Source of the DNA: Methanobrevibacter olleyae
Lineage (GTDB): Archaea; Methanobacteriota; Methanobacteria; Methanobacteriales; Methanobacteriaceae
NCBI RefSeq assembly: GCF_900114585.1
Contig: NZ_FOTL01000004.1
Coordinates: 1-64,000, forward strand
DNA: 64,000 nucleotides
Direction of reading: 5' to 3'
In this document: piece by piece, positions 1 through 64,000 of the stretch
Position numbering within the stretch: position 1 is the first letter of the stretch
How the letters are laid out: each line of letters opens with the position of its first letter
Notes under the pieces: generated by a model
Told to the model about the DNA's origin: nothing
Database searches by the model: none
The model's input: only the letters and a program-made list of their open reading frames with translations
Translations under genes and position numbers: made by a program

Positions 1-117
1 AAAACCAATAAAAGAGGAAAGGCAACACTAAAAATCAGAAACCTAAAGAAAGGAAATTATAAGATTTACACACAATACGGTAAATCAAAAATAAAAAACA
101 CAATAAAAATTACATAA
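1..117 (+). CDS. C-terminal end of an adhesin-like surface protein (5' truncated)
   Basis: The window opens inside a plus-strand reading frame that runs 38 codons to a TAA at 115-117. The residues include LKKGNYKIYTQYG and end KNTIKIT. That pattern, a 'G-N-Y-K-I' turn followed by a short beta strand, is typical of the last Ig-like (Big-type) repeat in Methanobrevibacter adhesin-like proteins. Such proteins are secreted and carry many repeats for surface contact. Only the tail is visible, so length, anchor and binding partner cannot be judged. A hairpin terminator follows at once, which supports this being a true gene end. It could be any repeat-rich surface protein. Confidence 0.6.
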   Translation, partial: KTNKRGKATLKIRNLKKGNYKIYTQYGKSKIKNTIKIT

Positions 118-120
118 AAA

Positions 121-160
121 AAAGATAATGAGGGTAAACACCCATTTATCTTTTTTTTAC
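121..160 (+). terminator. Hairpin terminator of the adhesin-like gene
   Basis: An outer 8-bp stem (AAAGATAA at 121-128 with TTATCTTT at 146-153) encloses a 4-bp GGGT/ACCC stem with an AAAC loop. A run of T follows. It starts four bases after the stop codon. Confidence 0.7.
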
Positions 161-703
161 TTTTTTTTAAAAGTTTTAAAATTAAACACCTATTTTTTTT
201 AAATAATAATAAATGGCTTTATTTAAATCCTATTCACTTTAAAGCCATTGCTTATCTTTATAAAATATTTTTAAATTAGCTTAAATTCATTTTTACAGTT
301 AATCTAAAGTTCCTGATTTTTGCAGAATACTTTAAAAAAGATAGATTTCATAATTCAAATAAGCTTTATTTTTTTAGGTAAAACCTTATATAAAAAAAAT
401 ACATGAATATCATTACTTTTAGAATTATTTCCAGATTTACTAGCATATTATACAGCTATTTAGAAAAAGCCAGAAAAACACCAACATTACAATCAATGCC
501 AACATTCATAAGCCAATACCAATTAATTATAAAATAAGATTTCAGCAAATCCTAAAATAGTTAAAAGCAATAGTTATAAATATCTTAAATTTAAAAAAAT
601 AAAAATAATTTTAATAACTAAGTAAAATAATTAGATAACAAACGAATAGATATATTCTATGATTTGCATAAATCATGACACTATATGTATAAGAGGTGAA
701 AGT
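161..703. other. Gene-free AT-rich region with a hairpin and an orphan TATA box
   Basis: There is no convincing gene here. Two things stand out. A perfect 10-bp inverted repeat (AATGGCTTTA at 212-221 with TAAAGCCATT at 240-249) encloses an 18-nt loop. A strong TATA-like element (TTATATAAAAAA) lies around 386-397, about 310 bp before the pirin start. Transcription from it would give either a long leader or a separate small RNA. Closer to pirin only weak AT-rich promoter candidates are visible. Confidence 0.4.
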
Positions 704-1543
704 ATGATGAGAAAAGTAGTTCATCAAACAAAAGGACATAAAGAAATTGATGGAGCTGGAGTACATTTAGTACGTGTATTAGGTAATCAAACAACCGACA
801 TACATGACCCGTTTTTAATGTTAGATGCATTTGATAGCAGAAATCCAAGCGATTATACTGCAGGTTTTCCAATGCATCCTCACAGAGGAATTGAAACTGT
901 AAGTTTTATCAGCAAAGGTGAAATGCTTCATAGAGATCACTTAGGAACAGAAGCTGTTATTTATGATGGGGAAGCCCAATGGTTAACAGCAGGATCAGGT
1001 GCTGAACATGAAGAATTTCCTGGAGGAGAACGTATACTAGGAACACAAATGTGGCTGAACCTTCCTGCAAAAGATAAAATGACTGCACCTCCAGCATATC
1101 ACAGCATCGATAAGGATGAAATTAAAGAATTTCCATTAGATGGAGGTATCTTACGTTTAGTTACTGGAGAATATAACAATGAAAAAGCTTGGCAAGGAAA
1201 ATACCTACCTCTAGATTTTTATGACATACATCTAGAGCCTAATGCAAAAGTAGAAATTCCAGTGCAAGAAGGATGGTCTGCCTTTGTCTTTACACTAGTT
1301 GGTGATGTAGAGATAAGTGAAACATTAGTTGAAGAAAAAACAGCTGCAAAATTAAGTGATGGAAATCATATAATCCTAGAAACAAAGGATAAGACTGCAG
1401 AAGTATTATTGTATAGCTCTAAAAGATTAGATGAGCCAGTAGCTTGGGCAGGTCCAATTGTTATGAATACAATAGAAGAATTAAACCAAGCATTTGATGA
1501 CCTGCAGGAAGGCAGATTTATAAAAGAGCAGACAGAATATTAA
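704..1543 (+). CDS. Pirin family cupin protein
   Basis: This is a pirin-type bicupin of about 279 residues, a normal length for the family. The N-terminal cupin carries the metal-site signature HPHRG and, about 45 residues later, AEHEE, which together supply the histidines and glutamate that bind Fe in pirins. The C-terminal half is the second, metal-free cupin. Pirins are variously described as quercetinase-like dioxygenases or redox-sensing regulators; the substrate here is unknown. The reading frame extends up to an ATG at 659, but GAGGTGA at 693-699 fits the ATG at 704 or 707, so I use 704. It stands alone and is followed by three copies of a 37-bp T-rich repeat. Confidence 0.88.
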   Translation: MMRKVVHQTKGHKEIDGAGVHLVRVLGNQTTDIHDPFLMLDAFDSRNPSDYTAGFPMHPHRGIETVSFISKGEMLHRDHLGTEAVIYDGEAQWLTAGSGAEHEEFPGGERILGTQMWLNLPAKDKMTAPPAYHSIDKDEIKEFPLDGGILRLVTGEYNNEKAWQGKYLPLDFYDIHLEPNAKVEIPVQEGWSAFVFTLVGDVEISETLVEEKTAAKLSDGNHIILETKDKTAEVLLYSSKRLDEPVAWAGPIVMNTIEELNQAFDDLQEGRFIKEQTEY

Positions 1544-1570
1544 AAAAAGGGGTATTAATTTACTCCTTTC

Positions 1571-1680
1571 TATAATGTTTATGGTTTCTTTAAACAATAG
1601 TTTTTTTTATAATGTTAATAGTTTCTTTAAACAATAGTTTTTTTTATAATGGTTATATTTTCTTTAAACAATAGTTTTTA
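1571..1680. repeat. 37-bp direct repeat, three copies, 3' of pirin
   Basis: Copies begin at 1571, 1608 and 1645 and differ by a few bases. Each contains TTTCTTTAAACAATAG followed by a run of five to eight T. They lie between the convergent stops of pirin and archease, so each copy offers a T-tract to pirin transcripts. Confidence 0.85.
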
Positions 1681-1732
1681 AAGCTACAACTAACTATAAA
1701 ACATGTGATAAATTAACTTAAATCAATAAAGG

Positions 1733-2215
1733 TTATAAATCTAGAATAGATCTAAGCTTGAAAATGCCATCATCTTCCTTTACACACATCTTATGAAAAG
1801 TAATAGCTTTAACTTCAGAGCGGCGAGGATGAATATCCCAATTTATTTCCTCACCATAAGCAGAGCAAGTCAATTTATAATTTTCCAAATCAGATGAGTT
1901 TAAATCATCCCCATCATCATTATCCATTTTTTCAATATCAACCTTAAAATCAGAAAAGAACAAGAATTCTGTATCTTGTATGAATAAAAGTTCTTCTAAA
2001 TAATCATACAAAAGAGAAACTAAATCTTCAGAAACTATTTCAAAATCTCTAGACTCTATCTTTTTTACTTTATCAATATCAGTTATTACATTAAACATAG
2101 CTAAACCTGCATTTTCATATGCTTCCTCTAGTGAATTACCATAAGCATAAAATCCAATATCTGCAGTAACATCAAAATAATCATATTTTTTAAAGTTTGA
2201 TTCATCTATTTCCAT
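1733..2215 (-). CDS. Archease, activator of the RNA ligase RtcB
   Basis: This 160-residue protein has the archease fold signature: a D-V-T-A-D-I-G-F motif near residue 15 with the metal-binding aspartate at about 19, the E-A-Y-E-N-A-G helix, and a C-terminal strand ending I-L-D-L. Archease speeds formation of the guanylylated RtcB intermediate and so helps join tRNA exons after intron removal. That job exists here, since the window holds an intron-containing tRNA-Met. The start ATG follows GGTG at usual spacing. An acidic loop (residues about 96-110, rich in D and N) is longer than I would expect. In Methanothermobacter the archease MTH1598 sits beside a Cdc6 gene (MTH1599, from memory), which matches the next minus-strand gene here. 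rtcB itself is not in the window. Confidence 0.88.
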   Translation of the reverse strand: MEIDESNFKKYDYFDVTADIGFYAYGNSLEEAYENAGLAMFNVITDIDKVKKIESRDFEIVSEDLVSLLYDYLEELLFIQDTEFLFFSDFKVDIEKMDNDDGDDLNSSDLENYKLTCSAYGEEINWDIHPRRSEVKAITFHKMCVKEDDGIFKLRSILDL

Positions 2216-2362
2216 AGCTATGCACCAATTTATTATTTAATTTTAATATTATTTAAACTACTTGAAAAAATCAGATGAAAATAGGCTTTGAAATTAAATA
2301 GGCCCTTATTGAATAGGTGAAATCATAGTTACTATTAGTTTTCAAATGCTCTCTTTCTCTTT

Positions 2363-2375
2363 TTTTATATATGCT
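2363..2375 (+). promoter_or_regulatory. TATA box for the small membrane-protein gene
   Basis: TTTTATATATG after a pyrimidine-rich stretch lies about 70 bp before the ATG at 2441. A start about 25 bp downstream gives a leader of roughly 45 nt that contains the strong Shine-Dalgarno. Confidence 0.5.
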
Positions 2376-2440
2376 TTTCAACTTACTATCATTAGCAAGA
2401 GAAATTTAAAGAAAACTTATATTAAAAAAGAGGTGAAAAA

Positions 2441-2629
2441 ATGATAAAAGAGACTAACACCCATTGTGACTTAAGAAGAAAGAATAGCTTCGTAGATCCT
2501 ATGACATTCCATAACCTTAAGATTGATTTTAAAGATTGCATGGTAATATTTGTAGTTTTTACAGTATTGCTTTTATCAATTTTAGCTGTTAGTGCAGCTC
2601 CAAACCCAGAAATGATGATCTGGGTATAA
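2441..2629 (+). CDS. Small single-span membrane or exported peptide (62 aa), unrecognised
   Basis: I do not recognise this family. It looks real: GAGGTGA sits at ideal spacing before the ATG, a TATA box lies about 70 bp upstream, and the frame ends cleanly before a large inverted repeat. Residues 1-32 are polar and charged (three D/E and several K/R). Residues about 33-53 form one hydrophobic helix (MVIFVVFTVLLLSILAV). The helix ends SAA, a signal-peptidase-like site, leaving a nine-residue tail PNPEMMIWV outside. It could be a small membrane protein, a precursor of an exported peptide, or a hydrophobic toxin. An overlapping antisense frame lacks a Shine-Dalgarno and is probably a shadow. Confidence 0.55.
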   Translation: MIKETNTHCDLRRKNSFVDPMTFHNLKIDFKDCMVIFVVFTVLLLSILAVSAAPNPEMMIWV

Positions 2630-2646
2630 TTAAACAATATCAAACC

Positions 2647-2806
2647 AAACCCATTGTTTATTAAAGGATGTAACCATATAAGATAAAGCTACTTATAGAA
2701 CTATGGATATTATCCTGCAATATTAATGATTAAATAGGATTAATCATTGAAATATGATTTTTTATAGTTCTAATTAGATAAATTACATCCTTTAATCAAT
2801 GCGTTT
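2647..2806. repeat. 160-nt long imperfect inverted repeat (structured RNA or MITE-like)
   Basis: The whole element folds on itself. The outer stem pairs AAAC (2647-2650), CATTG (2652-2656) and ATTAAAGGATGTAA (2660-2673) with the reverse complement at 2783-2806, broken only by a C-C mismatch and a TTT bulge. A middle stem pairs AGAACTAT (2697-2704) with ATAGTTCT (2764-2771). The apical stem pairs ATATT plus AATGATTA (2720-2732) with TAATCATT plus AATAT (2741-2755). This lies 18 nt after the small membrane-protein gene. It is far longer than a terminator and has no trailing T-run of note. Confidence 0.8.
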
Positions 2807-3195
2807 ATAAAATTATCCTTTGTAAGTTTATTATTTTTAATTTATCATTTTTAAACACTAAAAACTCGAAACATGATCATCATTTAATCCTTAAACACCA
2901 TACATTAATTTTTACTTCCTTTATTAATTTTTACTTTTTTTACTAATTTATTTATTATACCCTTTATTAACCTTTTGAATAATTTATTTATTAAGGGCTT
3001 CATTAAGTTTTTTAAAACATAAAAACATTTAATTACTTTAAAAGTCTATAAAGAAAGAAAATATTCAAAAATAAGAAAAGGAAAATAAAAAAAGAAAATA
3101 TTCAAGAATAAGAAAAGGAAAATATTCAAAAATAAAAAAAGAAAATATTCAAAAATAAGAAAAGGAAAATGAAAAAATAAATTAGAGCTTAAAAA
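2807..3195. repeat. Gene-free region with A-rich repeats 3' of cdc6
   Basis: The first 240 bp are plain AT-rich DNA. From about 3057 to 3175 a unit GAAAATATTCAAAAATAAG occurs four times (starts 3057, 3094, 3118, 3141), with or without an added GAAAAGGAAAAT. It lies downstream of the minus-strand cdc6 stop, so the transcript would carry repeated T-tracts. A very similar unit recurs 3' of mptE at 4441. Confidence 0.7.
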
Positions 3196-4314
3196 TTAAA
3201 GATTACAGCCCTTAATATCTTCAGGAGCAAACCTTAAAATGATCTCTCTTGAATTGCCCCTAACTCCTTTTCCAGTAAATTTAGTATCAATCAATCTTAA
3301 AAATTCCAATTTTTCAAGAGTTCTATTGAAAGTAGCATAGCTTACATTAGCTTCTTCTTTAAATTGTTTAGATAACTCTCCAGCAGTTAGAATCTCATCA
3401 CTATCAGCAACTGCCTTAAGTAAGGTTCTTTCAATATCATTCAAAGAATTAATAGTTTCCATTAAATTAACAGAGCCCTGTTTAGCTATTGCCTCTTCAA
3501 CATGCTCTAATTCAATAGTCCTGCTTGCATTAGCTTCTGCAATATTACCGCACACCCTAAGAAGATCGATGCCCACTCTTAAATCTCCAACCTCAATAGT
3601 GTGATTAGCAATTTCTTCAACTATCTCATCTGATATTACACTTGGGAAAAATCCTGCCTTAGCCCTGTCTGAGAGAATATCGAATATTTCAGAATATGTG
3701 TATGGTTGGAATGTAATATCTTGAGGAATGAATACGGTGTTAACGTTTTTATCAAGAGCATATCTAAATTCCAAATCTGAAAGAATGGCAAAGATACCAG
3801 TTCTCACTCCTTCAAATTCCTCATAAGCTCTTAAAATATCATAAAATACTTTATTTGCATTTTGACTTTGGAATAAATAATTAACATCGTCAAAAGCAAC
3901 AACCAATGCTTTGTTTTCTTCTCCAAGATATTTCATAACCTTTTCATATACCCTTGAAAAAGGAACTCCTGTCTCAGGAGGTTGATGTCCAAATAGCTTT
4001 TTATGAATTTGAGAAAAGATTCCAAAACGTGTTGTATGTAATTGACAATTAATATAACAACAAACAACTTTATCACTGATGTTTTCTACCAATTCAAAAA
4101 CTTTCTTAATTGCAGTTGTTTTTCCAGTAGCACATGACCCCATAATAACTGAATTAGTAGGACGGCCCCCTTGAATGGCTGGCCTAATACACATAGCCAT
4201 TCCTTCCATTTGACTATCCCTAAAATTAAAATTATCAGGCATATAATCTGGATTAAATGCATTTATGTTTAGGAATAATGTTTCATCAAACATTAAAATA
4301 TCTTCTATTGCCAT
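3196..4314 (-). CDS. cdc6-2: Orc1/Cdc6-type replication initiator (Cdc6-2 type)
   Basis: This is an AAA+ origin-binding and helicase-loading protein of 372 residues. Walker A is GSCATGKT at 59-66, in place of the common GPPGTGKT; Walker B is FDD at 141-143 within VVAFDDVNYL. A sensor/lid region follows. The C-terminal winged helix is at about 295-372, with a stretch reading VSYATFNRTLEKLEFLRL. Members bind origins and load or modulate MCM. Methanobacteriales carry two such proteins, and the neighbouring archease supports the Cdc6-2 assignment by synteny with Methanothermobacter. No Shine-Dalgarno precedes the ATG, and a TATA box sits 25 bp upstream, so the mRNA looks leaderless. I saw no cluster of origin-recognition boxes beside it. 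Confidence 0.85.
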   Translation of the reverse strand: MAIEDILMFDETLFLNINAFNPDYMPDNFNFRDSQMEGMAMCIRPAIQGGRPTNSVIMGSCATGKTTAIKKVFELVENISDKVVCCYINCQLHTTRFGIFSQIHKKLFGHQPPETGVPFSRVYEKVMKYLGEENKALVVAFDDVNYLFQSQNANKVFYDILRAYEEFEGVRTGIFAILSDLEFRYALDKNVNTVFIPQDITFQPYTYSEIFDILSDRAKAGFFPSVISDEIVEEIANHTIEVGDLRVGIDLLRVCGNIAEANASRTIELEHVEEAIAKQGSVNLMETINSLNDIERTLLKAVADSDEILTAGELSKQFKEEANVSYATFNRTLEKLEFLRLIDTKFTGKGVRGNSREIILRFAPEDIKGCNL

Positions 4315-4332
4315 ATAGTTTATTATATGTTT

Positions 4333-4344
4333 ACTTATATAAAA
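4333..4344 (-). promoter_or_regulatory. TATA box giving a leaderless cdc6 transcript
   Basis: Read on the minus strand this is TTTTATATAAGT, centred about 24-25 bp before the cdc6 ATG at 4314. That spacing places the transcription start at or within a base or two of the start codon. Confidence 0.55.
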
Positions 4345-4440
4345 AAGTTCTTTAAGTTTGAATAATGCTTTACAAATTTTATAAAAAATCCAATAAAGCT
4401 ATAAAAATTAAATGATGTGGATTAATAAAGTGGATAAAAA

Positions 4441-4560
4441 AAGAAAATACTCAAAATAAGAAAAGGAAAATAGGAAAAATAAGAAAAATAAGAAAAGGAA
4501 AATAGGAAAAATAAGAAAAATAAAATAAGAAAAATAAAATAAGAAAAATAAATTAAGAAA
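4441..4560. repeat. A-rich repeats 3' of mptE
   Basis: Units of the type AATAAGAAAAGGAAAATAGG recur at about 32-bp spacing, then decay to a short AAATAAGAAA motif repeated to the mptE stop. The first unit resembles the array at 3057-3175. Confidence 0.65.
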
Positions 4561-4565
4561 AAATC

Positions 4566-5297
4566 TTAATTATCAACCAAATTGATTACTTTTACATCGG
4601 TATTTTCTAAAATCCAATTAAGAAGTCTTTCTGCATAAATTAACTTTTTAGTTTTTATTTCATCTGCAGGGCCAGTTTCCCCTTCAATATTTGGTCTTGA
4701 ATATTTAGTAACAATTGTTCCAAAATCCATACCTGCAAGAACCATTTCATCTGCACCTAAAGCAATAGCTAAAAACATAGCTCTATCACCATCAGTAAAT
4801 CCACCGAAATTATATAGATTACCTACTGGAACAGATTGGGTAGTTCCTAATATTTTATCAAAGCTTCCTGAGAATAAATCAATATTTTCTTCATTATTAC
4901 CATGAGCATGAATAACAAAAGAAACTCCATGAGCATTTGCAGTTAGTAAATCAGAGATTTTACCATCTAAATCAGTGGCAATAATATCTGGAATAATATC
5001 TTCTTCTAAAAGAGCAGTGGTAGCACCATCAGCAGATATGAGAACATATTCATCTAAATTATAAGACTTACTATCTTCAATATGTTTTTTTAATGAAGGA
5101 CCTGCACCAAAAACAATGAATTTGCCAGTGTCATTCTTTTTATAAACAGTTTCATCATACAAATCTTCAAGAGTTAAAAAGCCATGGTCATCAAGTATTT
5201 TATCTAATAAATCAGCAGATTTTTCATCATCATCTCTTGAAAATCCAAAGTCCTCAAGAATTTCTTTATACCATACCTCCCATTCATTAATATCCAT
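4566..5297 (-). CDS. mptE: 6-hydroxymethyl-7,8-dihydropterin pyrophosphokinase, MptE type
   Basis: This is the archaeal MptE/DUF115 enzyme that transfers pyrophosphate from ATP to 6-hydroxymethyl-7,8-dihydropterin, a step toward tetrahydromethanopterin, the C1 carrier of methanogenesis. About 243 residues. Key blocks are FGAGPSLKKHI (nucleotide-binding turn), ISADGATTALL, DIIATDLDG, VIHAHGNN and FGGFTDGDRA. It is unrelated to bacterial FolK. The frame reaches a GTG at 5303, but the ATG at 5297 gives MDINEWE and lies just after a GTGTGATT sequence, so I prefer it. surE ends at 5365 on the same strand, 67 bp upstream, so the two may be co-transcribed. Confidence 0.87.
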   Translation of the reverse strand: MDINEWEVWYKEILEDFGFSRDDDEKSADLLDKILDDHGFLTLEDLYDETVYKKNDTGKFIVFGAGPSLKKHIEDSKSYNLDEYVLISADGATTALLEEDIIPDIIATDLDGKISDLLTANAHGVSFVIHAHGNNEENIDLFSGSFDKILGTTQSVPVGNLYNFGGFTDGDRAMFLAIALGADEMVLAGMDFGTIVTKYSRPNIEGETGPADEIKTKKLIYAERLLNWILENTDVKVINLVDN

Positions 5298-5364
5298 AAT
5301 CACACAACCAAAATAATTAAACTAATTAAATAAAATAAAAAATAATAAAATAAGATTTTAATAT

Positions 5365-6153
5365 TTAAAATTCCCAATTACCCACTTCATTAATTCTGCC
5401 AGTTAAATCAATGTTTAAAGGAGTCAAGCTCGGACGTCTTTCTACCAATAGACAATAGCCATCAGTTCCTTCTTTAAAATTCTCAACTAATTTAGGAACG
5501 ATCATAACTGTATCATTACCATCATCATCCTCTCTTTCAAGAATATTGGATTCCAGCATTTTATCTGCAAGGTAAGTTATCTTAATCTTATCAGACAATG
5601 GTTTAGATGGAATATTTAGGTTTAGTAAATTAATCCCTTCTGAAAGGCCTTCATCTAAAACTTTTTTAACTAATTTAACAAGGATCTTTTGTGCAAAGCT
5701 ATAGTCTGCATCAACATACCACTGGCCATTTTCATCTTTTTTAAAGCAGTCATCATCAAGAAAGAGAGAGCATGCAATAGCAGGTACTCCTTGAGCAACA
5801 GCTTCAAGTGCAGCACAAACAGTTCCTGAAATGGTAATTTCAGATTTACTAATGTTGATTCCAGGATTGATTCCAGTTACAACCAAATCAGGCTTTTTAT
5901 CACAAACATAATTAATACCTACATTAACAGAATCAGAAGGAGTTCCGGAAAGACCATAAGCTTCACTGCCATCAGCCAATTCATATTTATCTAAATATAA
6001 ATGCTTCATAATATTGACTTTACGGCCTACACTACTATTATTCTCTTTAGGAGCTACAACAGTTAGATTAGCTAAATCCCCTAGTGCTTGCTTAGTAGCT
6101 AAAATTCCCGGAGCTAAAACACCATCATCATTAGATATTAAAATATTTTTCAT
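5365..6153 (-). CDS. surE: 5'/3'-nucleotidase SurE
   Basis: SurE is a metal-dependent phosphatase that removes phosphate from 5'- and 3'-nucleoside monophosphates. The metal-binding N-terminus ISNDDG is at residues 6-11. It is followed by the SSVGR block, GLSGTPSDSVNVG, and TGINPGINIS, all diagnostic. 262 residues is normal. The frame extends to an ATG at 6168, but GGAGAGGT (minus strand, 6159-6166) is placed for the ATG at 6153, which begins MKNILISNDDG as in other SurE proteins. It shares the strand with mptE downstream. Confidence 0.93.
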   Translation of the reverse strand: MKNILISNDDGVLAPGILATKQALGDLANLTVVAPKENNSSVGRKVNIMKHLYLDKYELADGSEAYGLSGTPSDSVNVGINYVCDKKPDLVVTGINPGINISKSEITISGTVCAALEAVAQGVPAIACSLFLDDDCFKKDENGQWYVDADYSFAQKILVKLVKKVLDEGLSEGINLLNLNIPSKPLSDKIKITYLADKMLESNILEREDDDGNDTVMIVPKLVENFKEGTDGYCLLVERRPSLTPLNIDLTGRINEVGNWEF

Positions 6154-6204
6154 GACAAACCTCTCCATGTAATATAATTCTATAATTAATAATACTTAAT
6201 TATT

Positions 6205-6320
6205 CTTAAAAATGATCATAACAATCCTTAAAAATAATTATAATAAGTCTTAAAAATGATTATAATAATCCTTAAAAATAATTAAAAAATAAAAAAATTA
6301 TAAAAGTCCTTAAAAATGCT
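6205..6320. repeat. 22-bp repeats matching the 3' end of the reductase gene
   Basis: A 22-bp unit starting CTTAAAAAT begins at 6205, 6227, 6249 and 6271. The same CTTAAAAATG occurs at 6309 and spans the stop codon and last codon-and-a-half of the reductase gene (stop at 6310-6312). The array therefore looks derived from the gene's own 3' end. Confidence 0.75.
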
Positions 6321-7575
6321 TAAAAAAGTCAAAAAACTTAGATATTTTATTTATTGAAGGCATTGCAATATTGTTAATAAACTTAATTTGATAATTGAAC
6401 ATGAATCTTTCAAATTCTGATTTAACACTATCTAGCTCATTTGGAATATCAATAGACTGTGGACATAAACTCCTACACCTTCCACAATGATTACATAAAC
6501 CAGCACTTGATTGTTTATTAGTTATTCCCCCAACAACAACATAATAATTCACAAGAGCATTTGAAATAGGCCCAAAAGCTTTTTTATTAAATAAATACTT
6601 ATCATTATAAATTTTAAAACAATCTGGAATATTCACACCCTTCGGACAGGGAAGGCAATAGCCACAGCCAGTACAGCTGATCTCAATCATAGAATTAAAA
6701 ATGCCCTGAGCTTTTTTTATCATCTCTAGTTCTTCATTTGATAAAGAGCCAACTTCAACTCTAGTAGCAATAGCCATATTTTCTTTAATCTGGCTAAGAG
6801 AACCCATCCCTGATAAGACACATGTGATTTCCTTTTGATTAAAAACCCAGCTTAAAGCCCAGTCTACAGAAGACCTACTAGAATCAGTGCCTTTAAATAA
6901 ATCATCTAACTCTTTAGGTAATTCTCCTGCAAGAATCCCTCCCTTTAAAGGTTCCATAATAAAAACAGCAATATCCTTTTCATAAGCATATTTAATGCCT
7001 CTAATACCTGCTTGTGCATTAACATCCAAATAGTTATACTGAATAAGAACCATATCCCAATTGAAATCATCAATTGCCATATTAAATTCATTGGGAGCTC
7101 CATGATAAGAAAATCCAATATTTTTAATCTTGCCTTCAGCTCTTGCTTTTTCTAGAAATTCATAGATTCCAAGGTCTTTAAGCCTTAAAAGCGTAGTTAA
7201 ATCAATACTGTGAATATAATAATAATCAATGCAATCTGTTTGAAGCTTTCTTAGTTGTTCATTTAAAAATGCACCCATATCTTCACTGGATCTTAGCATC
7301 CATGAAGGTAATTTAGTGGATAGTTTAATCCTATCCCTATATTTAACTCCCTTTTCATCTTTTAAACTTAGAATCTCACCTAAAAACGATTCACTTTCTC
7401 CGCCATGATAAGTATATGCAGTATCAATATAATTTATTCCACTATCAATAGCATGTAAAATATATTCTTGAGCTAGTTCCCTATCTATAGAATTATTTTT
7501 AGTAGGAAGGCGCATAGTACCTAAGCCAAGTGGAAATAATTCATCCCCATTCTTTTTTACTACTCTCTTTACCAT
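6310..7575 (-). CDS. Aldo/keto reductase with C-terminal 4Fe-4S ferredoxin domain
   Basis: Residues 1-290 form an aldo/keto reductase barrel. The catalytic tetrad is visible: aspartate and tyrosine in DTAYTYHGG, lysine in STKLP, histidine in YYIHS. Residues about 300-385 hold two cysteine groups, CTGCGYCLPCP and CNHCGRCRSLCP, expected to bind iron-sulfur clusters. Proteins of this build are common in methanogens and clostridia; substrate is unknown, and electrons may come from ferredoxin rather than NADPH. 421 residues. The ATG follows GTGATGATTAT. A paralogue of the same build is at 49198-50367. Downstream are 22-bp repeats derived from its 3' end. Confidence 0.88.
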   Translation of the reverse strand: MVKRVVKKNGDELFPLGLGTMRLPTKNNSIDRELAQEYILHAIDSGINYIDTAYTYHGGESESFLGEILSLKDEKGVKYRDRIKLSTKLPSWMLRSSEDMGAFLNEQLRKLQTDCIDYYYIHSIDLTTLLRLKDLGIYEFLEKARAEGKIKNIGFSYHGAPNEFNMAIDDFNWDMVLIQYNYLDVNAQAGIRGIKYAYEKDIAVFIMEPLKGGILAGELPKELDDLFKGTDSSRSSVDWALSWVFNQKEITCVLSGMGSLSQIKENMAIATRVEVGSLSNEELEMIKKAQGIFNSMIEISCTGCGYCLPCPKGVNIPDCFKIYNDKYLFNKKAFGPISNALVNYYVVVGGITNKQSSAGLCNHCGRCRSLCPQSIDIPNELDSVKSEFERFMFNYQIKFINNIAMPSINKISKFFDFFKHF

Positions 7576-7644
7576 ATAATCATCACTTAAATATAAATCT
7601 TAAACACTGTCCTATTTCCTGAATGTTCATTTATCACTATCTTA

Positions 7645-7779
7645 TTGATTAAATAGCCATTTAACACCATTTGATTAAATAGCCATTTAACACCATTAAT
7701 CAAATAGCCATAACACCATTTGATTAAATAGCTATTTAAAGCATTTTATTGCTTAAATGACTATTCAATGCTATTTTTT
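7645..7779. repeat. 26-bp repeats 3' of the phosphoesterase gene
   Basis: Two near-identical 26-bp units start at 7645 and 7671 (TTGATTAAATAGCCATTT...). Diverged copies start at about 7697, 7720 and 7749. The last, diverged unit runs into the stop codon of the phosphoesterase gene at 7771-7773. Confidence 0.7.
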
Positions 7780-8850
7780 CCTTAGCTTTAAAATAACAAG
7801 TTCAGAATCTGTACCCCATCTAAAAGGATAATCCATTGAACCAACACCTGTTGTAACATGCAAATACTTATCTTTTGTTGCAAATTTACCCTTAAAAAGG
7901 CCTCTATTATACCATATCCTATCTCCTATCCAAACAATGGGATAAAATTGGCCTCCATGAGTATGACCAGATAATTGAATATCAAAGCCCAATTTTGAAA
8001 AATCCTCCCAGTTTTGTGGGGCATGAAAATTAATAATATTAATCTTGTCCTCCCTAATAAATTCAAGTAGTTCATTAGCACCTACAGTTTCAATTTCTCC
8101 AAAGCTAAATGTTAATCCAAAGATATTTAAATCTTTAAATTCCATTCCCTCATTATCCAAAATAATAATTCCTGCCTTTTTGCAAGCTTTATAAACATTT
8201 TCAATTCCCGGATAAAAGTCATGATTACCTGCAGTAAAGATTATGGGAATGCCTATATCTTTAAAAGCTAGAAAATCATCCTCTTCAACTGTAGAAGATC
8301 CATCAGCTAAATCTCCAGATATGATAACCAAGTCACAAATATCTGAAAGCTCATTTAATTTATCTCTAATGTCTTTAATAATTTTCTTATGTCTGATAGC
8401 TCCAAAGTGAACATCAGACAAGTGAAGGATATTTATATCTTCATTTAAATTGTCCAAATAAATAGTTTTCTCATTGACAACTAATTTATGAGCCTTATAA
8501 TAGCTATAAATGGCGATTAAAGGAACAAGAGCCACCAATAAAACAATGGCTAAAAATGGAATTTTCAAAAAACTACCTGCTAAATAAATGATTATTAAAT
8601 CCATTGCAAAAAATAAAGACATCCAGAGCCAAATCCCAGATATCTCATCTAGCATTCTAGTTATAAATCTTGATTTTTTCTCTTCAAAAAGCATAGGACA
8701 AATATGCAATACAGCAAATAAAAGAGTTAATAAAATCAAATATGAATCATCCATCCCTCCGAATAATAAAAATAAATATTTCATTAAAAAAAATTCAAAA
8801 ATTATAATTAAAGGAGATGAAAGAATAATCCTTCTTGTTCTAAAGCTCAT
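7771..8850 (-). CDS. Membrane-anchored metallophosphoesterase (YaeI/YkuE-like)
   Basis: The first 120 residues hold about four hydrophobic segments. The rest is a calcineurin-like phosphoesterase with all dinuclear metal-site motifs: LSDVHFG, ISGDLAD, TAGNHDF, NFHAPQ and SGHTHGGQFYP. Related YaeI/YkuE proteins act on phospholipid head groups or UDP-diacylglucosamine-like substrates; the archaeal substrate is unknown and a role in lipid or cell-wall intermediates is only inference. 359 residues. GAGGT precedes the ATG. It is transcribed away from the aminotransferase gene at 9218. Confidence 0.85.
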   Translation of the reverse strand: MSFRTRRIILSSPLIIIFEFFLMKYLFLLFGGMDDSYLILLTLLFAVLHICPMLFEEKKSRFITRMLDEISGIWLWMSLFFAMDLIIIYLAGSFLKIPFLAIVLLVALVPLIAIYSYYKAHKLVVNEKTIYLDNLNEDINILHLSDVHFGAIRHKKIIKDIRDKLNELSDICDLVIISGDLADGSSTVEEDDFLAFKDIGIPIIFTAGNHDFYPGIENVYKACKKAGIIILDNEGMEFKDLNIFGLTFSFGEIETVGANELLEFIREDKINIINFHAPQNWEDFSKLGFDIQLSGHTHGGQFYPIVWIGDRIWYNRGLFKGKFATKDKYLHVTTGVGSMDYPFRWGTDSELVILKLRKK

Positions 8851-9217
8851 AAGAAAAACCTCTATTATTATTTTTTATAAAGTTATTTATAAAAATTACT
8901 CTAAATGAGAAAAAAGAAGAAAATAAAACTTAACTAAAGATAGGTAAAATAATAAACAGCAAAATAAAATTAAAAAACTTAAAATGAAAAATAATAAAAT
9001 CCCTAAAGAAAATAAGCTGCTGAGAAAATATTTAAAAACCATTAAGAAAACAAAGTGCTGACAAAATATTTAAAAACTATTAAGAAAATAAACTATATAT
9101 AGCTTGACATATTAATCTAAATTTTATAAAAACTAAATGATAATCAATTTGAAATCTAATATAAAAATTAAATTTAACTCAAGCTCATAATTCTTATTAT
9201 ATATTGGAGGATAATAA
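8851..9217. promoter_or_regulatory. Divergent intergenic region: 38-bp direct repeat and aminotransferase promoter
   Basis: A unit starting GCTGAGAAAATATTT at 9019 is repeated at 9057 with a few changes. A TATA element, ACTATATATAG at about 9092-9102, follows and would start transcription near 9125, a leader of about 90 nt. GGAGGAT precedes the ATG. This is the only tandem duplication in the window that sits between divergent genes. Confidence 0.55.
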
Positions 9218-10360
9218 ATGAACGAAATATTATTAATGCTCCCAGGTCCAACAACTGCTGACCCAAGAGTATTACAAGCCATGTCTAAAAATGTTGTAAA
9301 CCACAGAGGAGATGAATTTGGAAAAATTTATACTGAAACTACCGAATTAATGTCTAAAACTTTCCAAACTCAAAATGATTCCTATATCCTTACTGGTTCA
9401 GGAACTTCCGCAATGGAAGCAGCTCTTGCTAATCTTGTTAACAGAGGAGACAAAGTATTGAATATCGTTGGAGGAAAATTCGGAGGAAGATTTGTAGAAA
9501 TTGCAAATGTTCATGGAATTGAATCCAAAACTTTAGATCTTGAATGGGGAACTGCTGTAAGTCCTGATCAAGTGCAAGAAGCTTTAGATGCTGATGAAGA
9601 TATTAAAGCTGTAACCGCTGTACACAACGAAACTTCTACTGGAGTAGCTGCACCTATTGATGAAATTGGTGAAGTTATGAAAAACTACGATGCATTATAC
9701 ATTGTAGATACTGTATCATCTTTAGGTGGAGACTATGTAGATGTAGATAAATTCCACATCGATGCATGTGTAACTGGATCTCAAAAATGTCTCGCTGCAC
9801 CACCTGGACTTGCAGCTATCACTTTCAATGATGATGCATGGGCAGCATGTGAAAAGGTCGAAGCGAATAATTACTACCTAAACATGCTAAAATACAGAGC
9901 AAGCGGTAATAAAGACCCTGCCCAAACTCCCTACACCCCATCTGTTTCATTAATTTATGCTTTAAAGGCAGCACTTGAAGTTAGCCATGAGGAAGGGCTT
10001 GAAAACAGTGTAGCAAGACACCACCAAGCAGCAGCTGCATCAAGAGATGCTGTTAAAGCTTTAAATCTTGAATTATTCCCTGATGAAGCTGTATCCTCAG
10101 CTACTGTAACTGCAGTTAATATACCTGAAGGTGCAACTGATAACGACATCAGAGGAACTATGTTAAACAAATATAAAGTCCAGTTAGCCGGTGGACAAGA
10201 CCATCTTAAAGGAAATATTATTAGAATTGGACATATGGGTGTAATTAATTATCAGGAATTAGCTATTACATTTACTGCATTAGGATTGACCTTAAAGGGA
10301 TTAGGTTTAGTTGAGGATGCAGGTGCAGGTGTAGCAGCTCTTGCTGACCATTATATCTAA
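9218..10360 (+). CDS. Class V aminotransferase (aspartate/serine/alanine-glyoxylate type)
   Basis: This is a PLP enzyme of fold type I, class V, 380 residues. The opening LLMLPGPTTADPRVLQAM is the family N-terminus. GSGTSAMEAAL binds the phosphate of PLP, DTVSSLGGD holds the ring-pairing aspartate, and TGSQKCLAAPPG carries the PLP lysine at residue 190. Methanogen homologues have been described as aspartate aminotransferase or serine/alanine:glyoxylate aminotransferase; sequence alone does not fix the substrate. Strong Shine-Dalgarno GGAGGAT. Codon use is cleaner and less AT-biased than in its neighbours, as expected for high expression. It probably ends its own transcript, as the next gene is 327 bp away with repeats between. 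Confidence 0.85.
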   Translation: MNEILLMLPGPTTADPRVLQAMSKNVVNHRGDEFGKIYTETTELMSKTFQTQNDSYILTGSGTSAMEAALANLVNRGDKVLNIVGGKFGGRFVEIANVHGIESKTLDLEWGTAVSPDQVQEALDADEDIKAVTAVHNETSTGVAAPIDEIGEVMKNYDALYIVDTVSSLGGDYVDVDKFHIDACVTGSQKCLAAPPGLAAITFNDDAWAACEKVEANNYYLNMLKYRASGNKDPAQTPYTPSVSLIYALKAALEVSHEEGLENSVARHHQAAAASRDAVKALNLELFPDEAVSSATVTAVNIPEGATDNDIRGTMLNKYKVQLAGGQDHLKGNIIRIGHMGVINYQELAITFTALGLTLKGLGLVEDAGAGVAALADHYI

Positions 10361-10532
10361 TTCTTTTTTTCTTTTTTCTTTTTATTTGAAATTCATGCTT
10401 TTTATCTATTTCTTTATTTTTATAAGCTGATTTAAAAACAATTATTATAAAACTATTTTTAAAAGATTCAAAAATAAAAGGCATCTTAAATAGCAAAATA
10501 ATAACAAAACTATTATAAAGAATTCATAAGAA

Positions 10533-10649
10533 AATATAATTATAATTCTAAGGTTAAAAAAAACAATACCTATAACAATATAATTATAATTCTAAGGTTA
10601 AAAAAAACAATACCTATAACAATATAATTATAATTCTAAGGTTAAAAAA
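10533..10649. repeat. 44-bp direct repeat between the aminotransferase and the GerW-like operon
   Basis: Two full identical copies start at 10533 and 10577, and a partial third at 10621. Each includes AATATAATTATAATTC and a run of A. The nearly perfect copies indicate a recent event. The TATA-like ATATAATTATAAT in each copy means the array could also multiply a promoter for the following operon. Apart from it, the 327-bp gap holds nothing recognisable. Confidence 0.85.
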
Positions 10650-10687
10650 ATATCTATATTAAAAAATTTTAAAAAAGGAGTTAAAAA

Positions 10688-11155
10688 ATGATTGATGAAA
10701 CACCGATTAAAACTACTGTTGAAGAGTTAAGAAAGCTTATCAATATTAACAATTACATTGGAGAAGCAATTGAAACTGAAGATAAAATCTTAATTCCAGT
10801 ATCTAAAGCAACAATGGGTTTTGGAATTGGAGAAAACAAAAATGAAAATGAATTAACTGGAACCGGTGCTGGAGTAAGCGTTGAACCAATTACCATGGTC
10901 GTTGTAACAAAAGGAAAGGAAGGAATCGATGGAATTAGAACTATCAATTTAGCAAAAGGAAATGAAACTAATAAAGCATTAAATGAATTAGGATTAATTA
11001 TAACCGACATATTGAAAGATATTATTCCTTCACAAGCTAATGGCGATGATTATATAAACATTGATGATGTTAGTGATGTTGAAATTAAAGATGAAGAAAT
11101 AAGAGAAAAAGCTAAAGAAAGCATAAATGATATTAAAGAAGATATAAGCGAATGA
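10688..11155 (+). CDS. GerW/YtfJ-family protein
   Basis: The 155-residue protein matches the GerW (YtfJ) family: an N-terminal helix, then IGEAIETEDKILIPVSKATMG-type strand, a flexible GIGENKNEN loop, GTGAGVSVEPITMVVV, and a C-terminal amphipathic region. In Bacillus, GerW/YtfJ is needed for efficient spore germination, but archaea make no spores, so the archaeal role must differ and is unknown. The tail after residue about 120 is acidic and lysine-rich. AAGGAG precedes the ATG. The next gene is a DUF2953 protein, matching the ytfJ-ytfI pair of Bacillus, which suggests the two work together at the membrane. Confidence 0.82.
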   Translation: MIDETPIKTTVEELRKLININNYIGEAIETEDKILIPVSKATMGFGIGENKNENELTGTGAGVSVEPITMVVVTKGKEGIDGIRTINLAKGNETNKALNELGLIITDILKDIIPSQANGDDYINIDDVSDVEIKDEEIREKAKESINDIKEDISE

Positions 11156-11264
11156 TTAGAAGATAAATTAGATATTGATATCTGTAAAAGTGAATAAATT
11201 TTAAATTGAATAATGATAATATTCAAATTAAGAAAATAAAAATAAATCATGAAAGGGCGATAAT

Positions 11265-11954
11265 ATGAACTTCAATCTTTTTTTAATTATATTAATCGTC
11301 TTAATAATCATCTTATGCATCACACTATACAACGGTTTAAAAATATTGTTAACCGTTAAAAAAGAGGAAAGTATAGTTAAATATGAATTAAAACTAACTA
11401 TGCTAAAAATATCTATTTTTAAAAGAACCGGTTTCAAAGGAAAGGATAATCTAGCAGATGATGAAAATAAAGATTTAGAAGAAAATCCTAAAGAAAAAAA
11501 TAAAGAAAAGGATAATAAAGAAGAAGATAAAGAAAAAGATACTGAAGAAGATGAAACCACAGAAGAAAAAGGTTTAAAAGAAAGATACGAAGAGTTTAAA
11601 CCTATTTTTAAAAAGCTAAAAAAATCTAAGAAAGAATTAAAAAAGTTCTTAAAAGACATTTTAAAAGCTATTGATTTGAAAAAGTTAGAAGGAAACTTAA
11701 TAATCGGTCTTAATAATCATACTAACACCATTAAAATAGCAAGCTGGATTTGGTCAATAGGTGCTATTGTAAATACTACATCAAGACCAACATTATTAAC
11801 TGTAGATCCTAAATTTAGAGAAGAAATAATTGATTTTGAAGGAAAAGTAGAATTGAAAATAAATTTATTAAAACTAATATATTATAGCTTAATTTTATTA
11901 ACTAAAAAGAACATTAGAGAATTAATTAAAGAACTAATAGATATAGGAAAATAG
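11265..11954 (+). CDS. DUF2953-like membrane-anchored protein (YtfI-like)
   Basis: The first 27 residues form one membrane helix (ILIVLIIILCITL). A basic stretch follows, then a lysine/glutamate-rich linker (about 70-115) that is low in complexity and probably coiled or disordered. The C-terminal 100 residues contain the DUF2953-like region: GLNNHTNTIKIASWIWSIG and the P-K-F-R-E-E-I-I-D-F-E-G-K-V block. Function is unknown in all organisms. It lies 109 bp after the GerW-like gene and 17 bp before the next, so the three form an operon. AAAGGGCGATAAT precedes the ATG. Confidence 0.72.
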   Translation: MNFNLFLIILIVLIIILCITLYNGLKILLTVKKEESIVKYELKLTMLKISIFKRTGFKGKDNLADDENKDLEENPKEKNKEKDNKEEDKEKDTEEDETTEEKGLKERYEEFKPIFKKLKKSKKELKKFLKDILKAIDLKKLEGNLIIGLNNHTNTIKIASWIWSIGAIVNTTSRPTLLTVDPKFREEIIDFEGKVELKINLLKLIYYSLILLTKKNIRELIKELIDIGK

Positions 11955-11971
11955 ATAATTAAAGGGATAAT

Positions 11972-12325
11972 ATGGATGGCATAGAAATAGTAAATAAGTT
12001 CAAGAGGGAAACACTTTATGAATTTAGTGAAGCTATTTCCATATTGAATGATGAAATTTATTTAATATTCAAAGCAGAAATCATTTCAGTTGATGCAAAT
12101 CCATCTAAAGCTAAAACATCCAAGCTAAAGAGGTTAATAAAAGATAATGAAAATAAATCAGAAACATTCATATCTTATCTAGAGATTGAGCCAATAGCTT
12201 ATTTATTAAAAACTAAAATAAAGGAAAATGAATATAAATATGATGTTGAGGCAATTGATAATAAATACATGAAATTTATTAAAAAAAATAAAGATAAGCT
12301 ATTAAAAAGTTTTTTAAATGAATAA
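11972..12325 (+). CDS. Hypothetical cytosolic protein, third gene of the GerW/DUF2953 operon
   Basis: I do not recognise this 117-residue protein. It is charged, lysine-rich, has no cysteine, no membrane helix and no signal peptide. The centre has alternating hydrophobic residues (EIYLIFKAEIISV, then ISYLEIEPIAYLL) that suggest a small alpha/beta fold. It begins 17 bp after the DUF2953 stop with AAAGGGATAAT as ribosome site, so co-translation with its neighbours is likely and a shared function is a fair inference. Confidence 0.65.
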   Translation: MDGIEIVNKFKRETLYEFSEAISILNDEIYLIFKAEIISVDANPSKAKTSKLKRLIKDNENKSETFISYLEIEPIAYLLKTKIKENEYKYDVEAIDNKYMKFIKKNKDKLLKSFLNE

Positions 12326-12407
12326 AATAATTAAAAAAACTAGCTAAAAAGCTAACTAAAAAAACTATAAGCAAAAATATTAATAAAAACTATTAAAAAA
12401 TAAGCTC

Positions 12408-12483
12408 TTTCTATTTAGGTAGCCGAATATTCTCTTCACAAAGTATTTCTATTTAGGCAGAGGAATATTCTCTTCACAAACAA
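12408..12483. repeat. 38-bp duplication of the 3' end of the acetolactate-synthase-like gene
   Basis: The segment 12446-12483 covers the last codons and stop (residues CEENIPLPK). A diverged copy at 12408-12445, just downstream of the stop on the minus strand, would read CEENIRLPK-stop in its own frame. The copies differ at several bases, so the duplication is older than the one at ftsY. Confidence 0.85.
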
Positions 12484-14248
12484 AAACATCAACTAAAAAT
12501 GCTTTATTTGAATTTAAGGATTTATCAATAGCTGATTCAAGATCTTCCTTAGATTCCACTTTCATAGAATCAATGCCATAAGCATTAGCTAATTTTACAA
12601 AATCAGGATTTATTAAATCTACCTGATACTTTTCAATATTATAAATAGTTTCTTCCCATTGGCGAATAATGCCTAATTGAGAATTATTTATAATAAAAAT
12701 AGATATATTTAAATCATATTCTTTAACAGTAGCCAATTCTTGAATAAGCATCTGAATATCCCCATCTCCACAAATAACAACAACTTGATTATCTGGATGG
12801 GCAATAGCTACGCCAATAGATCCCCCTAAACCATAACCCATTGGCCCAAATCCTCCTGAAAATAAAAGCTTTCCAAATTTATCATTTTTTGAAAGTAATG
12901 TTGTCCAAGTAGTGTGAGTTCCGGCATCTGATAAAAAATAACTGCCTTCAAATGCATCAATAATTTTATTAATTACATAAGGGGGCCTTAATGGATTAAA
13001 GTTTTCCTCCACATCTTCAATTCCATCAATAACCAATTCCTCATAATTAAAATAGATTTCATCAATCCACTCAGAATCAACTTTATAATCTTCAAGTTCA
13101 GATGATAAGAAATTTAAAAACTCTGAAACATCCATAGAAAGATTGATATTACCTTTAAGGCAATCACCATCAATATTTACATGAATGATTTTATCTTTAA
13201 CAGTTTCTAAATCACAAGCTGCAATTGTTCTTTCAGATAATTTTGCACCTAAAACTAAAATACAATCCGAGCTTTTATAAGCATAATTTGCTAGTGAAGT
13301 TCCTCTAAGACCTACAATACCAAGGTTCAATTTATCGTATTCACTAATGATTCCTTTAGAGTGAAAAGTTGTGGCAATAGGAAACTGTGTTTTAGTTAGA
13401 AAAGCGCTTAATTTTTCAATAGCTTTACCCCAAACTATGCCATTTCCTGCAATGACTAATGGTTTTTCTGAAAGCTTAACTTTTTCAATAGCTAAGTTAA
13501 TATTGTTACCTACATCTTTTAGTGCATTTTTTGAAAAATCATTAGAATTTCCATAAGCACCACCATTATAGATCAATTCACCATCATGATAAATGAAATA
13601 CTTATCAAAGATAGCTAGTAAATCATAAAAATCACCAATACCAGAAACTCCTTCATCAAAACAATCAAGATTTAAATCTATATTACTAAAGATATTATAA
13701 TCAAAAGAATCAACTATATCCTTTAATTTAATATTCTCTAAACTTAAATCGATATCTTCAAGAAGAATATCTTTAGAAAGATTAATATGAACCGGCCCTT
13801 TAGGCTTTTTGTGAAGTATAATCAAAGACTCGATTAAATTGAAAATAGCTAATTTAGCTGAAGACGGATGAAAGCTCTTGATAGTGATATTTTCATAAAC
13901 ATCATTAATTGGGGAATTTTGAAAAATGTCCTCATCCTTTTTAGAATAATCGTTATCTCCAGTAATTACAAGAAGAGGTACTGAATCTTTAAAAGCAGTG
14001 GCAACTCCCATAACTAAATTCATAGCACCTGGACCTGCAGTAGAAATACATAAACCATAATTAGCGGATGAACGAGCATAGGCATCTGCTGAATGCACTG
14101 CCCCTTGTTCATGCCTTGTAAGAATATGTTCAATTGAAGAGCCTTTTAAAGCATTGTAAAAAGGAAGTATCTGTTCTCCAGGGTGCCCGAATATATGTTT
14201 AACACCATCTTCTTCAAGTAATTTGATTAATACCTCTGCAGTATTCAT
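12449..14248 (-). CDS. Thiamine-diphosphate enzyme, acetolactate-synthase-like large subunit
   Basis: This 599-residue protein has the three-domain pyruvate-oxidase build. The Pyr domain has FGHPGEQILPFYNAL and the catalytic glutamate E47 in RHEQGA. The middle domain carries PLVIAGNGIVWGKA. The PP domain has the Mg/ThDP motif GDGDIQMLIQE with NN at its end (residues about 497-525). It resembles IlvB, but the region at about 175-260 is unlike typical acetolactate synthases and no small regulatory subunit gene is adjacent. It may therefore be a paralogue acting on another 2-oxo acid. The start follows GTGATAAT. Its 3' end is duplicated just downstream. Confidence 0.75.
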   Translation of the reverse strand: MNTAEVLIKLLEEDGVKHIFGHPGEQILPFYNALKGSSIEHILTRHEQGAVHSADAYARSSANYGLCISTAGPGAMNLVMGVATAFKDSVPLLVITGDNDYSKKDEDIFQNSPINDVYENITIKSFHPSSAKLAIFNLIESLIILHKKPKGPVHINLSKDILLEDIDLSLENIKLKDIVDSFDYNIFSNIDLNLDCFDEGVSGIGDFYDLLAIFDKYFIYHDGELIYNGGAYGNSNDFSKNALKDVGNNINLAIEKVKLSEKPLVIAGNGIVWGKAIEKLSAFLTKTQFPIATTFHSKGIISEYDKLNLGIVGLRGTSLANYAYKSSDCILVLGAKLSERTIAACDLETVKDKIIHVNIDGDCLKGNINLSMDVSEFLNFLSSELEDYKVDSEWIDEIYFNYEELVIDGIEDVEENFNPLRPPYVINKIIDAFEGSYFLSDAGTHTTWTTLLSKNDKFGKLLFSGGFGPMGYGLGGSIGVAIAHPDNQVVVICGDGDIQMLIQELATVKEYDLNISIFIINNSQLGIIRQWEETIYNIEKYQVDLINPDFVKLANAYGIDSMKVESKEDLESAIDKSLNSNKAFLVDVFVCEENIPLPK

Positions 14249-14447
14249 ATTATCACATATTAGATAAGATAAAATAAAATTAAATAAAACTAATTAAATT
14301 AAATAGATAAATTAAATTAGATTAATAGATTAAATTAGATTAAATTAAATTAGATTATATTAAATTAAATATATTTAATTAGATTAAATTAAATTAGATT
14401 AATAGATTAAATTAGATTAAATTAAAAATTAAATAAATTAAAGAGTT
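14249..14447. repeat. Low-complexity TAAATTAGAT repeats
   Basis: Between two minus-strand genes the DNA is built almost only of TTAAATTAGATTAAAT-type units with irregular 10-20 bp spacing. This is 3' of the membrane-anchored protein gene. Confidence 0.6.
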
Positions 14448-14978
14448 TTAATAATAGCTAGATGAATTATTAGAAGAATTTCCAGAATGCATATCTTCTA
14501 ATTCATCATCAGTTACAATTATTCTAGCTTCTAGACTGTTATAAACCTTAGTTAGAATTGTTAAATCTTTTGAAGAGATTAGAATAAAGTTATTAGACTT
14601 TTTATCCTCAACAAAAACTGTATACGTTCCAAGATTATTATTTTTATAATAAGTAAAACCAGCATCAGACTTTTTTTCACTACCTAAAGTCTCTTGCTTA
14701 ATATTTTCAAACCGAAGAAGTCCTTGTGATGCTGTAACTGGGGATCCATTATTGAAACTTGTAATATTGAGACCATAATCATAATCACAGTAATAAATAA
14801 TATCTAGATTGTCCGTATAAGTAGAACTTTTATCAGTTAGTGGAACTTGAGCAGAACAAGAATTAGTTAAGTTAATTTGATGATAAGTGATATTTCTACC
14901 AGGTTCAAATATTAAATATGAACATACACAAAGTAAACAAAATACCACAATTATTATGATAGCTATTTTTTTATCCAT
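14448..14978 (-). CDS. Membrane-anchored extracytoplasmic protein, unrecognised
   Basis: Of about 176 residues, 5-27 form one hydrophobic helix after MDKK, with no clear cleavage site, so the protein is probably N-terminally anchored with the rest outside. The outer part has several asparagines in N-x-S/T context (NLTNS, NITS, and NNSS near the C-terminus), possible AglB targets. A serine/asparagine-rich tail NSSNNSSS ends the protein. It resembles small anchored proteins of unknown function in Methanobrevibacter. The frame reaches a GTG at 14987, but AAGGTG at 14985-14990 is placed for the ATG at 14978. It lies beside the symporter gene. Confidence 0.65.
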   Translation of the reverse strand: MDKKIAIIIIVVFCLLCVCSYLIFEPGRNITYHQINLTNSCSAQVPLTDKSSTYTDNLDIIYYCDYDYGLNITSFNNGSPVTASQGLLRFENIKQETLGSEKKSDAGFTYYKNNNLGTYTVFVEDKKSNNFILISSKDLTILTKVYNSLEARIIVTDDELEDMHSGNSSNNSSSYY

Positions 14979-15073
14979 AAAATACACCTTTTTTAAGATA
15001 AATAATAATTATGTTTTTAATCTTTTATATATTATTATAAAAAAATTTTTATAAAATTAAGAAAATCTATTAT

Positions 15074-15157
15074 AAAAAATAGAAAAAATAATAAAGAAAA
15101 TAAAGAAGATAAATTAAAAAATAGAAAAAATAATAAAGAAAATAAATCAAAAAATCA
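15074..15157. repeat. 42-bp A-rich direct repeat 3' of the long-tailed symporter
   Basis: A unit of the form AAAAAATAGAAAAAATAATA plus AAGAAAATAAA occurs at 15074 and 15116. On the minus strand it presents T-tracts to the transcript of the gene ending at 15200. Confidence 0.6.
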
Positions 15158-15199
15158 ATGCAAAAAATAAAAATAGGTAAAAAATGAAAATTAGAAATA

Positions 15200-17809
15200 T
15201 CAATCATCTAAATTGAAAATAGAATCTGCTCCTTTTCCTTCATAATCATAATATTTATCTTCATCATCTGATTGTTTTTTAAGAGATTTAGGTTTATTTG
15301 AAGAGATGTAATCGGATTTAGAAGATTTAGAAGATTTTGGTTTTTCAACATAATCATCTAAAAGAGATTCATACCCTTCATCACCAAATACTCCATCATC
15401 AAAGAAATCATCACTAAAATCTCCAAATTCCATTTCTTCAACTTGCTCTTCATTTTTAGGTTTTTTGGAACTATATTTATTATTAGATTTAAATTTAGAG
15501 TTAGGTTTAGAATTGGATTTAGAATTGGATTTAGAATTAGATTTAGAATTGGATTTAGAGTTAGATTTAGAATTGGATTTGGATTTTGATTTAGATTTAG
15601 AATTTTCAACATAATCCTCCAATTTATCAAAAATAGCTGCATCCTTAGAGCTTTTGAAGGTATGATTTGGTTTTTTAGAACTTTTTTGAATACCGATAGA
15701 TCCTTCATTTTTTATAGGGGAAATATAATCCAAACCATCAAATTCATCATCGAAATCCATATCATAATCATTAACATCATTATTTAGATTATCATTTAGA
15801 TTATCTAGATTATTATTATTTTTATTTTTATTTTTATCTCTATTAAACATGTTTATTTTATCAAATAATGATTTTGATTTCTTTTTATTGTTATTTAGAG
15901 ATTGTTCTCTAGATTTGGAAGCTAAATCATCATAATCAGAATAATCTTCACCATCACCATAATTATCCTTTTTATTTTCATCATCAAAATCTTCATCATA
16001 AGGAGAGTCAAATTCTTCAGAAGATAAATCCACATTTCTTAAAACATTCTTATCAGATTTAGATTTAGATTTAGATTTGGACCTTTCAAATCTGTTTAAT
16101 ATTCTAGATTTAGAACTGTTATCCTCTTCAAAGTTATCAAGTTTTTCATCTGAATCTTTATTATCAGATTTTCTAAATCTATTCCTTAATGATTTATATG
16201 GATTGACAAAAGATCCATTTTTATCAAATAAAAGATTATTCCCTTCAGATTCATCTTCATAATCATCAATAGTCTTATCAATATATTCTTTTTCTTTAAA
16301 GTAGTTAACCCCATTTTTACCCTTACTTGATAGATCAATCGAATAATCTCCATCATATGGAATTACAGTTAAAGCTAAAGGAATAAGAACAAATATAGAA
16401 GCTATAATGGATTGAATAAATAAACTTTGCCTGTCTCCAACAAGAATTAAATTATAAACTCCTAAAATCCAAATAATAGATAATATAGTTGGAATCACGA
16501 ATTTAATATCAATTATCCAAGATTTATCTACTTTAATATAAGAATTTTCATTTAAAATCTGAGGAAGCTCTTCAATATCAAAGACCCATCCTAAAACAAT
16601 TATTTCTAATAAGACTCCTAAAATAATTGCAAATTGACTAATGAATGAATCTGTAATTCTTAAAAGGTACTCTCCCATACCTGTTGCAAATATAAATGAT
16701 GTGAATAGGCCTACTAAAACAAGTTGCCTAACAGCTTTATTTCTAGACCATCCAAATTTTTCAGAGATAGAATTAGATAAAGGTTCTATTAAAGCTAAAA
16801 TAGTACTTAAGCTACCAAGAAATAGAAGTAAGAAAAATGCAGGAGCTACCATATAAACCCATGGATCCATTATATTAAATACATTAGGGAAAACAACAAA
16901 TATCAATGAAAATCCATCACTAACTAAACTTGTAATAGGGATATTTCTACCTAATGCCATATAACCCATAATAGCAAATAAAAGAACTGAAACTAATACT
17001 TCAAAAATCAAGCTTACTAAAACAATAATCCATGCATTATCAATTAATTTCGCTTTTTCTGGAAGGTAAGATGAGTATGTACTTGCAATAGCATAACCTA
17101 AACCATATGAAAATACTAATTGGCTAAATGCATCTAGCCAAACATTTAAATCTAATAAAGCTGACCAGTTTGGATTAAACAATGCCATTATTCCAGTACG
17201 AGATCCGGGTAGTTGAAGTGTAAAGATTAAAATACCGACCAATAGTATAAAAGATAGTGCTAAAGATATCTTGCTTATTGTTAATATTCCTTTGTTGATT
17301 TCTTTACGGGAGAATAAATAAATCAATCCCCATATAAATATCAAAGCAATTCCAATAGGAACTACAAGGTATGTTAAACCATATGGATTGGAAGTGCTAT
17401 GTAACAATGTGGTTGTAAAGAAAACACTGGGATTATTACCCCATCCTTTAAATAAACTAAGTATAACATAGATAAGGTCCCAAGACATTATGCAAGTATA
17501 ATAAATTAAGACTATAAAAATTAAAAATACTATAAACCATGCCACTATTTCAAACTCTGATTTAATATTATAAAATATTTTAGGCAGACTTGATTTAAAT
17601 TTAAAGCCTATTCCAAATTCTAATGCTAAAATAGGAATAGCCAAGATTACAATAGCTAAAATATAAGGTATGAGAAAGGTTCCGCCACCATTTTCATACA
17701 TAAGATAAGAAAATTTCCAAATTCCAGACAATCCAATAATAGCTCCAATCATAGCTATTAAAAAACCAGTTGAATTGCCCCATCTATTTTCAATAATTTT
17801 ATCACCCAT
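15200..17809 (-). CDS. Sodium:neurotransmitter-type symporter with a long low-complexity tail
   Basis: Residues 1-480 form an SNF/NSS family transporter of the LeuT type with about 11-12 membrane helices. The first helix has the unwound sodium and substrate region (IGAIIGLSGIWKFSYLMYENGGG). Such proteins import amino acids or similar solutes with sodium. Residues about 481-869 are a hydrophilic tail, far longer than usual: acidic D/E/S-rich blocks, basic K/R blocks, and at about 736-771 a run of S-K and S-N dipeptides. The DNA there is a 12-bp tandem repeat (AATTGGATTTAG type). Family topology places the tail in the cytoplasm. A second SNF gene without this tail lies just upstream. Confidence 0.87.
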   Translation of the reverse strand: MGDKIIENRWGNSTGFLIAMIGAIIGLSGIWKFSYLMYENGGGTFLIPYILAIVILAIPILALEFGIGFKFKSSLPKIFYNIKSEFEIVAWFIVFLIFIVLIYYTCIMSWDLIYVILSLFKGWGNNPSVFFTTTLLHSTSNPYGLTYLVVPIGIALIFIWGLIYLFSRKEINKGILTISKISLALSFILLVGILIFTLQLPGSRTGIMALFNPNWSALLDLNVWLDAFSQLVFSYGLGYAIASTYSSYLPEKAKLIDNAWIIVLVSLIFEVLVSVLLFAIMGYMALGRNIPITSLVSDGFSLIFVVFPNVFNIMDPWVYMVAPAFFLLLFLGSLSTILALIEPLSNSISEKFGWSRNKAVRQLVLVGLFTSFIFATGMGEYLLRITDSFISQFAIILGVLLEIIVLGWVFDIEELPQILNENSYIKVDKSWIIDIKFVIPTILSIIWILGVYNLILVGDRQSLFIQSIIASIFVLIPLALTVIPYDGDYSIDLSSKGKNGVNYFKEKEYIDKTIDDYEDESEGNNLLFDKNGSFVNPYKSLRNRFRKSDNKDSDEKLDNFEEDNSSKSRILNRFERSKSKSKSKSDKNVLRNVDLSSEEFDSPYDEDFDDENKKDNYGDGEDYSDYDDLASKSREQSLNNNKKKSKSLFDKINMFNRDKNKNKNNNNLDNLNDNLNNDVNDYDMDFDDEFDGLDYISPIKNEGSIGIQKSSKKPNHTFKSSKDAAIFDKLEDYVENSKSKSKSKSNSKSNSKSNSKSNSKSNSKSNSKPNSKFKSNNKYSSKKPKNEEQVEEMEFGDFSDDFFDDGVFGDEGYESLLDDYVEKPKSSKSSKSDYISSNKPKSLKKQSDDEDKYYDYEGKGADSIFNLDD

Positions 17810-18128
17810 TTAACATCACATCAATATTGACTTTTATTCTTATCTAGATATCTCTTAACTAACAAGGTATAATGAAATAGCAATTTAATAACAATTTTAT
17901 TATTATATAATATATTAAAGTTTTGATTATTTAAAAAATTTGCTTATTTTAATAAAAAATTTTTGCAAAAATTAGTGTGAAAATAGAAAAAATAATAAAA
18001 AAGTAAAAAGCTAAATAAAATTAAATAAAACTAAAAAAATAGCTAAATAAAAAACTAAATAAAACTAAATAAAACTAGAAAAATAATAAAAAAGTAAAAA
18101 AATAAATAAAACTAGAAAAACTATTTTG
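17810..18128. other. Gene-free region between the two symporter genes
   Basis: This contains a promoter-like AT stretch for the downstream symporter (near 17890-17930) and A-rich irregular repeats of the AAACTAAATAA type from about 18000 to 18115, 3' of the second symporter. No gene or structured RNA was seen apart from the terminator that follows. Confidence 0.5.
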
Positions 18129-18154
18129 ACTAAAGCTTTTTTAAAAGTTTTAGT
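18129..18154 (-). terminator. Hairpin at the stop codon of the second symporter
   Basis: ACTAAAGCTTTT (18129-18140) faces AAAAGTTTTAGT (18143-18154), a 12-bp stem with one mismatch and a two-base gap. It overlaps the stop codon and is followed on the minus strand by several T-tracts. Confidence 0.55.
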
Positions 18155-19644
18155 TAATTATCTTCAAGTGGCTTATAAAACTCTTCGTTTTTAGCTGGTA
18201 ATTTAGTAAATATGACTGGGACAATAATAAGGATGACAGTTAAACAAAGCATAACCATCTGACTTATAAAATCACTAGTTAAAAGAGTGCTATAAACTCC
18301 TTGAGCCCATAAACCAAAGATACAAAAAGGCAAAATATATTTAATTACAGTTTTCCACAATTTGCCCATTTTAATGGTGGAATATTCATTTAATGTATCA
18401 ATAAGATTATCAAATTTATAAATCCAGCCGAAAATAATACATTCAAGTAAGACCCCAAACAATAATGCAAAGTTATTTAAGAATCCGTCAAAGATCCCTA
18501 AAAGCATACTTCCTGATGAAGTTGTAAACAAGCAAGATATACAGAATCCACTAATACATACAATAGTTGCTGATTTTCTTCTTGAAAAATCAAATTTTTC
18601 AGATATTGAATAAGATACCACTTCCAATAATGCCATTACAGATGTTATACCTGCAAATAAAATACATAAGAAGAACAATGGAGCAATAACTGTAGCCCAA
18701 GGCCCCATAATATTAAATACTTTAGGGAAAACCACAAACGCTAAACCAGTTCCCTCAGTTACCAATTCATTAAATGGAATACCTGTACTTAAAGTCATAA
18801 ATCCCAAAATAGAAAAGATTCCAATAGAATTAAACACTTCAAATCCAGAATTTGAAAATGCAACAATTAAAGCATTATCAGTTAATTTAGCACCTTCTGG
18901 AAGATAGCTTGCATAGGTAAGAGCAATAGACATACCTAAACTAAGCGAAAATATTATTTGACCAAAAGCAGCAAGCCAAACATTTAAATTAGCTAATGCA
19001 GACCAATCGGGAGTGAATATTTGAGTGTAACCTATTGAAGCACCAGGCAAACTTAGTGAAAATACAACAATAACTACAACGATCAAGCAAAGAATAGGCA
19101 ATAATATCTGACTAACTTTACCAATACCTTCATTTAAATCCCTTTGTACAATAAACCAAGAAACCAACCAAATAGATAATACAGATATGAAAACCCATGG
19201 AACAATAGTAAAAATACCTGAAAGAGAATCAGATGCCTGCAAAACATTATTTGAAAAAAATAAATCAGGGTTTGAACCCCATGCTTTAGTAAAGCTTAAA
19301 AAGACATAGATCAAATCCCAAGCTACCACACAGATATAATAAGTTGTTATTAAAAATACAATAAAGGATATAAACCAAGCTACAGGTTCTAATTTAGATT
19401 TAACAGTGTATAAAGACTTAGATAATGAAGATTTGAATCTGTAACCTACTGCATATTCTACAAGAACAAATGAGATTCCTAAAAGAAACAAAGATACAAT
19501 ATAAGGAATCATAAATGATCCTCCACCATTTGAATAGAGAACATTTGGAAATCGCCAAATATTACCTAAACCAATAGCAGAACCTATCATTGCCATTACA
19601 AAAGCAACATTATTATTCCACTCAGATCTTTTACTAGATGCCAT
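18154..19644 (-). CDS. Sodium:neurotransmitter-type symporter (SNF/NSS family)
   Basis: This LeuT-type transporter has 496 residues and about 12 membrane helices, normal length for prokaryotic SNF proteins. Helix 1 carries GSAIGLGNIWRFPNVLYSNGGG, the sodium and substrate site. It likely imports an amino acid with sodium. It is a close relative of the 869-residue protein encoded just downstream, so the pair probably arose by duplication, with only one copy gaining the tail. The start ATG follows GTGATTTT. Confidence 0.9.
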   Translation of the reverse strand: MASSKRSEWNNNVAFVMAMIGSAIGLGNIWRFPNVLYSNGGGSFMIPYIVSLFLLGISFVLVEYAVGYRFKSSLSKSLYTVKSKLEPVAWFISFIVFLITTYYICVVAWDLIYVFLSFTKAWGSNPDLFFSNNVLQASDSLSGIFTIVPWVFISVLSIWLVSWFIVQRDLNEGIGKVSQILLPILCLIVVVIVVFSLSLPGASIGYTQIFTPDWSALANLNVWLAAFGQIIFSLSLGMSIALTYASYLPEGAKLTDNALIVAFSNSGFEVFNSIGIFSILGFMTLSTGIPFNELVTEGTGLAFVVFPKVFNIMGPWATVIAPLFFLCILFAGITSVMALLEVVSYSISEKFDFSRRKSATIVCISGFCISCLFTTSSGSMLLGIFDGFLNNFALLFGVLLECIIFGWIYKFDNLIDTLNEYSTIKMGKLWKTVIKYILPFCIFGLWAQGVYSTLLTSDFISQMVMLCLTVILIIVPVIFTKLPAKNEEFYKPLEDN

Positions 19645-19910
19645 AAAATCACTACAAATTAATAAATAAAAACTTAATAAATATCATAATTTAATAAAAT
19701 TATAAAAATTAAATAAAATTAATAAACTACAATAATCCAAATAAAATGAATTAAACTAAAATAATTTCAATAAAAGAAGAGAACATTGATTTAAATAAAT
19801 TAAATCAAATAATCCAAAATATTAAAATTAAAAATTTCAAAACAAAAATGATTAGTTTTAAAAAAGCTAAGAAAAAATAAAAGAAAGAAGAAAAAAGAAC
19901 TTAAATATAT

Positions 19911-21653
19911 TTAAGCAGTTTCTTCAGCTTCTTCGACTTCTTCAAAATCTACTTTTTCACCAAGTAACATTAATCCAATGTACATTACTACAATTGCTAC
20001 AGGAATTGAAAAGTACCATGGAATACCGAATCCAGCTGGGATGTAACCAAATACAATAGCAATAGCTGCAACGAATATAGCATAGTATATCTGAGTCTGT
20101 ACATGGGCAATATGGTTACAACTTGTACCCATCGAGGATAAGATGGTAGTATCTGAAATAGGTGAACAGTGGTCACCGAAAATAGCACCAGTTAATACAC
20201 CACTGGTACATACGATTACAAAGCCCATTTCAGGGTTTACAGCCCAAGCAAGAGGTATAGTTAATGGCATTAAAATACTCATAGTACCATAAGAAGTACC
20301 TGTTGCAAAGGAAATTAAAGCACCTAAAATGAAGATTAAAGTTGGTAAAATAAATATAGGAATCGCACCTTTTAAAACACCTACCAAGTAATCAGCAGTA
20401 CCTAAATCACCGATAACTCCACCTAATGACCAAGCGAGTAATAAGATTACACCAGTGATAACGATAGTTTTCATACCGCCAATCCATTCACTTATTGCTT
20501 CTTCAATAGTCATGATTCTTTGAAGTACCGCCATAAGGATACCTACAATAGAAGCAAGTAATGCAGCTTGGAACAATGCAACAGATGCATCAGAAGCGGA
20601 TAATGCCTCTAAGATACCATTAAATGATAAAGGAGATGTTTTCATTAATGTAATGAGAGCTTGGTCTTCTCCACCTAAGATAGTGGTGTATCCACTCCAG
20701 TAGAATGCAATAAGTGCACCAATAATTAAAGTAGCGATAGGGATAATCGCATTCCAAATGGAAAGTTTAATACCTTCAACTGGTTTAACATCATCAAAAC
20801 TAGTTGATTCAAGGGATTTAACCGGTTCAGATTCTTTTCTTTGGCGAGCTTTTTGTTCTACTTTTTTCATTGGTCCGAATTCATATAAAGTAACTGCAGA
20901 AAGAACAATGAAAATTAAAATTAAAATGTTGTAGAATCTAAATGGAATAGTTTGTAAAAATATACCGAATCCACTTACTTCCATTCCAATAGATTTGAAA
21001 CCTTGAGTAATTAAACTGATTTCTAAACCAATCCAAGTGGAAATAATAGCAATACCTGCAACAGGAGCTGCAGTTGCATCTACTACAAATGCTAATTTTT
21101 CTCTAGATACTTTAAGTTTGTCCATAACAGGTCTCATAATAGGACCTACAATTAAAGAGTTAGCATAATCGTCAAAAAATATACATAATCCTAAAAATTC
21201 TGTAAAAATTTGGGCTTTTCTTGGAGTATCAGCCCGTTTAGCAAATTCATCCGCTAATGCTTTTGCTCCACCCATTTTAGTTACTAATTGAATTACCCCA
21301 CCAATAAGTAAACATTGAAGGATAATACCTGCATTCCATGGGTCAGCCATACAAGAAATAATTTGAGTACCCATTGCTAAAAATGCATTAATAGCAGAGC
21401 TGATAATATTTAAATCGTTAACAGAAACCATAAACTCTCCAACAAACACCCCAATAAACAAAGACAATATAGTTTCTTTTGTTATAAATGCTAAGGTAAT
21501 AGCAACAAGAGGAGGTAGGAGAGTTAAAATTCCGAAACGAACTGCATTATCGTCTCCAGCTGGCGCATTAACAATTAGCAAGGATAATACAAAGAGAGCT
21601 ATTACAGAACTAGCTGCAATTAATCCTATTTTTAAATTATTATTCATTTCCAT
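19911..21653 (-). CDS. nhaC: Na+/H+ antiporter, NhaC family
   Basis: This polytopic protein of about 580 residues has roughly 12 hydrophobic segments. Motifs typical of NhaC proteins are FFDDYANSLIVGPIMRP, GTADYLVG and GAIFGDHCSPISDTTILSS. It exchanges protons and sodium (or an amino acid such as malate/lysine-type substrates in some relatives). Sodium balance would serve the two adjacent sodium symporters. A charged loop (REKLAF; RQRKESEPVKS) lies in the middle. The frame extends to 21689, but GGTG lies before the ATG at 21653 (MEMNNN), so I prefer that. Confidence 0.85.
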   Translation of the reverse strand: MEMNNNLKIGLIAASSVIALFVLSLLIVNAPAGDDNAVRFGILTLLPPLVAITLAFITKETILSLFIGVFVGEFMVSVNDLNIISSAINAFLAMGTQIISCMADPWNAGIILQCLLIGGVIQLVTKMGGAKALADEFAKRADTPRKAQIFTEFLGLCIFFDDYANSLIVGPIMRPVMDKLKVSREKLAFVVDATAAPVAGIAIISTWIGLEISLITQGFKSIGMEVSGFGIFLQTIPFRFYNILILIFIVLSAVTLYEFGPMKKVEQKARQRKESEPVKSLESTSFDDVKPVEGIKLSIWNAIIPIATLIIGALIAFYWSGYTTILGGEDQALITLMKTSPLSFNGILEALSASDASVALFQAALLASIVGILMAVLQRIMTIEEAISEWIGGMKTIVITGVILLLAWSLGGVIGDLGTADYLVGVLKGAIPIFILPTLIFILGALISFATGTSYGTMSILMPLTIPLAWAVNPEMGFVIVCTSGVLTGAIFGDHCSPISDTTILSSMGTSCNHIAHVQTQIYYAIFVAAIAIVFGYIPAGFGIPWYFSIPVAIVVMYIGLMLLGEKVDFEEVEEAEETA

Positions 21654-22110
21654 AATCACACCATTTTTATAAAAAATTAAAAAATACAACTTAAACGATT
21701 GAAATAATTTATTTCTCAGTAAAATCTGAAAACAAATATTCAGATAAATAGATAAAAATTAAAAATCATTTAATAATATAATAAGCAAATACAATCCATT
21801 TAATAAATCATATGAAATATTAAATAAAATATTAATTTAGTTAATATACATTAACTTAAGTAATATATAATATATTATATAAAATTAATATATAAACTTA
21901 ACTTTATAATCTATTAAAATTAGCTTTAAAATCAATCCAAAATTAAGTAAACAAATTAATAAATAGATATGATAATTTAAAATTATCTATTTAAATATAC
22001 TGAAACAAATAATTAAATTTAATAAAAATAGAAAAGATTTAGAAAAAACAAAATAAAAAAATAGAAAAAATTTCAATCAAGGTTTTTAGCTAAAGGCCAA
22101 AAAGCTTGTT
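21654..22110. other. Gene-free AT-rich region upstream of nhaC
   Basis: About 450 bp with no coding potential. Several TATA-like runs (ATATATAATATATTATATAA around 21860-21885) probably include the nhaC promoter. The part nearest ftsY is A-rich and gives T-tracts to its transcript. Confidence 0.45.
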
Positions 22111-22208
22111 TATGAAAATATTTGTTCTAACATCCAGTCAGCATCATATTCCTTGATTTTATGAAAATATTTGTTCTAACATCCAGTCAGCATCATATTC
22201 CTTGATAT
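22111..22208. repeat. 49-bp near-perfect duplication of the ftsY 3' end
   Basis: The copy at 22160-22208 covers the last codons of ftsY (I-K-E-Y-D-A-D-W-M-L-E-Q-I-F-S and stop). An almost identical copy follows at 22111-22159, directly downstream, and differs only at its junction bases. It is the most recent-looking of the stop-codon duplications in the window. Confidence 0.93.
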
Positions 22209-23577
22209 CATCAAAAGATTGCCCCATACCTAAGAATAAAATTGGTTTTTTGATTATATAACCAACAGAAAGTGCAGCACCACCTTTTGAGTCAGCATCT
22301 GCTTTAGTAAGTATGACACCATCTATATCAATAGCTTCATTGAATTTTCTTGCTTGTTCTGTTGCATCATTACCAGTTAATGCATCACCTACAAATACAA
22401 CTAAATCAGGCTTAGAAACTCTGCGGATCTTTTTCATTTCATCCATTAAGTTAGTATTTGTTTGCATTCTTCCAGCAGTATCGATTAAAACAAGCTCTTT
22501 ACCTTTAGCCTTAGCATGCTGAACCGCATCAAATGCTATAGCTGCAGGGTCAGATCCTTTTTCATGTTTAATTAATTTAACACCTAATTTATCTGCATGA
22601 TAAGCTATTTGCTCAATAGCTCCTGCCCTAAATGTATCTGATGCCGCAATAACTGGAGTATAACCTTTTTTAATATAATAATTAGACAATTTTCCAATAG
22701 TGGTAGTTTTACCAGTACCATTAATACCTACAAGCATTACAATAAGAGGTTCTCCTTGAGAAACTTTCTCTTCAAGTAACTCTGTCATTGATTTACCTTC
22801 AATATCAATAATATTAGATACTGCTTTTTTAAGAGCTTCATAAATATACTCTTCAATATCACTACTTCTTTTGATTTTTTGACCAACCAAATCATTTTTA
22901 ACAGATTCAACAACAACACTTGAAACGTCCATTGCAACATCCGCTTCTAGAAGACCTAGCTCTAATTCAAAAAGAATATCCTCTACATCATCTTCAGAAA
23001 TTGATTTTTCTTTAATAAATGATAAAAATCCACTAGATTTTCCTTTTCTATCCCCATCACCAGATTGTTCTTTCTTACTTCGTCTAAATAAAGAACGTCT
23101 AGATTTTTTAGAGCCTTTATCTACTTTTTCTCCACTATCTTCAATAGAATCTTCATATACTTCTTCATTTCCACTATCTTCACTAGAACCTTCATATACT
23201 TCCCCTTCATCTTTTTCAGATTCTTCTATTAAATCCTCAGCAGATAGCTCTTTAGATAGACTTTCAAGTTCAGAAGCCTCTTCTATCCCTTCACTTAATT
23301 CCTCTTCAGAACCTTCTTTTTTATCTCTTTTTAAAAAAGAAAAGAAATTTGATTTTTCTTCTGAAATTTCCTTCGAATCATCATCAAAGGATTCTTCTTT
23401 AGGAATTTTTTCTTCAAAAAGCTCTTCAATGTCTTCTAATTCTTCAGCTTCATCAAAAGCATATTCACTAGATTCTTCGATTGATTCTACATTATTTTCT
23501 TCTTTAGCTTCATCTTCAACTTTATTTCTTAATTTACCACTTGTTTCAGCAAATTTTTTCTTTAATGAATCAAACAA
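22159..23577 (-). CDS. ftsY: Signal recognition particle receptor FtsY
   Basis: FtsY is the SRP receptor GTPase that docks ribosome-SRP complexes at the membrane. Of 472 residues, about 15-165 are a very acidic E/S/D-rich region (membrane and translocon contact in this family), followed by a basic patch (KKSRRSLFRRSKK). The NG domain has G1 GINGTGKTTT near residue 283, DTFRAGA, G3 DTAGRMQTN, and G4 TKADADSKGG. It closes the translation and targeting cluster that begins at rnp4. Prefoldin alpha is next upstream after a 399-bp gap with a terminator, so ftsY likely has its own promoter. The last 16 codons are duplicated downstream. Confidence 0.95.
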   Translation of the reverse strand: MFDSLKKKFAETSGKLRNKVEDEAKEENNVESIEESSEYAFDEAEELEDIEELFEEKIPKEESFDDDSKEISEEKSNFFSFLKRDKKEGSEEELSEGIEEASELESLSKELSAEDLIEESEKDEGEVYEGSSEDSGNEEVYEDSIEDSGEKVDKGSKKSRRSLFRRSKKEQSGDGDRKGKSSGFLSFIKEKSISEDDVEDILFELELGLLEADVAMDVSSVVVESVKNDLVGQKIKRSSDIEEYIYEALKKAVSNIIDIEGKSMTELLEEKVSQGEPLIVMLVGINGTGKTTTIGKLSNYYIKKGYTPVIAASDTFRAGAIEQIAYHADKLGVKLIKHEKGSDPAAIAFDAVQHAKAKGKELVLIDTAGRMQTNTNLMDEMKKIRRVSKPDLVVFVGDALTGNDATEQARKFNEAIDIDGVILTKADADSKGGAALSVGYIIKKPILFLGMGQSFDDIKEYDADWMLEQIFS

Positions 23578-23976
23578 GTTTATCCCTGCCTAATAATAAG
23601 TATTAAAATTAAATTATTTTTTTTAAGATTTTTCTTAAAAATCATATTTTATTTTCAACTATGAATATTCAACTAATGAAAAAAATATTTCTAAAAATAT
23701 TTTTAAATTAAAAAAAAATAAAATACAATTTTATATCCATAATTAATTTTATATTTAAAAATTAATAAACTTACTTATTTTAACTCTCAAATATAAAATT
23801 TATCATTTAAACTTAAGAAAAATAGGATTATAAAAATTAAAATAGAAAATATAAAAAAATAAGATAAATAAAATAAAAAATTAAAATAGAAAATAAATAA
23901 AAATAAGAAGATTTTAATCAAACTTTTTTTTAAAAAAAAGTTTGTTTTAAAGACTCTAATAAAAATAAGTCACTAT
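23578..23976. other. Gap between prefoldin and ftsY with a terminator
   Basis: AT-rich and gene-free. It holds the prefoldin terminator (23919-23944), A-rich short repeats (23820-23900), and near 23690-23720 T/A-rich sequence that may include the ftsY promoter. Confidence 0.5.
23919..23944 (-). terminator. Perfect palindromic terminator after prefoldin
   Basis: CAAACTTTTTTTT directly followed by AAAAAAAAGTTTG is a perfect 13-bp inverted repeat, 33 bp after the prefoldin stop. The inner A/T pairs would open to form the loop and a T-run. Confidence 0.7.
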
Positions 23977-24405
23977 CTACATCATTCCTTGAGATTGAAG
24001 CTTTTGCATCAACTGTTCAGCTTGAGGAGAAAGCTGAGCTACAATATCAGTGATTTGTTGTAAATCTGCAAACAATTTATCTAAGGTATTTTCAAGCTCT
24101 TTTTTCTGTTCAGCAGTAGTTTGTTTAGCCTCTTCAAAAGTTTTAGATACTGCTACACCAGAACCAAGACTCATAATAACTTTATCTTCATTTTTAATCT
24201 CTGCATTAATGAAGGAGCCAGCACCAAGAGGAACTAAAGTCTCAATGGTGTCTTTATCATTAATATCATCTAATGTAGATTCTAAAATTCTAATTTCAGC
24301 AAGTGAAGTTTGAACTGCATCGATTTGATTTTGATATAAATCAGATTGGGATTTGTAAACTTCAAGTTGAGCTAAAATTTGTTGTAATTTTTGCTGGTCT
24401 TCCAT
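23977..24405 (-). CDS. pfdA: Prefoldin alpha subunit
   Basis: Prefoldin is a hexameric jellyfish-shaped chaperone that hands unfolded proteins to the thermosome; the alpha subunit supplies two of six coiled-coil arms. 142 residues: N-terminal coiled coil (EDQQKLQQILAQLEVYKSQ), beta-hairpin core with VPLGAGSFINAEI and IMSLGSGVAVSKTFEEA, then the C-terminal coiled coil. AAGGTG precedes the ATG. It follows rpl18a by 30 bp, the usual archaeal order. Confidence 0.95.
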   Translation of the reverse strand: MEDQQKLQQILAQLEVYKSQSDLYQNQIDAVQTSLAEIRILESTLDDINDKDTIETLVPLGAGSFINAEIKNEDKVIMSLGSGVAVSKTFEEAKQTTAEQKKELENTLDKLFADLQQITDIVAQLSPQAEQLMQKLQSQGMM

Positions 24406-24435
24406 TTTAACACCTTAAGATTATTATTAAATCAT

Positions 24436-24660
24436 CTAAAGAATTGCTTTAACAATAGGATCTTCTACTTCATCCTCAGCAATTTCTTCAATAGAGTCAA
24501 TATTAATTTGATTTCTTTTTATTCCATGTTTACTTCCAAAGATGGAATAAAGTTTTTCATAAATATCTTCTTCTTTGATAGCTTTAAGCTCTTTAGTAAA
24601 AACTTGTGTTTCACTACCCATTACAAAGCTACCTTTAATTCTAAAAATTTTTGTTATCAT
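24436..24660 (-). CDS. rpl18a: 50S ribosomal protein L18Ae (LX)
   Basis: This is a 74-residue archaeal LX protein, one copy of the eukaryotic L18a half-repeat. The opening ITKIFRIKGSFVMG and the segment YSIFGSKHGIKRNQI are characteristic. It binds the large subunit. GGAAAGGAT precedes the ATG. It lies between aIF6 and prefoldin alpha, the standard archaeal neighbourhood. Confidence 0.93.
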   Translation of the reverse strand: MITKIFRIKGSFVMGSETQVFTKELKAIKEEDIYEKLYSIFGSKHGIKRNQINIDSIEEIAEDEVEDPIVKAIL

Positions 24661-24798
24661 AAAAATCCTTTCCTAAAATACTATAATTAATCATCTAAAT
24701 TATAGGCTAATCAAATAACCAATTAAATTAAATAATTTTGATAAATTTAATTATCTATAATCAAACTAATAATTGATTTAATTAATAATTAATAATTT

Positions 24799-24886
24799 TT
24801 AAATATTGATAATATTAATTCGATAATATCAGTATAAATTCTTAAATATCGATAATATTAATTCGATAATATCAATATAAATTTTT
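24799..24886. repeat. 43-bp direct repeat 3' of aIF6
   Basis: Two near-identical copies start at 24799 and 24842. Each contains GATAATATTAATTCGATAATATC. They fill part of the 277-bp gap between aIF6 and rpl18a. Confidence 0.85.
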
Positions 24887-24937
24887 AAATTATAAATAAA
24901 TCAATTAACACAACATATCCTTAAATTATGATGAATA

Positions 24938-25615
24938 TTAAAAATCACCGAAATCTAAAAAGCCTAAAGCTTCTTCGATTCTAGCCATTTCAGGACCTGT
25001 AGTATGTTCACCAACCATAACACCGTTAGAATTTGCAATACCACATGCACCTACAAGAGGCATACCTTTACATACGGTTCCAATATTTCCTTCAACTTTA
25101 AAGAACTCTTCAACAAATCCAAGTTCATCAGATAAAGTATCTCTATGTAAAAGAGCACCTTTATTAGTAACTATACTTGCTGAGCCAACTATTTTAGAAT
25201 CAGCAAATTGATAAATTTCAACAGGTACTTTTAAAGTATCTTCAACGACTTTAATAGTTTCTTCCTTAATATTTGGACCTGCTATAGCACCATAATCATT
25301 TACTGCAAGAATATTACCTACTGCAGTATATTTTCCAGGAAGTCTTGCAACATTAATTCCTGCATCTTCTAATGTTCCTATTTCTTTATCACTTGCATGA
25401 GGAGAAACAAGAAATCCATTAGAATTTCCAGTGGATAATACTCCATTTAAATTACATCCTGCAATAGATGTTCTTATAAGGTCTACTTCAAGTGCTTCTT
25501 TCATCACAGATTCCATTTCACTAGGAAGATTAAAAGGAACAATAGCTACTTCATCATTAACAGATATGTAAACTCCTAAATTAGGGTTTCCAGTTAAATT
25601 TATTCTTTTAAGCAT
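24938..25615 (-). CDS. eif6: Translation initiation factor aIF6
   Basis: aIF6 binds the large ribosomal subunit and blocks joining of the small subunit. The 225-residue protein shows the five-fold pentein repeats, with GNPNLGVYISVNDEVAIVP at the start, then GNSNGFLVSPHA, LAVNDYGAIAGP, VTNKGALLHRD and IANSNGVMVGEHTTGPE, each repeat carrying an N-x-G or N-D-Y turn. Normal length. GGAATAAAAT precedes the ATG. It lies between rpl31e and rpl18a, the conserved order in archaea. Confidence 0.96.
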   Translation of the reverse strand: MLKRINLTGNPNLGVYISVNDEVAIVPFNLPSEMESVMKEALEVDLIRTSIAGCNLNGVLSTGNSNGFLVSPHASDKEIGTLEDAGINVARLPGKYTAVGNILAVNDYGAIAGPNIKEETIKVVEDTLKVPVEIYQFADSKIVGSASIVTNKGALLHRDTLSDELGFVEEFFKVEGNIGTVCKGMPLVGACGIANSNGVMVGEHTTGPEMARIEEALGFLDFGDF

Positions 25616-25715
25616 ATTTTATTCCTTATATAATATTTAATCTTAAAAAATATTTTATTATAATGTTTAATATTTAATAGATTGAAAAGATGATTAAAAA
25701 TAGCTATAAGCAAAA

Positions 25716-25976
25716 TTAGTTTTCTGCTAAAGTTGCTTTAACAATACCTTCCTCATCTTTTACAGCATTTACTTTTACTTTAGAGGGAATTTTTTGAATT
25801 CCTCTTTCCCAAATAAATTCATTAATAGAAGCATCAAGTTTAACTTCTTCTGCTTTCATATGTTTCATTAAAAAGCTTTGAACTTCTCTGATAGCTCTAG
25901 GAGCTCTGATAGTTCTTTTTACATTTTTAACTTTTCTAAGTGGAATAACATAAGTTCTTTCTAATTCTTCTGCCAT
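25716..25976 (-). CDS. rpl31e: 50S ribosomal protein L31e
   Basis: The protein (about 86 residues from [13 protein letters not shown]) has the L31e core [20 protein letters not shown] and the C-terminal strand [16 protein letters not shown]. It sits near the peptide exit tunnel. The frame begins three codons earlier, at 25985, but MAEE is the family start, and AGGGGTTG lies upstream of it. That ribosome site overlaps the stop codon of rpl39e, so the two are coupled. Confidence 0.94.
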
Positions 25977-25988
25977 ATTAAACAACCC

Positions 25989-26144
25989 CTATATTTTAAG
26001 ATCATTTCTTCTCCAATGTCTAGGTTTAGGTCTGTATCTTAATTTACGTTGAGTTTTAGAATAAGCCCATATAGGGATTCTTCTGTTTTGTTTATTAGCT
26101 TTAGCCATTCTTAATTTTTTAGCTAATGGTTTATTTCTACTCAT
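25989..26144 (-). CDS. rpl39e: 50S ribosomal protein L39e
   Basis: This small basic protein is easily missed. The minus strand encodes 51 residues starting [16 protein letters not shown] and including [14 protein letters not shown] and PRHWRRND, which is L39e over its full length. L39e lines the exit tunnel. GGTGAAAC precedes the ATG at 26144. It ends 12 bp before rpl31e, and this L39e-L31e-aIF6-LX order is the rule in archaea. Confidence 0.96.
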
Positions 26145-26196
26145 TGTTTCACCGCGAATATAATAAATTTGATATTTTGAAAAATAATTAAACTAA

Positions 26197-26312
26197 TTCA
26201 TAAAAGATTAATAATTAAGCTGATCCATAAAAGATCAATAAGAACAAATTAAGCAATTCATAAAAGGTCAATAATAACAAATCAAACAATTCATAAAAGA
26301 TCAATGAAAGCA
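26197..26312. repeat. About 33-bp repeats 3' of the PP-loop gene
   Basis: The motif TTCATAAAAGATCAATAA recurs at 26197, 26224, 26257 and 26290 with small changes. The array lies between the PP-loop gene stop and rpl39e within the ribosomal cluster. Confidence 0.75.
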
Positions 26313-26322
26313 ATATTGTTCA

Positions 26323-26907
26323 TTACTTCTTTAAACCAACTACATTAGTTTGATAATGTTCTGGAAAGATTAAAGAGGAATTTTCTCCTTTTTTATCAAT
26401 TAAACAGCGAATTTCAACCTCATAATCCGAACTTGTATCTCTATTACTTTTCTCATGTTTTAATTCAAAAAGATTATTAACAAGATATTTAATAGTTTTA
26501 TAACCAAAACTATCTAGATTCATGTATTGGATATCTTTTCTATCTTCTAAACTTCTAATTTGATTTCTATTAAGTTTAGGAGTTTTATCATCTCTTCTTG
26601 TTCCATCAGCAACAAAATCGTAATGATTTGCTACCTCTTCAACAACAGCTTCATGAAGATATTTTATTCCATCATTAGGAAATCCATCTTCCATAATGAT
26701 GTCTACAGCTTTTTCTAAAATAGAAATATCTAAATTTAAAACTTTATGTTTTAAACCAATAGATTCTGCAGATTTTGCTGCTGGAATGAATGAATCATAA
26801 ACACCAAAGTTAGCAGTGACAAGTTCAACATCAAATCCTAATTGATTAAGAATAATCCCCATTAATGAGCTGTCTTTACCACCACTATAAAGAACACAAG
26901 CTTTCAT
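26323..26907 (-). CDS. PP-loop ATP-pyrophosphatase family protein
   Basis: The N-terminus CVLYSGGKDSSLMG is the PP-loop that binds the pyrophosphate of ATP in enzymes that adenylate a carbonyl or RNA base (tRNA thiolases, QueC, NadE and others). Further conserved blocks are NFGVYDSF, DFVADGTRRDD (an aspartate-rich loop) and KLNRNQIRSLED. 194 residues, a single domain. It belongs to an archaeal family that stays next to the L39e/L31e genes, so a role in tRNA or rRNA modification is a reasonable inference; the substrate is unknown. It begins 21 bp after the PDCD5-like gene. Confidence 0.8.
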   Translation of the reverse strand: MKACVLYSGGKDSSLMGIILNQLGFDVELVTANFGVYDSFIPAAKSAESIGLKHKVLNLDISILEKAVDIIMEDGFPNDGIKYLHEAVVEEVANHYDFVADGTRRDDKTPKLNRNQIRSLEDRKDIQYMNLDSFGYKTIKYLVNNLFELKHEKSNRDTSSDYEVEIRCLIDKKGENSSLIFPEHYQTNVVGLKK

Positions 26908-26928
26908 TTTACCAAAACAAATAGTCGA

Positions 26929-27294
26929 TTATCTTCTTGTAATGTTAATTTCTCTTTTTTGACCTATAAGATTTTTAAGTAAAACTTTAAGTTGTTCATC
27001 AGTTACTTTTCCTCTAAGAGAACCTGCTTGAGCTGATTGAAGTAATTGAATTTCAATTTGTTGAACTAACTCAGGCTTAGTTAATCTAAGATTATCTAAT
27101 CTTCCACGAGCTTCAGGAGTTAAAATTTGTCTCATAGCTTGTTTTAACTGATCTTGCATTTCTTGTTGCCTTTGTTGAGCCATTTGTTGCTGAGCTAATT
27201 GTTGTTGATCCATTTGTTGCGGGTCAGCATTCATAGCAGCTTGTTTTTGTAATTCAGCCATACGTTTTTTACGTAATTCATCAAGTTCACTCAT
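26929..27294 (-). CDS. PDCD5-related DNA-binding protein
   Basis: This is the archaeal PDCD5/TFAR19-like protein of about 121 residues. The N-terminal helix is glutamine- and methionine-rich. The conserved three-helix core begins at ILTPEARGRLDNLRLTKPE and runs through QAGSLRGKVTDEQLKVLL. Homologues bind DNA weakly in vitro; the cellular role is unsettled, with recent ideas linking it to chaperonin or translation. GGAGAT precedes the ATG. It lies 91 bp after rps19e. Confidence 0.92.
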   Translation of the reverse strand: MSELDELRKKRMAELQKQAAMNADPQQMDQQQLAQQQMAQQRQQEMQDQLKQAMRQILTPEARGRLDNLRLTKPELVQQIEIQLLQSAQAGSLRGKVTDEQLKVLLKNLIGQKREINITRR

Positions 27295-27385
27295 TATAAA
27301 ATCTCCATCTCCATTAATTTAAATTATTTCCATTGAATCAATCATCAAATATATTCAATGATTAATTCTAATTAAAAAATTTTAC

Positions 27386-27826
27386 TTAATATTTTGAAAG
27401 TTCTGGAATATCTTTAATTAATTCAGCAGAAGTATTATCTAAGAAAGATCTACCTTCTGGAGTAATAATTCTTCCAGCATCGACTTTTTCTACATAGCCT
27501 GCATCTTCTAATTGATGTAAAGCTACTCTTACAATAGAGCCGCTGCCTTTTCTGAATTTTTCAGGATTAACTCCTCTATCTTTTTTACCACCGTAGAAGG
27601 TTCTTAAACTTCTAACACCAACTGGTCCATCAATATAAACTCTTCTTAAGATAGAAGCACATCTTACATACCACCAGTCGATGTTTTCTGGTTTTCTTTC
27701 TTTGTGAACACCAGTTTTAACGAGTTTTGTCCATTCAGGGGCAATAATTTTATCATTATTATCTTTAAATTCATCTGCAACAGTATTAATTAATAACTCT
27801 GCAGGAACATCAAATACAGTTGTCAT
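27386..27826 (-). CDS. rps19e: 30S ribosomal protein S19e
   Basis: The 146-residue protein starts [19 protein letters not shown]. The S19e core blocks are [21 protein letters not shown], the glycine-rich [12 protein letters not shown], and [19 protein letters not shown]. It is needed for small-subunit maturation. GGAG precedes the ATG. An unusual stem-loop lies in its leader, between it and yhbY (27866-27906). Confidence 0.95.
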
Positions 27827-27865
27827 ATAATTTTCTCCAATTAATATGTTTATAATTTAGCTTTC

Positions 27866-27906
27866 TTATTCACCTAAGACTGGTGTCTGTAACTCTAAGT
27901 GAATAA
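27866..27906 (-). promoter_or_regulatory. Stem-loop in the leader of rps19e
   Basis: TTATTCAC (27866-27873) pairs perfectly with GTGAATAA (27899-27906). Inside, AGAC (27877-27880) pairs with GTCT (27885-27888) around a TGGT loop (plus-strand reading). It is more GC-rich than its surroundings, has no T-run after it, and lies about 40 nt before the rps19e start, so a leader element is likelier than a terminator. Confidence 0.5.
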
Positions 27907-27907
27907 T

Positions 27908-28174
27908 CTAATTAGATTGTTTTTTATAAATAACAGCAACATTTCCTCTAACGTCAATAAGTTGGGATTTAGTGCCTTCAACAATGTTGCTAATCAAATC
28001 ATCTTTATTTCTTGCAACGTTTTTAGCAAATCGTAATTTAATAATAGGATTGGATTTTAACTGACGTTTAATCTCTTCAATAACATTGTCATTAACACCA
28101 GCTTTTCCAATATTTATTGTCATAGCGGAACGAGCTTCATTCATAATCTCTTTTTTTGAAAGTGTAAGAGTCAA
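27908..28174 (-). CDS. YhbY/CRM-domain RNA-binding protein
   Basis: This 88-residue single-domain CRM protein has the family order: KEIMNEARSAMTINIGKAGV, then INEIK-type helix (VIEEIKRQLKSNPIIKLRF), then VDVRGNVAVIYKK-type end. YhbY proteins bind pre-ribosomal RNA. The start is a TTG at 28174 with GGAGAG at good spacing, and it overlaps the end of rnp4 by 38 bp, so translation is coupled. A role in rRNA or RNase P-linked RNA maturation is inference from context. Confidence 0.88.
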   Translation of the reverse strand: MTLTLSKKEIMNEARSAMTINIGKAGVNDNVIEEIKRQLKSNPIIKLRFAKNVARNKDDLISNIVEGTKSQLIDVRGNVAVIYKKQSN

Positions 28175-28508
28175 TTTTAGCTCTCCTTTTTAATTTTTTT
28201 TCCCTGATGTAAGGAATTTTCATAATATAGCCACACTCACTACAAAAAATATTAATTTCGTTATTAATTAGCCGGACAGTGCAGTTGTGACCTGGAACTA
28301 AAAACTTGTAACAATTTTTACAATATCTTCGTCCCCAGACTTGAGGAATCTTTGTATTATATTTTTTTGAAATTTTTCGAGCCAATTCAACATAACGGTG
28401 AGCTCTTTCAGGATGCTCTTTATATTCTTTTTCTGCACGATTAAAAAGAATATCCATTCGTTCTTTAGCTATTTCAATCATCCAATTTGGTTTTTTTCCT
28501 CTAGTCAA
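28137..28508 (-). CDS. rnp4: RNase P protein component 4 (Rpp21)
   Basis: The protein (about 123 residues) is the archaeal Rpp21 homologue, which works with Rpp29 on the RNase P specificity domain to trim tRNA 5' leaders. Helices at the N-terminus carry WMIEIAKERMDILF and HRYVELARKISKKY. The zinc ribbon has CKNC, a single C in GHNC, and CSEC. An ATG lies at 28523, but no ribosome site precedes it; GAGAGGGGT lies between that ATG and a TTG at 28508, which gives TRGKKPNWM, the usual family start. I prefer the TTG. It is the first gene of the cluster. Confidence 0.9.
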   Translation of the reverse strand: MTRGKKPNWMIEIAKERMDILFNRAEKEYKEHPERAHRYVELARKISKKYNTKIPQVWGRRYCKNCYKFLVPGHNCTVRLINNEINIFCSECGYIMKIPYIREKKLKRRAKIDSYTFKKRDYE

Positions 28509-28752
28509 AGATACCCCTCTCATACAAAGTATAACTTACTAAAATAAAGCATTACTTAAATAAAATTGAATTAAAAAGATAAATAACATTTTAAGCAATT
28601 TAAAATAAAAAGTAATAAAATAAATATTCTTATACCATATAGCACAAGAAGAATATTAAGATAAGTTATGTTTTTTCTATTTAAAAAGCTTTTCTATTAT
28701 TATAATATATTATAATAAAAACAGCATAAAAAAAGTAAAAATTTGATGGTGG

Positions 28753-28775
28753 AGATAGAAAAATTCTTTCTATCT
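28753..28775 (-). terminator. Hairpin terminator after the adenylate-kinase-like gene
   Basis: AGATAGAAA (28753-28761) pairs with TTTCTATCT (28767-28775) around a 5-nt loop, 21 bp after the gene's stop. T-runs follow on the minus strand about ten bases later. Confidence 0.65.
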
Positions 28776-28796
28776 TTAATGATAATGGTGATTTAA

Positions 28797-29498
28797 TTAA
28801 TTTAAAAACCATTCCATAAAATCAATAGAACCAATAGGACAGTCTGAATTATCAGATACAATATACAATATCAAATCACGAATTTCTTCAATTGATTTAT
28901 CACTTACATCTATTTCATTAGTTTTTTCACCATAAATATCATAAGCCTCAGCTGAGCAAACTGCCAATGCTTCTGCTTCTAGATTTTCTTGAATTTTAGA
29001 TTCTGTATAATTCCTTTCTTCAAGTCTTCCTCTAAGGATACTTGGATTTAAACGAAGAACAATCATTTTATCTGCACCTTCACAAAGATGAGATAAATGA
29101 CCTTCTACAATAAGAATAGATATTTTATTTTGATTAATATTCATATTATTTTGATTAATATCAATATTAATATCATTACTTTGATTGATATTAATATCAT
29201 CATTTTGCTTAATGATAATATCATCATTTTGATTTCTATTACCTAAAAAAGTCTTAATTTCTTTATTAAGACAATCATTTAATTTATCAATATCAACAAC
29301 TTTATAAAATTTATCAGGATCTTCACCTAAAACCAGATTGTTTTCAAGTGCAAAATCATTTATTTTAATAAATTTTGAATTAACCCCATTATTAGATAAA
29401 TAATCGTTTAATTCACTAGCAACAGTTGTTTTACCAGTACAAGGAGTACCTGATATAAAAATCACCATATCTTTTGATAAATCATTTAAAATAGACAT
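28797..29498 (-). CDS. Adenylate kinase-like protein (Fap7/hCINAP type) with an Asn-rich insertion
   Basis: Archaeal Fap7-like proteins are P-loop kinases with roles in 18S/16S rRNA processing, binding uS11. The P-loop GTPCTGKTT is near residue 17; the lid-like segment reads RLNPSILRGRLEERNY, and NLEAEALAVCSAEAYD is diagnostic. The usual length is about 180. Here it is 233 because residues about 85-125 hold an inserted run of NQND/ININ repeats encoded by imperfect DNA repeats. The insertion lies between the NMP-binding region and the VEGH block, probably as a surface loop. It is co-directional with the DRG gene, 34 bp downstream of it. Confidence 0.85.
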   Translation of the reverse strand: MSILNDLSKDMVIFISGTPCTGKTTVASELNDYLSNNGVNSKFIKINDFALENNLVLGEDPDKFYKVVDIDKLNDCLNKEIKTFLGNRNQNDDIIIKQNDDININQSNDINIDINQNNMNINQNKISILIVEGHLSHLCEGADKMIVLRLNPSILRGRLEERNYTESKIQENLEAEALAVCSAEAYDIYGEKTNEIDVSDKSIEEIRDLILYIVSDNSDCPIGSIDFMEWFLN

Positions 29499-29532
29499 AA
29501 TTAACCCTATAAAAACAAAATAAAAAAAAAAA

Positions 29533-30627
29533 TCATTTCTTTAAAATAATACGTAAAACATCTTCGTCTTCTAAGACATGATCTGGACCTACCTTTTGAC
29601 CAGGGAATTTAACAGAAGTTCCCCAAATCTTTGCATGTCTAAAATTCTTAACAAACTCTCTATGAAGTTTGCTACATGCATCAATAACTGAAGACCCTCT
29701 CCTAATAACTAAAGGATCTTCCATATCTGCTTTTCTACCTTGTGGCTTTAAATAAACTCTTATCAAATCTACATGATTAAATATTTCTTCTTTAAGAGTA
29801 TTAATATTAAGTTTTTTATCAGCAGAAATTGGTATAAATTCAGGAATTTCTTTTTGAATTTCTTTTAAATAATCAATATCAACTAAATCCACTTTATTTA
29901 ATAAAATCATCATTGGAACATAGGATTTATTATCTTCAATTACATCAATAAACTGGTCAATTGTTACATCATCTCTGAATAAAACATCAGCATTATGAAT
30001 CCCATACTCATTGATAATAGACCTAATAGTTTTTTCATCCAAATAAGTTAAAGGAGCTGTTGTTGAAACATTAACTCCACCTTTACGTGTTTTTTTAATT
30101 CTAACATCAGGTTTAGTTTCATTTGGCCTTACACCAATATTTCTAAGTTCTTTTAAAATAACAGTTAAATGTTGTGGATTAAGGGTATCTAATACTACAA
30201 TAATTAAATCTGCAGTTCTTGCTACTGATAAAATCTCTTTACCTCTACCTTTACCTCCAGCAGCACCAGTAATAATTCCAGGAATGTCAAAAATTTGGAT
30301 TTGAGCATTATTGTATTCCATAACTCCAGGAATAATCTCTAAAGTAGTAAATTGATAAGCTCCAACTTTACTTTCAGCATTAGTCAATTCATTAAGTAAT
30401 GTAGATTTACCTACAGATGGGAAACCTACTAAAACCGCTGTAGCATCTCCACTTTTTTTAATGTGGAATCCTTCACCTTTAGATCCACCACTACTTCTTT
30501 TGATTTGTTCTTCTTTAAGTTTAGAAATCTTAGCCTTTAATTTACCTATATGATGAGAAGTAGCTTTATTATAAGGTGTCTTTTGAATTTCCTCTTCAAT
30601 AGATTTTATTTTTTCTTCTATAGACAT
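29533..30627 (-). CDS. DRG/Rbg-family GTPase with TGS domain
   Basis: This is a developmentally regulated GTP-binding protein homologue, 364 residues, thought to act on ribosomes. An N-terminal lysine-rich helix-turn-helix precedes the G domain: G1 [10 protein letters not shown], switch [11 protein letters not shown]3 [17 protein letters not shown]4 LLNKVD. The S5D2-type insertion precedes the C-terminal TGS domain ([11 protein letters not shown] to VLRIILKK). GGGGAG precedes the ATG. It sits just upstream of the adenylate-kinase-like gene. Confidence 0.94.
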
Positions 30628-31008
30628 AAACTCCCCAATAAAAATTTATTACGAAATAAGAATTAAAAATATTCTAAATAATTTAATATTTTATAATTTA
30701 GTTAAAAATTAAAAATATTCTAAATAATTTAATATTTTATAATTTAGTTAAAAAATATTTAAAATGTATAATATTTTATTATAGTATAAGTTTTGTATTT
30801 TTAACATATAAAATATGTGGTAAAAATAGAATAGAATGAATAAAAAATAGATAGGTTAAATTAAAAAATATCTAAAAATAAAAAAATATCAAAAAATTAA
30901 CTAGCTTAAACTAAAAAATAAAAAAAGAAAAGTTATAAAAATTATAAGTAAAAATTAAGATAAGTTTAACTTACAATCAATAACTTAATTTAAATTTTAT
31001 ACATAACT
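30628..31008. repeat. Gap between aglB and the DRG gene with a 46-bp duplication
   Basis: A 46-bp unit (AATTAAAAATATTCTAAATA...) at 30661 is repeated at 30707 almost without change. It ends about 35-125 bp before the DRG ATG, so it may double part of the DRG promoter. The rest, to 31008, is A-rich and holds T-tracts 3' of aglB on the minus strand. Confidence 0.7.
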
Positions 31009-33723
31009 TTATGTATCTGTTGTATTAGTATCTGAGTTATCTGAACTTGAAGCTGCATCATTAATAGTCCAAACAGAAACACCCTCTTGCATGTTACTTA
31101 ATACAAATGTATCTTGACCCATACCACCTAATAAGAATAACCTAGTAAAGACTGAATCTTTAAGTTCATTATCCATTAATATAGCAGTATATTCATTTTC
31201 AGAACCTATAAGATACAATGTATAATTAGCCTTTTTATCTAAGGTTTTATTTACAGTTAAATAATTGTTTTCAATAGCAATAAGATTGCTTGCTTTAAGA
31301 GGATTATATTCAGTACCGTTTACATCAACTTTACTACCATTATTTGACCAAACAGCAGTCATTTGAGCAGTAGTTTCATTAGTACCATTAGCTCCTCTTT
31401 TGATAATGGCATTATATTCAATACCACTATCGTTTAAAACATTTATACTACCTTGAGAATTAGGTTTAATTTTAACATAATTTGAAGCCATGTAATATTG
31501 ATAGTTTGTACTATTTAATGTATCGAAGTTCCATGAACCGAAGTAAGACCACCATCCAGCTTTTTGAATCATATCTGAACTTAAAACAAAGGAGATATTA
31601 TTTGGATTAGATGGATGTGATTGTTTTACAACAGCACTAGCTTGTTTTTCTGTTAAATTATAATCTTTAATTAAAGTTGACTTTGCATTAGCTTTACTCA
31701 TTCCTAAAGTTTTATCCAATGCCTCAACTGCAGTTACATTACTTCCAGTGTAATCACATAATAAATCAGAAGCATTACTACCAGTAGTACCCAACATCTG
31801 TAAGATTCCCTTAGATTGGGCCAAATCAGATGTAGTTAATGCTTTACCTACCCAGAATGCACGGTCTCCTGACTGTGAACCTCCATCAAAAGCAGTTGGA
31901 CGATCAGAGGCAATTTGGAATAGGTAACCAAAGTCCCACCAAGAAATAATAACTGTATCATTAGTAGAGTTTTCTTTAACAAAGTCCATAGCATTCCACA
32001 TAGGGTCACTTGAACCTGGAACAGTAGATGCAGTAGTTTGATAAGCACCACAAACAGTTGGAGATATTAAAGCTAAAGTTATCAATAGAACAACTAATGT
32101 TTTTTTAATTGATACATCAGAGTCCCTAATAGACTTTTTAACATATATTAATATTCCAGAAATTGCTAAAAGAACTACAAATACAATTGAACCTATCATT
32201 AAAGCATTTTCAAGACCATAGACAATCTGAGTGATTGGGAATGCAATTAAGAAAGAGCATACAAAAGCTATTAATAATAAAATTCTATCACTTTCAATAT
32301 TAGCTTTTACATAGTCTGCAGCATATCCTACAAAGATACCTGCACAAATACCCATAGGAACAACTAATACCTGAATAAACCTTGTACCTTGAGTTACTGC
32401 AGCTGCAGAAGCAAGAATCCATACAAGGAATAAACTTAAGTAAAGTACATTAAGACGTTTACTTCTATTAATTTCATCACTTGAACCAAAAGAACCAATG
32501 TCCTTAAGGGTAATTCTAAATCTGTCTTGTTCTTTTCTTAAAGAAGTAGCTTTACGTTTAGATTTATGTGGTTTAGATGAATCGCCTTTAATTTTAACAG
32601 ATTTCAATCTAAGCAATCTTTGAACAAAGGTGAACAATACAAATAATACACCAAATAAAGCAACTATCCCACCAATACCGTTAACGATACCATTAGTATT
32701 TGCTAAAAATGCTCCTGGAAGGCCTCCAGATAAAAGATTAGGAATTTGCATTTCTGCAACAGAAATATATACATTAGGCCATACATCATTAGCTGCAGAT
32801 TGGAGAGAGAACCCGCCAGTAAGACCAGATATAGCTGCTAAAATACCATCAATTCCAACAGTGATTAATAATCCAATAATAGCTAAAATTATAATAAATA
32901 TCACTGAAAATAATTCTTTTTGATTAATCAGCCATTTTAGCTTATTACTATAATTCTTAAATGGTTCAACAACCTCAATATTAAGATAGAAACATAATAC
33001 AAAGAACACTATCATAACCAATATCATTACTGCTGGGTAAAACATGAACCCAGTCCATGAAAGAGAATAAAGCCCAATAGAAAGAACAGATAATATTGAG
33101 AATATTATCCTATGAGCAAATTTATCACTTTTTACAGCTTCAACAAAGAATAGTATAAAGAATAATGGTAAGATTATGTTAAACATATCTGTATCGAAAA
33201 ATCCTGCAAATGTGTGTGAAATATAATTAGGTCCTAAAGCTACAATTAAAGCAGCTGCAATTGCACCATAATCATTAGTAATTCTTCTTGTAAATATGTA
33301 AACGGGAATTACAGCAAATGATGAGATAAATGCACCAGTCCAAAATGCAACTTCAACGATAGACATATCTTGGAAAATATTAATTATTCCATATAATGCA
33401 GAGGTTACATATGCAATCATCGGCTGATAGGAACCTACTTCCCTTCCTGATGGATAGTAGGAATGCATATCCCAACCAGAGCCATTTACTAAAGTATCAC
33501 CAAAGTATCCATGATCCATATAATCTTGAGTCATCCTTAAGTTAAAGTATGAGTCCATTTCACTGAAATAAGGAAGACCATCAGCATCCATATAATTTGC
33601 TTTAAGTTGATTAGGAACTCCATTAATATCAGCTGATTGAGCCCTAAGAGCAAAAACTAAAACAAACAATATTGCTATGATAACCACAGATTTTAATATT
33701 GTTTTAACTTTCTGATTTTCCAT
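31009..33723 (-). CDS. aglB: Oligosaccharyltransferase AglB (STT3 family)
   Basis: AglB moves a lipid-linked glycan to asparagine in N-x-S/T sequons outside the membrane, and would decorate the secreted and anchored proteins of this organism. Of 904 residues, about 1-530 hold some 13 membrane helices. The first outer loop has the metal-binding aspartate in SEMDSYFNLR (D57). The catalytic WWDFG motif is near residue 594. The C-terminal domain is soluble, with many N-x-T sequons of its own. A basic cytosolic loop (KPHKSKRKATSLRKEQ) interrupts the helices. GAGGAT precedes the ATG. Confidence 0.95.
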   Translation of the reverse strand: MENQKVKTILKSVVIIAILFVLVFALRAQSADINGVPNQLKANYMDADGLPYFSEMDSYFNLRMTQDYMDHGYFGDTLVNGSGWDMHSYYPSGREVGSYQPMIAYVTSALYGIINIFQDMSIVEVAFWTGAFISSFAVIPVYIFTRRITNDYGAIAAALIVALGPNYISHTFAGFFDTDMFNIILPLFFILFFVEAVKSDKFAHRIIFSILSVLSIGLYSLSWTGFMFYPAVMILVMIVFFVLCFYLNIEVVEPFKNYSNKLKWLINQKELFSVIFIIILAIIGLLITVGIDGILAAISGLTGGFSLQSAANDVWPNVYISVAEMQIPNLLSGGLPGAFLANTNGIVNGIGGIVALFGVLFVLFTFVQRLLRLKSVKIKGDSSKPHKSKRKATSLRKEQDRFRITLKDIGSFGSSDEINRSKRLNVLYLSLFLVWILASAAAVTQGTRFIQVLVVPMGICAGIFVGYAADYVKANIESDRILLLIAFVCSFLIAFPITQIVYGLENALMIGSIVFVVLLAISGILIYVKKSIRDSDVSIKKTLVVLLITLALISPTVCGAYQTTASTVPGSSDPMWNAMDFVKENSTNDTVIISWWDFGYLFQIASDRPTAFDGGSQSGDRAFWVGKALTTSDLAQSKGILQMLGTTGSNASDLLCDYTGSNVTAVEALDKTLGMSKANAKSTLIKDYNLTEKQASAVVKQSHPSNPNNISFVLSSDMIQKAGWWSYFGSWNFDTLNSTNYQYYMASNYVKIKPNSQGSINVLNDSGIEYNAIIKRGANGTNETTAQMTAVWSNNGSKVDVNGTEYNPLKASNLIAIENNYLTVNKTLDKKANYTLYLIGSENEYTAILMDNELKDSVFTRLFLLGGMGQDTFVLSNMQEGVSVWTINDAASSSDNSDTNTTDT

Positions 33724-34251
33724 AAAAAATCCTCGTAGATTTTACAAATTAATATTCGAATATATAATTTATAGTCCATATGTTATCATATTATGAAAAG
33801 ATAAATATTGAAATATCTTAAGAAATTTCTTAAACATACATGCTTAAAATATCTTAATTCATAAAACAACATCATAAGACTTGTAATAACAAATTATCAA
33901 AATATATTTTAAAATATATTGTAAATGACAATTATTAAAATTTAAAATTATTAAACTTAATATTTGACATATAATTCTTAAAATTATATTAATAAAAATC
34001 AATTTAAATTTAACAATAATTAAATATACATTTTATATACATATATAATTTTCTAATAATCTATGCAAAAAAATACAAATCGAATAAATTTTAAAGATAT
34101 ATGAAAAACATTAAACAATTAGCAAAAAATAAAAAATAAGTTTAAGAAAAATACCTAAAAATAATAAAAAATAAAAAAATAAAAAATAAGTTTAAGAAAA
34201 ATACCTAAAAATAATAAAAAATAAAAAAATAAAAAATAAAAGAAAGCAAAA
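33724..34251. repeat. Gap between topA and aglB with a 50-bp duplication
   Basis: The topA-proximal part carries two identical 50-bp units (34131-34180 and 34181-34230) with TTTAAGAAAAATACCT and long A-runs, read as T-runs by the topA transcript. The middle has TATA-like sequence (34020-34050, and about 33757-33770) that may drive aglB. No gene was seen. Confidence 0.75.
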
Positions 34252-36468
34252 TTATTTAGATTTTACTTTAACCATTTGTTTTGACTTATTCTCTTTAGAA
34301 TCTGTTTTTTCTTTTTCCAAATTTTCTAAGTCTTTTACATTACAAGTGAATCTGCATTTTGGAAAACCACTGCATCCTACAAAGTCACCATATCTACCGG
34401 AACGTTTTAATAAATCTTTACCACATTCTGGACATTTACCAACAACTTCAGGTGCACGTCTTTTACTTAAATCTTTACCACAATTTGGATCAAGGCAAAC
34501 ATGTTCACGTCCTTTTTGGCCTTTTTTCTTTATAGAAATCATAGGCAAGCCACAAGTTGGACATTTAGATTTTAAAATATTAGTATTTTTAGGTAAGGAA
34601 TAAGTATTTCTACATTGAGGAAACTTAGAACAACCAATAAAGCTCTGTTTAGTTCTTCTAGAATATTTTTTAACTAATTTTCCACCACAAGAACAGTCTC
34701 CAACAATATTAGACTGTTGATAAGATTCATAAAGTTTTGAACCAATTTCCTTTTGGTTATTGTTAATGTCTTTAAGAATTGATTCAACTTCCTTTTCACC
34801 ATTAGCAAGAATTTCTTCTTTTGTAATCTTATCGGCAGATAAACTATCTAGCTCTTTTTCAAATTCACGAGTCAATTCTTCACTAGTTAAATTTTTACAG
34901 TATTGTTTTAAAGTGTCTATTATATGAACACCTAATGGTTTAACTTCAATCTTTTTACCATCGATATACTTTCTATCATATAATTTTGCAATAATATCTG
35001 CACGAGTGGCCTTTGTTCCAAGCTCTCTCTTTTCTAATTCTTTAATAAGAGATGCCTCATTATATCTTGCTGGAGGCTTAGTTTCCTTTTCTTCTGAAAT
35101 AATCTTATGAATTTTAAGGAAATCTCCTTTTTTAAGTGGAGGAAACTCATCAGCTTCTTGTTTTTTAAAGGGATAATGTTTTAGCCATCCTTCATAAGAA
35201 ACTCTTTTTCTTGAAAATATAAATTTTTCATTGTTAACATTTAAATTAACTTTCATAGTTTCTAATTTAGAATCTTCAGAGAAAACACTTATAAATCTAT
35301 AAACAATTAAACGATAGATTTTTTCCTCATCAGGAGATAAATTAGATGGCAATGCTCCAGTTGGGTGAATAGCAGGGTGTGCTGCATCTTCTTTTTTACC
35401 TTCATTTGGCTTTAACTTTGAAGGTAAATCGAAAACATGTTTTTTAAACTCTTCATCTTTAGAAAGTCCTGCAAAAATTTCTTTAAATCCTAATGATTCA
35501 GGAAGTTTTTGAGATGATGTACGTGGATAAGAGGTATATCCTCCAACATACAAATTCTGAGCTGCAACTTGAGTCCTTTTAGGAGAAAATCCAAATACAG
35601 TATGTGCTTCAGATTGCAAGCCACCTAAATTAAATGGGATAGGGGGCTTTCTAATAGTTTCTCTAACATTAACATTAGTTACAGTTGCATCAGCACCTTG
35701 GCATTCATCAAATATTCTTTTAGCTCTTTTTTCATCAAAGATTTTATCTTCCACATGATTTGCTATAATGTCAAAATCAGACTTAGCTTTAATTTGCCAA
35801 TAAGGCTCTGGTACAAATGCTTGAATTTCTTTTTCTCTATCTACCAAAATAGATAATGTAGGAGTTTGAACACGTCCTGCAGATAAACTTATACGACTTG
35901 AAGAAGAAGATAGCACTGCTTTCATTAAAGCTGAAGAAATATTCATACCAAAGTAATAATCTAACATATGCCTTGCAATACCACTATCTACTTGGTGAGG
36001 ATCAATATCAATCATGTTATTATAAGCTTCTACAATATCCTTTTTAGTTAATGTTGAAAATTTCATACGAGATGCCTTTGCTTCAGCATTATTACCACAA
36101 GCATATTTTAAAGCATTATATCCTATTAATGTTCCCTCTATATCATAATCACAAGCATGAACAAATTTATCTGCATCTCTAGAGAGTTTTTTTATTGCAT
36201 AAACATAATCTCTAACATATGCACTATTTTTATCTACTTCATATGCTGGAACCCAAGTTAAATCAAAGCCTAATCTATCACTTGAACTGGCAGATGTTAA
36301 AGAATATAAATGTCCCACTGCAGATAAAACAGTAGTCTTTTTACCATCTTCTTCAAATTCCCAATAATTTATCTTCCTAGCATATTTTTTCTTTTGGGCC
36401 TTTGAAGAGAGGGCCTTTGCTATCTTCTCAGCAGATTTCGGTTTTTCTGAAATAATCACTTCATGCAT
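34252..36468 (-). CDS. topA: DNA topoisomerase I (type IA)
   Basis: This type IA enzyme relaxes negative supercoils through a 5'-phosphotyrosine. The Toprim domain opens VIISEKPKSAEKIAKAL and includes VHACDYDIEG (metal-binding acidic triad). The active tyrosine lies in TSYPRTSSQKLP, near residue 313. The C-terminus carries three tetracysteine zinc ribbons (CSCGGK..CSKFPQC; CPTCG..CLDPNCG; CPECGK..CSGFPKC), then a lysine-rich tail. 738 residues is normal for archaeal TopA. The ATG follows TGTGATAAT. Confidence 0.95.
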   Translation of the reverse strand: MHEVIISEKPKSAEKIAKALSSKAQKKKYARKINYWEFEEDGKKTTVLSAVGHLYSLTSASSSDRLGFDLTWVPAYEVDKNSAYVRDYVYAIKKLSRDADKFVHACDYDIEGTLIGYNALKYACGNNAEAKASRMKFSTLTKKDIVEAYNNMIDIDPHQVDSGIARHMLDYYFGMNISSALMKAVLSSSSSRISLSAGRVQTPTLSILVDREKEIQAFVPEPYWQIKAKSDFDIIANHVEDKIFDEKRAKRIFDECQGADATVTNVNVRETIRKPPIPFNLGGLQSEAHTVFGFSPKRTQVAAQNLYVGGYTSYPRTSSQKLPESLGFKEIFAGLSKDEEFKKHVFDLPSKLKPNEGKKEDAAHPAIHPTGALPSNLSPDEEKIYRLIVYRFISVFSEDSKLETMKVNLNVNNEKFIFSRKRVSYEGWLKHYPFKKQEADEFPPLKKGDFLKIHKIISEEKETKPPARYNEASLIKELEKRELGTKATRADIIAKLYDRKYIDGKKIEVKPLGVHIIDTLKQYCKNLTSEELTREFEKELDSLSADKITKEEILANGEKEVESILKDINNNQKEIGSKLYESYQQSNIVGDCSCGGKLVKKYSRRTKQSFIGCSKFPQCRNTYSLPKNTNILKSKCPTCGLPMISIKKKGQKGREHVCLDPNCGKDLSKRRAPEVVGKCPECGKDLLKRSGRYGDFVGCSGFPKCRFTCNVKDLENLEKEKTDSKENKSKQMVKVKSK

Positions 36469-36953
36469 ATTATCACATAATAATAAAAATTATAAAATAA
36501 TAAATAAACTAAATTTAAACAAATTTTACAAAATTAACATTTGCATAATGATTATATTATATAAACATTTAAATAGATATCTGGAATAAACATTTTTCAT
36601 ATTTAATATACAATTTGTTTAATCATAACATTTCATATTTTGTTTAATCTTAACATTCATATTTAATATACAATTTGTTTAAACTTTTAAAAAAATGAAT
36701 TTAAAAAATATCAAAAATTATTTTAAAAATCATTTAAAATTATAAATACTTTATACTTAAACATATTATTTAATGTTTTCGATTATTAAAGGCTGTCCTT
36801 TTAAGAAGAATATTCTATTAAAAAATAAAAATAAAAATGAATAAAAAGTTAAAAATTAAAATTTAATTAAAAAATTAATAAAATAATAAAAAAACTAAAG
36901 ACATGAAGAAAAATCAGATTTAAAATAAAAATAAAGAAAAAAATATTTTTACT
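36469..36953. other. Gene-free region between the zinc-ribbon gene and topA
   Basis: The topA-proximal part has partial repeats of TTCATATTTAATATACAA at about 36598, 36631 and 36657. A short hairpin TTAAAGG-CTGT-CCTTTTAA lies near 36787-36805. The part close to the zinc-ribbon stop is A-rich. Nothing else was recognised. Confidence 0.45.
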
Positions 36954-37145
36954 CTATTTTTTACCCATCATCTCTTCATTATAAAAACCAAAGAAATTAG
37001 TGCAATAGCCACACATAGGATATTTTCCATAGTGATAATGAGCCCCTTCATCAGAATTCATATCAAACTCTTTACCACAAGTGTAACATACTTCAATCTT
37101 TTCTTCATTATTTTCAATATCAATGTGATTTTCTTCATCGGCCAT
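36954..37145 (-). CDS. Small acidic zinc-ribbon protein (63 aa)
   Basis: I do not recognise a named family. It has two cysteine pairs, CYTCGKEF near residue 19 and CGYC near residue 45, spaced as in a zinc ribbon. An acidic N-terminus and a histidine/tyrosine-rich middle (GAHYHYGKYP) flank them. GAGGGAT precedes the ATG and the gene stands alone, with more than 440 bp on each side, so it is probably real and singly transcribed. Such isolated ribbons often bind nucleic acid or serve as transcription cofactors, but nothing here proves that. Confidence 0.65.
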   Translation of the reverse strand: MADEENHIDIENNEEKIEVCYTCGKEFDMNSDEGAHYHYGKYPMCGYCTNFFGFYNEEMMGKK

Positions 37146-37592
37146 AATATCCCTCTAAAATTTTATTATCAACTATAATTTTATTATTAAAAGAACATTC
37201 CTCTTTAATTATAGTAAACTAAGATTTAACTATTATATTAAATTAACTTATTTAATTGAAAAGATTATAAAAAACCTAAAATTTCAGAACAAGAATAGAA
37301 AGTGATAGATAAAAATATTGATATATTGGTTAATTTATTAGATTTTCAGCTAGATTGCAAAAAACTTCAAAATATTAAAAAAAATTCAAAAAGTTTTACC
37401 TCTAGAATTATCAATTAAAAGTAATTCTAGAAGTCTATTAAAAAAGATATAAGGCTTTAATTTTATTAAACATTAACAGATGAAAAATATTTTTGAAAAA
37501 AATATTATAAAATCATAATAACAGTTCATTCTAGGAAAGTTGGTTTAAAAAATTCATAGCATACAGCTAAAAAATTTATCTCTAGAGCTATA
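37146..37592. other. Gene-free region 3' of the cupin gene with a palindrome
   Basis: A perfect 10-bp inverted repeat, TCTAGAATTA (37401-37410) with TAATTCTAGA (37422-37431) around an 11-nt loop, lies about 160 bp from the cupin stop. The remainder is AT-rich. A related TCTAGAG sequence occurs at 37581. Confidence 0.5.
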
Positions 37593-37931
37593 TTATAATA
37601 GTCTTGTAGATTCTTTAGGTTTTGGAACTTTTACAACTAATATTCTAAGATTTTTATCACTTTCATTATACCAAGTATGTGGTACTTTAGCAGGACTGTC
37701 TATTATAGTGTCCTTTTTGACTTTCTCTTTTTCATCTCCAATTTCAACAATTCCTTCTCCTTCAAGTACATAGAAAAATACATCAACAGGAGTCATATGT
37801 TTTTTTAAAGATTGGCCTGGTTTTATAGTCATATGAACAGTTAATGCATTATCTGTATCATATATCTTACGTGCATCAACTCCATGAGGATTTGGAGCAG
37901 ATTCTACATTAGCTACTTCAATAATTTTCAT
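37593..37931 (-). CDS. Single-domain cupin protein
   Basis: A 112-residue cupin. Motif 1 is degenerate (GQSLKKHMTPVDVFFYVLEGEG, with one histidine and no second H/E pair in the usual place), while motif 2 keeps PAKVPHTWYNES. It may bind a metal with fewer ligands or act as a small-molecule binding barrel. Function unknown. GGTGGTAAT precedes the ATG. Confidence 0.82.
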   Translation of the reverse strand: MKIIEVANVESAPNPHGVDARKIYDTDNALTVHMTIKPGQSLKKHMTPVDVFFYVLEGEGIVEIGDEKEKVKKDTIIDSPAKVPHTWYNESDKNLRILVVKVPKPKESTRLL

Positions 37932-38422
37932 ATTACCACCATATATTTATTTTATTAAAAAATGAATCTACTAATATATTTTTGATTGGAAATTTACCCA
38001 TATATTTAATTTAAAATTTAATTTAATAAAATAATTTAATTTAATAAAATAATTTAATAAACTAATTTAATAAAATAATTTAATAAAATAATCATAAATT
38101 AATTTTATTATTATATAATTAAACTAGCCTTTAGCATATATTTAAATATTTTGTAACTTTATTAAGGTAAAAAGTAGCATAATTCAATTCTAATGAATTA
38201 CTAAATAGCTAAAAATTAAATAATCTAATAAAAAAAGAGATTAAAAGAAATAGAAAATAAATAAAAAGTTAAAAGAAATAGAATAAAAAGAAATTAAAAT
38301 AAATAGAAAATAAATAAAAAGTTAAAAGAAATAGAATAAAAAGAAATTAAAATAAATAGAAAATAAATAAAAAGTTAAAAGAAATATAAAAAAAGAAAAA
38401 ATTAATTAAAAATTTAATTTAA
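37932..38422. repeat. Gap with 53-bp repeats 3' of serB
   Basis: Copies of an A-rich 53-bp unit (TAGAAAATAAATAAAAAG...) start at 38251, 38304 and 38357. Short AATTTAATAAAAT runs fill 38010-38100, upstream of the cupin. On the minus strand the 53-bp units bring T-tracts to the serB transcript. Confidence 0.75.
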
Positions 38423-40201
38423 TTAATTAATATCGTATTTTTGTAAGAGTAAAAGCTCTTCAGTAGATAATTTTTTACCATTTTTGAATTTATCAAAGAT
38501 ACTTTCAGCTCTTTCTTTTTCTTCACGATTTTTCTTATTGCTAGAAGAACCACTAGGCTTATCAAATCTGCGTTTTCTATTTTTGCTGCTTCCTAATTTT
38601 TTATTAATTACATGAATTTCACTTAAAATAACTTTAAATTCTTCATGTTTAGCAGAAGCATTTTTTCTAGCTTGGATGAATAATTTATGTGCTTCATCTG
38701 CAGCAGTTCTGATTTCATCAGTTTTTCTGAAGTAAGAAAGCATTTGTTCATGAGCTTCTTGCGCTTGTTCTGAAAGTTCAACCACTTTAGCATGGTATTC
38801 TTCAGATTTCTTTTTGAGTTCAGCAGCTTCTTCTTTAACTTTATCGTCTTCTTTAATTTCTGCAAGTTCTTTTCTTAAATCATTTGCATTTTTAACAAGT
38901 TGATTTTCCTTTTTAATGTCTAAAACTCTGGTTTCAATAATTTTATCAATTTTTTTGATTTCAGTTTCAATCCTTATTTTATCTTTTTTACCAGAAGACC
39001 ATTCGAGATTTTTAATTTCTTCATTAACTTTATTACGTATTTTTTTGTTTTCTTCAACTTGTTTGTTGATTTCATTACGCTGATTTCTAAACTCAATAGC
39101 TTTAGCTAAGTTTTCTTTTAATTCAGAATTTAATTCATCACGTATTTTACGTTGTTCTTTAGCTTCTCTGTTAAAGACTTCTCTTTCATCTGCAACTTTT
39201 GCAATAAGTTCTTCTCTTTCATCTTTTTGAGTTCTTACACCTTCAATAGTGTCAGCTAAATCAAAATCAGGTTCAGGAAGAGTATTTTTAGGTTTTTTAG
39301 ATTTCTTAGGTTTTGACTCTTTAACAGGCTTTTCTTCAGCGCTTTCAGCTTCTTCCTCACTAGCTTCTTCAACTAGCTCTTCAGCTTCTTTAAGTTCTTC
39401 AGTAGCTTCAGCTTCTTCAACAACTTCTTCAACTTCTTCAACAACTTCTTCAGTTGCATCTGCAACTTGTTCTTCTTCTTGGTTTTCAACAACTACATCA
39501 GTAGTTTCAACTACTTCAGTTTCTACAGCAACTTCTTTATCCACGTCAGCACCTTCTTCAGTGTTTTCAGAGTTTAAATAAATAATGACATTTAAAACAT
39601 CAGTCAAATCACGGGTTTCTACAATAATGTCTGCATTTTCTTTTAAAGCATGTTTTGCATTGAAAGCAATCCCATATCCTGCAGATTCAATCATAGAAAT
39701 ATCATTAGCTCCATCTCCAACAGCAACACATTCATCTAAAGAATATCCTGCCTCTTCAATGAACTTAGATAGAACATCTAATTTTGAACCAGATACCAAT
39801 GGCCCTGTTACATCACCAGTTAAAATCCCATTTTTCTCAACTAATGAATTTGTGAATATATTATCCACATTAAGTTTTTCCTTAATAGTATCAGCAATAA
39901 TATCAAAACTGCCACTTATAATAGCTACATCAAAGCCATTTTCTTTTAAAGTAGAAACAGCTTCTTTAGCACCTTTCATCAGAGGCATTTCATTAGCTAA
40001 TGTCTTAATATCTTCAGTAGAAGCTCCTTTAAGAAGTCCTACTCTTTTTTTAATGGATGTTTCGAAGTCTATATCACCTTGCATAGCTTGCTCAGTGATT
40101 GTTGCAATTTGATCTTCAATATTTACTAATTTTCCAATCTCATCTATGCCCTCACCATCAATAATAACATTATCTAAGTCAAATACTACAAGTTTAATCA
40201 A
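38423..40201 (-). CDS. serB: Phosphoserine phosphatase-like HAD protein fused to a coiled coil
   Basis: Residues 1-205 are a SerB-type HAD phosphatase (nucleophile block VVFDLDNVIIDG, ISGSFD, and VGDGANDISMI), the last step of serine synthesis. Note N at the sixth motif position where SerB proteins often have S/T. Next comes an acidic linker of about 90 residues rich in E, V and A, a basic KKSKKPK patch, then about 260 residues of coiled coil as in archaeal coiled-coil proteins. SerB alone is about 210 residues. The frame reaches a TTG at 40213; GGTGAT is placed for a TTG at 40201, giving IKLVVFDLD. That ribosome site overlaps the tbp stop, so the genes are coupled. Confidence 0.82.
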   Translation of the reverse strand: MIKLVVFDLDNVIIDGEGIDEIGKLVNIEDQIATITEQAMQGDIDFETSIKKRVGLLKGASTEDIKTLANEMPLMKGAKEAVSTLKENGFDVAIISGSFDIIADTIKEKLNVDNIFTNSLVEKNGILTGDVTGPLVSGSKLDVLSKFIEEAGYSLDECVAVGDGANDISMIESAGYGIAFNAKHALKENADIIVETRDLTDVLNVIIYLNSENTEEGADVDKEVAVETEVVETTDVVVENQEEEQVADATEEVVEEVEEVVEEAEATEELKEAEELVEEASEEEAESAEEKPVKESKPKKSKKPKNTLPEPDFDLADTIEGVRTQKDEREELIAKVADEREVFNREAKEQRKIRDELNSELKENLAKAIEFRNQRNEINKQVEENKKIRNKVNEEIKNLEWSSGKKDKIRIETEIKKIDKIIETRVLDIKKENQLVKNANDLRKELAEIKEDDKVKEEAAELKKKSEEYHAKVVELSEQAQEAHEQMLSYFRKTDEIRTAADEAHKLFIQARKNASAKHEEFKVILSEIHVINKKLGSSKNRKRRFDKPSGSSSNKKNREEKERAESIFDKFKNGKKLSTEELLLLQKYDIN

Positions 40202-40213
40202 ATATATCACCAA

Positions 40214-40759
40214 TTATATTAAGTCCAATTCGCCAAGTCTAGCTTTAGCATTTTCTACACCTAACTTAGCGTCTTTTTTGGTTTTAGCACCAGTACAAAC
40301 AACTTTACCGGAACCGAATAATAATAAAACAACTTTAGGATCAGATAAACGGTATACTAAACCAGGAAATTGTTCTGGTTCATATTCAGTATTTTCTAAT
40401 TCCAAAGCAACCGCTTCTAAATTTAATGTTGATTGTAAATTTGCAGAAGCAACAATGTTTTGAATTTTAATATCAAACTCATGAGGAATTTCAGTATCAA
40501 TAGTTCTCATAAGGTCGACAGTTTTCTTAATAGCTAACTTTGAATCATCGATAGACTTAGCACCAGTACATACAAGTTTACCGGAACTAAAAATTAAAGC
40601 AGCAGTTTTAGGGTCTTGAAGTTTAAATACTAAACCTGGAAACTGTTCTCTGTTAAAATCGACGCCTTCTAATGCTTCAGCCACATCAGTAAGTACAATA
40701 TCTTTGCCAATGCTTGCAGAAGCAACAATGTTTTCTATTTTTATATCAACATCGGTCAA
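40214..40759 (-). CDS. tbp: TATA-box-binding protein
   Basis: TBP recognises archaeal TATA boxes and recruits TFB and RNA polymerase. The 181 residues are two imperfect repeats of about 90, each with KIENIVASA / KIQNIVASA, EQFPGLVFKL / EQFPGLVYRL and SGKLVCTGAK / SGKVVCTGAK. The start is TTG with a perfect GGAGGT six bases upstream. serB follows with its ribosome site overlapping the tbp stop. Confidence 0.97.
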   Translation of the reverse strand: MTDVDIKIENIVASASIGKDIVLTDVAEALEGVDFNREQFPGLVFKLQDPKTAALIFSSGKLVCTGAKSIDDSKLAIKKTVDLMRTIDTEIPHEFDIKIQNIVASANLQSTLNLEAVALELENTEYEPEQFPGLVYRLSDPKVVLLLFGSGKVVCTGAKTKKDAKLGVENAKARLGELDLI

Positions 40760-41113
40760 TTTATTACCTCCAAATTATTTAAAAAAAGTAAGTAAATATT
40801 TTAAAAAATTAGTATAATTTTAGTTTTGACAAATAAAAAAAATTGACAATAAAAAAACAGTTAAAATTAATAAGTTCTTTAATAAAATTTTTACTAATAA
40901 AATATATCCTTTATATACTATATAAACTTAATGATAAAAACAATATAAATAGTAATACTCTATATCTATTAAGTATTAATAAAAATTTTAATTGGAATTA
41001 GTGATGTGAATCATAGATTATTTATAAAGGTATTTGAAACAAATATAAAGATTAGAAATTTGAAAATAAAAATATTCAAATAAAAAATTTAAAAAGATAG
41101 GGAGATTGTTCAT
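40760..41113. promoter_or_regulatory. Divergent region between tbp and the CYTH gene
   Basis: This 354-bp AT-rich stretch should hold promoters for both directions. TATA-like runs include ATATATCC/TTTATATACTATATAA around 40900-40925. No gene, repeat or clear hairpin was seen. Confidence 0.45.
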
Positions 41114-41662
41114 ATGATTGAAGTAGAAGTAAAAGCTAAAATAAATAGCTTTGATGAAATAAGAGAAAAACTAGGTAAAATCAATGCTATTAAAATTAAA
41201 ACTGAACATCAAGAGGATAGGTATTTTAATAGCCCTGTAAAAGATTTTAGAGAAACTGATGAAGCATTAAGAATAAGAGAAACAAAGTCTGATGAAGATC
41301 ATGATTTATTTATAACTTATAAAGGCCCTAAAATAGATAAGAAAAGTAAAACACGAGAAGAAGTTGAAATGAAAATTGAAGATAGACATAAATGTATTAA
41401 AATATTTGAAAATTTAGGATTTAAAGAAGTGAGAACTGTTGTAAAGGATAGAGAATACTATAAATTTGAAAATTATGAAATAAGTTTAGATAATGTTTAT
41501 GGCCTAGAGCCTTATATGGAAATAGAAATAAGTTTAGAAGATAATTCTGACTACTATGAAGCTCAAAATAGTATATTTGAGCTATTTAAAAAATTAGGAA
41601 TTAGAGATGGTTTTGAAAGAACATCCTATTTAGAATTGCTAGAAAAATTAGAGAAAAATTAG
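41114..41662 (+). CDS. CYTH-domain protein (class IV adenylate cyclase/CyaB-like)
   Basis: The 182-residue protein starts with the ExExK signature (MIEVEVKAK), followed by EDRYFNSP, ALRIRET, FITYKGPKI and EVEMKIED, and ends with RTSYLELL. CYTH proteins form a triphosphate tunnel and hydrolyse or cyclise triphosphates (thiamine triphosphate, tripolyphosphate or ATP). The archaeal substrate is uncertain, and cAMP synthesis is only one option. GGGAG precedes the ATG. It is plus-strand, ahead of aksA. Confidence 0.88.
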   Translation: MIEVEVKAKINSFDEIREKLGKINAIKIKTEHQEDRYFNSPVKDFRETDEALRIRETKSDEDHDLFITYKGPKIDKKSKTREEVEMKIEDRHKCIKIFENLGFKEVRTVVKDREYYKFENYEISLDNVYGLEPYMEIEISLEDNSDYYEAQNSIFELFKKLGIRDGFERTSYLELLEKLEKN

Positions 41663-41845
41663 ATAATAATTAAAAAATTTTTAAATTAAAATCTATGAAA
41701 AATACTTATGAATACAGTTTAAAAAACTATAAAAAAGTTTATAAAAAAAAAGAAATACATAAACTATTATACTAAATTTAAGCTAAGAAAACTTAGATTA
41801 AAAAACTATATTTAAAAGAGAAAATAGATAAGAGTTGAGAAAAAA

Positions 41846-43024
41846 ATGCAATATTATACAAGTCCTTTTAACAAGGAAGAGGAATATGAATTCCCTAAAA
41901 ATATTACTATTTACGACACAACTTTAAGGGATGGAGAGCAAACCCCAGGTGTATGCTTTTCACAAGAAGATAAATTAGAAATAGCTAGAAAACTTGATCA
42001 ATTAAAAATTCATCAAATTGAGGCAGGTTTTCCAATTGTTTCAGATACAGAAGCAGCTGCAGTTAAAGCAATAGCTAACGAAGGATTAAATGCTGAAACC
42101 ATATGTTTAGCAAGAACTAAAGTTGAAGATATTGATATAGCTCTTGACTGTGATGTCGATGGGATAATTACTTTTATGGGAACCTCAGATATTCACTTAG
42201 AACATAAAATGCATATTAAAAGACAGGAAGCTTTAAACATTTGTATGAAATCTATTGAATATGCTAAAGATCATGGATTATTTGTAGCCTTCTCAGCAGA
42301 AGATGCAACAAGAACTGATTTAGATTTCTTAAAAAGAATTTACTCAAAAGCAGAAAGCTATGGTGCAGATAGAGTGCATATTGCAGATACTGTTGGAGCT
42401 ATCACTCCTCAAGGAATTACATTTTTAATAAAAGAACTTAGAAAAGTAACTGATGTTGATATTGCTATGCATTGTCACAATGACTTTGGATTAGCTGTTA
42501 TAAATTCCATTTATGGATTATTAGCTGGAGGCAGTGCTGTTTCAACTACCGTTAATGGTATTGGAGAAAGAGCTGGAAATGCTTCCCTTGAAGAACTTAT
42601 AATGTCTTTAAAATTATTATATGGTGAAGATTTAGGTTTTAAAACCAAATATATTCAAGAGCTTTCAGAATTAGTATCTAAAAAAACCGGATTAGCTATT
42701 CCATATAATAAAGCAATTGTAGGTAAAAATGTATTTAGACATGAGTCTGGAATTCATGTAGATGCAGTTATTGAAGAGCCTCTTACCTATGAACCTTACT
42801 TACCTGAACTTGTTGGTCAAAAAAGACAGTTAGTCTTGGGAAAACATTCTGGTTGTAGAGCAGTTAAAGCAAAACTTGATGAATGCGGATATAAAGTAAC
42901 TGATGACCAGCTCTGTGAAATCGTAAAAAGAGTTAAACAAAGCAGGGAAGAAGGAAAATACATCAACGACGATGTATTTAAAGATATCATAAGAGGTATT
43001 GATGCTAACTATGTTGATTTATAA
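41846..43024 (+). CDS. aksA: Homocitrate synthase-type enzyme AksA
   Basis: AksA condenses acetyl-CoA with 2-oxoglutarate and then with longer 2-oxo diacids, extending the chain toward 2-oxosuberate, precursor of coenzyme B. 392 residues. HMGL-like barrel motifs are IYDTTLRDGEQTPG near residue 22, AMHCHNDFGLAV, and GIGERAGNA; FRHESGIHVDA follows. No long C-terminal LeuA regulatory domain is present, which fits AksA rather than LeuA or CimA. The homoaconitase gene follows 207 bp later, strengthening the assignment. Isopropylmalate or citramalate synthase remain alternatives. Confidence 0.85.
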   Translation: MQYYTSPFNKEEEYEFPKNITIYDTTLRDGEQTPGVCFSQEDKLEIARKLDQLKIHQIEAGFPIVSDTEAAAVKAIANEGLNAETICLARTKVEDIDIALDCDVDGIITFMGTSDIHLEHKMHIKRQEALNICMKSIEYAKDHGLFVAFSAEDATRTDLDFLKRIYSKAESYGADRVHIADTVGAITPQGITFLIKELRKVTDVDIAMHCHNDFGLAVINSIYGLLAGGSAVSTTVNGIGERAGNASLEELIMSLKLLYGEDLGFKTKYIQELSELVSKKTGLAIPYNKAIVGKNVFRHESGIHVDAVIEEPLTYEPYLPELVGQKRQLVLGKHSGCRAVKAKLDECGYKVTDDQLCEIVKRVKQSREEGKYINDDVFKDIIRGIDANYVDL

Positions 43025-43231
43025 TATCAACATTTATTTTTTTAATTATATACTTAACTTAATTAAGTATTTTGATTTGTGAATAATATTTAATAAAATT
43101 TTTAAAGTGACTTTAAATTAGAGTTTTAAACTATATTATTATAAATAAGTTTATAATCTAATAAATTAAATTATAAAAATAGAAAATAAAATAAAAAATA
43201 AGCAAATAATTAAATTTTTAGGAGATTAAAT

Positions 43232-44485
43232 TTGAATATTTCAGAAAAAATATTATCTCAAAAAATAGGTTATGAAGTTAGTCCTGGTGAAATAATCGAA
43301 TTAGATGTTGATTTAGCTATGTCACATGATGGAACTTCACCTCCTGCTATAAAAACCTTTGAAAAGATAAGTGATAAAGTATGGGATAATGAAAAGATAG
43401 TAATTGTTTTCGACCATAATATACCTGCAAATACAATAGGTTCTGCAGAGTTTCAGAAAGTTGCTAGAAACTTTATTAAAGCTCAAGGTATTAAAAACCA
43501 TTACACCCATGGAGAAGGAATTTGTCATCAAGTACTTCCTGAAAAAGGACATGTTGAACCTGGAAAAATCATAGTTGGTGCAGATTCACATACATGTACT
43601 TATGGTGCATTTGGAGCATTTTCCACTGGAATGGGTGCTACAGATTTGGCAATGGTCTATGCCACTGGAAAAACATGGTTTATGGTTCCTGAAGCTTTTA
43701 AAATTGAAGTAGAAGGACAATTGAAACCTGGAATTACTTCAAAAGATTTAATTTTAAATATTATTGGTGAAATTGGAATAGCTGGAGCTAGCTATAAAAG
43801 TACAGAATTTTGTGGAGAAACAATAGATAATCTATCTGTAGAAAGCAGAATGACTATGACAAATATGGCAATAGAAATGGGTGCTAAAAACGGAATAATG
43901 GAACCTAATAAAGAAACTATCGAATATGTTTGCAGTAGAACTGGTAAATCAAAAAGCCAATTGAACATAGTTAAATCTGATAAAGATGCCATATATGAAA
44001 AAGAATATCTATTTAATGTAGATGACATGGAAGCTCAAATAGCTTGCCCTAATGATGTAGATAATGTTAAGCCATTATCACAAGTAGCTGGAACCCATAT
44101 AGACCAAGGATTTATAGGATCTTGTACTAATGGAAGGTTATCTGACCTTGCACAAGCTGCATCTATTCTTGAAGGTAGAGAAGTTCATGATGATGTTAGA
44201 TTAATCATTATCCCAGCTTCTAAAGAGATATATCAACAATCTATGGATTTAGGATATATAAAAACATTTTTAGATGCTGGAGCTATTGTATCTAATCCAG
44301 GTTGTGGTCCATGTTTAGGTGGGCACTTAGGAGTTTTATCAAAAGGAGAAACAAGTATCTCTTCTACAAATAGAAACTTTAAAGGCAGAATGGGAGATCC
44401 AAATTCATCAGTCTATTTATCTAATGCAGGAGTAGCTGCTGCATCTGCAATATCTGGATTTATTGAAAACCCAGATAATTTATAA
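43232..44485 (+). CDS. hacA: Homoaconitase / isopropylmalate dehydratase large subunit
   Basis: This 417-residue aconitase-family protein binds a 4Fe-4S cluster through the cysteines in GSCTNGR and NPGCGPCLGG. GADSHTCTYGAFGAFSTGMG is the substrate loop. Next to aksA it most likely serves coenzyme B synthesis (homocitrate to homoisocitrate), though LeuC function is possible. No small subunit gene is adjacent. The start is a TTG at 43232 with GGAGA ten bases upstream. The 37-bp repeat downstream begins at its stop codon. Confidence 0.85.
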   Translation: MNISEKILSQKIGYEVSPGEIIELDVDLAMSHDGTSPPAIKTFEKISDKVWDNEKIVIVFDHNIPANTIGSAEFQKVARNFIKAQGIKNHYTHGEGICHQVLPEKGHVEPGKIIVGADSHTCTYGAFGAFSTGMGATDLAMVYATGKTWFMVPEAFKIEVEGQLKPGITSKDLILNIIGEIGIAGASYKSTEFCGETIDNLSVESRMTMTNMAIEMGAKNGIMEPNKETIEYVCSRTGKSKSQLNIVKSDKDAIYEKEYLFNVDDMEAQIACPNDVDNVKPLSQVAGTHIDQGFIGSCTNGRLSDLAQAASILEGREVHDDVRLIIIPASKEIYQQSMDLGYIKTFLDAGAIVSNPGCGPCLGGHLGVLSKGETSISSTNRNFKGRMGDPNSSVYLSNAGVAAASAISGFIENPDNL

Positions 44486-44590
44486 AAGATTTCTAGATTC
44501 CTAAAACTCAAATAACCTATAAAAGATTTCTAGATTCCTAAAACTTAAATAAATTATAAAAGATTTTAAATTCCTTAAAACTCATATATT
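44481..44590. repeat. 37-bp repeats beginning at the hacA stop codon
   Basis: Units of the form TATAAAAGATTTCTAGATTC start at 44481, 44518 and 44555. The first begins inside the last codon and stop of hacA. The third is more diverged. Confidence 0.85.
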
Positions 44591-44616
44591 TTATAAACAC
44601 GAAAGGTGATTAAATT

Positions 44617-45183
44617 ATGGTAAAAACCACCGATAATGATGTTAATCTAAGACTAATTGAAAAAATCAATGAAGTTGAAAAGAAGTATAATAAAAAATTT
44701 TCAAATACACAAAAAATTTTATTAACAACTGACGGGTCGATTACAGCAATCCTTGATGTTCTCCATGGAAAAATTGATTTAAAAACATTAAAACAACATT
44801 TTGAAGAAGCAACAGAGAAAAGCGCTTCTTTAGTTAATGTTGATCTAGGTGATGAGGTAAATTATAGAGAAATTATAATGCATAAAGATGAACAGCCTTT
44901 AATTTATGCAGTTTCTTATATACCTTTAAAAAGATTAACTAAGGAAATTAAAGAAGATTTAGTTAGAGCAGATATTCCAATTGGAAGAATCTTAAAAAAA
45001 TATAATATTGAATCTAGAAGAGAAATAAATCTCATTCAGATAGAAAAAGCATCTATTAAACTTAAAGAGCTTTATAATACTGAAGAAGATTTTTTAACAA
45101 GAGATTATACCATTATTAAAGATGGTGAAATCCTAATGTGGATTAAAGAATTCTTCCCAATAAATTATTTTACTGAAATATAA
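44617..45183 (+). CDS. Chorismate lyase-like protein (DUF98 family)
   Basis: This 188-residue protein resembles the archaeal DUF98 proteins with a UbiC/UTRA-like fold. Segments LTTDGSITAILDVLHG, RADIPIGRILKKYNIESRREIN and FLTRDYTIIKDGEILMWI are the family core, with the arginine and glutamate in the active-site region. UbiC-type enzymes split chorismate into pyruvate and 4-hydroxybenzoate. In methanogens 4-hydroxybenzoate is thought to feed methanopterin synthesis, so that is my inferred role. GGTGAT precedes the ATG. It lies between hacA and fen1 on the same strand. Confidence 0.78.
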   Translation: MVKTTDNDVNLRLIEKINEVEKKYNKKFSNTQKILLTTDGSITAILDVLHGKIDLKTLKQHFEEATEKSASLVNVDLGDEVNYREIIMHKDEQPLIYAVSYIPLKRLTKEIKEDLVRADIPIGRILKKYNIESRREINLIQIEKASIKLKELYNTEEDFLTRDYTIIKDGEILMWIKEFFPINYFTEI

Positions 45184-45326
45184 ATAATGAAAAATAAACA
45201 ATATTAAACTAAAGATGAAAGATGTTTCTCAAATGCTCTATTTCATAAAATAATCATATAAAGGTTGATAATAAAATAAAAAATAAATTGTTGATGTAAA
45301 TAAAATATAATCATAAGGTGGATGAT

Positions 45327-46313
45327 ATGGGAGTTAAATTTAAAGAGATAGTTTCTCCAGAAGAAATTAGTCTAAAAGATTTAGAAGGTAGAACTATTGC
45401 AATTGATGCATACAATACAATTTATCAATTCTTATCAGGTATTCGTCAAAGGGATGGAAGTCCCCTTATGGATCAAAACGGAAATGTAACTTCCCATTTA
45501 AGTGGAATCCTTTATAGAACCTCAGCAATAGTTGATAAAGGAATAAAGCCAATATATGTTTTTGATGGAGATAGTTCTGAACACAAAGCAAAAACTATTG
45601 AAAAAAGAAGAACTATTAAAGAAGAGGCATTAGAAAAATGGGAAGAAGCTAAAGCTGCAGGAAACATTGAAGAAGCTAGAAAATTTGCAATAAGAACTTC
45701 TAGAATGTCCCCCTACATCATTGAATCTTCTAAAAAACTACTTGAATATATGGGAGTTCCTTATGTACAAGCAAAAGGGGAAGGTGAAGCTCAAGGAGCT
45801 TATATGGTAAATCAGGGAGATGCCTGGGCAGTGGCTTCACAAGATTATGACTGTCTATTATTTGGAGCACCACGTATTGTTAGAAACCTTACATTAAGTG
45901 GAGGATTATCTAATTTAGAATATTTAGAACTTGAAAAAGTTTTAAATGAACTAAACTTAACAAGAGAAGAATTAATTGATGTGGCATTAATGGTAGGAAC
46001 CGATTTCAACGAAGGGATTCATGGAATCGGTGCAAAAACTGGACTTAAATTAATTAAAAACAATACTTTAGAAGATGTTTTAGTTCAAAAAGGAATAACT
46101 GAAGTTTCAGTTGAACCTGATGAACTTAGAAATATTTTCCTTAAACATGAAGTAAATACTGATTATAAAATTAAATTTAAAACTGTAAACAGAGAAAAAC
46201 TCTCTGAATTTATGTGTGAAGAACATGGATTTTCAGAAAATAGAGTTTTAAATGTTACAGCAAAATTAAAAAAATTAAGTTCAACTCAAAAAAGTTTAGA
46301 AGATTGGTTTTAA
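45327..46313 (+). CDS. fen: Flap endonuclease FEN1
   Basis: FEN1 removes 5' flaps during Okazaki fragment maturation and repair. The 328-residue protein starts MGVKFKEIV. Metal-site motifs are TIAIDAYNTIYQF, YVFDGDSS, AKGEGEAQGA, SQDYDCLLFG and VGTDFNEG. The C-terminus QKSLEDWF is a PIP box for the PCNA clamp. The frame begins at a GTG (45318), but AAGGTG there is the ribosome site for the ATG at 45327, and MGV is the family start. Confidence 0.96.
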   Translation: MGVKFKEIVSPEEISLKDLEGRTIAIDAYNTIYQFLSGIRQRDGSPLMDQNGNVTSHLSGILYRTSAIVDKGIKPIYVFDGDSSEHKAKTIEKRRTIKEEALEKWEEAKAAGNIEEARKFAIRTSRMSPYIIESSKKLLEYMGVPYVQAKGEGEAQGAYMVNQGDAWAVASQDYDCLLFGAPRIVRNLTLSGGLSNLEYLELEKVLNELNLTREELIDVALMVGTDFNEGIHGIGAKTGLKLIKNNTLEDVLVQKGITEVSVEPDELRNIFLKHEVNTDYKIKFKTVNREKLSEFMCEEHGFSENRVLNVTAKLKKLSSTQKSLEDWF

Positions 46314-46380
46314 AGGATTGTCTTTATTTATTTTTTAGTTATTAAATTTAAAAATTTCAATTTGATTTAAAAAGCTATTT

Positions 46381-47046
46381 TCAATAAGGTGGAAAATTTA
46401 ATCCATAAATCATTTTTACATATTTTAAAGCAAGGCTTGCTTGTCTTTTATAATCTTTTAAAACTCTTCTTTCAAAATCTTCCCTATTTTTACTTAAGGT
46501 AATCAGTCTTAAAAAAGAGATATACTCTTGAGCTGATAATTCCTTTTTATAATTATATTTTTTAAATAATTCTTCATCACTAAGTTTTAAGTCTTCTCCT
46601 CTAAAAGAGGGAAATTCTAAAGTCTGGCATATAGTTTCCTTAGTGAAATATTTAAGCCTTATTAAAGGAGAAATAGAACTACATAAAACATATTGGCCAC
46701 AATCGATTAGTGGTGGAATTCCTTGGCTATCCAGTCTTTCTAAGCTAATTAATTTATCAAAGTGCTTTATATTATAAGAATGGAGCTCTGTATAGAAATC
46801 AGGTTTATAATAATCAATTAGAGATATTATCTTCTTACCTTGTTCTGATTGGTAAAACTCTTTATTAATTGTAGAAATATAAGGAGTTTTATCAAAATTA
46901 TAAATATAAATCTGCCCACTGGAAAAATCATCACAGGATAAAAGTTTAATTAAAGGTAGGACATCTTTACCTTCATCCCCATGAACCCCTCCAATAAACA
47001 ATTTTACAGGGCCTTTTCCATTATTTATATAGTGAAAATAAGACAT
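46381..47046 (-). CDS. DUF2119-like protein, putative zinc carboxypeptidase/deacylase fold
   Basis: I recognise this as the methanogen family DUF2119 with fair confidence. The GGVHGDEG block near residue 19 and TELHS near residue 91 resemble the zinc-binding H-x-x-E and H of M14/AstE-AspA proteins, so a metal-dependent hydrolase on a small acyl-amino substrate is plausible. 221 residues. The ribosome site is weak. It converges with fen1, whose terminator-like sequence lies at 46313-46340. The substrate is unknown. Confidence 0.72.
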   Translation of the reverse strand: MSYFHYINNGKGPVKLFIGGVHGDEGKDVLPLIKLLSCDDFSSGQIYIYNFDKTPYISTINKEFYQSEQGKKIISLIDYYKPDFYTELHSYNIKHFDKLISLERLDSQGIPPLIDCGQYVLCSSISPLIRLKYFTKETICQTLEFPSFRGEDLKLSDEELFKKYNYKKELSAQEYISFLRLITLSKNREDFERRVLKDYKRQASLALKYVKMIYGLNFPPY

Positions 47047-47082
47047 AATATCAATTAATTAAATTTTTAAACTTAAAATAAA

Positions 47083-47195
47083 ACTAAAAATAAAAATTAA
47101 GAATAGTTATAAAAGTAAAACTAAAATAAACTAAAAATAAAAATTAAGAATAGTTATAAAAGTAAAACTAAAATAAACTAAAAATAAAAAATTAA
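47083..47195. repeat. 47-bp repeats 3' of ahcY
   Basis: Units starting ACTAAAAATAAAAATTAAG begin at 47083 and 47130, with a partial at 47177. They are almost identical and lie between the ahcY stop and the DUF2119-like gene. Confidence 0.85.
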
Positions 47196-47240
47196 ATAAA
47201 ATCTAGAAAAATAAAAAACTAAATGATTAAAGATAATAGA

Positions 47241-48491
47241 TTATGTACCTTCTCTCCAATCAGATAAGTAATCTTTTTGACGCTCAGATAAATCATCGAT
47301 TTCAATACCCATAGCTTTAAGTTTTAATCTTGCTACATCATAATCAATAGCATCTGGAGCTTTTTCAACACTTAAACTTAAATCATTTTCTACAATATAT
47401 TTAGCAGATAATGCTTGAACAGCAAAGCTCATATCCATAATTTCAGCTGGATGCCCTTGACCACGAGCAGCTGCAAGGTTTACAAGTCTTCCATCAGCAA
47501 GCAAATAGATTTTTCTGCCATCTTTCATCGTAAACATTTCAATACTTTCCCTTACTTCTTCAACACTTACAGATTGTGCTTCTAAATCTTGTCTGTTGAT
47601 TTCAACATTGAAATGTCCGGAGTTTGATAGCATACATCCATCTTTCATGTATTTAAAGTCATCTCCATGAATAATATCAATATTACCAGTTACAGTAATT
47701 ACAAGATCAGCAATTTGAACAGCTTCTCTAATTTTCATTACTCTGTAACCATCCATTCTTGCCTCAAGTGCTCTAATTGGATCTACTTCAGTTACAATAA
47801 CATTTGCACCAAGTCCTGCAGCTCTTGAAGCAACTCCGCGGCCACACCAGCCATAACCACAGACAACTACATTTTTACCTGCAATTAACATATTAGTAGT
47901 TCCCATAATTGCATCTAATGAAGATTGGCCAGTACCATATCTATTATCAAATAAATATTTGGTATAAGCGTCATTTACAGCAATAACCGGGAATTTAAGT
48001 ACACCATCAGCATGCATAGCCTCTAATCTATGTACACCTGTGGTAGTTTCTTCACATGCCCCTTTAATATTTCCTAAAAGTTCTCTGCGTTTTTCATGAA
48101 GATACATAATCATATCTGCACCATCATCAATAATCACATCTGGTTTGTGAGATAAAACATTATCAATAGCTTCATAGTACTCTTCATCTGTCTGTTCCCT
48201 CCAGCCATAAATCTTTAGTCCGAGAGCAGCTGCACCTGCTGCTGCATCATCATGTGTTGAAAGAGGGTTACAGCCAGTCATAGCTACCTCAGCACCACCA
48301 GCTTGCAAAGTCAGCCCTAAATTAACTGTTTTAGGCTCTAAATGTAAGCATGAACCAATGGTAATTCCTTCAAAGGGTTTTTCTTCTTCAAATTCTTTCT
48401 TAATATGTTCAAGAACAGGCATATGTTTTTGAACCCATTTAATCTTTCTAATCCCTTCATTAGCAAGAGACATATCTTTAACATTACTCAT
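47241..48491 (-). CDS. ahcY: Adenosylhomocysteinase (S-inosyl-homocysteine hydrolase type)
   Basis: This NAD-dependent enzyme clears S-adenosylhomocysteine after methyl transfer; in methanogens the substrate is thought to be S-inosylhomocysteine after deamination. Blocks include HLEPKTVNLGLTLQAGGAEV, CNPLSTHDD, NDAYTKYLFDNRYGTGQSS, the Rossmann motif GYGWCGRG and SNSGHFNVEI. About 416 residues, matching archaeal forms. The frame reaches a GTG at 48500, but that GTGATTATT is the ribosome-site region for the ATG at 48491 (MSNVKDM). Confidence 0.93.
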   Translation of the reverse strand: MSNVKDMSLANEGIRKIKWVQKHMPVLEHIKKEFEEEKPFEGITIGSCLHLEPKTVNLGLTLQAGGAEVAMTGCNPLSTHDDAAAGAAALGLKIYGWREQTDEEYYEAIDNVLSHKPDVIIDDGADMIMYLHEKRRELLGNIKGACEETTTGVHRLEAMHADGVLKFPVIAVNDAYTKYLFDNRYGTGQSSLDAIMGTTNMLIAGKNVVVCGYGWCGRGVASRAAGLGANVIVTEVDPIRALEARMDGYRVMKIREAVQIADLVITVTGNIDIIHGDDFKYMKDGCMLSNSGHFNVEINRQDLEAQSVSVEEVRESIEMFTMKDGRKIYLLADGRLVNLAAARGQGHPAEIMDMSFAVQALSAKYIVENDLSLSVEKAPDAIDYDVARLKLKAMGIEIDDLSERQKDYLSDWREGT

Positions 48492-48699
48492 AATAATCAC
48501 ATAAATAGTTAAATATATATTTAAAAATTTAAATTGAAAATATCATATAATTTATTATATTAATTATAATTTATGAAAAAAGTCTTATAAAAAATTAATG
48601 TAAAAACTAAATAAAATTATTTTAAAAAAAAATAGAGAATTATTTTTTTTAATATAAAAATAAACCATATTCTAAGGAATATATTTCACAGGAACAAAC

Positions 48700-48714
48700 A
48701 AAAAATATATAAAC
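48700..48714 (+). promoter_or_regulatory. TATA box of tRNA-Met
   Basis: AAAAATATATAAACT is centred about 39 bp before the first tRNA base, giving a start roughly 14 nt upstream of the mature 5' end. Confidence 0.55.
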
Positions 48715-48746
48715 TATAAAAGATAAAACTTTTATTACTGTCTGAT

Positions 48747-48856
48747 GCCGGGGTGGCTCAGCTGGTTAGAGCGCACGGCTCATAGGGTATCAAAGCGTGC
48801 TCTGACTTTTTTCCTGGGATACCGTGAGACCGCGGGTTCGAATCCCGCCCCCGGCA
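48747..48856 (+). tRNA. tRNA-Met (CAT, elongator) with an intron
   Basis: A full cloverleaf is visible. The acceptor GCCGGGG (48747-48753) pairs with CCCCGGC (48849-48855), discriminator A follows, T stem GCGGG/CCCGC with TTCGAAT loop, D arm GGCTCAGCTGGTTAGAGC, anticodon stem CACGG/CCGTG. The anticodon CAT is at 48781-48783. A 36-nt intron interrupts the anticodon loop after position 37. The D-loop and stem fit elongator rather than initiator tRNA-Met. CCA is not encoded directly (the next bases are TCCA). Neighbouring archease and RNase P genes act on such RNAs. Confidence 0.95.
48785..48820 (+). other. Archaeal intron in tRNA-Met (position 37/38)
   Basis: Removing 48785-48820 restores a 7-nt loop CTCATAA between the two halves of the anticodon stem. 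GTATC at 48787-48791 and GATAC at 48818-48822 can pair, as expected near a bulge-helix-bulge site for the splicing endonuclease. Exact cut sites could shift by a base or two. Confidence 0.8.
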
Positions 48857-49197
48857 TCCATATATCCCAGGAATCATAACATCATAACTTTTTTTATCTG
48901 CTTTTATATAATTTTATTTAATTTTAGTTTTATCTAGCTTTACTTAATTTTAATTCTATATGACTTTACTTAATTTTAATTTTATCTAGCTTTACTTAAT
49001 TTTAATCTTATCTAACTTTATTTAATTTTATCCATAGTTACAGGTTTTAACTATTTTTAAAAATCTATAACTTTTTTTAAAACTTATTAATAAATAATAT
49101 TAACTAAGAAAATTAATATTAAAATATTGAAAATCAACATTTGGAATATTGAATAAAAATTAATACTAAAAATTTAATTAATATTATAGGTTATATA
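48857..49197. repeat. Region 3' of tRNA-Met with 26-bp T-rich repeats
   Basis: Units of the form TATCTAGCTTTACTTAATTT start at 48931, 48957, 48983 and 49009 with slight changes. Each ends in T-rich DNA, giving the tRNA transcript repeated termination signals. The first bases after the tRNA contain ATCCCAGGAA, the exact reverse complement of intron sequence. From 49040 on the DNA is AT-rich and should hold the reductase promoter. Confidence 0.75.
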
Positions 49198-50367
49198 ATG
49201 AAATATAGAACTTTAGGAAAAACTGGAGAGAAAGTTTCTATTTTAGGATTTGGAGCAATGAGATTACCTCATTTTAAAGCTAATGATCAAATTGATATTG
49301 AAAAATCTGATGAGATTTTAAGTTATGGGATTGAAAATGGAATAAACCTTATTGACACTGCTTATTCTTATCATGCATCTAATTTAGCTGGAAAAGGAAA
49401 ATGTGAAGAATATCTTGGTAATTTTTTATATGAAAATTCTTATAGGGATGAAGTTCTTTTAAGTACAAAACTGCCTAGTTGGTTAATAAAATCAAAAAAA
49501 GATATGGAAAATATCTTCAAAAGCCAATTAAAAGATTTAAAAACTGATTTTATTGATTTATATATGTTACATAGCCTTAATAAAGATTATTGGAAAATGT
49601 ATAGAGAACTTAATGTTTTTGAATTTATGGATGAACTTTTAAGCTCTGGAAAAGTAAAACATATTGGATTCTCATCACACACTGAGATGGACTGGATAGT
49701 AGATATTCTTGATGATTATGATAAGTTTGAATTTGCTCTTAGCCAATTAAACTATCTTGATGAGAGATATCAGTCTGGAAGGGAAGGAGTTGAATATTTA
49801 TCTTCCAATAATTTAGGTACTATGATAATGGAACCACTTAGAGGTGGAAGATTAGTTCAAAATATACCGCAAGATATTGTAGATTTATGGGATAGTGCTG
49901 AAGAAAAGAGAACCCCTCTTGAATGGGCATTCCAATACCTTTGGAATATGAAAGAGGTTAATACAGTCTTAAGTGGAATGAATTCTCTAAATCAGGTAAA
50001 GGAAAATATAGAAATAGCCAATAAATCAGAAATAAATTCTATAAGTGAAAATGATTTAGAATTAATTAAAGAGGTAGCTTGGGAATATAAACAAAGAAAA
50101 GCTAATGATTGTACTGGATGTCAATACTGTATGCCATGTCCTCATGGAGTAGATGTTGCTGGTTGTTTTAGAGAATACAATGTTGCAAAGATGTTAAATA
50201 ACCCAGCAGGAAGTGCAATGCATTATTTCTCACTTGAAAGTGGAACAAGAGCAGATAGTTGTCTCCATTGTGATGACTGTTTATACCATTGCCCTCAAAT
50301 GATTCATATTTCTGAAGATTTAAAGAAAGTTGAAGAGTTCTTTGGTAAAAAATACACTTATTTCTAA
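49198..50367 (+). CDS. Aldo/keto reductase with C-terminal 4Fe-4S motifs (second copy)
   Basis: This has the same build as the protein at 6310-7575: a reductase barrel with IDTAYSYHAS, LSTKLPSWL and LYMLHSL (catalytic tetrad), then a ferredoxin-like region with CTGCQYCMPCP and CLHCDDCLYHCP. 389 residues. The two differ widely in sequence, so the duplication is old and the substrates may differ. AGGTTAT precedes the ATG. Its last codons and stop are copied about 84 bp downstream. Confidence 0.88.
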   Translation: MKYRTLGKTGEKVSILGFGAMRLPHFKANDQIDIEKSDEILSYGIENGINLIDTAYSYHASNLAGKGKCEEYLGNFLYENSYRDEVLLSTKLPSWLIKSKKDMENIFKSQLKDLKTDFIDLYMLHSLNKDYWKMYRELNVFEFMDELLSSGKVKHIGFSSHTEMDWIVDILDDYDKFEFALSQLNYLDERYQSGREGVEYLSSNNLGTMIMEPLRGGRLVQNIPQDIVDLWDSAEEKRTPLEWAFQYLWNMKEVNTVLSGMNSLNQVKENIEIANKSEINSISENDLELIKEVAWEYKQRKANDCTGCQYCMPCPHGVDVAGCFREYNVAKMLNNPAGSAMHYFSLESGTRADSCLHCDDCLYHCPQMIHISEDLKKVEEFFGKKYTYF

Positions 50368-50464
50368 AAATTAAAAAGATCAATGTTTAATTTTAAAAAA
50401 ATTAAAAAAATACATTTAATTCTAAAAATTAAAAAATACACTTATTTCTAAAAATTAAAAAGAT
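50347..50464. repeat. Exact 34-bp copy of the reductase 3' end
   Basis: The segment 50347-50380 (last codons KKYTYF, stop and flank) recurs without change at 50431-50464. Between them, at about 50405-50430, is a diverged partial copy. Confidence 0.88.
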
Positions 50465-50568
50465 TAAAGAAATAATAAAAAATGACAGCTGTTAATATTA
50501 TGATAATAAAATATTAATTAAGAGACTTAAAATATATAATATAAATAAGATATAAAAAAGGTGGAAAT

Positions 50569-51318
50569 ATGCCAGAAAGGTATAAAGGATTTGGATATTG
50601 GGACATAGCAACTCGTCAAATGGGTATTGTAACTAAAAGTCAGCAAACACGATTTAAAGAAGCTAAAGTAGCAGTAATCGGTTGTGGAGGTATTGGTGGA
50701 GAAACAATATCAATGCTTGCACGTATGGGAATCGGAGAGTTAATCATTGCAGACAATGATGAATTTGACCTATCTAATTTAAATAGGCAAGCAATGAGTA
50801 GTATAGACTGTTTAGGCCTTTTTAAAGCAGATGTAACAAAAGAAAAAATAAGATTAACTAACCCTTATACAAAAGTTACTGCAATTAATGAATTTATTGA
50901 TGAGAATAATGTAGAATATTTTAAAGATTGTGATATTATTTTAGATGCTTTAGATAATCTATATACAAGAATAATTATAAGTAGATATGCAAGAGAAAAT
51001 GATATTCCATACATTCATGGAGCTATTCATGGAACTCAAGGACAATTAACCGTATTTACAAAAGACACAAAGTCTTATGAAGAGTTATTCTCACTTCCAT
51101 CTCTTGGAAAAGAATTAAATGACCAGACCAAAGAAGAAATATCAAAGTTAGCTAAAGGAGTACCTCCAGTAATTGGACCAGTTCCAAACATTATAGGTTG
51201 TTTAGAAGCATTTGAAGCTTATAAATTAATCACAGGACTGGGAGAAGTGACTTATGCCCCTAAAATACTTAATTTTGATTTATTAAGCCTAGAATCATTT
51301 AAAGTTTTAGAATTGTAA
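50569..51318 (+). CDS. E1-like adenylating protein (ThiF/MoeB/HesA family)
   Basis: These enzymes adenylate the C-terminal glycine of ubiquitin-like carriers for sulfur transfer or protein tagging. The ATP site reads VIGCGGIGGETISMLARMG, with IADNDEFDLSNLNRQ and the aspartate-rich DIILDALDN. 249 residues. The CXXC zinc pairs of MoeB are missing and only one late cysteine (NIIGCLEAFEAYK) is present, so it is more HesA-like. No ubiquitin-like gene is next to it. GGTGG precedes the ATG. Confidence 0.88.
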   Translation: MPERYKGFGYWDIATRQMGIVTKSQQTRFKEAKVAVIGCGGIGGETISMLARMGIGELIIADNDEFDLSNLNRQAMSSIDCLGLFKADVTKEKIRLTNPYTKVTAINEFIDENNVEYFKDCDIILDALDNLYTRIIISRYARENDIPYIHGAIHGTQGQLTVFTKDTKSYEELFSLPSLGKELNDQTKEEISKLAKGVPPVIGPVPNIIGCLEAFEAYKLITGLGEVTYAPKILNFDLLSLESFKVLEL

Positions 51319-51603
51319 TTTAATTCTAAAACCACTATTTTTTAATAAAACTCTTTCTAAAAATTAAAAACCCCCATTTAAAACTATTATTTTTTAAAAA
51401 AAAAATTTTTAAATTATTTATCAACCATTTTTATAAAATTTCATTAAAAAATTATATCAGAATCCAATTTTGTTCAAAATTTTATAATAAAAATAAAATA
51501 TTTTTAAAATTTTAATAAGAAATTATATAAATTAATGAAAAATATTAAAAAAAATAAACTTTTCCCTAAAGTTTAAAAACTATAAAATAGATAAGATAAT
51601 ATG
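51319..51603. other. AT-rich 5' part of the glnA upstream region
   Basis: No gene is seen. Long A and T runs follow the E1-like gene and would serve as its terminator. The regulatory elements for glnA lie just after, from 51604. Confidence 0.4.
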
Positions 51604-51656
51604 TTAAAAACATAATATACTAGATGAAATAATATCTTAAAAACATTAATATACTA
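51604..51656 (+). promoter_or_regulatory. Duplicated TATA region of glnA
   Basis: TTAAAAACATAATATACTA at 51604-51622 recurs as TTAAAAACATTAATATACTA at 51637-51656, a spacing of about 33-34 bp. Each holds a TATA-like AATATACTA. The second copy lies seven bases before the NrpR operator, at the distance expected for an operator near the transcription start. Confidence 0.55.
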
Positions 51657-51662
51657 TTAATT

Positions 51663-51676
51663 GGAAATATATTTCC
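51663..51676 (+). promoter_or_regulatory. NrpR operator (GGAA-N6-TTCC) upstream of glnA
   Basis: The sequence GGAAATATATTTCC is a perfect palindrome and fits the known methanogen NrpR operator GGAA-N6-TTCC. NrpR bound here would block glnA under nitrogen excess, and 2-oxoglutarate would release it. The nrpR gene itself lies just after glnA. Confidence 0.85.
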
Positions 51677-51865
51677 GTGAATAAAAATAATCATTAAATT
51701 TATAATTAATTGAACTAATTATTAATTATTCTTAAAATTATTTAGGAATTTATTATGAATATTTTCACTAAAGAATATTAAAAGATAATTAATTGAATTA
51801 ATTTTAAAATTAATATTTATTTAATTATAAAAATTATATTATTCCAATATATGGAGAATGATTTA

Positions 51866-53209
51866 ATGGATGAAAAAATCAAAAATGTAATTGAAAGAAT
51901 GAAAGCAGACAATATTAAGTTTATTAGGCTCCAATTTGTTGATTTACATGGAATTCCAAAGAATGTATCAATACCATGTGAATTAGAAAATATGGTAGAT
52001 TTACTTAATGACGGAATTCTCTTTGATGGATCTTCGATTCCAGGATTTGTGGAAATTGACTCAAGTGACCTTGTATTAAAACCTGATATAAGCACTTATT
52101 CCGCTTTATCTTGGAGACCTGAAGAATCTGCATCTTGTAGATTTATTTGTGATATTTACACCCCTGATGGAGAACCATTCGCAGGAGATCCAAGAGGAAT
52201 TCTTAAAAAAGCTTTAGCTAAAATTAAAAAAGAAGGATATACCTACAATATAGGTCCAGAACCAGAATTCTTTATTGTAGATACTGATGATGAGGGAAAT
52301 CCAATTCCCCATGATGATGCAGGATACTTTGATGTAGAACCTACCGATAAAGGAACTGATTTTAGAAGAGAAATAACTACTAATTTACAAGAATTAGGTT
52401 TTGAAGTTGAAGCAAGTCACCACGAAGTAGGTCCAGGTCAAAATGAAATTGCATTTAAATTTGATGATGCATTAAAAACTGCAGATGCAGTAATTACATT
52501 TAAACAAGCAATTAAAGCAATTGTAGCAAATATGGCATATTTTGATGGATTCGACTACAAAGTAACTTTCATGCCAAAGCCATTCTTTGGAGAAAGTGGA
52601 AGTGGAATGCACTGCCACCAAAGTTTATTTAAAGATGGTAAAAATATTTTCTACGATGAAAATGCCGAAAATAAATTATCTCAAGAGGCACTGTGGTTTA
52701 TTGGAGGATTATTAAAACACTCTGCAGCACTTACTGCAATTACTAACCCTATCGTAAATTCATATAAAAGATTAGTTCCCGGCTATGAAGCTCCAGTATA
52801 CATTTCCTATGGTATTCAAAATAGGTCTACTTTAATAAGAGTTCCAGCTGCACGTGGAAAAGCTACTCGTATTGAATACAGAAGCCCAGACCCAACCTGT
52901 AACCCTTACCTTGCATTTACAGCAATGTTAGAAGCTGGAATGGACGGTATTAAAAATAAAATTGACCCTGGAGAATCTTTTGAAATCAATATTTATGAAT
53001 TAAGTGAAGAAGAAAGAGAAGAAAAAGGTATTGAATTATTACCTTCCAGTTTATGGGAAGCATACCACACCTTTGAAAATAGTGAAATTCTTAAAGAAGC
53101 ACTTGGTGAACATATATTCAATGCATTTTTAGATGCAAAATACAAAGAATGGGACGAATACAGAGTCCAAGTATTTAATTACGAACATAAAAAATATTTA
53201 AACTTATAA
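51866..53209 (+). CDS. glnA: Glutamine synthetase type I
   Basis: GlnA makes glutamine from glutamate, ammonia and ATP, the main ammonia-assimilation step. Motifs are [48 protein letters not shown] and [24 protein letters not shown]. About 447 residues. No adenylylation-site tyrosine motif of the enterobacterial type (NLYDLP) is visible, consistent with other control in archaea. The frame begins at an ATG at 51851, but GGAGAATGAT fits the ATG at 51866, so I take MDEKIKN as the start. Operator and duplicated TATA lie about 190-260 bp upstream; nrpR follows. Confidence 0.96.
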
Positions 53210-53250
53210 TTTAAGTATCTAGACATTACTAGCTATTTACTAAAATATAG

Positions 53251-53422
53251 AATAGCTATCTTAATTTTTTCATTTTAAAAAACTAATAATATAAAAATAG
53301 CTATCTTAATTTTTTTATTATAAAAAACTAATAATATAAAAATAGCTATCTTAATTTTTTCATTCTAAAAAACTAATAATATAAAAATAGCTATCTTAAT
53401 TTTTTCATTTTAAAAAACTAAT
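53251..53422. repeat. 45-bp repeats between glnA and nrpR
   Basis: Copies start at 53251, 53296, 53341 and 53386 at exactly 45-bp spacing. Each has AATAGCTATCTTAATTTTTT followed by a second T-rich stretch, giving glnA transcripts four T-tracts in a row. Confidence 0.9.
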
Positions 53423-53495
53423 TTTATAATCATTTTTATAAAAAATATTTTAAAAAATTATTATGATTCCAATTTCATAAAAAGTAGGAGATTGC

Positions 53496-55190
53496 ATGTC
53501 AGAATCTGAACATAGAATGATAGAAATTCTAAGAATTCTTAATAATCAGGAAAAAGCAATAGGTTCAAAAGTAATAGCTGACGAACTTAAAACTAAAGGA
53601 TATAATCTAGGTGAAAGAGCAGTACGTTATCATATGCAAATTCTTGATGAAAAAGGATACACTGAGAAAAAAGGATATTCTGGTAGAGTGATAACTGAAC
53701 TTGGAAAAAGTAAATTGGAAAAAGGTTTAATCTACGATCAAGTAGATTTCACATTTTCAAAATTTGAAGAGAGAATATACTTAACTGATTTTGATTATAA
53801 TAAAAAAGAAGGAAATGTCATTGTAAACACTTCAAATATCCTAGATAATAAAGCTTTTGATATAATTAAAGAAGTATTTGCCTCAGGATTTTGTGTTAGT
53901 CCCTTAATCAATATGCAGAAAACTGAAATCAATGGAAAAAAAGGATATCTCATGAAGACTATCTGCGGTACTACAATAGATGGAGTCTTTTTAAAAAATG
54001 GAATACCTTCAATTCCCCAATATGGAGGACTTGTTGAGATAGAAGACTATCATCCCACTAAATTTTCAGAATTAATTTCATATAAGAAAACTTCAATTAC
54101 ACCTTTAGATGCATTTATAGCAAAAGATATGACTTCAGTTTTAGATGTTGTAGAAGAAGGAACAGGAACAATTCCTGCAAACTTTAGGATTATTCCTGGA
54201 AATAGTATTGATAAAGTAAAGCAAATCATCCAAAAACTTGAAAAGCTAGGAATCAGTGGTGTTTTAGAAATTGGCAATATCAGTGAAAATATTTTAGGAA
54301 TTCCAGTACCTGAAGGTATGGTTGGAATATCTATTATTGGAGGAATTACTCCATTTTGTGCAGCTCAAGAAATGGATTGCAATGTTGATATAAAAACTGG
54401 AGAGGAATTTATTGATTATAACAAGTTAAAAGAACTTGAATCTTCAAAATATAAAATAAAGCCTGCAAAAAAAATAGATTATAAGAAAACACCATTCATA
54501 CTTACTAAATCATTAAATAGAATAAATCAAGTAGATTACGATTTTGAAACTAATAAAGGGAACATTATAGCGAATATCTCTTACTTAAATAAAAGTGAAT
54601 TAGATGATGCTATTAATATTATGAAAAAAGCTTATAAAAGCCTTCCAAAATACATAAACCCTCATTTTAGTATTATGAATCATCCTACTGATAAGGCAAA
54701 AGTAGGAATAGCTACTATTTGTAGTTTATCTATTGACGGTATTTTAATTAAAAATGGTATTATGAGTACTCCCCAATATGGAGGATTATTAGAACTTAGT
54801 AAACCACCATTATTTGTAGAAATGATATCCTACAACGGTTCTTCAATAGATCCTCATAAAATATTTATTTTCAAAAATCTTACTTCCATGACAAAAAGGA
54901 AAAACCCTAAAAAGATATTGGCCTCAATTAAAGAAGTTCCATACATTGCAAGATCACACTGTGAAGAAATATTAAATAAGATAAGCGAAAATGGATTTAC
55001 TATATTTAAAGTAGGTAAGCCAAGAGAATTAGTCTACAATGCAAAGGTAGATAATTATAACTTTGGTATAGTTGCTGGAAGTGGGTTAAATTCAATAGCA
55101 GCTATAAAAGAAAAAGGAATAACTATTGAGGTTAAAGCAGCTGAAACCATATTAGCAATTGAAGATATGGGTTTAATTTATGAACAGTGA
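53496..55190 (+). CDS. nrpR: Nitrogen regulatory repressor NrpR
   Basis: NrpR represses nitrogen-assimilation genes in methanogens and is released by 2-oxoglutarate. The 564-residue protein has an N-terminal winged helix (EHRMIEILRILNNQEKAIGS to RAVRYHMQILDEKGY, about 1-75) and two DUF128/NRD domains (about 80-315 and 330-560). The domains share the repeated blocks GTTIDGVFLKNGIPSIPQYGG and SLSIDGILIKNGIMSTPQYGG, read without their middle residues. This is the single-chain, two-domain form. GGAG precedes the ATG. Its target operator lies upstream of glnA. Confidence 0.93.
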   Translation: MSESEHRMIEILRILNNQEKAIGSKVIADELKTKGYNLGERAVRYHMQILDEKGYTEKKGYSGRVITELGKSKLEKGLIYDQVDFTFSKFEERIYLTDFDYNKKEGNVIVNTSNILDNKAFDIIKEVFASGFCVSPLINMQKTEINGKKGYLMKTICGTTIDGVFLKNGIPSIPQYGGLVEIEDYHPTKFSELISYKKTSITPLDAFIAKDMTSVLDVVEEGTGTIPANFRIIPGNSIDKVKQIIQKLEKLGISGVLEIGNISENILGIPVPEGMVGISIIGGITPFCAAQEMDCNVDIKTGEEFIDYNKLKELESSKYKIKPAKKIDYKKTPFILTKSLNRINQVDYDFETNKGNIIANISYLNKSELDDAINIMKKAYKSLPKYINPHFSIMNHPTDKAKVGIATICSLSIDGILIKNGIMSTPQYGGLLELSKPPLFVEMISYNGSSIDPHKIFIFKNLTSMTKRKNPKKILASIKEVPYIARSHCEEILNKISENGFTIFKVGKPRELVYNAKVDNYNFGIVAGSGLNSIAAIKEKGITIEVKAAETILAIEDMGLIYEQ

Positions 55191-55869
55191 GAAAATAATC
55201 ATTATCAATCCAAGAAATAATTTCAACAGCAGAAATTAGCTATAACAATGAATTGATATGAATTAATTTTACTAACAATATCATAATCATAAATTAAATT
55301 TCACAATATCTAATCTAAAGTCTTATTTTTTAAAAATAAAAACTAATTAATGACGAAAATAAATAAGTTTATATCAAGATTTTAATTCTTATTTATAATT
55401 TTTTTAAAAATTTATTCGATATTAACACATATGAAAAATAATTTTTTTATAAATTATAATATGAGTTTAAAATAATTTATATTATGTATTACACTAACTA
55501 ACAACTTATTTAAAAAATATGGCTATTTAAATTATTCATTAAAAGCATATGATAAATATTAATCTTTTTTTAAAAAATATAATCAAAAATAAACGATATT
55601 CCTTATTTTAATAAATACAGGATAAATCTAAGCTTAACCTTAAAAAATAAGATATAAATTAATTAAAATAAAATTAAATAAATTTAAAAAGCTTTATAAA
55701 CAATAAGAATAAATATAACAATCGAGAAACATTTTGTATTTTAACTAATGTAACTCAAATAATTTAAATTAAACTATTAAATTAAAAAAATAATTTAAAT
55801 TAAAATATTAGATTAAAAAATTAAGCTTGGAAATTAATTTTAGAATATTCAAATAGGAGATTTGCTAAA
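55191..55869. promoter_or_regulatory. Long region between nrpR and modA
   Basis: This is 679 bp without a gene. A TATA element GCTTTATAAAC at 55691-55701 could start a modA transcript with a leader of about 145 nt. In that leader a unit AATAATTTAAATTAAA of about 32 bp is duplicated (from about 55757 and 55789). A weak AAATAAG...CTTATTT inverted repeat lies near 55360-55393. I found no GGAA-N6-TTCC operator here and no obvious metal-regulator site. Confidence 0.5.
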
Positions 55870-56655
55870 ATGGATTATAAAAAAATAGCAATAGTGGCTA
55901 TCATACTCATCACAATATCTGCTATCTGTGTTACTGGATTAAGTGCAGCAGATTCTGAGGATAAAAAAAGTATTGATGTTTATGCAGGAGCAGGATTTAG
56001 TAAAGTAATGCCAGATCTTGTTGCAAAATTTAATGAAAAGTACCCGAATATTGAAGTTAATGTAAAATATGGTGGAAGTGGAGAATTATTCTCAACTATT
56101 GAAACCCAAAAAGCAGGAGATGTATTTATGCCTGCTACTTACAAATACATGGGAGAAGCAATGAACAACAGTTATATGAAAAATGATACCGTAAAAAATA
56201 TCACAGAAAATATTCCAGTAATTGTAGTTCAAAAAGGAAACCCGCACAATATTAAGAAAGTTGCAGACTTAGCTAATCCAGATATCAAAGTAGGAATTGG
56301 TGCAAAAGAAGGTCCTGCAATTGGTAAAAATACTGAAGAAATCTTAGAAAAAAATAACATTAGTAATTTAACCCCAACTGTAACTACCACCACTGTAAAC
56401 CAATTATTAACTTATATGGCATCTGGCCAAATTGATGCAACAATCATTTGGAAAGATATGACTGTCTGGGAAGAAGGAAAAGATAAAATTGATGTTATTG
56501 AAATTCCTGAAAATCAAAACAAAATAAGTACTGTCCCTATAGGAATTCTTAAATTTACTAAAGATCAAGATTCTGCACAAAAATTCGAAGATTTCATTGT
56601 TTCTGAAGATGCAAAACCTATTTGGGAAAAATGGGGATTCGAAATAACATCATAA
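55870..56655 (+). CDS. modA: Molybdate/tungstate-binding protein of an ABC transporter
   Basis: The protein has an N-terminal signal or anchor helix (IAIVAIILITISAICVTGL) and then a type II periplasmic-binding fold: DVYAGAGFSKVMPDL, YGGSGELFSTIETQKAGDVFMPA, VGIGAKEGPAIGK and IDATIIWKDMTVWE. These match ModA/WtpA-type oxyanion binders. 261 residues. Molybdate or tungstate is needed for formylmethanofuran dehydrogenase, encoded nearby. GGAGAT precedes the ATG. Permease and ATPase genes follow, but the ATPase is damaged. Confidence 0.87.
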   Translation: MDYKKIAIVAIILITISAICVTGLSAADSEDKKSIDVYAGAGFSKVMPDLVAKFNEKYPNIEVNVKYGGSGELFSTIETQKAGDVFMPATYKYMGEAMNNSYMKNDTVKNITENIPVIVVQKGNPHNIKKVADLANPDIKVGIGAKEGPAIGKNTEEILEKNNISNLTPTVTTTTVNQLLTYMASGQIDATIIWKDMTVWEEGKDKIDVIEIPENQNKISTVPIGILKFTKDQDSAQKFEDFIVSEDAKPIWEKWGFEITS

Positions 56656-56670
56656 CTTTAAACTAGTTAA

Positions 56671-56775
56671 TAGTTATTAAATATCTATTTTTAGTTTTTA
56701 AATAATTATAGTTATTAAATATCTATTTTTAGTTTTTAAATAATTATAGTTATTAAATAGTTATTTATTGTTATT
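56671..56775. repeat. 38-bp repeats 3' of modA
   Basis: Units starting TAGTTATTAAATATCTATTT begin at 56671 and 56709, with a partial at 56747. They are nearly identical. Confidence 0.85.
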
Positions 56776-56802
56776 AAATAGCTATTAACTTAATAACTAT
56801 TT
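56776..56802 (+). terminator. Hairpin between modA and modB
   Basis: AAATAG-C-TATTA (56776-56787) pairs with TAATA-A-CTATTT (56791-56802) with one C-A mismatch and a 3-nt loop, followed by T-rich sequence. It may cut transcription between modA and modB so that the binding protein is made in excess. Confidence 0.6.
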
Positions 56803-56889
56803 CTATTTATTTTTAAAAATATAATATTAAAAATAGGATAAAATCATAATTTTTATAATTAATCACTTGAAAATAAAAAGTTGGTAAAA

Positions 56890-57687
56890 ATGAAGTCAAA
56901 GTTTGAAATAGGCTTTATAGCAATTACAGTAATCATAACAGCATTATTATTTCTTGTAATTGGAAGCATGTTTTTAATACCTTCATATGATGGATTTATT
57001 AACTCTTTATTTTCCAGTGAGATGTTATTTGCAATATGGCTTACAATTACAACAGCATTATGTTCTGCAACTCTTGTTGTATTAACTTGTATACCTATGG
57101 CATACACATTAAGTAGATATGATTTCCCATTAAAAAGCTTATTTAAAGTAATTCTTGATTTACCTATGGCATTTCCAGAAATTGTAATTGGTATTGCACT
57201 TTTAATGTTTTTAGGTAACTATGGAATTGGAGGATTTTTAGATGACTGGGGGATACAGCTTGTTTTTAATAATACTGGAATTATAATTGCACAATACTTT
57301 GTAGCATTGCCATATGCAATTAAAATGTTGCATTCAACCTTTAATTATATCGATCCAAGATATGAATTTGTATCAAGAAGTTTAGGATATAGTGAAACTG
57401 AAACTTTCCTTAAAATAACACTCCCATTATCTAAACAAGGTCTCTTTGCAACAATTATTATTACCCTTGCAAGATGTATAGGAACCTTTGCAGCAGTATT
57501 ATTCGTTGGAGGGGGAATACTTATGAAAACTGAAACTTTAGCTGTTTCTATGTATTTACAACTTTCAACAGGAGATATTGATATGGCTATTACAGCAGGA
57601 ATATTACTTGTGATTATCTCATTTATTACAATTGCAATTATGGAAAAATATGCAAGTGATGGTCATAATGAAAACCTTCAATATTAA
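56890..57687 (+). CDS. modB: Molybdate/tungstate ABC transporter permease
   Basis: This is a 265-residue permease with about six membrane helices. The cytoplasmic EAA-like loop that touches the ATPase is FVSRSLGYSETETFLKITLPLSKQGL. LPMAFPEIVIGIAL is typical for ModB/WtpB. The frame reaches a TTG at 56881; the ATG at 56890 (MKSKFEIGF) is more likely, though neither has a strong ribosome site. modC follows after 53 bp. Confidence 0.88.
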   Translation: MKSKFEIGFIAITVIITALLFLVIGSMFLIPSYDGFINSLFSSEMLFAIWLTITTALCSATLVVLTCIPMAYTLSRYDFPLKSLFKVILDLPMAFPEIVIGIALLMFLGNYGIGGFLDDWGIQLVFNNTGIIIAQYFVALPYAIKMLHSTFNYIDPRYEFVSRSLGYSETETFLKITLPLSKQGLFATIIITLARCIGTFAAVLFVGGGILMKTETLAVSMYLQLSTGDIDMAITAGILLVIISFITIAIMEKYASDGHNENLQY

Positions 57688-57740
57688 TTAAATAAATTAA
57701 GTCAATAATCATAAACAAACTATTAATTAAGAGGATAAAA

Positions 57741-58325
57741 ATGTATTTAGAAGTTGAAAATTTATCTGTAGATTTAGGGCAATTCCACTTAAGGGATATT
57801 AATTTTTCAGTAGCTGAAGGAGAATATCTTGTACTTATTGGACCTACAGGAAGTGGAAAATCTGTTTTACTAGAAACGATTATTGGATTTTATAAAGAAA
57901 GTTCCGGTACAATAAAATTAAATGATGAAATTATAAATAATCTCCTTCCAGAAGAAAGAAATATTGGAATTGTCTACCAAGATCATGTTCTCTTTCCAAA
58001 TATGAATGTTTATGATAATATTGCTTTTGGCCTAAAAAATAAAAAGAATATAGATAAAGAAGAAATTGATGCTAAAATTAAGGAAATAGCTGAAGTGATG
58101 AAGATAAGTCATATTCTCCATAGAGATATTCAAACATTAAGTGGAGGAGAATCACAAAGAACCGCACTTGCAAGGGCACTTATTGTAGAGCCAAAAATAA
58201 TACTCATGGATGAACCTTTCAGTGCACTTGATGTAAGTACACAAGCTACATTAACAAAATTGATTAAACAACTAGGAAGACAATATAAAACAACATTCTT
58301 ACATGTAACCCATAACTTTAATTAA
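57741..58325 (+). CDS. modC: Truncated molybdate/tungstate transporter ATPase (ModC, N-terminal part)
   Basis: The 194-residue product has Walker A GPTGSGKS (about 33-40), Q-loop YQDH, signature LSGGESQ, Walker B ILMDEP and the switch histidine in HVTHNFN, where it stops. Full ModC proteins are about 340-360 residues. The last strands of the nucleotide-binding domain and the linker are missing, and the C-terminal TOBE domain follows in a different frame. All catalytic motifs are kept, but the shortened domain may not fold or regulate properly. GAGGAT precedes the ATG. I regard modC as probably inactivated; a partly working short form cannot be excluded. Confidence 0.85.
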   Translation: MYLEVENLSVDLGQFHLRDINFSVAEGEYLVLIGPTGSGKSVLLETIIGFYKESSGTIKLNDEIINNLLPEERNIGIVYQDHVLFPNMNVYDNIAFGLKNKKNIDKEEIDAKIKEIAEVMKISHILHRDIQTLSGGESQRTALARALIVEPKIILMDEPFSALDVSTQATLTKLIKQLGRQYKTTFLHVTHNFN

Positions 58326-58326
58326 A

Positions 58327-58623
58327 AATATTATTATAGGAGAAAAGGTCACTGTAGCTATAAGACCTGAAAATATTATCTTCTCAAAGGGACGATTTGA
58401 ATCCTCTGCAAAAAACCAAATTAGAGGAATAGTTACTGAAATTGATAAAAAAGGCCCCGTTGTAGAGATAAGCACAGATGTTAATGGTACTTTATTTAAA
58501 GGAATGCTTACAAAAAGTTCATTTGAAAACTTAGATATAGAAATAGGTAAAGAAACTTATTTAATATTTAAATCACTGAATGTAAGAGTTTTAGATAGTT
58601 ATACTATTCATAAAGAAAATTAA
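58327..58623 (+). pseudogene. modC: Remnant of the ModC C-terminal TOBE domain
   Basis: Directly after the modC stop, another frame encodes 98 codons (start position set by reading frame, no start codon) beginning near IIIGEKVTVAIRPENIIF and ending with a TAA at 58621-58623. The GEKVTVAIRPENI block is the conserved TOBE/molybdate-binding segment. The frame is offset by one base from the ATPase part, and the roughly 60-70 residues that normally join the two (end of the ATPase domain and first TOBE strand) are absent. This points to an internal deletion, not a single-base error. No ribosome site with a start codon was found. Confidence 0.82.
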
Positions 58624-58708
58624 AAATTATAATAAATAAAAAAAGATTGGAAATTAATAAAAAGATAAAAATTAAAAATTATAATAAAAAAGAGAAATAA
58701 AAAGATAA

Positions 58709-59011
58709 TTAAATTACTTCAATATAAACAGATTCCTTAGATTCATCTTTAGGATAATGGTGTAATTCAATAATATCTTCTTTATACTCTTCAAAGTCAA
58801 CTTCAATGGTATCAGAAATAATTTCACCATCTAAAGCAATCATCACTCTACAACTTGGTTTTCCTCTATAATCAGAAAGATCTACACCTAAAACTTCTCC
58901 TTCTGCAGAAACACGGTTATATGCAATTTCAACTTTATCGTATTCTTCGAAATTATTTTTAATATAATCAAGAACTTCATCAGAAGTCATTGTTAGTTCT
59001 TTATCAACCAT
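58709..59011 (-). CDS. Small acidic protein, DUF2097-like, paralogue 1
   Basis: A 100-residue acidic protein. I place it, with moderate confidence, in a Methanobacteriales family of unknown function (DUF2097). It shares a plan with the protein at 59310: an acidic helix (SDEVLDYIKNNFEEYDKVEI), the turn AYNRVSAEGEVLGVDLSD, a strand VMIALDGEIISDTIEVDFEE, and the H-x-P-x-D/G near the end (ELHHYPKDE). No cysteine, no membrane span. GGTGAG precedes the ATG. It lies downstream of fwdBAC on the same strand. Confidence 0.7.
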   Translation of the reverse strand: MVDKELTMTSDEVLDYIKNNFEEYDKVEIAYNRVSAEGEVLGVDLSDYRGKPSCRVMIALDGEIISDTIEVDFEEYKEDIIELHHYPKDESKESVYIEVI

Positions 59012-59309
59012 TTTCTCACCTATTATTTGATTTAAAATTTCAAAACTTAAATTAGAAAAGTTCTCTAATTAAAATATTTAAAATTAAAATATTTAAAAAC
59101 ATTATCTAATTTTATTTAAAAATATTATCTAATTTTAAATATTTATAATTTTTTTATTTTCTTATAACAAAGTTGATGATTACATTATGATATATTGTTT
59201 CTAATATATAAAATTATTTGTATTTACTAAAATGATTCATACCTATAAAAATAATTTTTATTTATTGAAACTAATTATCGAATTATAAAAAAATAATAGG
59301 AAAATGAAA

Positions 59310-59612
59310 CTACAAAGTAGCTTCAATGATAACGAGTTTATCTTCATCTCCACCAGGCAAATGGCGTGCTTCAATGATTTCATCTTTAACAGCATGTAAA
59401 TCAATATCTACAGCCTGATTTAATAATTCACCATTAAGTTGAAGGGAAAGAATTAAACCTTCACCAGTTTCCTCATCTTCAGGAGTGATTCCAAGTACAG
59501 TACCTGGAGCAAAAACACGATTGTATGATAATTCAAAAATATCATCAACTTTTACTTCATTTCTTACATATTCTATAATATCATCCGGATCCATCAGTAT
59601 CTCATTGACCAT
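59310..59612 (-). CDS. Small acidic protein, DUF2097-like, paralogue 2
   Basis: A 100-residue paralogue of the preceding protein: DPDDIIEYVRNEVKVDDIFEL, then SYNRVFAPGTVLGITPED, LILSLQLNGELLNQAVDIDL, and EARHLPGGDEDK. The shared N-R-V-x-x-x-G-x-V-L-G block suggests a common small beta-barrel-like fold. The frame begins at 59636, but AAAAGGTG is placed for the ATG at 59612. The two genes are 298 bp apart; the gap is AT-rich with an imperfect repeat of the ATTATCTAATTTTA motif. Confidence 0.7.
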   Translation of the reverse strand: MVNEILMDPDDIIEYVRNEVKVDDIFELSYNRVFAPGTVLGITPEDEETGEGLILSLQLNGELLNQAVDIDLHAVKDEIIEARHLPGGDEDKLVIIEATL

Positions 59613-59636
59613 ATTTACACCTTTTCTAGATAGCAT

Positions 59637-60039
59637 TATTTAAAATAAAAATATCTTTGATAATTTAACAAATAAATATAACAAATGATAATTTAATTAA
59701 TTAGGAAATTAATTTTATAAAATAAAAATATTGATTAATAAATAAATCATCCATATTGTCTTATTGAAATCTATTTAATTAAAAAATACAATCTTATAAT
59801 TAATTAAATTATGAATTATTAGACTAGTTATTTTTTTATTATTTAAATTATTTTATTTTAATTAAAAAAATTAAATATTAAAATTTTAAATTTTAAAAAT
59901 TTTAAAAATTTTAAAATCTTGAAATTTTGAAAATTCATTAATTGATAATAATTTAAAAAAGGTTTTAATTAAAACTCTTTTGGATAAAAAAAATAAAAAA
60001 ATAAAGAAAGAAGAAAAATATAAGAAAAGAGAAAAGAGC
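59637..60039. other. Gene-free region 3' of fwdC
   Basis: Very AT-rich. It holds stacked AAAATTTTA motifs (59880-59935), a perfect palindrome GTTTTAATTAAAAC (59962-59975), and A-rich DNA next to the fwdC stop that reads as T-tracts on the minus strand. A short hairpin AGAGC/GCTCT overlaps the fwdC stop codon (60037-60053). Together these look like the fwd operon terminator. Confidence 0.5.
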
Positions 60040-60906
60040 TTATTGAGCTCTATATTCTCTAATTGCATTATATTCGTCGTCTTCTTCAATCCAAGTAGAT
60101 AATCTATCTCTGTTTTTCTCAGCATCAATGATTAAAGTACCTTTACCATTCAATGCAATATCGCCTTTGTACTCAATGTATCTACCAGGATAAGTAACAC
60201 CATCTAATTCAGGATCAGTTACAATTCCTTGTTCTACGAAACCTTCAAGTAATCTTCCAACTTTTCCATGAATAACTATATTACCGTTTTTCATTTGTCC
60301 ACCTGGCCAACGGTTTACATTACCATCAATTTCAAGGGTACCTTTGGTCATGTGAATACCTGCGAGAATATCACAGTCACCTAAAACGTGAATTTTACCG
60401 CCGACTAAACATTCACCACATTGTTTTCCAGCATCTCCGTGGATAATAATTTCTCCACCAGACATACCTCTCCATTCACCAATATATGATGCACCACAGA
60501 ATTCTTTGGTGTTACCTAGAATTTCAAGTTTACCACCAGTCATTTCACGGCCAGCATGAGCTGCTACATTACCATATACAGTAACTACTCCACCAGACAT
60601 TTGTGCAGCAACGTGAAGGTCTGCATCACCATTAACAACTACTTCACCAGCACTCATTTTACAACCGATGTATTTTACTCTGTTACAATCTCCGTTTAAA
60701 ATCATTTTGACTTCAGCTGGAGATTCTGCTTCTCCTTCAACAGTGATATCGAAGTAATCAGTGATTGGGAATCTGGAGTTTCCTACAGGAACTTTGTATG
60801 CTGCAAAGTCTTCTTCAGTCCAAGTGTAAATGTTATCAGTGATTAACTCATCAAATTCTAAAGCAATTGAAGAAGTTTTCTTTTGATTAAAAGTTATAGT
60901 TTTCAT
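60040..60906 (-). CDS. fwdC: Formylmethanofuran dehydrogenase subunit C
   Basis: FwdC is a structural subunit of the enzyme that reduces CO2 to formylmethanofuran, the first step of methanogenesis. Its beta-helix comes from repeats of the G-x-x-M-x-x-G type, seen here as [52 protein letters not shown] and VHMTKG-like coils (about 75-230). 288 residues, slightly long, with a charged tail ending REYRAQ. GGAGAG precedes the ATG. It follows fwdA by 15 bp. Confidence 0.95.
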
Positions 60907-60921
60907 TAATAAACACTCTCC

Positions 60922-62640
60922 TTATTTAGCTTCTACATCCACTCTAGTTGGGTTTGGTACATAGTGATCGTGTACTTGATAGTTTTCCCATTTTACAGAA
61001 TAATATTGAGTAAAGAAAGGCATTATACTGTCGATAATTTGTTTCTCTTCTTCTTCATATCCTATGACATTAGTCCAGATGGTGTGACTTTGTTTAGTAG
61101 ATACAACGTTTCCATCTTTAACAACAATTTGACCATCTTTAATAGTGTAGTAAGCATTACTAAATGCAGATTCAACAGCTTCAGGATTTCTAGATGGATC
61201 AAAGTCATTAGGGTTGATGTCATATACAGCAATATCTGCATTGTAACCAGGGGTAAGTGCACCTCTGTCAGTGAATCCATGGATTCTTGCAGGAGCTGCT
61301 CTAGAGATAGTAGCTACGTCATAGAAGTCATATTCTCTTTCAAGACCAGCGAGACCAGTTCTTTTAGATGCCCATTTGTGTACTTCACCATTGTCAATCA
61401 TTTCCATTCTCTTAGGAGCACTCATTAACCAAGAGATAATCTTAGGATATCTGATGAATGGCCCTGCATTAGGGTGGTCAGTAGTTAAACATACTTGCCA
61501 TGGGTTTTCAATGTTTAAGAACAATTCAAGACCAATAGCCCATTGTAAAGTACTTACTGGAGTTTTAGGAGAGTAAATACATGGAATGATACCAGCAGCG
61601 GTTTCACATTCAATGTCTTTGTTAGCCCATTTCAATCCAGAGATCTTAAATAAGTCATATTCCATAGGAGCATCTGCAGTCATAGTAGTGGTTTCATCGA
61701 AAGTTACTTGACCTACATCACAAGTTACATACTTATTTTTATTAATAAAGTCAGCAACTTCTTCAGCACCAGATGCTGCATCTTTCCAACTGTTTCCAGT
61801 GTAAGAGTGGAACTGTAAGTGAGTACAGTGAATAGTTTGATCTCTTAGAGAAGCAGCTTTGTTAGTAGATTTAGCAATATCTTTAACTGAATCTAAAGTT
61901 GAAATAGTAGTTGGTACATTTCCTGGGTGACCTAAATCATTAGGGTGGATGTGTATAGAGTGAGGAAGACCTAATTTTTCGTTAGCTTTTGCTAAAGCTC
62001 TTACAACTTCTCTAGAGGTTACGTCAAAGTAAGGTGCTTTGTCATCGTATCCATGTACGTTCATACCCCATCCCCATGCTTCTGAACCACATGGGTTTAC
62101 GATTTTTACACCGTATCCTTTAGATACTCTTAAGAATGCTGCAATGAATGCTGCCAAATCATCAATTCTATTTTCTCTAGCATATTCCATTACAAACCAG
62201 TTGTTACCAAATAATGGTAATGGGTTAATATCAATGTTAGGAGTAGTGTTAATTTCTTCGTGTGTGTGTTTTGCTTCTAAAGGAGGCATAGCTGCTTCAC
62301 AGACAGTACCATATCCCATTCTTGAGTATCTGTATCCAGTGGTAGGAGAACTTGGGATAGAAAAACCAGCTTCAGGTCTGGTTACTTTAGTTTTTTGAGC
62401 TACTCCTTTTCTTTCATCTTCTGGTCTGTATAATCTACCTACAACCAATTTTGGTCCTGCAACGTGAGCGTGAGGGTCTACACCAGCAGGCATTACTATT
62501 TTATCAGTAACATCTAATACTTTAGCATCATCGGATACAGATTCAACGATTTTACCATCTTTGAAACATACATCCATTTTTTCTCCGTTTACTTCATTAG
62601 CAGGGTCGTAAACGATACCATTTTTAAGTATATATTCCAT
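60922..62640 (-). CDS. fwdA: Formylmethanofuran dehydrogenase subunit A
   Basis: FwdA is the amidohydrolase half of the enzyme: formate made at the tungsten/molybdenum site is condensed with methanofuran at a dinuclear zinc centre. The zinc site starts [10 protein letters not shown]; further ligands are in [14 protein letters not shown] (the carboxylated lysine), [24 protein letters not shown] and [11 protein letters not shown]. About 572 residues, family length. The frame reaches 62649, but AAGGTGATTTT fits the ATG at 62640 (MEYILKNG). The fwdB stop lies ten bases upstream, so the genes are coupled. Confidence 0.96.
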
Positions 62641-62650
62641 TAAAATCACC

Positions 62651-64000
62651 TTACTTATCTAAGAGACATGCGAGACCTTCATTAGGAACGTATTCATCTG
62701 CTACGTTAGGTTCTTCTCTGAGTTTCATTACTCTTTCTTTTAATTCACGTACAATCCATTCGTCATCACGACAGGTTTCAGGTTTATCGATAGCTTTTTT
62801 CATCCAAATAGGAACACCATCCATACGGTAACTGGTACCTCCACATTCTACAGAAATGAAAGATCCAGGAAGTACTACATCAGCAAGTTCAGTAGAAGGT
62901 CCCCAGTGAATATCGATTTGAATAACTGGAATATCTGCTAAGTGTTGGTTTGCTCTGTTAGGGAAGTGAGCACCGGGGTCAGCAGCAATTACCATGAAAC
63001 AGTCAGGTTCTTTTCTTACAAGTAAGTCAATAGTATTGGTTTCACCCATCATATATCTTCCATATCCTCTACAGAAGTCTACACCGAATGCCCAACCAGT
63101 TTCATAAGCCATAAAGATATTGAAACCGTTTACGTTAAAGTGACCTCTCATTGGAGTAAGTCCCCATTTACTGTTAGAATTTAAGTCTTGTACTAATTTA
63201 ATTGCAATATCAATGTTTCTTTGTTTACCTAAGGTGTGAGTTAAACCTAAACCGAAGAAGAGAACACCAAATTCAGCAGCTTCCATTTCTTCAGCTAATT
63301 CATAAATATCTTCAGCTGGAATTCCAGAAACAGATTCTGATTGTAATTTTTTACCTTTTAATACAGCTCTTAAAGCATTGTAGAAACCATAATCTCCGTT
63401 TTGTTCAAATCCAATCCATTTATCAGACATTTTAGCAGTATCTGAGAATTTTGGATCCATAGTAATAACAGTTCTATCGAATCTACCTCTTTGTCTGAAG
63501 TATCCACGAGGGAATGCTGCATATCTTGCTATGTGTCTTGGGTGAGAGTTCATAGCATTACTGCCAGAGTATGCAACAACATCAGCTCTGTTTTTAACTT
63601 CTCCTAAAGTTTGGATAGGATAACCTGCGTTTTGCATAGCTTGTAAACTTGGACCGTGACAGATAGTAGCTTGGTTATCTAAAACAGCTCCAATATATTC
63701 ACCTAATTCTACACCTTCTTTCATACATTCAGTAGAAGTTTCAGACCAACCATAGAATACAGGTCTTACAGATTCAGCAATGTATTTTGCTGCAGTATCA
63801 AGAGCAGTATCCCAGTCTACTTCTTCAAGAACTCCTTCTTCATTTCTTACCATCGGTACAAGTAATCTTTGATCCATATCTTCCATTACTTTACTTGCAC
63901 CTAATCTGCATGCATGTCTTACAGCAACTACATGACCATCTTTTACTAAGAAATCTAAGTCATCACAGTTACATCCACAAAATGCACAAGTACAATTTTC
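62651..64000 (-). CDS. fwdB: Formylmethanofuran dehydrogenase subunit B (5' end beyond the window)
   Basis: FwdB carries the bis-pterin tungsten or molybdenum site and reduces CO2 to formate. An internal ATG at 63886 is not the start: the frame stays open to the window edge and encodes the N-terminal iron-sulfur motif [17 protein letters not shown]. The metal ligand is the cysteine in [10 protein letters not shown], encoded by TGT (63659-63661), so this is a cysteine and not a selenocysteine form. Other blocks are [27 protein letters not shown] and [13 protein letters not shown]. Only a few N-terminal residues are missing. Whether it is the W (Fwd) or Mo (Fmd) isoenzyme cannot be told; I use fwd. 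Confidence 0.95.

Follow-up and report, generated by a model that had tools for sequence, protein, structure and literature searches.

Antisense small RNAs, whether cis-encoded or derived from 3′ UTRs, display their antisense segment in a hairpin loop, and a few bacterial cases are known in which pairing between a 3′ UTR and its own mRNA serves as regulation. In the hok/sok system of plasmid R1, the hok mRNA encodes a small membrane protein, adopts metastable, mutually exclusive folds and engages its 3′ end in a long-range blocking fold; central to that system are the Sok RNA and a structured 5′ leader that contains the mok frame (PMC4147584). In icaR of Staphylococcus aureus, a short UCCCCUG motif in the 3′ UTR base-pairs with the Shine-Dalgarno region of the same mRNA for control, which gives an RNase III substrate (PMC3868564). 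The downstream-peptide motif is a conserved RNA structure of the 5′ UTR that accompanies a short ORF of unknown function, and no codon pairing is described for it (PMC2864571).

Here, we report on a locus of Methanobrevibacter olleyae (contig NZ_FOTL01000004.1) within a stretch of 64,000 nt that was analysed as a whole and is referred to below as the window. Like hok, the locus encodes a small membrane protein, and its transcript is predicted to enter mutually exclusive folds, one of them a long-range fold of the 3′ end; unlike hok, its 3′ UTR targets codons in the middle of the coding region, no antitoxin RNA was found, and the gene sits on an archaeal chromosome, vertically inherited beside housekeeping genes rather than plasmid-borne. 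As in icaR, the 3′ UTR would control the mRNA that carries it, but the pairing involves 20-26 bp with codons inside the gene, and in archaea. In contrast to the antisense small RNAs, the arm lies on the strand of its target and apparently in the same transcript, while a conserved structure linked to a short ORF is what the locus shares with the downstream-peptide motif.

Results

A conserved small gene between archease and orc1/cdc6-2

An ORF of 62 codons on the + strand (2441-2629) encodes a member of an unannotated membrane-protein family, with a hydrophilic N-terminus (DLRRK), one hydrophobic helix and PNP near the C-terminus. In the alignment, the family members are mostly 58-66 aa long with a single hydrophobic helix, a trait shared with the small hydrophobic proteins of type I toxin-antitoxin systems. 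Searches of Pfam, NCBIfam and PDB gave no confident match, and the matches of some members to DUF3270 span the hydrophobic helix and are not informative. A single-sequence search found the ORF kept in 95 of 139 family genomes, and a profile search in 116 of 151 genomes of the order, covering 17 of the 19 genera of Methanobacteriales, some of them with weak matches.

The small ORF nearly always lies between archease and orc1/cdc6-2, including in Methanothermobacter-like and Methanothermus-like genomes. In the window, the divergent neighbour is the archease gene (1733-2215, − strand; tRNA-ligase cofactor family; Pfam PF01951, E=4.6e-40), which adjoins the small ORF in nearly all relatives, and the convergent neighbour is an orc1/cdc6-2 homologue (3196-4314, − strand; Pfam Cdc6_lid, E=1e-17) that is 82-92% identical within the genus and has mptE on the same side of the small ORF. 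M. ruminantium M1 carries the second homologue as mru0423 and has its oriC at cdc6-1 (PMC2812497). Upstream of the small ORF, the TATA-like box TTTATATATG (2364-2373, + strand), with a TATA-like stretch in the same region of the relatives, is probably its archaeal promoter, and a predicted ribosome binding site GAGGTGA is read at 2430-2436 (+ strand).

Relatives of the small protein, 51 aa in length, are encoded elsewhere in two genomes (G001:C6, L160; G015:C7, L133), and neither box A (see below) nor archease/orc1 neighbours were found beside them. The window also carries a tRNA gene at 48747-48856 (+ strand; Rfam, 110 bases, 61.9 bits) that ARAGORN missed, probably on account of an intron.

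A single-copy hairpin follows the small gene

A first-pass annotation of this DNA had described a 160-nt inverted repeat at 2647-2806 with stacked stems and AAAC/GTTT tips, and both the sequence and the predicted RNA fold agree with that description. Folded as RNA, the region 2630-2825 has a minimum free energy of -39.5 kcal/mol against a mean of -23.75 (sd 3.28) for its shuffles (z = -4.8), none of 200 shuffles being as stable as the native sequence; the folding energy by itself picks no strand. The outer stem P1 is formed by 14 perfect bp between ATTAAAGGATGTAA (2660-2673, + strand) and TTACATCCTTTAAT (2783-2796, + strand), and is lengthened by CATTG/CAATG and the AAAC/GTTT tips. Inside it, the stem P2 pairs TAGAACTATGGA (2696-2707, + strand) with TTTATAGTTCTA (2761-2772, + strand) and is followed by an apical hairpin.

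The outer stem was found in all 15 same-genus loci examined, identical or nearly so in most, and the predicted stem P1 covaries within the window's genus. In G002 it reads TATTAAAGGATGTGT/ACACATCCTTTAATA, with compensatory changes on both arms; in G009 it is swapped for an unrelated 12-bp stem, GTTGATATAACC/GGTTATATCAAC, in the same position behind box A, which was judged by direct pairing as MAFFT misaligned those arms; and in G012 it is shifted (TGTTTATTAAAGG/CCTTTAATAAACA). P2-like stems around box B (see below) scored above the mean of their own shuffled controls in 71 of 84 genomes. For clade g9, RNAalifold gave no structure, and the pairs of a 9-bp stem are near-invariant, so that the covariation of this short stem is weak and the covariance model built on the g9 element was used as a homology search tool only. 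Rfam, at gathering as well as permissive thresholds, gave no family for the element or for 11 relatives.

A copy-number search returned one copy of the element in its own genome, and clear matches flanked by the same neighbouring genes were present in 13 further genomes of the genus. The covariance model likewise gave a single credible copy in each genome, located at the small ORF, and also recovered copies in genomes and genera outside its training set. Two readings had been offered in the first-pass annotation, a miniature transposon (MITE) and a structured RNA expected to occur once per genome with compensatory base changes. The second is supported by the single copy and the changes in G002 and G009. 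A MITE, which the long inverted repeat might suggest, can be set aside in view of the single copy, the constant archease/small-ORF/orc1 locus in all relatives and the covarying arms. The inverted arms showed no target-site duplication, there being no second copy or empty site by which to place the ends of the element.

Among 15 genomes of the genus (1733-4314 in the window and loci L002-L014), 9 carry the archease/small-ORF/hairpin unit in inverted orientation with respect to orc1/cdc6-2. The element stays with the small ORF in the inverted loci and no longer faces orc1. G013 is inverted and its apparent relative G002 is not, so inversion seems to have occurred more than once. Tandem repeats at 1567-1679 and 3048-3181 (a 37-bp unit present three times; 23/37-bp units) flank the unit, and they are possibly related to its inversions.

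The spacing of 12-15 nt between ORF and hairpin, together with the synteny, suggests that the two are carried on one mRNA, of which the hairpin is likely the 3′ UTR.

The 3′ arm is complementary to codons of the same gene

Two short boxes follow the small ORF. Box A, ACCAAACCC (2644-2652, + strand), lies 5′ of the hairpin, 15 nt past the stop codon, and is present in nearly all carriers with an almost unchanged sequence; box B, TTATCCTGCAA, ends in CATGCAA or similar across carriers. Beyond the genus, boxes A and B persist but the long hairpin does not. When box A was considered as a second antisense site, no partner in the mRNA proved both strong and consistent. Its CCAAACC resembles the complement of a conserved 23S stretch; a role as rRNA guide was dropped, with about 7 nt conserved and the rRNA genes not found in the genomes compared.

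Box B is situated inside an antisense arm (2697-2721, + strand), which overlaps the 5′ arm of P2 and pairs with Asp-Cys-Met-Val-Ile-Phe codons of the small ORF (2535-2560, + strand), with a duplex energy between -20.4 and -24.8 kcal/mol, according to which segment is supplied. That the hairpin is the likely 3′ UTR of a small conserved gene, with an arm antisense to codons of that gene, went beyond what the first-pass annotation could see. In 82 of 84 genomes, the Cys-Met codons are where the arm forms its best duplex, the other two being G048, in which the box was misplaced, and G043, which has Gly for Cys and pairs at the same place. With boxes correctly placed, the Cys-Met-Val site outscores all alternatives within the same coding sequence in 84/84 relatives, with a mean of -26.3 against -11.1 kcal/mol for the other sites.

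Pairing was assigned by lineage from a windowed duplex scan, a scan of whole 3′ regions being uninformative because long loops dominate. It was supported in the window's genus and in g3, g6, g7, g8, g9 and g4/g15, although in g4/g15 the arm may differ in origin since it overlaps the end of orc1 on the other strand. In four genomes (G134, G135, G136 and G022; L216, L164, L163 and L157) the arm shares its sequence with the final codons of the convergent orc1/cdc6 (KCMVQP, stop), so that the same DNA is the C-terminus of one gene and the antisense of its neighbour. At another locus (L071, G017) the antisense arm TTTATGAATATTATCGTGCAATTTTT is present twice 3′ of the small ORF. The windowed scan gave no support for pairing in Methanothermobacter-like, Methanothermus-like and several other genera that keep the small ORF. 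Some lineages therefore keep the ORF without the arm, which indicates that the pairing is not essential to the protein. Beyond the window's genus, it is this predicted codon/3′ pairing that has been conserved, and not the 160-nt hairpin.

Selection on the pairing

To the imperfect positions of the duplex a strand-neutral scoring was applied, which counted 105 G-U and 7 A-C mismatches on the sense strand and therefore argues for an RNA of the sense strand, not for DNA or the opposite strand. Own pairs of arm and codons had a mean duplex energy of -25.1, compared with -20.4 for swapped and -8.9 for shuffled pairs. None of 20000 permutations was as good as the own pairs overall, and within clades the numbers out of 20000 were 0 for g9, 3 for the window's genus and 67 for g3-g8. 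Both-sided changes were found at 20 codon positions of the codon/3′ duplex, one wobble position being U-A in 40, C-G in 15 and A-U in 5 genomes, counts that refer to related sequences and not to independent events.

The codons predicted to pair have lost synonymous freedom. The paired Cys codon is TGC in 89/91 sequences vs a background of 20% TGC in the window's genes, and the paired Ile codons are ATT in 49/49 and ATA in 36/36; a few codons elsewhere in the small ORF also vary little. Most lineages without the antisense arm use TGT. G023 has TGT at the paired position, and its arm carries CCATACAA in place of CCATGCAA. In G096 the usual box B is lost, and a new 25-bp antisense arm is located further on (-31.2 kcal/mol, z = -7.7). 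From these comparisons, it is well supported that the complementarity of the 3′ arm to its own codons has been kept by selection on the RNA. A 3′ UTR complementary to a different part of its own mRNA, and maintained by selection, is one feature of fold-back regulators such as hok and icaR, which the locus would share if both parts lie on one mRNA. The antisense segment was found only on the strand of the small ORF, apparently within its 3′ UTR. The locus is not filed as a type I toxin-antitoxin system, a class defined by toxicity on overexpression and by a separate unstable antisense RNA repressing the toxin mRNA.

Discussion

We consider that the 3′-UTR hairpin folds back on its own coding region and thereby limits the translation or the lifetime of the mRNA, a reading to which we give a probability of roughly 65%. 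As the comparisons show, a segment of 20-26 nt in the likely 3′ UTR is antisense to codons in the middle of the gene, and as the mRNA folds back, the 3′ UTR would cover the codons at which the membrane helix begins. The fold-back is part of the predicted minimum free energy structure in 72 of 84 mRNAs. In the window's species, a nested-fold prediction places the local P1/P2 hairpin ahead by 4 kcal/mol and gives the fold-back a probability of 0.013. Because the antisense arm includes the 5′ arm of P2, hairpin and fold-back are in competition unless a pseudoknot forms, the 3′ arm of P2 rivalling the coding region for the same segment. As judged from the overlapping arms and the energies, the segment may thus be held alternatively in the P1/P2 hairpin in the window's genus, and the choice between the two states would fall to ribosomes occupying the coding region or to co-transcriptional folding. 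It is possible, though we propose it tentatively, that the mRNA is a bistable self-antisense one, with its 3′ UTR either on its own codons or trapped in P1/P2 and with ribosome traffic during transcription setting whether it stays on or off.

The arm might alternatively act in trans, the 3′ UTR being cut out or separately transcribed as a small RNA that is antisense to the mRNA of the small gene. In many relatives a hairpin loop presents the arm, as in antisense RNAs, the G-U bias and the covariation suit pairing in trans as well as in cis, and g8 has an AT-rich TATA-like stretch between the ORF and box A. Against this, only 20-35 nt separate the stop codon from box A in most of g9, which leaves little room for a promoter of its own, and no second target of the arm was found in the window's genome, where 2535-2560 is unique. 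In every case the arm shares both strand and locus with its target, which puts pairing in cis within reach first, and a small RNA acting in trans appears unlikely.

A purely structural role, in which the pairing protects the mRNA, guides its processing or slows ribosomes for insertion of the helix and regulates nothing, is in keeping with two features of the pairing: it spans the codons where the hydrophobic helix begins, and it is the predicted ground state in most species. We regard it as quite improbable, as it leaves unexplained the covarying P1/P2 hairpin that rivals for the same segment in the window's genus. The first-pass annotation had judged the repeat too long for a terminator, and the position of the hairpin between convergent ORFs with T-rich sequence downstream would suit a bidirectional terminator or a spacer; this is very improbable, in that a terminator scan of 2647-2806 found no simple terminator, that is, no short GC-rich hairpin with a T run, that the element no longer faces orc1 in the inverted loci, and that neither the complementarity to distant codons nor the lost synonymous variation is explained. 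A DNA element, whether a replication origin, an Orc1 binding site or a cruciform, is extremely improbable despite the adjoining orc1/cdc6-2 and the AT-rich repeats nearby, for the mismatches are G-U rather than A-C on one strand, inversions carry the element away from orc1 together with the small ORF, and oriC of M. ruminantium M1 is at cdc6-1, not cdc6-2 (PMC2812497).

With fold-back onto its own codons as the preferred reading, the locus differs from the fold-back mRNAs of hok and icaR in its target (codons instead of a leader or ribosome site), in the length of 20-26 bp, in the domain of life and in the depth of conservation. A literature search retrieved no archaeal precedent for such pairing and no report of the small protein, an absence that is no proof.

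The matched changes in codons and 3′ UTR over many genera make the protein-coding and the RNA constraints separable. If the bistable reading were true, the locus would represent a translation-memory switch that Methanobrevibacter and its neighbours have conserved. Through the pairing, a small membrane protein that lacks annotation and is found in the main methane producers of rumen and gut stands out as being under what would be an unusual form of control.
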